A stretch of DNA of 37,088 bases from Caldilineaceae bacterium (GTDB lineage Bacteria > Chloroflexota > Anaerolineae > Caldilineales > Caldilineaceae), in NCBI GenBank assembly GCA_026989655.1, contig JALSIX010000148.1, positions 1 to 37,088 on the forward strand, in the 5' to 3' direction. Below, piece by piece: positions 1-37,088 of the stretch. The position numbers and the translations under genes are program-made. The notes beneath the pieces were generated by a model. The model saw only the letters and a program-made list of their open reading frames with translations. It made no database searches and was not told the DNA's origin. Position 1 is the stretch's first letter; each line of letters starts with the position of its first letter.

Positions 1-1
1 C

Positions 2-268
2 CCCGGAAGCGCCCCCTCCACCCCGGAGGATCGGCCTCCCTCCAGGCTCCCCACCACCGCGGAAGCGCCTGCCCCGGCGGTGAAAGCCCCCCCAACGCCT
101 GCGGCCCCCACCTTGCCGACCCCGGCCATGCTCCCGGTTTCCCGGCCAACCCCGCCCCCGGGCAGGCCGATACCCTGGTTGCCCCTGGCCCTGTTGGGCC
201 TGGGATGCCTGTCCCTGGGAACCGGGCTCGCGCTGGCCGTCCTCTGGCTCACCTGCCGGGGCCGATAG
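2..268 (+). CDS. C-terminal end of a Pro-rich protein with a C-terminal membrane anchor (partial)
   Basis: The reading frame is open from the first bases of the window to a TAG stop, so the gene starts upstream. What is visible is about 60 residues of Pro/Ala/Thr-rich linker followed by one hydrophobic segment of about 24 residues (starting at the IPWLPLALLGLG stretch) and a short CRGR tail. This is the architecture of a surface or cytoplasmic domain tethered by a C-terminal transmembrane helix, as in tail-anchored FHA, kinase or SH3 proteins, but no catalytic or binding domain lies inside the window, so the function cannot be named. Composition matches other Pro-rich membrane proteins here (for example the SH3b protein at 27474). 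The alternative that it is non-coding is less likely because the hydrophobic segment is well formed and ends neatly. Confidence 0.5.
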   Translation, partial: PGSAPSTPEDRPPSRLPTTAEAPAPAVKAPPTPAAPTLPTPAMLPVSRPTPPPGRPIPWLPLALLGLGCLSLGTGLALAVLWLTCRGR

Positions 269-325
269 CCTCACCCCCATGGCACCCGGACGGCCATCGC
301 CGGCCGCCGCGGACGCGATCCCGCC

Positions 326-354
326 ACGACAAATCCGCCAGGTTGTGCTATGAT
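326..354 (+). promoter_or_regulatory. Sigma-70-like promoter of the corA gene (extended -10)
   Basis: ACGACA (326-331, four of six matches to TTGACA) is followed after 17 bp by TATGAT (349-354). A TG dinucleotide one base before the -10 makes it an extended -10 promoter. Predicted transcription start is near 361, giving a leader of about 45 nt before the GTG at 406. Confidence 0.6.
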
Positions 355-405
355 GCACCGTGTTGGCAGCCCAATCGTCTTGCCCTCGGCCCATGAGCGT
401 GTGCC

Positions 406-1389
406 GTGATCCGGATATACTACCGCCACGCCAGTGGAACCCTGGTCCGCGACCTGCCTCCAGAGCAGTTGCCCGCAGCCGTACGCGATCCCGCGGCCAC
501 GGTATGGGTGGACCTGCACGACCCCACGCCCGAGGAACGCCGCCTCGTCCTGGAGGAGGTGTTCCAGTTCCATCCCCTGGCCGTGGAGGACACCGAGAAC
601 CATCGGGTGGTGCCCAAGATCGATGACTACCGCCGCTATCTCTACATGGTGATCCACAGCGTCTACGCCCAGGGATCCCCCATGAACCTGACCAGCCACA
701 AGATGGACGTCTTCCTCTCCACCGACTACCTGGTCACCCTCCACCGGGGTCGAATGGGCTCCGTGGAGGAGGTGTGGGAGGACGAGCCGTTCCACCGCAC
801 CCAGGGATTGGCCCGAGGGCCGGCCTTCGTCCTCTACGAACTCCTGGATCGGCAGGTCTCCCGGTTCACCCGGCTGGTGGACCGGTTCGAGGCCGCGCTG
901 GAGGAGCTGGGGGACGAGATCTTCCAGAAGGGAAACATCGACCGAGAGGGCATCCTGGACGACCTGCTCACAGCCACCAGCAGCGCGCTGCGCCTGCTGC
1001 GGGTCCTGCGGCCCCAGCGCAGCCTGATGGGGCGCCTGGCCCATGCCGACCACCCCCTGATCCCCCAGGAGGCCCGCTACTACTTCGACGACATCGCAGA
1101 CCACCTGGACCGCATGATCGGCCTGGTGGAGAGTTCCCAGGAATTGGCCCGCAGCACCGTGGACGTCTACATGGCCCTGGCCAACAACCGCATGAACGAG
1201 ATCATGAAGGTCCTCACCATCTTCTCGGTGATCTTCATCCCGTTGGGCTTTCTGGCAGCCGTCTACGGCATGAACTTCGCGTACATGCCCGAACTCCGCT
1301 GGCCCTGGGCCTATCCCGCCATGTGGGCCCTCTTCGCCCTCATCGCCCTGGGACTGCTGGGCCTGTTCCGCCGTTGGAAATGGATCTGA
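406..1389 (+). CDS. corA: CorA family magnesium/divalent cation transporter
   Basis: This encodes a CorA-type channel that admits Mg2+ (or Co2+/Ni2+) across the cytoplasmic membrane as a homopentamer. The 327-residue product has the family plan: a large N-terminal cytosolic alpha/beta domain (WVDL near residue 34, HPLAVEDTEN around 56-65), a long helical stalk (about 140-255), and two C-terminal transmembrane helices (about 263-286 and 302-321). The signature YGMNF follows the first helix, with GMN at 288-290, the selectivity filter. The loop between the helices is acidic-poor but of normal length, and the protein ends in a basic RRWKWI tail facing the cytosol. Start is GTG; no strong ribosome site is seen and an out-of-frame ATG lies just upstream, so the exact start is slightly uncertain. 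An extended -10 promoter precedes it. No Mg2+ riboswitch was recognised in the short leader. Confidence 0.93.
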   Translation: MIRIYYRHASGTLVRDLPPEQLPAAVRDPAATVWVDLHDPTPEERRLVLEEVFQFHPLAVEDTENHRVVPKIDDYRRYLYMVIHSVYAQGSPMNLTSHKMDVFLSTDYLVTLHRGRMGSVEEVWEDEPFHRTQGLARGPAFVLYELLDRQVSRFTRLVDRFEAALEELGDEIFQKGNIDREGILDDLLTATSSALRLLRVLRPQRSLMGRLAHADHPLIPQEARYYFDDIADHLDRMIGLVESSQELARSTVDVYMALANNRMNEIMKVLTIFSVIFIPLGFLAAVYGMNFAYMPELRWPWAYPAMWALFALIALGLLGLFRRWKWI

Positions 1390-1443
1390 GCGGACCCGAC
1401 GTCGCTCTCGCCGGACCCATCCTGCCCAGGAGCCAAGATCGAG

Positions 1444-1995
1444 ATGTTGCCCGTCTGGTACAGCGTGGACGACACCGGTGCCCTTCTCTGCCATCCCCAC
1501 CCGCCCCAGGGGCTGCACCCCCTGGGCCAGGCCCTGGCCGAGCTCCAGCCATCCACCGTGGGCCAGCTCCACCAGGCCTTTCGGCGGTGGCTCCAGGCCG
1601 GACACGCGCCCGGCCCCCTGGCCCCCGAACGGGTGTGGGTGGATGGAGAGGGACGGCTGGCCTTGCGCTTCGGCCTGGGGCAACGCCCCCATGCCCTGGA
1701 TCCCCTGGGCCTCGGGCGAGCCCTGGCGGCCTGGCTTGTCCTCCTGGACCACTTCGTGGATACCCCGGTGGTCATCGCCCGGGCGCGCTTGGTCTGGACC
1801 CTGGACGAACTGGCCGAAGCCCTGAGCTTCACAGCCCCCGCCTTCCTGCCCTCGGCCCTGGTCGGCCCACGCCCTTCCCATTGGGATGCTGTGGCCCATG
1901 CCCTGGCCCATGTGGTCGGCGATGGCCCCCTGGGCGGAACGGCCACCGGGGAACGCCATCCGCGCCTCCACGCCCTCTCGTCCAAGGCCCTGTGA
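1444..1995 (+). CDS. Small protein resembling a degenerate protein-kinase C-lobe
   Basis: The 183-residue product has no clean family assignment. Its middle part (about 54-80) reads as a kinase catalytic-to-DFG stretch: GPLAPERVWVDGEGRLALRF resembles the usual HxDLKPENILLDxDGxxKLxDFG, with the catalytic Asp absent and DFG changed to RFG. A following LDPLGLGRALAAW segment resembles the DxxSLGxxLxEL helix F region. The N-lobe with its ATP-binding Lys is missing. If real, this is a pseudokinase fragment or a scaffold derived from a Ser/Thr kinase; that is inference from motif shape only. Start ATG has AGGAG about 11 bases upstream. It lies 54 nt after corA and 2 nt before the NUDIX gene (they overlap if the latter uses GTG 1992), suggesting co-transcription. 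Confidence 0.6.
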   Translation: MLPVWYSVDDTGALLCHPHPPQGLHPLGQALAELQPSTVGQLHQAFRRWLQAGHAPGPLAPERVWVDGEGRLALRFGLGQRPHALDPLGLGRALAAWLVLLDHFVDTPVVIARARLVWTLDELAEALSFTAPAFLPSALVGPRPSHWDAVAHALAHVVGDGPLGGTATGERHPRLHALSSKAL

Positions 1996-1997
1996 CC

Positions 1998-2528
1998 ATG
2001 GCCCCGCTTCCCGCGACGCCCCAGGAACCCCGATCCCGCAGGCCCCGCAAGGACACGCCCAGGCCATCCCCCAGACCGGCCCGGGTACGCCACCAACACT
2101 CCGCGGGGGGCATCGTCTACCGGCGCCGGCCGAGCCCGAACGGCGTGGAGGAGGACGTGGAGATCGCGCTCATCGCCACCGGCAAAGGGAGCCGCTGGCA
2201 GTTGCCCAAGGGCCGGGTACGACCTGGCGAATCCTCGGTCCAGGCCGCGGTGCGGGAGATCCGGGAGGAGACAGGCCTGGAAGCCCAGGTGGAGGCCTAC
2301 CTGACAACGCTCCAGATCGAGTACTGGAACACCTATCGCCGGAGGGTCCCCGAGAAGGTGGTGAAGGACGTGGACATCTACCTGTTGCGGGCGGTAGGAG
2401 GCGCGCTGAACGACTCCAGCCGAGAGGTGGACGGGGTGGCCTGGTGCACCCCCTCCGAGGCCCTGGCGCGCCTGACCTTCGAGTCGGAAAGGGAGTGCGT
2501 ACGTCTGGCCATGGAGCGCTGGCGATGA
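1998..2528 (+). CDS. NUDIX hydrolase
   Basis: A NUDIX pyrophosphohydrolase that probably cleaves a nucleoside diphosphate linked to another moiety. The 176-residue protein carries a perfect NUDIX box at 72-94 (GRVRPGE, then seven residues, then REIREETGL), preceded by SRWQLPKG, the wording typical of the diadenosine polyphosphate / MutT-like subgroup. Residues 1-30 are a basic, Pro/Arg-rich extension before the fold begins at HSAGGIVYRRR. The acidic helix residues that bind Mg2+ (E87, E90, E91) are all present. GTG at 1992 is an in-frame alternative start that would overlap the previous stop. The stop overlaps the ATG of the next gene by four bases (ATGA), showing translational coupling with the GNAT-like protein. 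The actual substrate cannot be read from sequence. Confidence 0.9.
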   Translation: MAPLPATPQEPRSRRPRKDTPRPSPRPARVRHQHSAGGIVYRRRPSPNGVEEDVEIALIATGKGSRWQLPKGRVRPGESSVQAAVREIREETGLEAQVEAYLTTLQIEYWNTYRRRVPEKVVKDVDIYLLRAVGGALNDSSREVDGVAWCTPSEALARLTFESERECVRLAMERWR

Positions 2529-3511
2529 GCGGGATGGACAGCCCCACCCAGATCACCGTGCAGCTCGCCCAACGGGACCAGGTGCAGCAGGTGGTTCGCC
2601 TCATGCTGGCCGGCGTGAGCAGCGACCCCACCTCCATCCAGGAGGTGGTCCGAAGCTGGTGGCGGCGACTCCTCTTCACCCACACCCTGGGGCCCCGGAT
2701 GTTCCACCGGGAAATGGACACCTTCGTGGCCTTCCAGGACCAGCAGATGGTGGGCTACCTGATCGTGCGCTACGAGGGCCAGGCCGCGGGAACCTTCGAC
2801 TGGGGCCTGACCGGCTTCCCCCCCGACCCGCAGCTCTTCGAGGCCCTGGTCCACGCAGCCCTGGACCACGTGGAGGCCCAGGAGGAGATGCTCTTCTTCT
2901 ACCTGGGCCTCTCCCAGGAGCACGCCCAGACCCTGGCCCCGGTGTTGGAGGCCATCGGCTTCGGCTGCCTGGACTACCAGAGCTTTCAGATGGTCGGTCC
3001 CCTGCCCCTGACCGTGCCCGAGGACCATGTCCCCCCGGCGGAGCCGGCGGACACCCGCCTCCGCCTGACGGTCCAGTTGCCCCGGGACCTGGCCCCGGAG
3101 CTGGCCGCCCTGGTGGCCCTGGACTATCCAGAGGGGACGCCCCCGGAGGATCTGGCCATTGTGGCCCCGCTCCACCGCCCGACCCTGAGCCGCTCCAAAC
3201 TGTTTCGAGTGGCCCAGGGGGAACGCACCGTGGGCTTTGTCCAACAGCACCGGTGGAAGGACGAGCTCCGCCTGCTCCTCTGCCTGGCCCCCCACCTGTG
3301 GGGAACGGTGGAGGAACGGGCCCTGGTCCTCCATCTGTCCCGCCTGTTGGGACGACGAGCCCGCCGGCTCCGGGTGCGGAGCTTCAGCCAGGCCCATCTG
3401 GAGGCCAGCCGGCCCTGGCTGGAGTCCCTGGGCCTGACCTGGGAGGAATCTCCCTGGCAGCGCTGGATCCTGGAGTTCGGCGAGGACCCTGGAGACACCG
3501 TGGAGGAATGA
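2525..3511 (+). CDS. GNAT-like (possibly tandem) acetyltransferase domain protein
   Basis: The 328-residue product looks like two degenerate GNAT folds in tandem. The first half has strand-turn wording such as MVGYLIVRYEG (about 73-83) and ends with VLEAIGFGCLDYQSFQMVGP, the usual GNAT C-terminal LExxGF strand pair. The second half repeats this: ERTVGFVQQHRW, then an RAxRLRVRSFSQAHLEASRPWLESLGL stretch. A clear acetyl-CoA pyrophosphate loop (R/QxxGxG/A) is not obvious in either copy, so activity is doubtful. The start ATG overlaps the NUDIX stop; an alternative ATG lies nine bases further on. Family assignment is by pattern recognition and moderate in certainty. It is the last gene of a corA-kinase-like-NUDIX-GNAT run. 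Confidence 0.6.
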   Translation: MSGMDSPTQITVQLAQRDQVQQVVRLMLAGVSSDPTSIQEVVRSWWRRLLFTHTLGPRMFHREMDTFVAFQDQQMVGYLIVRYEGQAAGTFDWGLTGFPPDPQLFEALVHAALDHVEAQEEMLFFYLGLSQEHAQTLAPVLEAIGFGCLDYQSFQMVGPLPLTVPEDHVPPAEPADTRLRLTVQLPRDLAPELAALVALDYPEGTPPEDLAIVAPLHRPTLSRSKLFRVAQGERTVGFVQQHRWKDELRLLLCLAPHLWGTVEERALVLHLSRLLGRRARRLRVRSFSQAHLEASRPWLESLGLTWEESPWQRWILEFGEDPGDTVEE

Positions 3512-3551
3512 GCGGGATCTCCGCGTGCGGGGAAAGAAGGCCGCAGGGCCC

Positions 3552-3582
3552 GGTTCCCGCCCATAGAGCCCAGACGGGAACC
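3552..3582. repeat. 8-bp inverted repeat after the GNAT-like gene
   Basis: GGTTCCCG (3552-3559) and CGGGAACC (3575-3582) are perfect complements around a 15-nt loop, 40 nt after the GNAT-like stop. No T-run follows, so it is at best a weak or factor-dependent terminator, or a leader structure for the next gene at 3628. Confidence 0.4.
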
Positions 3583-3627
3583 TAGCTCACACATCGGCCC
3601 CCGTTCTGTCCCTAAAATGGAGGAGCC

Positions 3628-6069
3628 ATGCGCGTCGCTCACACCGCCCTTGCCGGCGATCTCCCCCTAGAGTCGTCTCGGCCGTCTGCCCCCTCGCGCG
3701 GGGCCCCCAGCCGCCTTCGAAGGCCCCAGCCCTGGGAACGGAGCCGGGCCCCCTACTTCCAGGAAGGTCGGCTGATCACCCTGGCCCTGTTGGCCGCGCT
3801 CTCCATCACCCTGGCCCTCTCCTTCGACTCGGCCGGATGGGTGGAGAGCATGGGCCCCGTGGCCCTGGTGGTGCTGGGCGGGCTGGCCGCGGGCGTCCTC
3901 ATGGCCTACAGCCGCTTCGACGGCCTGTTCATGCTCACCTACGGCGTCACCACGGGCCTGGCCTGGGTCCTCTTCCTCATGACCCGAATGGTGGGCCAGG
4001 AACGCCGGGTCCAGGCCTTCGTGGACCACGGGGTTCCGGAGCTCCAGGCCCGGGCCTATTTCCTGCTGGAACGCTGGCTCACCTGGCTGGAGGCCGCGCT
4101 GAGCCGGGGCCCCAGCAACGACAACTACACCTTCGTCCTGGAGATCGCCTTCCTGCTCTGGTGGCTGGCCTATCTGGGAGGGTGGATGGTCTTTCGCCAC
4201 GGCACCGCCTGGCGGACCGTGGTGAGCGCGGGGCTGGTCCTGCTGGTGAACGTCTACTACGCGCCCCGGCCCATCACCGGCTTCCTGGTGGCCTACTGCG
4301 TCTTCGCCACCCTCTTCCTGGCCTGGACCAACCTGGTGAGCCACCGCCAGCGCTGGCAGGTCCGGGGGATCCACTACAGCCAGGACATCGCCTTCGACTT
4401 CATGCGGGTGGGCCTGCTCTACGCGCTGGCCGTGGTGGCCATCGGCTTCGTGGGCCCGAACCTGGGGCGCAACCCCCTGCTCCACCGGATAATGGCCCCG
4501 GTGAACCAGCGGTGGAACCAGGCCACCTCCGAGTGGAACCGCCTCTACCAGGGCCTCAACCGCCAGGCCCGCCCGGTGCAGTCGGTGTTCGACCGCACCC
4601 TCAGCCTGGGCGGCCCCCGCAACGTGACCGATCGCCCCATCTTCGAGGTGGAGACCACCACCGGCCGCTACTGGCGAGCTGTGACCTACGACACCTTCAC
4701 CGGACGCCAGTGGATCAACACCGCCACCACCGAGGTGACCTTCGACCCGGGGGCGCGCCTCCCGGTGGTCCCCTGGGCACTGCGCCAGCCCGTCACCCAG
4801 ACCATCACCCTGGCCGCGCCCATGGGGGATGTGGTGGTGGCCCCTCCGGACCTGCTGCGGACCTCGGTGCCCATCGCGGCCATCGTCAGCCCGGTCCTGG
4901 GCGACGGCGGCGAGGACACAGAGCTGACACGGAGCGAGTTCACCCTGGTCCGCTCCCGGGAGCCCCTGGAGCCCGGCGACAGCTACACCGTGGTGAGCTA
5001 CTACACCCAGGTCACCGTGCGGGATCTGCGCAACGCGCCCACCGAGTACCCTGCAGCCATCGTGGAGCGCTACCTCCAGCTCCCGGAGAACGTCTCCCCG
5101 CGGGTGGTCCAACTGGCCCAGGAGATCGCCCAGGACGCCACCACGGTCTACGACAAGGCCAAGGCCATCGAGAGCTTTCTCCGGGGCTACCAGTACGACG
5201 ACCAGATCGAGGCCCCACCCCCGGACCAGGACCCGGTGGAGTACTTCCTCTTCGACATCCAGCGGGGCTACTGCAACTACTACGCCACGGCCATGGCGGT
5301 CATGCTCCGGGCTCTGGGCATCCCGGCACGCATGGCCAGCGGCTACGCCGAGGGCACCCTGGACCGGGAGACCGGCCGCTACATCGTCACCGAACGGGAC
5401 AGCCACACCTGGGTGGAGGTCTTCTTCCCGGGGCTGGGGTGGATCGAGTTCGAGCCCACCGCCGGCGAGAGCGTGCTGGACCGTCCCCTGGGCGAGGAGC
5501 TGGCCGACTCCAGCCGGACCCCGGGGATGCCCGAGGACCGGAGCCGCAACCAGGACCTGCCCCAGATGGACGATGCCCTCTACCCCGAGCTGGAGCAACT
5601 GGAGGCCCTGAACCAACTGCCCGGGGAGGAGCCGGGCGGCCTCCTGGCCACGGCAAGCCCCCGGGCGGTGGGCGGCCTGGTGGTGGCCTCCCTCTTTGCG
5701 GTGTTGGGAGGCGTCTGGCTGCTACGCCGCCGGTTCTACCAGGGCCCCCAGGCCTTCACCCTGGCTCCTGCCAGCCGGATCTACGCCCAGATGCTGGACG
5801 GATTCCATCGGCTGGGGGTGATGGTCCGCACCAGCCAGACCCCCTACGAACGGGCCCAGGAGCTGGCCACCCTGATCCCCCCGGCAGGGCCCTGGATCGG
5901 GCGGATCACGGAGATCTACGTGCGCCATCGCTACGGGCCCTACCGGCGCCTGGACGATCCCCGCACCGAGAGGGAGCTCCAGGAATCCTGGCAGGCTCTC
6001 CGGGGCATCCTGCGGCGCACCTGGATCCGCCGTCTGCTGCGGCGCTGGTCTCCTGTTCCGGGCCCTTGA
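3628..6069 (+). CDS. Membrane transglutaminase-like protein (DUF3488-transglutaminase-DUF4129, TgpA type)
   Basis: The 813-residue protein has the TgpA-like order: a soluble N-terminal tail of about 45 residues, five or six transmembrane helices (about 48-290; DUF3488), an extracytoplasmic papain-like transglutaminase core, one further TM helix (about 681-700) and a cytosolic DUF4129 tail (YAQMLDGFHRLG... YGPYRRL). The active site shows Cys549 in GYCNYYATAMAVMLR, His593 in SHTWVEVFF, and an acidic residue at FEPT (Glu609, where many relatives have Asp). Known relatives act on the outer face of the membrane, probably as peptidases or transglutaminases on wall or protein substrates; the substrate is unknown. 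It is often encoded next to a MoxR ATPase and DUF58 protein, which are absent here. A strong GGAGGAG site precedes the ATG. It converges with topA, with 12 bp between the two stops. Confidence 0.9.
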   Translation: MRVAHTALAGDLPLESSRPSAPSRGAPSRLRRPQPWERSRAPYFQEGRLITLALLAALSITLALSFDSAGWVESMGPVALVVLGGLAAGVLMAYSRFDGLFMLTYGVTTGLAWVLFLMTRMVGQERRVQAFVDHGVPELQARAYFLLERWLTWLEAALSRGPSNDNYTFVLEIAFLLWWLAYLGGWMVFRHGTAWRTVVSAGLVLLVNVYYAPRPITGFLVAYCVFATLFLAWTNLVSHRQRWQVRGIHYSQDIAFDFMRVGLLYALAVVAIGFVGPNLGRNPLLHRIMAPVNQRWNQATSEWNRLYQGLNRQARPVQSVFDRTLSLGGPRNVTDRPIFEVETTTGRYWRAVTYDTFTGRQWINTATTEVTFDPGARLPVVPWALRQPVTQTITLAAPMGDVVVAPPDLLRTSVPIAAIVSPVLGDGGEDTELTRSEFTLVRSREPLEPGDSYTVVSYYTQVTVRDLRNAPTEYPAAIVERYLQLPENVSPRVVQLAQEIAQDATTVYDKAKAIESFLRGYQYDDQIEAPPPDQDPVEYFLFDIQRGYCNYYATAMAVMLRALGIPARMASGYAEGTLDRETGRYIVTERDSHTWVEVFFPGLGWIEFEPTAGESVLDRPLGEELADSSRTPGMPEDRSRNQDLPQMDDALYPELEQLEALNQLPGEEPGGLLATASPRAVGGLVVASLFAVLGGVWLLRRRFYQGPQAFTLAPASRIYAQMLDGFHRLGVMVRTSQTPYERAQELATLIPPAGPWIGRITEIYVRHRYGPYRRLDDPRTERELQESWQALRGILRRTWIRRLLRRWSPVPGP

Positions 6070-6081
6070 GCCGGCCCGAAC

Positions 6082-8685
6082 CTACCCCCGAGATGCCGCT
6101 CCCCCCCGGCGACCCCGCCGGCGGGTCCGTTTCCGCTCCTTCCGGGCAGCCAGGAGCTCCAACGCCTGCTCCAGGGTCACGCTCTCGGGGTCCACCCCCT
6201 TGGGCAGGGAGGCATTGGTCCGCCGGTGCTTCACATATGGGCCATACCGGCCCTCCAGGATCTGGACCGGTTCGCCGTCCTCGGGGTGGGGGCCGAGTTC
6301 CCGGAGGACGGTACTGCCCCGTCCCCTGGAGGAGGAGGCGGCCGCCAGCAAGGCCAGGGCCCGCTCCAGGTCCACCGTGAGCACGTGATCGGGCGGCTTC
6401 AGGCTCACGTAGCGGCCATCGTGGGCCACGTAGGGCCCATAGCGCCCTACCCCAGCCTGGACGGGTTTGCCCGTCTCCGGATGGGGGCCCAGGGTCCGGG
6501 GCAGCCGCAAGAGCTGGAGCGCGGTCTCCAGGTCCACGGTCTCCTGGTCCATGTCGGGGAGCAGCCCCACCCGTTTGGGCTTGGGGGCCTTCCGGCTGTT
6601 CTTGCCCTTCTCCGGATCCTCGCCCAACTGGACGTACGGCCCGTATGGCCCCCGCTTCACGTACACCGGTAGCCCGCTCTCCGGATCCTGGCCCAGGAGG
6701 CGGGGTCCGCTCTCCTTCTGGCGCAGGAGCTCCAGGACGGTATGGGCGTCCAGCTCCGCGGGCGGCAGGTGCTCGGGCAGGCCCACGGTGATCCGGTGGC
6801 CGTTCTCGTTTTTGGCCAGGAAGGGCCCAAACTGGCCGATGCGGACCTCCGCGGGCAGGTCGCCCAGGTCGATGCGGCTGGCCTCGTGGGGATCGATCTC
6901 GGCCTCCTTGCGTCGAACCTGGCTCTCCAGTCCCTGATCGCCCAGGTAGAAGGCCCGCAGATACTCCAGCCAGTCGGCCAGGCCGGCCGCGATGTCGTCC
7001 AGCTTCTGCTCCATCTCCGCGGTGAAGTGCAGGTCCACCAGCTTCTGGAAATGCTTCTCCAGGAGCTGGGTCACCGCGAAGGCCACGAAGGTGGGAACCA
7101 GCTCCTTGCGCTGCTTGAAGACGTAGCCCCGCTCCTGGATGGTGTCGATGATGGTGGCATAGGTGCTGGGCCGGCCAATGCCCTCGGCCTCCAGAGCCTT
7201 GATCAGGGTGGCCTCGGTGTACCGGGCCGGTGGCCGAGTCTGATGGCGTTGGGCCTCCAGCTCCCGGCAGTCCACCACCTCTCCTTCCTCCAGCGGGGGC
7301 AGAGGGGCCTCCTGGCTCTCCAGGGCCGCCCCCGGATCGTCGGAGCCTTCCACGTAGGCCCGGAAGAAACCCGGGAAGAGAACCCGCCGTCCGGTGGCCC
7401 GGAAGACCGCGTCCTCCACCTCCAGGGCGACGGTGACGAACTGGAGCCGGGCCTCCGCCATCTGGGTGGCCACCGTCCGCTTCCAGATCAGGTCGTACAG
7501 GACCCGCTCGTCGCCGCTCAGGGGCAGGCGATCCACGGGGAGCATCCGGTCGCCGGCGGGACGGATGGCCTCGTGGGCCTCCTGGGCCCCCTTGGCCTGG
7601 GTCCGGTACCGTCGGGGCGCGGGCGTCAGATAGGCCTCGCCGTAGAGCTCCGCGATCCGACGCCGGGCCGCCTGGATGGCCTCGTCGCTCAGGTGGACCG
7701 AATCGGTGCGCATGTAGGTGATGTAGCCGTTCTCGTACAGGGACTGGGCCACCCGCATGGTCTTGCGTGCGCCCCATCCCAGCTTGCGATTGGCCTCCTG
7801 CTGCAGGGTGCTGGTGGTGAAGGGGGGCGCCGGAGTCCGGGTGGCCTCCCGGACCTCCACCCGGGTGACCCGCCAGGTCCCGTGTTGCAGCCGCTCGCGG
7901 AGCGCCTGGGCCCCGGCCTCGTCCAGCAGGAGCACCTGCCGGCCCGGCAGGAGGCGCCCGGTGCCCTCGTCGAAGTCTCGGCCCGTGGCCAGGCGCACCC
8001 CACCCACGGAGACGAGCTGGGCCTCGAAACGATGTTCCGGCCCATCGGGCCGCTTGTTCAGATGGGCCTTCAGATCCCAGTAGAGGGCCGGCACGAAGGC
8101 CCGCCGCTCCCGTTCCCGCTCCACCAACAGGCGGACGGCCACGCTCTGCACCCGCCCCGCGGAGAGCCGGGGCGCGATCTTCTTCCACAGCAGGGGCGAC
8201 AGGGTGTAGCCCACCAGCCGGTCCAGGATGCGCCGGGTCTCCTGGGCCCGCACCAGGTTGTGGTCGATGGTCCGGGGGTTCTCCAGGGCCTGACGGATGG
8301 CATCCCGGGTGATCTCGTGGAAGACCATCCGGCGGACCGGCACCTTGGGCTGGAGGACCTGGACCAGGTGCCAGCCGATGCTCTCCCCCTCCCGGTCCTC
8401 GTCGGTGGCCAGGATGAGCTCATCGGCCTCCTTCAGCGCCTGTCTCAGCTCCTGGACCACTTTCCTCTTCCCGGCCGGGACCACGTAGAGGGGCTCGAAG
8501 TCCTTCTCCACGTTCACCCCCAGGCGCGCCCAGGGCTCTCCCTTCACCTGGGCCGGGATCTCGCTGGCCGACGCGGGCAGATCCCGCACGTGGCCCATGC
8601 TGGCCTTCACCTCGTAGCCCGCGGGCAGGAAGTTGCGGATGGTCCGGGCCTTGGTGGGCGATTCCACAATGACTAGCTTGCTCAT
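6082..8685 (-). CDS. topA: DNA topoisomerase I (type IA)
   Basis: Relaxes negatively supercoiled DNA by transient single-strand cleavage. The 867-residue protein begins [13 protein letters not shown], the canonical TOPRIM start with Glu8, and has the Mg2+-binding DEDREGE at 95-101. The catalytic tyrosine is Tyr324 in ITYMRTDS. The core gate continues through [18 protein letters not shown] and [10 protein letters not shown]. Instead of Cys4 zinc fingers the C-terminus carries four repeats of the GRYGPYV type (Toprim_Crpt-like) from about 620 on, then an Arg/Lys-rich tail that likely binds DNA. An upstream in-frame ATG at 8757 would add 24 residues, but homology and the promoter position favour 8685. 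It is transcribed away from the SUF operon, from a divergent control region containing AT-rich inverted repeats. Confidence 0.97.
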
Positions 8686-8816
8686 GCGCTCTGGTCCATA
8701 CCTCTCTGGGCGGTTGCCCTTGGCGGGCCCCCGACGAGACCCACAGAGCCAACCCACTCCTCTGAAACGCCCGGATGCCGGGCCGGGTTTCCCTGGCTGG
8801 TCGAAAAGCGGAAGCC

Positions 8817-8846
8817 ATTATAGGGGCAACTCCGGCCGAGAGGCAA
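8817..8846 (-). promoter_or_regulatory. Candidate topA promoter
   Basis: Read on the minus strand, TTGCCT (8846-8841) is followed after 18 bp by a perfect TATAAT (8822-8817). The start site would be near 8810, a leader of about 125 nt. The -35 lies inside an AT-rich inverted repeat (8842-8860), so a bound regulator could block it. The 8686-9078 gap holds this promoter, two rightward promoters and two inverted repeats, with no gene. Confidence 0.55.
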
Positions 8847-8860
8847 AATCCCATTTTACC
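8842..8860. promoter_or_regulatory. AT-rich inverted repeat overlapping the topA -35 (operator candidate)
   Basis: The sequence GGCAAAATCCCATTTTACC forms arms GGxAAAAT / ATTTTxCC around CCC, with one mismatched position. It stands out in GC-rich surroundings. A similar element (GCAAAA-GCCA-TTTTGC) recurs at 8919-8934 between the two rightward promoters. Such paired sites fit a dimeric regulator; SufR, encoded next door, is the obvious candidate (inference). Confidence 0.45.
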
Positions 8861-8877
8861 CATGAGGGCTCCGGGGT

Positions 8878-8906
8878 TTGGCCGGCAGGGGGTTCCAGGC
8901 TATAAT
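8878..8906 (+). promoter_or_regulatory. Upstream sufR/SUF promoter P1
   Basis: TTGGCC (8878-8883, four of six matches) and a perfect TATAAT (8901-8906) are separated by 17 bp. Transcription would start near 8913. It faces sufR, and the inverted repeat at 8919-8934 sits just downstream of its start point, a classic repressor position. Confidence 0.6.
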
Positions 8907-8918
8907 GGGCCGGAGTGG

Positions 8919-8934
8919 GCAAAAGCCATTTTGC
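8919..8934. promoter_or_regulatory. Perfect inverted repeat between the two sufR promoters (operator candidate)
   Basis: GCAAAA-GCCA-TTTTGC: perfect 6-bp arms with a 4-bp centre, located between P1 and P2. It resembles the element at 8842-8860. Probable binding site of SufR or another dimeric repressor; this is inference from position and symmetry. Confidence 0.5.
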
Positions 8935-8953
8935 GCAATAAAAACACCCGAAA

Positions 8954-8982
8954 TTGACAAAACCCCCGCTCTCTGCTAGAAT
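8954..8982 (+). promoter_or_regulatory. Main sufR/SUF promoter P2 (near-consensus, extended -10)
   Basis: A perfect TTGACA (8954-8959), 17 bp spacer, then TAGAAT (8977-8982) with TG one base before the -10. This is the best promoter in the window. Transcription would begin near 8989 and give sufR a leader of about 90 nt. Confidence 0.75.
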
Positions 8983-9078
8983 GGCCTCCACGTAGCACAC
9001 CCTGGGGGCCGACGAAGCCCATCGGGCCTTTCGGGAGCCGTGTGTCGGCACACCGCTCGTTGCGTGGGGGGGGATTCC

Positions 9079-9726
9079 ATGGCCTTGCAACAGGATCGCA
9101 GCTCGCCGGCCTGGCGCATCATCGAGTATCTCCAGCGCCACTCCTCGGCCACCATCAAAGAGCTGGAGCAGGTATTGGGCATCAGCACCACGGCCGTGCG
9201 CCAGCACCTGCAGGCCCTCCAGGCCGAGGGCTACATCGATCGGCGGGCGGTCCACTCCGGCGTGGGGCGCCCCCACTACGTGTACGTGGCCACCGAGGCA
9301 GCCCAGCGGCTCTTCGCCTGCCACTGCGACGACCTGGCCTTGACCTTGCTGGAGGAGATGTTGGCCCAGGAAGGGCCCCAGAAGGTGGCCCATCTGCTCC
9401 AGCGGGTGAGCACCCGCCTGGCCGCGCGCTATGCCAGCGAGGTCAACGCCACGGATCTGCGTCGCCGGGTGGAGCAGATGGCCCAGGCCCTGAGCGCCCA
9501 GGGGGTCCTGACCGAGGTCCGCCAGGAGCCGGGCAACACCTTTGTCCTGCGCACCTACAACTGCCCCTACTACGATCTGGCCCAGGGGCACCGGGAGATC
9601 TGCGAGATGGACCAGGCCATGATGCAGCAGGTCCTGGGCTCCGACGTGGCCCTGGAACGGTGCATGTTGGACGGGGAGGGCGGATGCACCTTCGTCATCG
9701 TGCCTGAGGAGGCGGAGGCGCCCTGA
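9079..9726 (+). CDS. sufR: SufR-type iron-sulfur-sensing transcriptional regulator
   Basis: DeoR/ArsR-like winged-helix regulator of the SUF operon. The 215-residue protein has an N-terminal winged helix (about 10-68; ATIKELEQVLGISTTAVRQH with the recognition helix near 36-48, wing SGVGRPHYVY). The C-terminal half has four cysteines, Cys162 (in YNCPYYDLA), Cys175, Cys195 and Cys203, as expected for SufR proteins that bind a [4Fe-4S] cluster and repress suf when clusters are plentiful. Unusually there is an additional CHC pair (Cys81, Cys83) just after the wing, where I would expect no cysteines. The ATG follows a run of eight G, a poor but usable ribosome site; GTG 9040 is an in-frame alternative. 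It is the first gene of the operon and lies downstream of two promoters and candidate operators, so autoregulation is likely. Confidence 0.88.
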   Translation: MALQQDRSSPAWRIIEYLQRHSSATIKELEQVLGISTTAVRQHLQALQAEGYIDRRAVHSGVGRPHYVYVATEAAQRLFACHCDDLALTLLEEMLAQEGPQKVAHLLQRVSTRLAARYASEVNATDLRRRVEQMAQALSAQGVLTEVRQEPGNTFVLRTYNCPYYDLAQGHREICEMDQAMMQQVLGSDVALERCMLDGEGGCTFVIVPEEAEAP

Positions 9727-9756
9727 TCCCCACCGTGCCGCTCCGGAGCCGCCCGT

Positions 9757-9770
9757 CCCCTGGCCAGGGG
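9757..9770. repeat. Perfect 14-bp palindrome between sufR and sufC
   Basis: CCCCTGGCCAGGGG reads identically on both strands, 30 nt after the sufR stop in a 195-nt spacer. No T-run follows. It may be an attenuating hairpin or operator that lets sufR be expressed differently from sufCBD. No convincing second promoter was seen in the spacer. Confidence 0.4.
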
Positions 9771-9921
9771 TTGCGGTGGGATGCCCCCGTCGGCCCTGTT
9801 CCCGGCGGCTTCCGGTTCCTCGAGGCAGCCCTTGTACGGCGGACCTTGCCAGGGAGTCCTCCATCCGTTCGGTTTCGTTTTCGTTTCCATGTTCGCAGCA
9901 CAGAGGGAGAAGAGCACAGCC

Positions 9922-10731
9922 ATGAGTGTCCTGGAGATCCGTGACCTACATGCCAAGCCCACCACCGACGACGTGGAGATCCTGAAAGGGGTCGACCTGG
10001 TCATCCGCAGCGGCGAGATCCACGCGATGATGGGCCCCAACGGCTCGGGCAAGTCCACCCTGGCCTACGTCATCGCGGGCCACCCCCACTACGAGGTGAC
10101 CCAGGGGGACATCCTCCTGGACGGGGAGAGCATCCTGGAGATGGAGCCGGACGAGCGGGCCCGGATCGGGATCTTCCTGGCCTTCCAGTATCCGGTGGCC
10201 GTGCCCGGGGTCAGCGTGGCCAACTTCCTGCGCACCGCGGTCTCCAACCTTCGGGGCTACACCCGCCAGGAGAAGGACAACGGCGACGGGGTCATCGGCA
10301 GCCACCTGATGCCCATGCGGGCGTTTCGCAAGCTCCTGAACGAGAAGATGAAGGAGTTCAACGTGGACCCCAGCTTCGCCCGCCGCTACCTGAACGAGGG
10401 CTTCTCCGGCGGCGAGAAGAAGCGGACCGAGGTGTTGCAGATGGCCATGCTGGAGCCCAAGTTCGCCATCCTGGACGAATCGGATTCGGGGCTGGACATC
10501 GACGCGCTGAAGATCGTGGCCGAGGGCATCAACAAGCTGGCCACACCGGACCGGGGCTTCCTGATCATCACCCACTATCAGCGCATCCTGAACTACGTGA
10601 AGCCCCACTACGTGCACATCTTCTACGACGGCCGCATCGTGCGGACCGGGGGGCCGGAGCTGGCCCACGAGCTGGAGGAGAAGGGCTACCAGTGGGTGGA
10701 GCAGGAGCTGGCCACCGCCGCGACTGCCTGA
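9922..10731 (+). CDS. sufC: SufC, ATPase of the SufBCD iron-sulfur scaffold
   Basis: Cytosolic ABC-type ATPase that drives conformational changes of SufBD during cluster assembly. The 269-residue protein has Walker [10 protein letters not shown] (38-46), the FSGGEKKR signature (SGGE 162-165, the SufC-specific form with GGEKKR), Walker B ending in LDESDSGLD (Asp185, Glu186) and the switch His in [17 protein letters not shown] is diagnostic of SufC rather than transport ATPases. Start at [11 protein letters not shown] was chosen because it matches the family N-terminus; a longer frame upstream to 9781 reads unlike SufC. A GGGAG sequence lies about 13 nt before the ATG. It leads the core sufC-sufB-sufD order, found in many non-proteobacterial SUF operons. 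Confidence 0.96.
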
Positions 10732-10776
10732 GCCCGTCACCGCCCCGATACCCATTTGGCAAGGAGGGAACCGACC

Positions 10777-12192
<1,416 letters not shown>

Positions 12193-12197
12193 CAGAG

Positions 12198-12243
12198 GCC
12201 CGGGCCCACGGATGCTCCCCGAACCCCGGGGGCGGGCCCGGGC
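12198..12243 (+). other. Intercistronic stem-loop between sufB and sufD
   Basis: GCCCGGGCCC (12198-12207) pairs perfectly with GGGCCCGGGC (12234-12243); the loop contains a smaller CCCCG/CGGGG hairpin. It begins six bases after the sufB stop and lacks a T-run, so it looks like an mRNA stability or processing element rather than a terminator. Confidence 0.5.
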
Positions 12244-12302
12244 TCCCCTCGCACTCCGGATGACCCGATGACGGATTCACCTGACACGGAGGAACAGCAG
12301 AC

Positions 12303-13646
12303 GTGAGCGTGATCACAACCGGTGGCACCACCCTCCACGGCCGAACCCTGGCCGGGTTCTCCGAGGAGGCTGTGCGGGCCCTCTCCGCGGCCCGCAACGA
12401 GCCAGACTGGATGCTGGAGTTCCGGCTGGAGGCCTGGAAGCTCTTCCAGTCCATGCCCTGGCCCCAGCCCGACGACGAGGCCTGGCGTCGGACCCGGCTC
12501 ACCGGCTTCCAGCTGGAGAAGTTCCAGTCCGTGGCCCTGCCCGGCCCCGAGCAGAGCCGACAGGACCTCTCGCCCCGGCTGCGCACCGAGCTGGAGGAGA
12601 TGGAGAGCGCGGCCAGCCTCATCTTCCAGGACGGGGGCGTCCTCTACCGCCGCGCGGACGCGGACCTGGCCGCCCAGGGCGTGATCTTCACCGATCTCCA
12701 GACCGCGCTCCAGGAGCACCCGGAGCAGGTCCGCAAGCACTTCATGGTGGAGGCGGTGACCCCCGACCGCAACAAGTTCACCGCGCTCCACGCCGCCCTG
12801 TGGGATACCGGCACCTTCATCTACGTGCCCCGAAACGTCCGGGTGACCCTGCCCCTCCAGGTGGTCCTGAACCAGGCCACAGCCGGGGTCGGTGGATACC
12901 ACCACACCCTGCTGGTCACCGAGGAGGGCGCGGAGGTCACGGTGGTGGACGACCTCCTGGGAGGACAGGACGGCCTCCAGAGCAGCGTGGTGGAGCTCCT
13001 GCTGGGCCGCAACTCGGTGGTGCGGTACATGAACCTCCAGGACCTGGACCACAGCGCGTGGAACTTCCTCACCGGTCGGGCCGTCCTGCGGGAGGACACG
13101 GACCTGCGCTGGATCCAGGTGAGCTGGGGCAGCCGCCTGACCAAGGCCTTTCTCACCCTGGACATGGTGGGCTCCGGGGCCCACGGCGAGCTGTTGGGGC
13201 TCTACTTCCCCACCGGCCGCCAGCACATCGACCACCAGACCCTCCAGCTCCACCGGGTGCCCCACTGCTTCAGCGACCTGCTCTTCAACGGCGCGCTGAA
13301 GGACCGGGCCCGGAGCGTCTATATGGGGGTCATCAAGGTCTTCCCCGGCGCCCAGAAGACAGACGCCTTCCAGCGCAACGGCAACCTGATCCTGGACGAG
13401 ACGGCCCGGGCCGACAGCATCCCCGGCCTGGAGATCGAGGCCGACGACGTCCGCTGCACCCACGCGGCCACCGCGGCCCAGGTGGAGGAGGAGTACGTCT
13501 TCTACCTCATGGCCCGGGGGTTGACACGACCCCAGGCCGAGCGTATGATCGTACAGGGCTTCTTCCAAGAAGTCCTGGACCGTGTCCCCGTGGAGAGCGT
13601 GCGGACCAAGCTCGAGCGGGTGATCGAACGCAAGATCGGCGGCTGA
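12303..13646 (+). CDS. sufD: SufD, Fe-S cluster scaffold subunit
   Basis: Partner of SufB in the SufBCD scaffold, needed for iron acquisition into the cluster. The 447-residue protein has the SUF family beta-helix core ([16 protein letters not shown], then [19 protein letters not shown]) and the C-terminal block [25 protein letters not shown] followed by [14 protein letters not shown]. Cys385 and His387 occupy the positions of the E. coli SufD CSH pair at the SufB interface. It is closer to SufD than SufB because it lacks the EGCTAP and VVCDALL cysteines. Start is GTG with GGAGG 10 nt upstream. A 12-bp perfect hairpin overlaps the stop codon. Spacing to sufB is 110 nt, the largest inside the core operon. 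Confidence 0.95.
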
Positions 13647-13664
13647 GCCGCTGGCTCAGCCGCC
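13638..13664 (+). other. 12-bp perfect stem-loop spanning the sufD stop
   Basis: GGCGGCTGAGCC (13638-13649), loop GCT, GGCTCAGCCGCC (13653-13664). The sufD TGA lies in the left arm. There is no T-run, and the ribosome site of the rhodanese gene follows 16 nt later, so it probably affects mRNA stability or coupling rather than ending transcription. Confidence 0.5.
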
Positions 13665-13690
13665 CCCGGGCGGCAGCACAGGAGGGATCC

Positions 13691-14545
13691 ATGAACGACC
13701 GAGGGTATGCCCACCCCGAGTACCTGGTCTCCACCGAATGGGTGGCCCAACACCTGGATGACCCGAAGGTGCGCATCATCGAGAGCGACGAGGACGTGCT
13801 CCTGTACGACACCGGACACATCCCCGGCGCAGTGAAGGTGGACTGGCACGAGGACCTGAACGACCCGGTCATCCGGGACTACATCGACCGGGAGCAGTTC
13901 CAGGCCCTGATGCGTCGCCTGGGCATCCACAACGACACCACCGTGGTCTTCTACGGGGACAAGAACAACTGGTGGGCCTGTTACGCGTTCTGGGTCTTCC
14001 AACTCTTCGGCCACACCCACGCCCGGATCATGGACGGCGGCCGCCAGAAATGGATCGACGAGGGCCGGCCCCTGACCCGAGAGGTGCCCAGCTACCCGCC
14101 CAGCAACTACGTGGCCAAGGAGCGAGACGATCGCCGGGTCCGGGCCTTCCGGGATCAGGTGATGGCCCACCAGGAGGCGGGCAAGCCTCTGGTGGACGTC
14201 CGCAGCCCCGCGGAGTTCCGGGGCGAGCTCCTCCACATGCCCGACTATCCCCAGGAAGGGGCCCTGCGGGGAGGCCACATCAAGGGCGCGGTGAACGTCC
14301 CCTGGGCCCGGGCCGCCAACGAGGACGGCACCTTCAAGTCCGCGGAGGAGCTCCGCCGGATCTACATGGAGGAGCAGGGCCTGAAGCCCGACGACGACGT
14401 GATCGTCTACTGCCGGATCGGCGAGCGCAGCAGCCACACCTGGTTCGTCCTGACCTACCTGCTGGGCTTCGACAGGGTCCGCAACTACGACGGATCCTGG
14501 ACGGAGTGGGGCAACATGGTCAAGGTCCCCATCGAAAAACCCTGA
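13691..14545 (+). CDS. Thiosulfate/3-mercaptopyruvate sulfurtransferase (two rhodanese domains)
   Basis: Transfers sulfane sulfur from thiosulfate or 3-mercaptopyruvate to a thiophilic acceptor. The 284-residue protein has an inactive N-terminal rhodanese domain (about 10-125, with [14 protein letters not shown] but no catalytic Cys) and an active C-terminal domain (about 150-280). The latter has [25 protein letters not shown] and the active loop [11 protein letters not shown] with Cys241; a CRxGxR loop is the thiosulfate type rather than CGSGVTA of mercaptopyruvate enzymes. An AGGAGGG site ends four bases before ATG. Its location between sufD and sufS suggests that it supplies or traps sulfur for cluster assembly, but whether it feeds SufU/SufBCD is inference. 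Confidence 0.93.
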
Positions 14546-14587
14546 CCCCGGCCGGCCCTCGGCCCGGAACCTTCCACGAGGTGGCCC

Positions 14588-15868
14588 ATGGCCTTGCAGA
14601 CCCCGCGGACCGACACCGCGCTCCACGATGAAACCCAGGTGACCCCGGACAGGCTGGCCGAGCTGCGGGCTCAGTTCCCCATCCTGCAGCGCCGGGTCCA
14701 CGGCCGATCGCTGGTCTACCTGGACAACGCAGCCACCACCCAGAAACCCCGGGCGGTGATCCAGACCCTGGACCGCTACTACCGGGAGTACAACGCCAAC
14801 GTCCATCGAGGCGTCCATACCCTGAGCGAGGAGGCCACCGCGGCCTACGAGGAGGCCCGACAGCGGGTCGCCCGCTTCATCCACGCGCCCAGCCCCCGGC
14901 AGGTCATCTTCACCCGCAACGCCACCGAGGCCATCAACCTGGTGGCCTACAGCTGGGGAGCCGCGCACCTGGGCCCCGAAGACGAGGTGCTCATCACCGA
15001 GATGGAGCACCACAGCAACATCGTGCCCTGGCAGATCCTCCAGGAGCGGCTGGGCTTCACCCTCCGCTACGTGCCCATGACCGACCAGGGCACCCTGGAC
15101 CTGGAGCGCCTGGACGAACTGCTGACCGAGCGGACCCGGCTCTTCGCCTTCGTCCACGTGAGCAATGTGGTGGGCACGGTGAACCCGGTGGAGCGCCTCA
15201 TCGCCGCGGCCCGCCAGGTGGGCGCCCGGGTCCTGGTGGACGCCTCCCAGAGCGTGCCCCACATGCCCGTGGACGTCCAGGCCCTGGACCCGGACTTCCT
15301 GGTCTTCAGCGGCCACAAGATGTGCGGCCCCACCGGCATCGGCGTCCTCTATGGGCGACGAGAGCTCCTGGAGGCCATGGACCCCTTCCTGGGGGGCGGC
15401 GACATGATCCGGGAGGTCACCCTCCAGGGAAGCCGCTGGAACGAGCTGCCCTACAAGTTCGAGGCCGGCACCCCGGCCATCGCCCAGGCCATCGGCCTGG
15501 GTGCCGCGGTGGACTTCCTGGCCCAGGTGGGCATGGACTGGATCTGGCAGCACGAACACACCCTGACCCGCTACGCGTACGAGCGGCTCGCGGAGATCGA
15601 AGGCCTTCGGATCCTGGGCCCTGGGCCCGAACAGCGAGGCGGCCTGGTGGCCTTCACCCTGGAGGGCATCCACCCCCACGACGTGGCGGCCATCCTGGAC
15701 CGGGAGGGGATCGCGGTGCGGGCCGGCCACCACTGCGCCCAACCCATCCACGATCGATACGGCATCGCCGCCAGTGCCCGGGCCAGCTTCTACCTCTACA
15801 ACACCCTGGAGGAGGTGGACCGGCTGGTGGAAGGCCTGGAGAAGGTCATCCAGACCTTTGCCCTCTGA
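14588..15868 (+). CDS. sufS: SufS cysteine desulfurase
   Basis: PLP-dependent group II cysteine desulfurase that releases sulfur from L-cysteine as an enzyme persulfide. The 426-residue protein shows YLDNAATTQKP near the N-terminus, RGVHTLS, the EMEHHSNIVPW motif with the PLP-stacking histidine, SGHKMCGPTGIG with the PLP Lys244, and the persulfide-carrying Cys383 in RAGHHCAQP. RAGHHCAQP in a short loop distinguishes group II SufS from IscS. The first 20 residues are a variable extension. Start ATG is 42 nt after the sulfurtransferase stop with a weak GAGG site. SufU follows after 22 nt, as expected for a SufS-SufU pair. Confidence 0.97.
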   Translation: MALQTPRTDTALHDETQVTPDRLAELRAQFPILQRRVHGRSLVYLDNAATTQKPRAVIQTLDRYYREYNANVHRGVHTLSEEATAAYEEARQRVARFIHAPSPRQVIFTRNATEAINLVAYSWGAAHLGPEDEVLITEMEHHSNIVPWQILQERLGFTLRYVPMTDQGTLDLERLDELLTERTRLFAFVHVSNVVGTVNPVERLIAAARQVGARVLVDASQSVPHMPVDVQALDPDFLVFSGHKMCGPTGIGVLYGRRELLEAMDPFLGGGDMIREVTLQGSRWNELPYKFEAGTPAIAQAIGLGAAVDFLAQVGMDWIWQHEHTLTRYAYERLAEIEGLRILGPGPEQRGGLVAFTLEGIHPHDVAAILDREGIAVRAGHHCAQPIHDRYGIAASARASFYLYNTLEEVDRLVEGLEKVIQTFAL

Positions 15869-15890
15869 GCCACCGGCTGCGGAGAGATCC

Positions 15891-16271
15891 ATGGACGACC
15901 TGTACCGTGAGGCCATCCTCGACCACTACCGCTACCCCAGGCGGAAGGGACACCTGCCCGAGCCAGACATCCATTACCACGACACCAACCCCTTCTGCGG
16001 GGACGAGATCACCATCGAGCTGAAGATCCAGGACGGGGTGGTGGTGGACGCGGCCTTCGACGGCCGGGGCTGCGCCATCAGCCAGGCCAGCGCGAGCATG
16101 ATGATGGAGGAGATCGTGGGCAAGTCCGTGGAGGAGCTGAAGCACTGGGGCAAGGAGGAGATCCTGGAGATGCTCGGCATCGAGGTGGGCCCTGTGCGGA
16201 TCAAGTGTGCCCTGCTGCCCTTGAAGGTGCTCAAGGCCGGCCTCTACGGCCTGACCGACTGGCCCGAGTGA
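15891..16271 (+). CDS. sufU: SufU-type sulfur relay / scaffold protein, short form
   Basis: Zn-binding sulfur shuttle that accepts persulfide sulfur from SufS. The 126-residue protein has the three conserved cysteines: Cys36 in NPFCGDEI with Asp38, Cys61 in GRGCAISQASASMM and Cys106 in RIKCALLPL. Lys precedes the third Cys, as in SufU, where IscU has His. It is about 20 residues shorter than Bacillus SufU because the insertion between the second and third cysteines is missing (45 residues between Cys61 and Cys106, 62 in the Bacillus subtilis protein as I recall it). That makes it intermediate in length between SufU and IscU. ATG preceded by GGAGAG; a hairpin begins at the stop codon. Confidence 0.92.
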   Translation: MDDLYREAILDHYRYPRRKGHLPEPDIHYHDTNPFCGDEITIELKIQDGVVVDAAFDGRGCAISQASASMMMEEIVGKSVEELKHWGKEEILEMLGIEVGPVRIKCALLPLKVLKAGLYGLTDWPE

Positions 16272-16297
16272 TGCCCCGGGCCCGGTCCAGGGCATCA
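16269..16297 (+). other. Stem-loop starting at the sufU stop codon
   Basis: TGATGCCC (16269-16276) pairs perfectly with GGGCATCA (16290-16297) around a 13-nt GC-rich loop. The left arm contains the sufU stop. No T-run follows; the Rieske gene starts 42 nt later. Third such element in the operon. Confidence 0.45.
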
Positions 16298-16338
16298 TCC
16301 CTGGGGACAGGAACTCAGCGAGAGGAAGGACCGCACCC

Positions 16339-16673
16339 ATGGAAGGATTCGTGAAAGTCGCCACCGTGGACGAGATCCCAGAGGGCGAACGCAAGATCGT
16401 GGAGGTGGAGGATCTCCGCATCGCGGTCTTCAACTGCGGTGGCGAGTACCTCGCGATCGCGGACGTGTGTACCCACGACGGCGGCCCCCTGGCCGAGGGA
16501 GAACTTCTGGAAGGGTGCCAGATCCAGTGTCCTCGCCACGGTGCCCGCTTCGACATCCGCACAGGGGCCGCGTTGAGCTTCCCGGCCTTTGAACCCACCG
16601 AGACCTACAGGGTCGTCGTCCAGGACGGCGAGATCTGGGTCGAGAACCCCTTTGCAGCGATGGAGGCATATGG

Positions 16674-16677
<4 letters not shown>
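16339..16677 (+). CDS. Rieske [2Fe-2S] ferredoxin (non-heme dioxygenase type)
   Basis: Small electron carrier with a Rieske 2Fe-2S cluster. The 112-residue protein has both ligand pairs: Cys44 and His46 in DVCTHDGGPL, and Cys64 and His67 in QCPRHGARFD. There is no transmembrane anchor, so it is soluble, like the BphF/NirD type. An AGGAAGGA site lies nine bases before ATG. The stop overlaps the next ATG (ATGA), coupling it to SufT. Location in a SUF operon suggests that it donates electrons to cluster assembly or is a model client of it; both readings are inference. Rieske genes in this position occur in other SUF operons. Confidence 0.93.
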
Positions 16678-17108
<431 letters not shown>

Positions 17109-17110
17109 CC

Positions 17111-17130
17111 CGAGGGGCCTGGTCCCCTCG
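17111..17130 (+). other. Small hairpin immediately after sufT
   Basis: CGAGGGG-CCTGGT-CCCCTCG, a perfect 7-bp stem three bases after the sufT stop and 25 nt before the main terminator. It may protect the 3' end after processing. Confidence 0.4.
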
Positions 17131-17154
17131 ACCGGCAGACGAAGAGAAGAAGCA

Positions 17155-17192
17155 GAGGCCGGGCGGAACCCTGCCCGGCCTCTCGCCTTTTT
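17155..17192 (+). terminator. Rho-independent terminator of the SUF operon
   Basis: GAGGCCGGGC (17155-17164), loop of eight, GCCCGGCCTC (17173-17182), then five T at 17188-17192. A 10-bp perfect GC stem with a T-run after a short gap. It lies between sufT and the convergent DUF4340 gene. Confidence 0.8.
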
Positions 17193-17222
17193 CGCTCCCG
17201 CTCCCCACAGAGGAGGCCGGCC

Positions 17223-18251
17223 TCACCCGCCCGACTCCTCGGCCTCCTCTTCCTCCAGAGGGCGGACGAAGTCCTGTCGGCCCCGATCCACGAACCGTTC
17301 CACCGTGTAGTCGGCCACCCGAACGATGTAGTCCGAGTCCGAGGAGGCCAGCACGTACTGCCGATCCTCCGGGTCGTACGCACCGATCCGGAGGGTATGG
17401 GTGGTGCGCCGACCTTCCTCCTCGGTCACCAGGGTGATGACCGCCGCGGGATCGTCCAGGCCGTACTCGGGCCTGGACGTCTTCCCCAAGGGCCGAACCA
17501 TGTGGAGGCCGGTCAGGGTCGTGAGCATGGACTCCAGGTTGTTCTGCAGGAACTCCTCCCCCTCCTGCAACCCCGCCAACGTCCAGGAACCGTCCTCCTG
17601 CCGGAGGAACTCCAGGCGCCCCTGGCGGTTCTCCAGGGTGAGGGCCACCATGCTCTCCCGAGAGGCCATGAAGTAGGCGGTGTTGATCCAGGCCGAGGGC
17701 CGGGGGTTCGCGTCCATCTCCGACAGATTGACGGCCAGGAAGACCGCCTCCTGGTCGGCTCGGCGCACGTGGATGGTGCGGGGCCGGGGCACCGTGCCCA
17801 GGAACAGGGTGTACGCCGTGCCGTCCTCCAGCTCCACCTCCAGCCGTCGGACGAAGTCGGTCGCGTCCACCCCCAGCCGCGCGAAGCTGCCGGGAGTGCG
17901 GGCCACCAGGCGACGGGTCCGCTGCCCGGCCAGCTTCTCCAACAGCCTGGTGACCCGGTCCGCCAGGGCGGGGAACTCGTCCGCGTCCGGGAGCACCCAC
18001 TCCGAACCGCGCCGGGCCAGTCGAACTGCGTTGCCCTCCGCGTCCGCGACGGTCAGCGCGACCACGGTCTCCGGCGTCAGGCCGGGGAGCAGGGGCTCGC
18101 TCACCGGTGCCGGCCTCCGGTTGGCCCCGTAGATCCCCGCGATGAGGAGGATCTGGACCCCCAGCAGGATGGCCAGCCCCAACAAGGGGCGATCGCGCCA
18201 CAGGGAGTTGGCCGTGGATCGAGACCAGGTGCCTCGGGATGCCGTCGTCAT
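17223..18251 (-). CDS. DUF4340 domain protein of a Gld-type ABC system
   Basis: The 342-residue protein has an N-terminal TM helix (about 22-43, RPLLGLAILLGVQILLIAGIYG) and an extracytoplasmic region made of DUF4340 repeats (VRLARRGSEWVLP..., LEFLRQEDGSWTLAG..., then the HTLRIGAYDPEDRQYVLASSDSDYIVRV strand set). DUF4340 proteins are usually encoded after GldG-type auxiliary components; the exact role is unknown. The C-terminal ten residues are Glu-rich. The start at 18251 has GGAGGAAG directly upstream; the frame could extend to 18281. It is the third gene of the cassette, 71 nt behind the GldFG fusion, and converges with the SUF operon. Confidence 0.85.
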   Translation of the reverse strand: MTTASRGTWSRSTANSLWRDRPLLGLAILLGVQILLIAGIYGANRRPAPVSEPLLPGLTPETVVALTVADAEGNAVRLARRGSEWVLPDADEFPALADRVTRLLEKLAGQRTRRLVARTPGSFARLGVDATDFVRRLEVELEDGTAYTLFLGTVPRPRTIHVRRADQEAVFLAVNLSEMDANPRPSAWINTAYFMASRESMVALTLENRQGRLEFLRQEDGSWTLAGLQEGEEFLQNNLESMLTTLTGLHMVRPLGKTSRPEYGLDDPAAVITLVTEEEGRRTTHTLRIGAYDPEDRQYVLASSDSDYIVRVADYTVERFVDRGRQDFVRPLEEEEAEESGG

Positions 18252-18322
18252 GGGCTTCCTCCATCCACACACAGCATGCACGGATCGGGGCCGGAGGGCG
18301 CCCTCCTCTGCGGTCCAGGCCC

Positions 18323-21253
18323 TCAGCCCGCGACCTCCCCGGCAGGGTCGCCGGGGCTTCGGGGGGTGGGCCGGGCCGCGACCAGCGGCCGTTCATGGCG
18401 GCGGCGCCAACGCCAGATCCCTGCCACCACCAGGAGGGCCGCCAGGGCGACCGCGTAGTTGAACAGCTCCCAGCGGAGCTGCTCCCCCTCGCTCAGGGGA
18501 TCCAACAGGCGCACATAGCTCCCCCGCGCCCGGATGCGCAGGAGGTCCAGGTCCTCCACCGCCCAGTCCACCGCGTTCTGGACGAAGAGCAGGTTGTTCA
18601 GATAGCGATCCCCCGTGAGCTGGGCCGAGAGGTTCAACACCAGGTCGTCCACCATGGACGCGCTGCCCACCACCACCAGCCGGGCCGTGTCGGGCGATCG
18701 CTCCACCACGTTCACCGGAGGCGGTGTGGGGGTGGGCTCCATGGGGGCGGCTTCCCCCTCCTCGGGCGGGGTCTCCGCCTCCTCCCAGGGCAGGGGGCGA
18801 TCCGCAAAGTAGCTCTCGAAGCTCCCCTGGACCGAGACGGCCAGGGCATAGGAGCGCCGCGCTCCCTCCACCGGGAAACCGAACTCCGGATACTGCTCGA
18901 AGTCCGGCTGGATCTCCAGATCGGTCCGCAGCCAGGCCTGTTCGCTGGAGCGCAGGAGAACCCGGACCTCCCGGGTCTCGTTGGCGGCCTCGTCCACCTG
19001 GATGGGAGAGGCCCAGGGCACGGTGACCGCGGGCAGGTTGCTCACCACCGGGCTCTCCCGATCCATGCCGTCGGGCCGCACGTCCACGAAGAAGGGGTAA
19101 TCCATGGCCTGGAGCTCCTGGACCGGCAGGCCGTTGACCATGCGGGTGACCACCACCGGGAAGGGCTGGCTCTGGGGATCCATCACCAGGGCCTCCTGCA
19201 CATCGATGCCGTAGTGGCGCAGCATCTCCTGCAGGCCTCCTTCCACGGGGCGAATGGCCAGGGTACCGCCGAAGATGTCCGGCGCGAAGCGGTAGTTCCC
19301 GGCCAGGAGGACCACCGAGCCGCCCCGCATCAGGTACTGGTCGATGGCAAAGCGCTGCTTGTCGTCCATGGCCTGGGGAGCGATGACCAGGAGCATGTCC
19401 AGGTCTTCGGGCGCCTGGCCGTCGGCCAGGGTGACGTTCCGCACCTCGTACTGTTGCTGGAGCTGCTGGGTGAGGAGCTCCCAGGTCACCAGCCCGGGCT
19501 GGGGCTGGCCGAAGGCATCGGTCATGGCCTCGGGCGGGGGCGTCCACAGGCCCACGGTGCGCAGGAAGCCGCCGCCGGTCCGCTTGAGCACGGCCTCGAT
19601 GGCCTGCCGGGCGGTGAGCTCGTTGATCTCCCCGCCGGGATAGACCACGTGGATCCGATCCCCCACCTGCAGCAGGAGATGGAGGTAGTAGCTGTCCGGG
19701 GAGAAGAAGGAGACCGGGAAGGGCTGGAGGCCGTACTGCTCCACAAGCTGGCGGCGGGTCAGGCGGGCGTCGGGCGCGTCCGGGTCCACGAGCTCGAAGG
19801 TGAGCTTCCCCTGGGACCGTTCCGCGATCTCCTGGGCCACCTGGGAGATGACCTCCGGCGCGTCGGCCAGGGGCTCGGGCAGAGTGCTCTGGGTGACCAC
19901 CAGGGTCAGATGGACGGGCTCCTCCATGGCGGCCAGGATGGCATCCACGCTCTGGAAACCATAGACCACCCGTTTGATGGCCCGGGTCAGGTCGTACTCC
20001 AGGTTGCGGAGCCGCACATCGATGGTCCCGTCTCGGTTCGGGGTGACCTCGATGAGGTCGCTGTAGCGGAGGGTCACGCTCTGGTCCGCGTACCGGACCA
20101 GGATGTCGAAGTAGGAGCTGATCACCGCGGCCTCGTAACGGCCGGCCACCTGGAAGGGCGTGGGCTGGATGCCGTAGGTCTGGGTGGCCTCGGCCTCCAG
20201 CTCCGGATCCTGGGTCGGGTCCACCACCTCTGCGATGACCAGGCCTCGGCCGGCGATCGCGTACTCCTGGAGCATGTCCGCGACCTGGGGGGCCAGGGGC
20301 GCCAGAAGGGGATGGGTCCGCTCGCTGATGTAGGCCCGGATGAGCAGGGGCTCCTGGAGATTGGCCAGCAGCTCCCGGGTCACGGGGGAGAGGCTGAACT
20401 CCTTGGCCTCGGTGGTGTCCAGGCGCAGGGCGGTGATGGGGGCCATCCAGACATTGACCAGCACCAGGTTCGCGATGATCAGCCCGCTGAGGAGGGCCTG
20501 GCGACGCCGATGGCTCCGGGCCCCCACTCCCCGACCCCAGCGCTTGGCCTGGAGGGAGAGGACGTTCAGGGCGAGGAAGATGCCGGTCAGGGCCAGGTAG
20601 TAGAGCAGATCCCGCAGGTCGATGACCCCACGCTCGATGCTGGCAAAGCGGCTGCCCGTGCCCAGAGCCCGCAGGAGGTCGCCGGTTCCGGTGCCCACCA
20701 GTTGGGTGACCGGGCCGGAGCCCACCAGGTAGAACAGCCCACCCACCAGGCCGGTGGCGATGAGGGCCACGATCTGGTTGTCCGTTCGCGAGGACATGAA
20801 GAGGCCGATGGCCGCGTAGGCCGCGGCCAGGAGGAGCGCGGCCAGGTAGCCCGCGATCACCGGGCCCCAGTCCAGGTTGCCCAGCCGAGACACGGTGAGA
20901 GGCAGGGCCAGGGTCAGGGCCAGGGCCAGGGCCACCATGGCCAGCACGGCCAGGAACTTGCCCACCACCAGTTGGGCCGGGCGCACCGGCAGGGTGAGGA
21001 GCATCTCCAGGGTGCCGGTGCGCTGCTCCTCGCTCCACTGGCGCATGGTCAGCGCGGCCACCAGGAAGATGAGCAACACCGGCAGCCAGCGGAAGAGAGG
21101 CCGCAGGTCGGCCAGCCCCCGCGCGAAGAAGGCCTCCACCCAGAAGAACGCGAAGAGGGTCGCGGCCAGAAAGGCGGCCAGGAAGATCAGGGCCATGGCC
21201 GAGCCGAAGTAGCCGTCCAGTTCCTTCCGAGCAATGGCCAGGATCTGTCGCAT
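18323..21253 (-). CDS. GldF-GldG fusion: ABC-2 permease joined to an auxiliary Gld-type domain
   Basis: The 976-residue protein joins two proteins that are separate in Bacteroidetes. Residues 1 to about 245 are an ABC-2 permease with six TM helices (starting MRQILAIARKELDGYFGS; EEQRTGTLEMLLTLPV is the classic EQRxGTLE cytosolic motif). From about 260 it becomes GldG-like: a TM helix, then LDTTEAKEFSLSPVTRELL, matching the DLTxxKxYSLS start of ABC-transporter auxiliary domains, a large extracytoplasmic domain with a Rossmann-like part (LLVIAPQAMDDKQRFAIDQYLMRGG), a Pro-rich linker and a final TM helix near 945-965. Substrate unknown; relatives are linked to gliding or export of surface material. 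AAGGAGAT lies nine bases before ATG. Confidence 0.88.
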   Translation of the reverse strand: MRQILAIARKELDGYFGSAMALIFLAAFLAATLFAFFWVEAFFARGLADLRPLFRWLPVLLIFLVAALTMRQWSEEQRTGTLEMLLTLPVRPAQLVVGKFLAVLAMVALALALTLALPLTVSRLGNLDWGPVIAGYLAALLLAAAYAAIGLFMSSRTDNQIVALIATGLVGGLFYLVGSGPVTQLVGTGTGDLLRALGTGSRFASIERGVIDLRDLLYYLALTGIFLALNVLSLQAKRWGRGVGARSHRRRQALLSGLIIANLVLVNVWMAPITALRLDTTEAKEFSLSPVTRELLANLQEPLLIRAYISERTHPLLAPLAPQVADMLQEYAIAGRGLVIAEVVDPTQDPELEAEATQTYGIQPTPFQVAGRYEAAVISSYFDILVRYADQSVTLRYSDLIEVTPNRDGTIDVRLRNLEYDLTRAIKRVVYGFQSVDAILAAMEEPVHLTLVVTQSTLPEPLADAPEVISQVAQEIAERSQGKLTFELVDPDAPDARLTRRQLVEQYGLQPFPVSFFSPDSYYLHLLLQVGDRIHVVYPGGEINELTARQAIEAVLKRTGGGFLRTVGLWTPPPEAMTDAFGQPQPGLVTWELLTQQLQQQYEVRNVTLADGQAPEDLDMLLVIAPQAMDDKQRFAIDQYLMRGGSVVLLAGNYRFAPDIFGGTLAIRPVEGGLQEMLRHYGIDVQEALVMDPQSQPFPVVVTRMVNGLPVQELQAMDYPFFVDVRPDGMDRESPVVSNLPAVTVPWASPIQVDEAANETREVRVLLRSSEQAWLRTDLEIQPDFEQYPEFGFPVEGARRSYALAVSVQGSFESYFADRPLPWEEAETPPEEGEAAPMEPTPTPPPVNVVERSPDTARLVVVGSASMVDDLVLNLSAQLTGDRYLNNLLFVQNAVDWAVEDLDLLRIRARGSYVRLLDPLSEGEQLRWELFNYAVALAALLVVAGIWRWRRRHERPLVAARPTPRSPGDPAGEVAG

Positions 21254-21326
21254 GGCACCAAATCTCCTTGCACGAAACCAGACCGAGAGAGGTCGCGGCC
21301 GGCAGGACCTGTGAGCCCCTACCCCC

Positions 21327-22247
21327 TCATCCGGCGGTGGCCAGCTCGTTGAACACGGCCTCCAAAGTGCGGACATCGGACCGGATCTCCCGGACCGGCC
21401 AGCCCTCACCGGCGGCCAGCCGGAAGAGGACCGGGCACAGATCCGCGCCGTCGGCCGGGCGGACCCGATACCGAGGCCGGCCGTCGGGAAGCTGCTCCGC
21501 CTCCACCTCGCCCACTCCCTCCAGCGCTTCCAGCCGTTCCACCACCCCGGGGACCTCTCGCTCCAGGACCAGCAGAGCATCGCCCGTGGTCGCCAGTTCG
21601 GCCAGATGCGCGTCGGCCCGAACCCGGCCGTTCATCAGCATCAGGACCCGATGGCACAGGGCCTCCACCTCGGACAGGATGTGGGTGGAGAAGAGGACCG
21701 TGCTGTGCTCGGCCAGGCCCCGGATCAGGCGGCGGATCTCCACGATCTGGGTGGGGTCCAGGCCCACGGTGGGCTCGTCCAGGATGAGGAGCTTGGGCCG
21801 GTGGAGGATGGCCTGGGCCAGCCCCACCCGCTGGCGATAGCCCTTGCTCAGCTCTCCAATGGGCTGGGTGACCCGATCCACCAGCCCCACCGCGTGGACC
21901 GCCTCCCCGATCCGCTCCTCCTGTTGCTGAGGTGGGATGCCCCGCAGGTCGGCCATGAGCTTCAGATAGCCCTGGACCGTGAGCTCGGGGTAGAGGGGTG
22001 CGTTCTCGGGCAGGTAGCCGATCCGGGCCTGGACCGCCTGGGTGTGGACCAGGACATCCAGGCCGTCCACCCGGACCGTGCCCTCATCGGGCTGCAGATA
22101 GCCGGTGAGGATCTTGATGATGGTGGTCTTGCCGGCCCCGTTGGGGCCCAACAGGCCCACGATCTCGCCGGGTTCGATGTGGAAGCTCACATCCTCCAGG
22201 GCCTGGATGGGCCCGTAGGCCTTGTAGAGGTGCTCCACATGGATCAT
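21327..22247 (-). CDS. ABC transporter ATP-binding protein (GldA-like)
   Basis: ATPase that powers the neighbouring ABC-2 permease. The 306-residue protein has Walker A GPNGAGKTT (34-42), the Q-loop region YLPENAPLYPELTV, signature LSKGYRQRV, Walker B LLILDEPTVGLD and the switch STHILSEVE. YLPENxPLYxELTV and LSKGYRQRVGLAQ are the typical wording of GldA/CcmA-like drug-and-gliding type ATPases. The C-terminal 80 residues form the small DUF4162-like domain (LERLEALEGVGEVEAEQ). First gene of the minus-strand cassette, 73 nt ahead of the GldFG fusion. A candidate promoter lies about 70 nt upstream. Confidence 0.92.
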   Translation of the reverse strand: MIHVEHLYKAYGPIQALEDVSFHIEPGEIVGLLGPNGAGKTTIIKILTGYLQPDEGTVRVDGLDVLVHTQAVQARIGYLPENAPLYPELTVQGYLKLMADLRGIPPQQQEERIGEAVHAVGLVDRVTQPIGELSKGYRQRVGLAQAILHRPKLLILDEPTVGLDPTQIVEIRRLIRGLAEHSTVLFSTHILSEVEALCHRVLMLMNGRVRADAHLAELATTGDALLVLEREVPGVVERLEALEGVGEVEAEQLPDGRPRYRVRPADGADLCPVLFRLAAGEGWPVREIRSDVRTLEAVFNELATAG

Positions 22248-22315
22248 CGGTGTGCCTCCAGACTGCCAGCTATCCCCGGAACAGGAGCGCCGGGGACCAG
22301 ACCTCCCACCCCGGA

Positions 22316-22352
22316 CGGTATTTTTATACCGCCCATCCCGATGGAGAGGCAA
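22316..22352 (-). promoter_or_regulatory. Candidate promoter of the GldA/GldFG cassette with an overlapping inverted repeat
   Basis: On the minus strand TTGCCT (22352-22347) and TATAAA (22328-22323) are 18 bp apart. The -10 sits inside the inverted repeat CGGTAT-TTTT-ATACCG (22316-22331), a likely operator. The same -35 hexamer and spacing occur in the topA promoter, and both share the 10-mer GAGAGGCAAA on the plus strand. Confidence 0.45.
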
Positions 22353-22442
22353 ATGGCCGCACCCGAGGAGAACCCAACAGGGCCATGGCTGGATCTTCTC
22401 CGACAGTTCCGGGGTGGTCGGCACAGCCCGGCGCGCGGGCGA

Positions 22443-22481
22443 GCCCTCCAGGGAAAGGCCTGTCCCATCCCCCTGGAGGGC
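22443..22481. repeat. 11-bp inverted repeat in the intergenic region before the M24-like gene
   Basis: GCCCTCCAGGG (22443-22453) and CCCTGGAGGGC (22471-22481) pair perfectly around 17 nt. The 22248-22611 region (364 bp) has no convincing gene: it holds the leftward promoter, this hairpin and a possible weak rightward promoter. The hairpin has no T-run on either strand. Confidence 0.4.
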
Positions 22482-22542
22482 CTCCTGCTCCTTTCCTGGG
22501 CGTGCACCTTCCCGCGGAGCCATCCCCAGGGAGCCTGCGGCG

Positions 22543-22572
22543 TTGGCCTTTCCCGCCGAATTGGTGTAAAAA
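22543..22572 (+). promoter_or_regulatory. Weak candidate promoter for the M24-like/aldolase/HD operon
   Basis: TTGGCC (22543-22548), 18 bp, TAAAAA (22567-22572) with TG just before the -10. The -35 hexamer equals that of the upstream sufR promoter. The -10 matches only four of six, so support is modest. Confidence 0.3.
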
Positions 22573-22611
22573 GGGGACAGGGGAGCCCGCATCGCACCAG
22601 GAGAGGCCACC

Positions 22612-23700
22612 ATGACCCCGATCCAACCCAAACTGGATGCCGTCCGCGCCCTGATGGACGAAAACGGTCTGGACGGGATGTTGCTGGAGAAGGTCAGCAG
22701 CTTTGCCTGGGCCACCAACGGCGGCGCCTCCTACATCAACACCGCGTCCTCCTACGGCACCTCCCAGCTCCTCATCACCCGAGACAGCCACCACCTGATC
22801 ACGAACAACATCGAGGCCCCCAGGCTGCTGGCCGAAGAGGGCCTGGCCCACCAGGGCTGGCAGGTCCACGCGCCCCACTGGTACGAGCGGCCGACCCTGC
22901 TTCGGGAGCTGACCCGGGGGCTGAACCTGGGCGCGGACGGCCCCCGCCCCGACGCGGTGGACCTCTCCCTGGCCATGGCTCGGCTGCGCAGCCGCCTCTC
23001 CGAGCTGGAGCAGGAGCGCTTCCGCAAGCTGGGGCGCCTCTGCGCCCAGGCCATGGACGCAGCCTGTCGCCGGATCCAGCCGGGATGGACCGAGTTCGAG
23101 ATCGCAGCCGCCCTGGCCGAGGAGACAGAACGCCGGGGCGCCCAGCCCATCGTCAACCTCATCGCGGTGGACGACCGCATCCGACGCTATCGCCACCCCC
23201 TGCCCACGGACAGGGTCCTGGAACGCTACGCCATGCTCGTGCTGTGTGGCCGCCGATGGGGGCTGGTGGTCTCCCTCACCCGGCTGGTCCACTTCGGCCC
23301 CCTGCCCGACGACCTGCGCCACCGGATGGAGGCCTGCGCTCGGGTGGACGCCACCTTCATCCATGCCACCCGACCCGGTAGCTCTTTGGACCAGATCTTC
23401 CGCACAGCCGTGGACGCGTACGCGGCCGTGGGCTTCAGCGGAGAATGGCAGCTCCACCACCAGGGCGGCCCCGCGGGCTTCGAACCCCGGGAATGGATCG
23501 CCACCCTGGAGACCGAGGACCGGGTCCTCCTGGGCCAGGCCTACGCCTGGAACCCCTCCATCACCGGCGTCAAATCCGAGGACACCATCCTGGTGGGCGA
23601 ACAGGGCAACGAGATCCTCACGGCCATCGAGGGCTGGCCCTCCATCCCGGTGGAGATGGGCGGCCACGTCCTCCACCGTCCGGCCATCCTGGAACGTTAG
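22612..23700 (+). CDS. M24 (creatinase/aminopeptidase P-like) protein lacking most metal ligands
   Basis: The 362-residue product has the two-domain plan of Xaa-Pro peptidases: an N-terminal creatinase-like domain (1-130) and a pita-bread C-terminal domain. In the catalytic region the usual metal ligands are mostly gone: the first Asp position reads VLCGRRWG (Cys212), the second, normally DxTR, is SLTR (Ser221), and the third-to-last Glu (EPG) is Asn314 in AYAWNPS. His282/283 and Glu323 (KSEDTILV) remain. The HHQGGPAGFEPRE motif is typical of this divergent subgroup. It is therefore unlikely to be a di-metal peptidase; it may be metal-independent (as creatinase is), or non-catalytic. AGGAGAGG precedes ATG. 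It is followed after 11 nt by the aldolase gene. Confidence 0.82.
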   Translation: MTPIQPKLDAVRALMDENGLDGMLLEKVSSFAWATNGGASYINTASSYGTSQLLITRDSHHLITNNIEAPRLLAEEGLAHQGWQVHAPHWYERPTLLRELTRGLNLGADGPRPDAVDLSLAMARLRSRLSELEQERFRKLGRLCAQAMDAACRRIQPGWTEFEIAAALAEETERRGAQPIVNLIAVDDRIRRYRHPLPTDRVLERYAMLVLCGRRWGLVVSLTRLVHFGPLPDDLRHRMEACARVDATFIHATRPGSSLDQIFRTAVDAYAAVGFSGEWQLHHQGGPAGFEPREWIATLETEDRVLLGQAYAWNPSITGVKSEDTILVGEQGNEILTAIEGWPSIPVEMGGHVLHRPAILER

Positions 23701-23711
23701 GAGCTCCTGCC

Positions 23712-24662
23712 ATGGACCTCGGTCTTCGCGGCGTCCTCGCCCCGGTCCTCACCCCCCTCACCCCAGACCTGCAACCGGATCTCCCCCGGATGGTGGAACA
23801 CGCCCGCTGGCTGCTGGAGCACGGCTGCCACGGCCTGGTGGTCTTCGGCACCACCGGCGAAGCCACCTCCTTTGCCGTGGAGGAGCGCATGGCCGTGGTG
23901 GACGGCCTGCTCCAGGCCGGTCTGCCCGGAGATCGGCTCCTGGTGGGCACGGGATGCCCCTCCATCCAGGACACCGCGACCCTGAGCGCCCATGCAGTGC
24001 GCAGCGGCTGTGCCGGGGTCCTGGTGTTGCCCCCCTACTACTACAAGGACGTGGACGACCAGGGGCTCTTCCGGGCCTACGCCACCACGATCGAACGGGT
24101 GGGCGATCCCCGGCTGCGCATGGTGCTGTACCACATCCCCCAGGTCTCCCACGTGGATCTCTCCCTGGATCTCATCGCCCGGCTCGTGGAGAGCTTCCCG
24201 GAGACCGTGATAGGGATCAAGGACAGCTCCGGCGACTGGGCCCATCTGAAGGCCCTGCTGGAGCGCTTTCCTGGGTTTGGGATCTTCACAGGCACGGAGA
24301 GGTTCCTGCTCCCCACCCTCCGGCACGGTGGAGCGGGCACCATCTGCGCCCCCGCGAACGTCCTCCCCCAGTCCCTCCGGACCCTCTGCGATCGCTGGGA
24401 GACACCGGAGGCGGAGTCCCTCCAGGCCCAGATCACGTGGCTGCGGGATCTCCTGGCCACACTCCAGGTACCGGCCATTCCCGGGCTCAAGGCGCTGGTG
24501 GCCCAACGCACCGGCCATGAGGGATGGCTGCGGGTCCGGCCACCGCTCCTGTCCCTGTCCTCCGAACAACGCGAACGTCTCCAGGCGGCTGTGGCCGGCC
24601 GGAAACCCCAGGCAGAAGAGGGGGGAGCCCTCCACCGCGTCTGGACCGAGCACAGACCATGA
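23712..24662 (+). CDS. Dihydrodipicolinate synthase family aldolase
   Basis: A class I (Schiff-base) aldolase/lyase of the DapA/NanA superfamily, condensing or cleaving pyruvate-linked substrates. The 316-residue protein has GTTGEATS near residue 46, LPPYYYKDVDDQ, the catalytic Tyr140 in MVLYHIPQ and the Schiff-base Lys170 in IGIKDSSGDW. The usual YNIP reads YHIP, and the lysine-pathway Arg region is not obvious, so it may not be the biosynthetic DapA; a sugar-acid or hydroxyproline-type aldolase is as likely. AGGAG overlaps the preceding stop. It overlaps the HD gene by four bases (ATGA). The operon partners (M24-like and HD proteins) do not fix a pathway. Confidence 0.88.
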   Translation: MDLGLRGVLAPVLTPLTPDLQPDLPRMVEHARWLLEHGCHGLVVFGTTGEATSFAVEERMAVVDGLLQAGLPGDRLLVGTGCPSIQDTATLSAHAVRSGCAGVLVLPPYYYKDVDDQGLFRAYATTIERVGDPRLRMVLYHIPQVSHVDLSLDLIARLVESFPETVIGIKDSSGDWAHLKALLERFPGFGIFTGTERFLLPTLRHGGAGTICAPANVLPQSLRTLCDRWETPEAESLQAQITWLRDLLATLQVPAIPGLKALVAQRTGHEGWLRVRPPLLSLSSEQRERLQAAVAGRKPQAEEGGALHRVWTEHRP

Positions 24663-25372
24663 CCCCCTTCCCACCGGAACCCCTGGAGCCCATCCACGAC
24701 GAACGCCTCTTCCGGCAGCTCCGCTTTCTGGTGGAGATCGACCGCCTGAAAGGCGTGCTCCGGCGCACCTACCTGGTGGGCGCAGAGCGGCTGGAGAACT
24801 CCGCGGAGCACTCCTGGCACCTGGCCGTGGCCTGCATGGTCCTGGCCGAGCACGCGGACGAACCGGTGGACATCCTCCGGGCCCTGAAGATGGTGCTGGT
24901 CCACGACTTGGTGGAGATCGACGCAGGGGACACCTACGCCTACGATCCCGCGGCCCACGTGGACAAGGCCGAACGGGAACAGCGGGCCGCGGAACGGATC
25001 TTCGGGCTCCTGCCGGAGGAGCAGGCCCAGGAGTTCCACGCCCTCTGGCGGGAGTTCGAGGCCCGGAAGACCCCAGAGGCCCGTTTCGCGAACGCCCTGG
25101 ATCGCCTCATCCCCCTGCTGCACAGCATCCACACCGGAGGCCGCTCCTGGCGCCAGGGCCAGGTGGTCCGCAGCCAGGTGGCCCGACGTCTGGCCCCCAT
25201 TCGAGAGGTGTCCACGGCCCTGGGAGAGGCAGCCGAAGCACTCCTGCGCTGGGCCGTGGACCAGGGCCTGTTGCCCGACGACACGGCCCAGGGCCCAACC
25301 CACCCCTGCCCAGACGAAGGTCCCCATCCCTCCATGGCCGCGCCCCCGAAGCCCACCCCTCCTTCGGGCTGA
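24659..25372 (+). CDS. HD-domain protein, 5'-deoxynucleotidase (YfbR/HDDC2) type
   Basis: Metal-dependent phosphohydrolase, probably removing phosphate from deoxynucleoside monophosphates. The 237-residue protein carries ENSAEHSWH (His51), LVHDLVEIDAGD (His82, Asp83, Glu86, Asp91) and a later Asp in FANALDRLIPLLH, the ligand set of the HDDC2/YfbR group. The last 40 residues are a Pro-rich tail without homology. It is translationally coupled to the aldolase gene and ends the three-gene operon. Function as a nucleotidase is from family knowledge; the specific nucleotide is unknown. Confidence 0.9.
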   Translation: MTPFPPEPLEPIHDERLFRQLRFLVEIDRLKGVLRRTYLVGAERLENSAEHSWHLAVACMVLAEHADEPVDILRALKMVLVHDLVEIDAGDTYAYDPAAHVDKAEREQRAAERIFGLLPEEQAQEFHALWREFEARKTPEARFANALDRLIPLLHSIHTGGRSWRQGQVVRSQVARRLAPIREVSTALGEAAEALLRWAVDQGLLPDDTAQGPTHPCPDEGPHPSMAAPPKPTPPSG

Positions 25373-25438
25373 GTGCTTCGGGCAGGGCTCCAGGCGAACG
25401 CTCCAGGGCCCTCCCCGGGACATGGTTTGTCCTGATCA

Positions 25439-25474
25439 CCTCGATATTGGCCTCGATATCGGTCTCGATATCGA
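25439..25474. repeat. Three tandem 12-bp repeats containing TCGATAT
   Basis: Three copies of a YCTCGATATYGR unit occupy 25439-25450, 25451-25462 and 25463-25474. The second contains the palindrome CGATATCG and the third TCGATATCGA. They lie about 140 bp before the polX promoter in a 250-bp gap that otherwise holds nothing recognisable. Another CGATATCG occurs at 34384-34391 beside the xseB promoter. Probably clustered sites for a dimeric regulator (inference). Confidence 0.5.
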
Positions 25475-25587
25475 ACAAGGGTGGATCATCGATAAGGAGG
25501 GCTCCTGTCCACGGCTGAGGTGAGAAGCAGACCCCGACGCGGCCGAGCCCGACCCGGGTGCAATAGGCCCCGTCCCTTCCCATCTCC

Positions 25588-25616
25588 TTCCCCAAAATCC
25601 CAGGCTGTCGTATAAT
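25588..25616 (+). promoter_or_regulatory. polX promoter, probably giving a leaderless mRNA
   Basis: A perfect TATAAT at 25611-25616 is preceded at 17 bp by a weak TTCCCC (25588-25593). The polX ATG begins only six bases after the -10, so transcription should start at or next to the A of ATG. No ribosome site precedes the start. Confidence 0.55.
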
Positions 25617-25622
25617 AGGGCC

Positions 25623-27431
25623 ATGGACAGCGAACCCACAGCCGTGCCGAAGACCACCCATCGCCCTCGGCTGACCAACCGAGAAGTGGCCGCGATCTTC
25701 GAGGAGATCGCGGACATGCTGGAGGTCTTGGGGGAGAATCCCTACAAGATCCGGGCCTACCGCAACGCGGCCCGGACCCTCCAGGACCTCCACGCCAGCC
25801 TGTACGAGATCCACCGGGCCGGAACCCTGGAGGAGCTGCCCGGCATCGGCGAGGCCATCTCCAAGAAGATCGCAGAGCTGTTGGAGACCGGACACCTGAG
25901 CTACCACCAGGAGCTGGCCGCCCAGGTCCCCAAAGGGGTCTTGGAGATGATGCGGGTGCCCGAGGTGGGCCCGAAGACGGCCCGTCGCCTGTGGCAGGAG
26001 CTGGGCATCACCGGCGTAGAGGCCCTGGAACAGGCCGCCCGGGAGGGCCGGATCCGCCGCCTCAAGGGCTTCGGCCCCAAGACCGAGGAGAAGATCCTCC
26101 GGGGCATCCAGCTGCTGGCCCAACAGACCACCCGTATGCCCATCGGCCATGCCCGGCCCCTGGCCCTGGAACTGGTGGCCGCGCTGGAACGGGCCTCGGG
26201 CGATGCCCTGGCCCGCATCGCCATCGCGGGCAGCCTGCGCCGCTGGAAGGAGACCATTGGCGACGTAGACCTGCTGGCCATCAGCCATCGACCTGCCGCG
26301 GTGATGGAGGCCTTCTGCCACCTGGACTACGTGGACGAGGTCCTGGCCCAGGGGACCACCAAGAGCAGCGTCGTCCTCCACAACGGCCTCCAGGTGGACC
26401 TGCGGGTGGTGGAACCCCGGCACTGGGGAGCTGCCCTCTGCTACTTCACCGGCAGCAAGGCCCACAACGTGGCCCTGCGAGAGCTGGCCCTGGAGCAGGG
26501 ATGGAGCTTGAACGAATACGGTCTCACCGCCCGCAACCACCCGGAGCTGCCCGACGGCACCCAGCGCTTCTTCCCCGAGGAAGAGGCCCTCTATGCCTTC
26601 CTGGGGCTGGACTTCATCCCCCCCGAGCTCCGGGAGGCCCGAGGCGAGATCCAGGCGGCCCGGGCACATCGGCTGCCCCGGCTGATCCAGGAGACGGACA
26701 TCCAGGGAGAGCTCCACGGCCACAGCACCTGGAGCAGCGACGGCAAGGCCTCCATCCCGGAGATGGCCGAGGCCGCTCGGGCCCGGGGCCATCGCTACTG
26801 GGCCTGCACAGACCACAGCGCGGGCCTGGGCATCACCGGGGGGCTGGACGGCGACGCGGTGCTCCGCCAGGCCCAGGAGATCCAGGCCCTCAACCGCCGC
26901 TATCGAGAGCAGGGCATCGACTTCCGGATCCTGCACGGCATAGAGGTGGAGATCCTGGCCGACGGCTCCCTGGGGCTGCCCGACGAGATCCTGGCCCGCC
27001 TGGACGTGGTGGTGGCCAGCATCCACACGGCCCAACGCCAGGATCCGGAGACCATCACCGAGCGCTGCCTGCAGGCCGTCCGCAACCCCCACGTGGACAT
27101 CCTGGGCCATCCCACCGGCCGCCTGGTGGGCCAGCGCCCCCCCACAGCCATCGACCTGGAACGGGTCCTGAAGGCCTGTGCCGAGACCGGCACCGTGGTG
27201 GAGGTCAACGCCAGCCCCTATCGCCTGGACCTGAACGACATCCACGCCCGCCGGGCCGTGGAGCTGGGCTGCATGCTGGCCATCAGCTGCGACGCCCACA
27301 GCCCCGAGGGCCTGGACGTGCTGGAGTACGGGGTGGCCACCGCCCGGCGAGGTTGGGTGGAACCCCAGCAGGTGGTCAACACCCGCCCCGTGGAGGAGAT
27401 GCTGGCCCTGTTGAAGGACCGAAGCCGTTGA
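25623..27431 (+). CDS. polX: Bacterial DNA polymerase X with PHP domain
   Basis: Gap-filling DNA polymerase for base excision repair, with an associated 3'-5' exonuclease/AP-processing PHP domain. The 602-residue protein has an N-terminal 8-kDa domain with helix-hairpin-helix motifs ([37 protein letters not shown]), the palm with the metal-binding pair Asp214 and Asp216 in GDVDLL and Asp259 in LQVDLRVV, the YFTGSKAHN dNTP-binding motif, and a C-terminal PHP domain (from about 360) with [12 protein letters not shown] (His365, His367), HGIEVEI, SIHT and DAHS. All key residues are present. The start follows a TATAAT by six bases, suggesting leaderless translation. ligA and nfo follow on the same strand. 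Confidence 0.96.
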
Positions 27432-27473
27432 CCGTCCCGACCCAACGCCCCCTACTCGCCCGCGGAGCTACCC

Positions 27474-28208
27474 ATGGTGGACAGAGACGAACCGAGATTC
27501 GACCCGGCTCCGGAGCCGCCCAAGCCCGATCCGCTCCCGCCCGAGCCTCGCTTCGATCCCGAGCGCACCCCCCCTCCGCCTCCCGGCAGGCCGGAGCCGC
27601 CCGGGCCCGACACCAGGCCCCCCGTGCCCGAACAGGAGAAACGGCCCCCCCAGGAGGAGGAGCCCTGGTACGGCCGAGACCGCATGGTGCCGGGCTTCGA
27701 CTCCTCCCGGGCCCGGCGAGCTCGACGGCTAGGACGCACCGTGCCCTTCTGGTGGCTCATCGGCGCCCTGGTCCTGGGGATCGTGGTGGTCGCCTCCCTG
27801 TTCTTCCGGGCCGACTCCACACCCTCCCAGGAACCGCCGGCCCTGGAGGCCTCCCCGGAGACCACCGGGCCCCAGGAGGCGCTGGCCCCGGCCACAACCC
27901 CGACAGTGGAGGCCCAGCCCACGCCCGTGCCCACCTCGCCCCCGGTCTTCGGAGTGGGCCAACAGGTGGTGGTGGCCAACACCGACGGCGAGGGCATCCG
28001 CCTGCGCAGCGCACCGGGCCTGGGGAGCCTCACCCTGGAGATCTACGAGGAAGGACGGGTCTTCCAGATCCTGGAGCCCGGACCGGAATACCCGGTCTAC
28101 CCTGTGGAGGCCGACGGCTATCGCTGGTATCGGGTCCAGGTGACCGACGACCCGGAGGACCAGCTCAGCGGCTGGGTGGCCGGGGAGTTCCTGGCACCAC
28201 AGCCCTGA
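27474..28208 (+). CDS. Single-pass membrane protein with extracellular SH3b domain
   Basis: The 244-residue product has a Pro/Glu/Arg-rich cytosolic N-terminus (1-85), one TM helix (about 89-111, PFWWLIGALVLGIVVVASLFF) flanked by Arg on the inside, a Pro/Thr-rich linker (115-158) and a C-terminal bacterial SH3-like domain (VGQQVVVANTDGEGIRLRSAPGL... WYRVQVTDDPEDQLSGWVAGEFL). SH3b domains often bind cell-wall peptides or other surface polymers. Nothing in it suggests DNA repair, although it lies between polX and ligA on the same strand, 42 nt after polX. A GGAG precedes ATG. The actual ligand is unknown. Confidence 0.85.
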   Translation: MVDRDEPRFDPAPEPPKPDPLPPEPRFDPERTPPPPPGRPEPPGPDTRPPVPEQEKRPPQEEEPWYGRDRMVPGFDSSRARRARRLGRTVPFWWLIGALVLGIVVVASLFFRADSTPSQEPPALEASPETTGPQEALAPATTPTVEAQPTPVPTSPPVFGVGQQVVVANTDGEGIRLRSAPGLGSLTLEIYEEGRVFQILEPGPEYPVYPVEADGYRWYRVQVTDDPEDQLSGWVAGEFLAPQP

Positions 28209-30545
<2,337 letters not shown>

Positions 30546-30613
30546 GGGGCCGCGTTCGAGATCGCACCCGGGCCGACGATCCGGCCCGGACCACAACACG
30601 AGGAGCTAGACGT

Positions 30614-31525
30614 ATGGGAGTCCTGTTGTTGGGCGCGCACATGTCCATCGCCGGTGGGGTGAGCAGGGCCCTGGAACGGGGGGCTGCCGAGGGCATGAAC
30701 GCCATCCAGCTCTTCACCAAGAGCAGCCGCCAGTGGGTGGGCCCTCCCATCAACCCCGAGGACGTGGCCCGCTGGAACGAACTGAGGCCCCGGCTCGGGA
30801 TCCAGGCCGTGGTGAGCCACGCGGCCTACCTGATCAACCTGGCCAGCCCCAAGGACGACCTGTGGGAGAAGAGCCTGGCCGCGCACCGGGATGAGCTGGA
30901 ACGGGCCCATGCCTACGGCATCCCCCACGTGGTGCTCCACCCGGGCTCCCACACGGGCAGCGGCGAGGAGGCAGGCATGGCCCGGGTCGCGGAGGCCCTG
31001 AACCGCCTCCACCAGGAGCTGCCCCACTGTCAGGATGTCCGCACCCTGTTGGAGCTCATGGCCGGGCAGGGCTCGGTGGTGGGCTATCGGCTGGAACAAC
31101 TGGCCGCCATGATGGAACAGGTGGAGGACAGCTCCCGGGTGGGAGTCTGCCTGGACACCTGCCACGCCCTGGCCGCGGGCTACGACTTCCGCACGGAGGA
31201 GGGCTACGCGGCCTTCGTCCAGGCCGTGGAGGCCACCATAGGCCTGGACCGGGTCCACTGCTGGCACTTCAACGACAGCCAGCACCCCCTGGGCAGCCGC
31301 AAGGACCGCCACACCCACATCGGCCAGGGCCAGGTGGGCCTGGAGGGCTTCCGCCACATCCTCAACGACCCCCGGTGGGATGGCATCCCCATGCTGTTGG
31401 AGACGCCCAAGGACAAGGACGGGGACGGCAAGGACCACGCCAACCTGCGCCGCCTCATCGAGCTGGTGGCGGACCCCCGGCGGATCCCCCCGGGGATGCG
31501 GGACTGGTTGGCGGAGCCATCCTAG
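30614..31525 (+). CDS. nfo: Endonuclease IV (AP endonuclease)
   Basis: Zn-dependent enzyme that cuts DNA 5' of abasic sites. The 303-residue TIM-barrel protein conserves all nine metal ligands of E. coli Nfo: His69, His109, Glu147, Asp181, His184, His218, Asp231, His233 and Glu263, with the signatures VLHPGSHTG, VCLDTCHALAAGYD and HFNDSQHPLGSRKDRHTHIG. The usual LENTAGQG reads LELMAGQG, so the Asn-Thr pair is replaced while the Glu ligand is kept. AGGAG lies eight bases before ATG. With polX and ligA it provides incision, gap filling and ligation of base excision repair. The downstream dehydrogenase starts 76 nt later. Confidence 0.97.
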   Translation: MGVLLLGAHMSIAGGVSRALERGAAEGMNAIQLFTKSSRQWVGPPINPEDVARWNELRPRLGIQAVVSHAAYLINLASPKDDLWEKSLAAHRDELERAHAYGIPHVVLHPGSHTGSGEEAGMARVAEALNRLHQELPHCQDVRTLLELMAGQGSVVGYRLEQLAAMMEQVEDSSRVGVCLDTCHALAAGYDFRTEEGYAAFVQAVEATIGLDRVHCWHFNDSQHPLGSRKDRHTHIGQGQVGLEGFRHILNDPRWDGIPMLLETPKDKDGDGKDHANLRRLIELVADPRRIPPGMRDWLAEPS

Positions 31526-31601
31526 GCCCTGGGCACCTGCCCTGGAAATGGCCCAGGGGCCGGGCACGAGGATCCATGATCGTCCTGGGAGGAGGGAAGC
31601 C

Positions 31602-33080
31602 ATGACACAGCTTGCGGAGATCCAACTGCGGGACCGCTCCCTGCTGCGGAGCCAAGGGTTCATCGGGGGAGAATGGGTGGATGCCCACTCGGGCAGGACC
31701 TTTCCCGTCCACAACCCGGCCACCGGCCAGGTCCTGGCTCAGGTGGCCGACATGGGAGCCGAGGAGACCCGCCGGGCCATCCAGGCCGCGGACACGGCCT
31801 GGCCAGCCTGGCGAGGATTGACCGCCGGCGAGCGGGCCGCCATCCTGCGGCGGTGGAACGACCTGATCCGGGAACACCAGGAGGACCTGGCCCTCCTCAT
31901 GACCCTGGAGCAGGGCAAGCCCCTGTTCGAGGCCCGGGGCGAGGTCCGCTACGGAGCCTCCTTTGTGGAGTGGTTCGCGGAGGAGGCCCGCCGGATCTAC
32001 GGGGACGTGATCCCCAGCCACGTGGGCAATGCCCGGCTGGTGGTGGTCAAACAGCCCGTGGGCGTGGTCGGGGCCATCACCCCCTGGAACTTCCCCAACG
32101 CCATGATCACCCGGAAGGTGGCCCCGGCCCTGGCCGCGGGATGTACCGTGGTCATCAAGCCCGCGGAGGACACGCCCCTCTCCGCGCTGGCCCTGGCCGA
32201 GCTGGCCCAACGAGCCGGCTTCCCCCCCGGTGTCCTGAACGTGGTCACCGCCCTGGATCCGGTTCCCGTGGGCCAGGAGCTGACCGCCAACCCCACGGTG
32301 CGGAAGATCTCCTTCACCGGATCCACCCAGGTGGGCAAGCTCCTCCTCCGCCAGAGCGCGGACACGGTGAAACGGGTCTCCCTGGAGCTGGGGGGCAACG
32401 CGCCCTTCATCGTCTTCGACGACGCAGAGGTGGACGAGGCCGTGGCCGGCGCCCTGGCCTGCAAATACCGCAACGCGGGCCAGACCTGTGTGTGCGCCAA
32501 CCGGATCTTCGTCCACACCGCGGTGTACGACGAGTTCGCCCACAAATACGCGGACGCGGTCTCCCGGCTCAAGGTGGGCTACGGCCTGGAGGAGGGCGTG
32601 GTCATCGGCCCCCTGATCAACCAGGCTGCGGTGGAGAAGGTCGAACGCCTGCTGGAGGACGCGGTCCGGAAGGGGGCCCAGGTGATCCTGGGCGGCCATC
32701 GCCATCCCCGAGGAGGGACCTTCTTCGAACCCACGGTGGTCACCGAGGTGACACCGGAGATGGCCTTCACCCAGGAGGAGATCTTCGGCCCCATCGCCCC
32801 TCTGTACCGCTTCCGCACCGAGGAGGAGGTCATCCGCCTGGCCAACAGCACCCGCTATGGCCTGGCCGCGTACTTCTACAGCCGGGACATCGGTCGGGTG
32901 TGGCGGGTGGCCGAGGGGCTGGAGTACGGCATGGTGGGCATCAACACGGGGCTCATCTCCACCGCGGTGGCCCCCTTCGGCGGGGTCAAGGAGTCCGGCA
33001 TCGGCCGGGAGGGCTCCCGGTACGGCGTCGACGAGTACGTGGAGATCAAGTACCTGTGCATGGGAGGCATCGATCGCTGA
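31602..33080 (+). CDS. gabD: NAD(P)-dependent succinate-semialdehyde dehydrogenase family protein
   Basis: Oxidises an aldehyde, probably succinate semialdehyde, to the acid. The 492-residue ALDH has the cofactor motifs ITPWNFPNAMITRK and FTGSTQVGK, catalytic Glu262 in LELGGNAP and Cys296 in GQTCVCANR. The second cysteine, Cys298, forms the CVC arrangement used as a redox switch in known SSADHs. The C-terminal PFGGVKESGIGREGSRYGVDEYVEIKYLC block is typical of GabD/SSADH. A strong GGAGGAGGG precedes ATG. No GABA transaminase or succinate gene is adjacent, so the physiological aldehyde could differ. Confidence 0.9.
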   Translation: MTQLAEIQLRDRSLLRSQGFIGGEWVDAHSGRTFPVHNPATGQVLAQVADMGAEETRRAIQAADTAWPAWRGLTAGERAAILRRWNDLIREHQEDLALLMTLEQGKPLFEARGEVRYGASFVEWFAEEARRIYGDVIPSHVGNARLVVVKQPVGVVGAITPWNFPNAMITRKVAPALAAGCTVVIKPAEDTPLSALALAELAQRAGFPPGVLNVVTALDPVPVGQELTANPTVRKISFTGSTQVGKLLLRQSADTVKRVSLELGGNAPFIVFDDAEVDEAVAGALACKYRNAGQTCVCANRIFVHTAVYDEFAHKYADAVSRLKVGYGLEEGVVIGPLINQAAVEKVERLLEDAVRKGAQVILGGHRHPRGGTFFEPTVVTEVTPEMAFTQEEIFGPIAPLYRFRTEEEVIRLANSTRYGLAAYFYSRDIGRVWRVAEGLEYGMVGINTGLISTAVAPFGGVKESGIGREGSRYGVDEYVEIKYLCMGGIDR

Positions 33081-33127
33081 GGCAGGCCATCGAGCCTCCA
33101 CCGGTGAAGGCCCAGGGAAGGCGGGCT

Positions 33128-33451
33128 GTGTCCTGGAGACGGTGGCTCTGGAGTCGACTGCCCCTCGGCGGTTCCCAGCGGGCCCTGTTGAGGGCCCTGG
33201 CCCAGGGACACGTGCTGAAGGTCCACCGGACGGTGGACGGCGCGAAGGTCTACCGGCTGCACCGTCTGGACGGCCAGACGGAGACCGTGCCCGGAGGGGT
33301 GGTGCGGGGCCTGGAGCGCCGGGGGCTCATCGAGAGCAACATGAAGTTCCCCGCGGCCACCTTCATGCTCACGGAGCGGGGAAGGGCCTGGGTCGCCCCC
33401 GGGGACAGAGACCGGCCCGGGCCGGTGGGTCCCCGGGGGTTCAACCGTTGA
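33128..33451 (+). CDS. Small winged-helix-like protein
   Basis: The product of about 107 residues starts SWRRWLWSRL after the initiator and has the look of a compact winged helix: GSQRALLRALAQGHVLKVHR, then a beta-hairpin (DGAKVYRLHRLDGQTETV), GVVRGLERRGLIESN and finally ATFMLTERGRAWV. Such L..L..G..(strand)..V..L..RGLI...(strand) LTxxG proteins are small DNA-binding or ArdK-like regulators, often of unknown target. The likely start is GTG 33128, six bases after GGGAAGG; GTG 33104 is an alternative. It follows gabD by 47 nt and converges with the DUF309 gene (7 bp between stops). A 16-bp GC palindrome is inside its 3' end. Confidence 0.6.
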   Translation: MSWRRWLWSRLPLGGSQRALLRALAQGHVLKVHRTVDGAKVYRLHRLDGQTETVPGGVVRGLERRGLIESNMKFPAATFMLTERGRAWVAPGDRDRPGPVGPRGFNR

Positions 33452-33458
33452 GAGTCGG

Positions 33459-34286
33459 CTACTCCGGCAGCTCTACCAGGGCCTCGGGATCGTCCACCCC
33501 ATAGGGGTTGTCGAACGCGATCCGAGGCAGCCGTTCAGGGGTCCACTGGGCCAAGGCCTGGGGGCCCCCAGCGGTGAGCTCCCGATGAATGGCCTCCGCG
33601 GCCTCCCGGAGGCGGCCCACCTGGATTCCCTGGCACACATCCGGGAAACGCCGCAGCTTGGGCAGTCCCCGTCGGAACATCTTGATGGCCCCCCGCCAGT
33701 TGCCCTGGAGCATGTGGTGGAAGGCCACCCCGACCTGGAGGATGCCCTGGTAGAGGTCCCGCACCGGTCCCGGCTCCTGGTTCCAGGCCAGCTCCAGGTA
33801 CTCGTGCTGTTCGAAGTAGCGTCCCTGGTTGAAGGCCAGCAGGCCGGCCACGGCCGAGGGGCTGGGGGGATCCTGGCAGCCGGGAACAGGCTCCGGGGTG
33901 GGCAGCAGATGGCGGCGGACCAGTTCGGGGAGCCCGGCCATGAAACGGCCCCGGGGCCAGGCCTGGTCCGCGCCGGCCTCCTGGGCTCGGGCCAGGGCGG
34001 CTGTGTCCACGTGGCTGCCGAAGGCCACGATGGGTGCCTGGCGGGTGTGGGGCAGGAGCTTGCACCGGCGGATGGCCCCTGCCCAGTCTCCGGGGGTGGA
34101 CAGGTCCACCAGCACCAGGTGGGGAAACCAGCGGCCCACCGCCTCCACCAGATCGTCCGGGGTCTCCACCACGATGGCCTGTCCGCCCACGGCCTGGATC
34201 ACGTCCACCAGCCGAGGCGCGAAGAAGAGGTCCGGCTCCAACACCACCACTCGGGGCCGTTCCAGCGTGCGGGGATCGGTGACCAT
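33459..34286 (-). CDS. Receiver-like domain fused to DUF309
   Basis: The 275-residue protein has an N-terminal CheY-like domain (10-125) with the phosphorylation-site Asp61 in LVLVDLS and the acidic pair Glu17/Asp19 in VLEPDLF, but the conserved Lys before Pro is missing (ADQAWPRGRF), so signalling may be phosphorylation-independent. Residues about 144-220 are DUF309 (LAFNQGRYFEQHEYLELAW, LYQGILQVGVAFHHMLQGNWRGAIKMF), a helical family of unknown function. The last 50 residues are unassigned. It is divergent from xseB, with a shared AT-rich stretch (34330-34367) between them. Confidence 0.85.
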   Translation of the reverse strand: MVTDPRTLERPRVVVLEPDLFFAPRLVDVIQAVGGQAIVVETPDDLVEAVGRWFPHLVLVDLSTPGDWAGAIRRCKLLPHTRQAPIVAFGSHVDTAALARAQEAGADQAWPRGRFMAGLPELVRRHLLPTPEPVPGCQDPPSPSAVAGLLAFNQGRYFEQHEYLELAWNQEPGPVRDLYQGILQVGVAFHHMLQGNWRGAIKMFRRGLPKLRRFPDVCQGIQVGRLREAAEAIHRELTAGGPQALAQWTPERLPRIAFDNPYGVDDPEALVELPE

Positions 34287-34358
34287 GGTCTCGTTGTCCT
34301 TTCCAACAGCGCTGTGGGGTTGGGGCTGGTCTCCATTTTACCCCGGTCCTGGCCTTTC

Positions 34359-34391
34359 TGCTATACTGACCGGATGTCGAGCCCGATATCG
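34359..34391 (+). promoter_or_regulatory. xseB promoter (extended -10) with downstream CGATATCG palindrome
   Basis: TGC-TATACT (34359-34367) is a strong extended -10; no -35 match is seen. An in-frame ATG (34374) begins six bases after the -10, exactly as at polX. The palindrome CGATATCG (34384-34391) lies about ten bases after the predicted start, where a bound protein would block elongation. Confidence 0.55.
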
Positions 34392-34439
34392 AGCACCGAG
34401 ATGGAGCCGGGCCCACTAGAGCAGGAGGGCACCGTGGAC

Positions 34440-34694
34440 ATGGCGGAACCCAAGATCCTCTCCCCAGAGGCGATCGCAGGGCTGTCCTTCGAAGAGGCCT
34501 ACGCCCACCTGGAGCAGGTGGTGGCCTTCATCGAACAGGGGGATCTGCCCCTGGAACAGGCTCTGGCCCTCTACGAACAGGGCGTTCTGTTGGCCGAACA
34601 CTGCGCCCAGAAGCTGGAGCAGGCAGAGCTTCGGGTGTCCCAATGGCAGGGGGGCGGCTCCCTGGAACCTTTCGACGAGTGGGCCCAACCATAG
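34440..34694 (+). CDS. xseB: Exodeoxyribonuclease VII small subunit
   Basis: Small subunit of ExoVII, which degrades single-stranded DNA to acid-soluble oligonucleotides. The 84-residue form has the family helical core LSFEEAYAHLEQVVAFIEQG, LPLEQALALYEQGVLLAEHC and QKLEQAELRV. The start at 34440 has AGGAGGG ten bases upstream; an in-frame ATG at 34374 sits at the predicted transcription start and would give a leaderless 106-residue form, so two starts are possible. The large subunit gene xseA, usually adjacent, is not in this window. The DUF212 gene follows after 12 nt. Confidence 0.93.
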   Translation: MAEPKILSPEAIAGLSFEEAYAHLEQVVAFIEQGDLPLEQALALYEQGVLLAEHCAQKLEQAELRVSQWQGGGSLEPFDEWAQP

Positions 34695-34706
34695 GCCGCA
34701 GATCCC

Positions 34707-35156
34707 ATGCAGATCGCTGCCAATCCCAGCCTGTGGATCCCTCTGAGCGTGGTCCTGGGGGTCCAGCTCTTCAAGTTCCTGTGGGAGTGGTTCCGGCTCC
34801 GGGACTTCGACCTGCGGGTGCTCACCCGGGCCGGCGGCATGCCCAGCAGCCACTCGGCCATGGTGACCAGCCTGGCCACCTCCATCGGCTACCGCCAGGG
34901 CACCCAGAGCGACCTCTTTGCCCTGGCCGTGGTCCTGGCCCTGATCGTCATGTACGACGCGGCCGGAGTGCGCCAGTCCGCGGGGAAACAGGCCCGGGTG
35001 CTCAACCAGATCCTCCGGGAGCTGTTCAGCGGCCAGCCTGTGAGCGAGCAGGAGCTGAAGGAACTCATCGGCCACACGCCCTTCGAGGTCTTCGTGGGCG
35101 CGCTGGTGGGGATCCTGTACAGCGCACTCTGGTTCGAGGTGCTCGGCATGGAGTAG
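34707..35156 (+). CDS. Divergent PAP2 (DUF212) membrane protein
   Basis: The 149-residue protein belongs to the divergent acid phosphatase/PAP2-related DUF212 family. It has an N-terminal TM helix (10-27), GGMPSSHSAMV (the conserved PSSHS motif), a second hydrophobic helix (FALAVVLALIVMYDAAGVR), QSAGKQARVLN, and a C-terminal GHTPFEVFVGALVGILYSALWF helix. The full phosphatase triad of PAP2 is incomplete in this family, and activity is not established. It follows xseB by 12 nt and is probably co-transcribed. Function unknown. Confidence 0.92.
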   Translation: MQIAANPSLWIPLSVVLGVQLFKFLWEWFRLRDFDLRVLTRAGGMPSSHSAMVTSLATSIGYRQGTQSDLFALAVVLALIVMYDAAGVRQSAGKQARVLNQILRELFSGQPVSEQELKELIGHTPFEVFVGALVGILYSALWFEVLGME

Positions 35157-35170
35157 GCCAGGCCGGCCCC

Positions 35171-35200
35171 GGATTTTTCTCAACACCCCCTGAAAAATCC
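35171..35200. promoter_or_regulatory. AT-rich inverted repeat abutting the -35 of the radical SAM gene
   Basis: GGATTTTTC (35171-35179) and GAAAAATCC (35192-35200) are perfect 9-bp arms 12 bp apart, ending exactly where the -35 begins. The AT-richness is striking in this genome. It is likely an operator or activator site; as a terminator for the DUF212 gene it would be poor because the stem is A/T-rich and C-rich sequence follows. Confidence 0.6.
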
Positions 35201-35229
35201 TTGCCCCCCGCAGGGAAGTGTGCTAGAAT
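35201..35229 (+). promoter_or_regulatory. Promoter of the radical SAM gene (extended -10)
   Basis: TTGCCC (35201-35206), 17 bp, TAGAAT (35224-35229) with TG before the -10, the same -10 as sufR P2. Start near 35236, about 47 nt before the ATG. Confidence 0.65.
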
Positions 35230-35282
35230 AGCTCGTCGTCCCGAGCTCCCGCCCTGTGTCGAGACACCCAGGAGAGACGTCG

Positions 35283-36623
<1,341 letters not shown>

Positions 36624-36634
36624 CCGCCTCGTCC

Positions 36635-36656
36635 TCCCTGGCCTGGAACCCAGGGA
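36635..36656 (+). terminator. Weak hairpin after the radical SAM gene
   Basis: TCCCTGG (36635-36641) pairs with CCAGGGA (36650-36656). No T-run follows, so intrinsic termination is doubtful; the position 12 nt after the stop is the only support. Confidence 0.25.
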
Positions 36657-36734
36657 AGGCCGGGCCAGAAGACGAGGTCCTGTGCCCGGACCACTGCCGG
36701 GGCCCCTCACCGCCCGTCGGACTACAATTCCCCG

Positions 36735-36763
36735 TTGTCCGTCGCCTGCACCCAGGGTAAAAT
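36735..36763 (+). promoter_or_regulatory. Promoter-like sequence before the reductase remnant
   Basis: TTGTCC (36735-36740), 17 bp, TAAAAT (36758-36763). It points into the frameshifted reductase remnant and may be a surviving promoter that now drives a downstream gene outside the window. Confidence 0.45.
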
Positions 36764-36796
36764 AGAGGGCTGGAGGCCCCCGGGAGCGTCCCCCCA

Positions 36797-37088
36797 GGGC
36801 TCCTGGCCAGCCAGGCCCCCGCCGGCTTCCTGTGCCCCGAACAGATGACCGCGGATCGGCTGGCCGAGGGCCGTCGGCTCGACCCGTGGCCCGAGAGCGA
36901 GGACAGAGCCTGGCCCAGAGGCAGTGGTCCGGCTCCTCCGCCCCCCGGAGAGCACCTGGATGCTCATCGGGGCCAACCGTCCCGGACAGCTCGCGGAGGC
37001 CATGGCCGTTGGGCCACACGGACTTCGCCCCCAAGGAGCTGGAACGCATCGACACCATCCTGACACAGCCCTTCTCTCAGGAGGCGTC
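36797..37088 (+). pseudogene. Decayed C-terminus of a YghZ-like aldo/keto reductase (runs to the window edge)
   Basis: Four short segments in changing frames reassemble one recognisable AKR tail: GLLA...GFLCPEQMTADRLAEGRRLD (36797-36883), VARERGQSLAQ (36886-36918), EAVVRLLR..STWMLIGANRPGQLAEAMAV (36918-37010) and LGHTDFAPKELERIDTIL (37009-37086). The order and wording match the C-terminal third of L-glyceraldehyde-3-phosphate reductase-like AKRs (GQSxAQxAL..LL, LIGAxRxEQLxEN, FxxxELxxID). Three small deletions, of about 1, 1 and 2 bases, explain the frame changes. The catalytic N-terminal two thirds (Asp, Tyr, Lys, His) is absent upstream, where the radical SAM gene ends. So it cannot encode an active enzyme. 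Clustered sequencing error is the main alternative. Confidence 0.72.

Follow-up and report, generated by a model that had tools for sequence, protein, structure and literature searches.

An inverted repeat against the promoter of a radical-SAM gene

In a Caldilineaceae bacterium (Chloroflexota; contig JALSIX010000148.1 of assembly GCA_026989655.1), an AT-rich inverted repeat stands directly ahead of the promoter of a B12-type radical-SAM gene, P0001. Which protein might act on it, and does it tell us anything about the enzyme? The stretch analysed (37,088 nucleotides, the window) was compared with the rest of the 4.09-Mb genome and with related genomes. We think it likely that the repeat is the operator of a regulator of the SufR family encoded elsewhere in the same genome (G000:C4:1590-2243). 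The features at the locus are as follows.

34707-35156, plus strand: DUF212 (divergent PAP2) gene, the upstream neighbour (PF02681, 162.3 bits), ending 14 bases before the repeat
35171-35200, plus strand: perfect inverted repeat GGATTTTTC-N12-GAAAAATCC (left arm 35171-35179, 12-base loop, right arm 35192-35200), single copy in the window and the genome
35173-35198, plus strand: 26-bp dyad ATTTTTCTCAACACCCCCTGAAAAAT, candidate operator of the SufR-like regulator
35201-35206, plus strand: -35 box TTGCCC, beginning at the first base after the repeat, 2 bp past the dyad
35224-35229, plus strand: -10 box TAGAAT, preceded by TGTGC, 17 bp from TTGCCC
35270-35276, plus strand: probable ribosome-binding site AGGAGAG, read by eye
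35283-36623, plus strand: P0001, B12-type radical-SAM gene (446 aa, CxxxCxxC by eye), the presumed regulated gene

The perfect repeat is present as the initial annotation wrote it, and the base after 35200 opens the TTGCCC hexamer at which it was said to end exactly. A promoter scan returned the identical promoter (9/12 matches, with TG before the second hexamer), from which transcription would start at about 35236. The two arms with a loop of 8 to 16 occur once in the window and in none of 100 shuffles, and they are found at one place in the whole genome. The remark that such a repeat is unusual here applies to AT-rich ones, because AT-rich arms are rare (two with at most 4 GC of 9 bp in the window, 0.12 expected) and 9-bp inverted repeats generally are not. 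Perfect ones of any composition (loop 3-20) number 18 in the 69% GC window, a count that includes overlapping starts, against 9.0 ± 3.5 (Markov-1), i.e., about twofold.

Since the inverted repeat begins 14 bases past the DUF212 stop codon, it might serve as the terminator of that gene, or else as a leader RNA element, readings to which we give next to no credence. No T-run follows the repeat, and a terminator scan was empty there. The fold is ordinary (z -0.99, with 30/200 shuffles folding as well), and the repeat lies outside the P0001 leader because it is upstream of the promoter. An Rfam scan of the window yielded no family at the gathering threshold, cobalamin or other riboswitches included, and on that basis nothing appears to point to cobalamin or light as the signal. 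Both an intrinsic terminator and an RNA element were rejected, the combination of a GC-rich stem and a T-run being absent from the site.

P0001 matches Radical_SAM with 69.7 bits (Pfam cut-off 29.5) and, marginally, the B12-binding domain (33.6 bits; cut-off 32.1). It reached no NCBIfam cut-off and has no named equivalog, and its substrate is not named by the nearest solved structures, which are distant radical-SAM enzymes only. Its named relatives come from Caldilineaceae, Litorilinea and other Chloroflexota genomes from metagenomes. The gene had been described as monocistronic, with which the window seems compatible: no same-strand ORF of at least 90 aa starts downstream of it up to the window end at 37088, and hairpins were seen by eye just 3' of its orthologues in several relatives.

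Conservation of the dyad within the family

Orthologues of P0001 (at least 59% identity) are present in 27/61 genomes, 24 of them among the 37 genomes of the window's family (the own genome included) and three elsewhere. None of the regions upstream of the relatives' genes showed GGATTTTTC and GAAAAATCC arms in their exact form. What these regions have in common is an AT-rich block against the -35 box; the conserved part is the 26-bp dyad inside the repeat, whose centre, between 35185 and 35186, is also that of the repeat. Column counts over 67 sites gave the consensus ATTTTTATSAA-N4-TTSATAAWAAT. It is symmetric, with 8.1 of 13 pairs complementary (4.7 ± 0.2 expected) and a peak at one centre.

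A strict pattern composed of left arm, -35 and -10 had 58 matches in 28/61 genomes, compared with 7 for the reversed control pattern. Many of these matches, not all, precede P0001 orthologues, a SufR-like gene or another operon of radical-SAM genes. This operon consists of rSAM1 and rSAM2 (B12 type) and rSAM3 (SPASM), joined in several genomes by rSAM4 (B12 type); the names rSAM1-4 were coined in this analysis. These gene classes were used for a held-out test, in which a 26-bp matrix was trained on two of them and the third was scored against the 99% level of shuffles. Above this level were 24/27 P0001 loci (24/24 same-family, 0/3 other), 23/30 rSAM1 loci (22/23 same-family, 1/7 other) and 28/30 regulator loci (all save G002 and G024), related genomes not being independent of each other in such counts. 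A lack of conservation upstream of orthologues would have spoken against the initial annotation; the dyad is conserved throughout the window's family and not at the three more distant orthologues. Dyad and promoter-like sequence occur together at 23/24 same-family P0001 loci (with a spacing of 19 bp in G006), rather than 24/24, because the match in G011 has no promoter beside it; this match was omitted from later training.

The own genome carries the dyad as ATTTTTCTCAACACCCCCTGAAAAAT in the window, as TTTTTTATGAAGTCGGCTAGAATAAT at the rSAM1 operon and as ATTATTCTCAAAACTTTCATAATAAT at the regulator gene. The window dyad scored 23.5 with the held-out matrix, well above the null maximum of 12.9, and its right half is weak. 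With a dyad-only model (R1) it obtained 7.3 bits and was the sole match in the window; it was not recovered genome-wide at E<=1, R1 E-values being rough (short calibration).

Across the relatives, the dyad is found ahead of rSAM2, rSAM3 and rSAM4 as well, and in 12 window-family genomes rSAM4 has its own. The five radical-SAM genes are scattered, yet they have a common candidate operator and largely co-occur. Some dyads precede unrelated genes or lie within repeated elements. Several genomes of genus g8 (L224-L229, L197, L198) carry multi-copy dyad-like palindromes followed by a GTCCGCTTTGTCCGCTC-like sequence, which look like a repeated element, and in G003 an NDH-2-like NADH dehydrogenase gene has a strong dyad (L190:3963-3988) 36 bp ahead of it. 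In two genomes of genus g2, the main rSAM4 dyad is preceded, at a distance of ~110 bp, by an additional and weaker one, ATTTCTCTCAATTNAGTGAGAAAAAT (L194:4670, L218:1248). In G005, rSAM2 and rSAM3 are separated by two small genes (L086:12668-13464) that appear, by eye, similar to a VapBC-type antitoxin and PIN-domain toxin, as if such a pair had entered the operon.

Specificity across genomes and in a second family

A second model (R2) was built from 48 of 78 distinct promoters, all from other genomes and none from the own genome. Applied to the own 4.09-Mb genome at E<=10, it gave exactly three matches among the 150/317 first-look candidates scored: the regulator gene (1.9e-9), the window site (0.155; 14.6 bits) and the rSAM1 operon (1.72), these E-values being rough owing to the short calibration. 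Likewise, when 390,360 bases of the own genome were scanned with a matrix from which its sites had been excluded, scores >8 occurred at these three promoters only. On this comparison of sequences, it is one conserved 26-bp dyad that abuts or slightly overlaps the -35 box at the regulator gene, the rSAM1 operon and P0001.

Among the 61 genomes, R2 had matches in 50 at E<=2, so that the motif search proposed earlier, in this and related genomes, led to three own-genome promoters and to most of the relatives. The regulator (at least 51% identity) is present in 30/37 window-family genomes. In the four genomes of genus g16, the regulator, rSAM1 and P0001 have no close relatives; R2 found no match in three of these genomes and one at E 0.267 in the fourth. 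Dyads are present and the SufR-like gene was not found in G012, G023 and G030 (74-89% complete), and G076 (91% complete, 7% contaminated) has a dyad and no close SufR-like gene that we could find.

The family of G050 (20 genomes, hereafter the second family) gave R2 matches at E<=1 in 20/20 genomes, with values no higher than 2.1e-4 in 19; one G050 promoter was in the R2 training set. Among the higher-ranking matches we examined 20 stretches, with 21 dyads in total. Eight were located ahead of rSAM1, five ahead of rSAM2, three ahead of rSAM3, one ahead of rSAM4, one ahead of a P0001 orthologue (in G077), two ahead of SufR-like genes and one at a contig end; i.e., 20/21 precede rSAM1-4, the P0001 orthologue or the regulator. 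Most of the target dyads in this family are ATTTTTATGAA-N4-TTCATAAAAAT or close to it and run directly into a TTGAC-type -35 box. SufR-like genes (39-48% identity) were detected in 18/20 second-family genomes and have the dyad upstream in 17/18, the one in G075 showing none in its 204 bp upstream.

This distribution bears on another explanation. The repeat is AT-rich and abuts a -35 box, and a general promoter UP element or curved AT-rich DNA would look similar. However, only three promoters of the own genome were matched by R2 at E<=10 (150/317 candidates scored), the dyad is symmetric about one centre, the 21 second-family dyads belong to one gene set save the one at the contig end, and the promoters of canonical-type sufR genes lack it. 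A general UP element was rejected on the few genome matches, the symmetry and the absence from sufR promoters, and we regard this reading as very improbable.

The initial annotation held that P0001 seems to be specifically regulated. The regulatory look of the repeat, its position at the P0001 promoter and its conservation speak for this, but the dyad is common to the radical-SAM set and the SufR-like gene. Judged from sequence, specific regulation of P0001, common to a radical-SAM gene set, seems well supported.

A SufR-like regulator as the candidate binder

Two SufR-type proteins of the genome have to be considered.

G000:C4:1590-2243, elsewhere in the own genome: SufR-like regulator, candidate binder, with TIGR02702 as its best match, below the cut-off
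9079-9726, plus strand, in the window: canonical-type SufR paralogue heading suf genes, TIGR02702 100.5 bits, below the cut-off of 178.8

The binding regulator had been left for identification, and the SufR-like protein is now the candidate, by association. Its best NCBIfam match is the TIGR02702 SufR equivalog, with 87.8 bits, below the cut-off of 178.8. The N-terminal region is a winged helix-turn-helix (HTH_20, 34.8 bits vs 27; HTH_5, 25.9 vs 22), and among solved structures there was one weak HTH match only. A C-X12-C-X27-C motif is invariant in 14/14 aligned proteins, the window's canonical-type SufR included. In 11/13 SufR-like rows an extra cysteine, noted by eye, divides the interval from the second to the last invariant cysteine as X14/X12; the regulator does not have the four-cysteine spacing C-X12-C-X13-C-X14-C given for cyanobacterial SufR. 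Its gene is often followed by moaA, ErpA-like carrier, DUF2203, rhodanese or NifU-like genes. The dyad stands at the regulator's own gene in 28/30 loci, plus 17/18 in the second family, and an operator at this position suggests autoregulation. Points against the SufR-like protein as binder are the weak window site and the low scores outside the family (3/3 P0001 and 6/7 rSAM1 loci). To these are added the dyads of G012, G023, G030 and G076, where no close SufR-like gene was found, the regulator promoters of G002, G024 and G075, which lack a good dyad, the dyads at unrelated genes, and the occurrence of the dyad at an MntR/DtxR-like gene.

The canonical-type SufR of the window, whose gene is followed by sufC, sufB, sufD, sufS and sufU (by eye), was tried as the binder and rejected. 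In a tree of 58 proteins, the SufR-like regulators and the canonical-type SufRs, the window's included, are separated with 100/100 support, and the canonical-type sufR-suf promoters of 20 genomes have no dyad (best score 2.3). They carry TTGACAAAA instead in 16/20 genomes (by eye). One exception on suf was found in G040, of another family, where a dyad with TTGACG abuts the sufC promoter (L222:2024-2049). The same genome has a SufR-like fragment directly upstream of a B12-type radical-SAM gene (L256). Upstream of the window's sufR (8919-8959) we observed GCAAAAGCCATTTTGC (8919-8934), AATAAAAACA (8937-8946) and then TTGACA (8954-8959). Inspection by eye showed a AATAAAAACA-like block ahead of TTGACAAAA in the majority of the 20 genomes; it is a candidate operator of canonical-type SufR.

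Another protein with the dyad at its gene is an MntR/DtxR-like metal regulator that has a FeoA domain. It could itself bind the dyad and control its own gene, the SufR-like gene and the radical-SAM genes by manganese or iron. Orthologues of it with 64-76% identity occur widely among the window-family genomes, the own one too, and 21/30 loci (L277-L306; matrix >20) have the dyad upstream, mostly between the -10 box and the start. However, genus g8 has the gene without the dyad in 7/7 loci and the SufR-like gene with it, and the own-genome MntR-like promoter scores only 11.5. Moreover, the dyads are strongest in the second family, yet the best MntR-like match there has 46% identity (39-46% in 9/20 genomes, 27% in G050, and 29-33% or none in genus g47). 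We therefore consider control by the MntR/DtxR-like protein improbable; its gene may be a further target of the SufR-like regulator.

Slightly less probable still is that the dyad belongs to another regulator, e.g., a Fur-type protein. The assignment of the SufR-like protein by association only leaves room for it, and the AT-rich half-sites of the dyad resemble Fur-box hexamers. Nevertheless, in both families the dyad is found at the SufR-like gene itself. With a general iron regulator one would also expect sites at iron-uptake genes, and the own-genome R2 matches were confined to three promoters (150/317 candidates scored).

Proposed mechanism and significance

With the SufR-like protein as the preferred binder, a dimer would contact the dyad through the winged helix-turn-helix, and the three conserved cysteines would hold an Fe-S cluster. 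With its cluster in place, the regulator would mask the -35 box at the upstream edge and in this manner repress, also at its own gene, and loss of the cluster (under iron shortage, oxygen or redox stress) would free the gene set. In this way, a set of radical-SAM enzymes that depend on Fe-S clusters would be kept at a level that tracks the Fe-S supply of the cell. The regulator probably acts as a repressor whose hold is relieved under a shortage of Fe-S clusters, sign and signal being the least certain steps that we infer. Repression is favoured because the second-family promoters are near-consensus, because the dyad of the MntR-like gene lies downstream of the -10 box (if the same protein binds there) and because of the SufR precedent (PMC8593673). 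For the weaker promoters of the window's family, activation from about -50 is possible.

It had also been suggested that the repeat may hint at the substrate of the enzyme. The dyad is common to other radical-SAM genes and to the SufR-like regulator gene, and therefore it points to the Fe-S/redox state, not to a substrate. In evolutionary terms, the chances seem evenly balanced that a duplicated SufR moved from suf to a private regulon, formed by itself with moaA and Fe-S carriers, five radical-SAM enzymes of one pathway and, in many genomes, the MntR/DtxR-type regulator. If true, this would be a dedicated circuit in which the product of B12-type radical-SAM enzymes is made only as the Fe-S economy allows or demands. 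A Chloroflexota paralogue apparently having its own operator and radical-SAM regulon would mean that Fe-S-sensing control may reach whole enzyme pathways. As a tag, the dyad unites unlinked radical-SAM genes into one testable set, and it suggests which signals to apply: iron, oxygen and Fe-S stress.

Comparison with known systems

In the open-licence literature we found no paper on Caldilineaceae and radical SAM, and none on Anaerolineae with radical SAM and cobalamin-dependent. For SufR with Chloroflexi the matches listed seemed unrelated, and for SufR with radical SAM no paper on such a regulon was among the matches listed.

MntR/DtxR-type metal regulators use long AT-rich palindromic operators. 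Many window-family genomes have this dyad at a gene of the MntR/DtxR type, which is without a close homologue in the second family. IscR belongs to the Rrf2 family, with operators other than this dyad. It is an Fe-S-cluster regulator coordinating Fe-S supply with other genes (PMC8593673). Compared by description, IscR and the proposed regulator would be alike in tying Fe-S supply to other genes.

Cyanobacterial SufR is described in PMC8593673 as a repressor of sufBCDS and of sufR with the operator CAAC-N6-GTTG. It and the regulator proposed here are both winged-HTH proteins with a C-terminal cysteine motif and an operator at their own gene. In contrast to that published operator, the candidate found here is ATTTTTATSAA-N4-TTSATAAWAAT, and the putative targets are radical-SAM genes, not suf as in cyanobacterial SufR, a separate canonical-type SufR heading the suf genes. 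Rv1460, the SufR homologue of Mycobacterium tuberculosis, has the same C-X12-C-X27-C arrangement, and C203, C216 and C244 are required in it (PMC6034842). Rv1460 heads and represses the suf operon, whereas the regulator described here stands at the head of moaA and Fe-S carrier genes, with radical-SAM genes as its candidate regulon.
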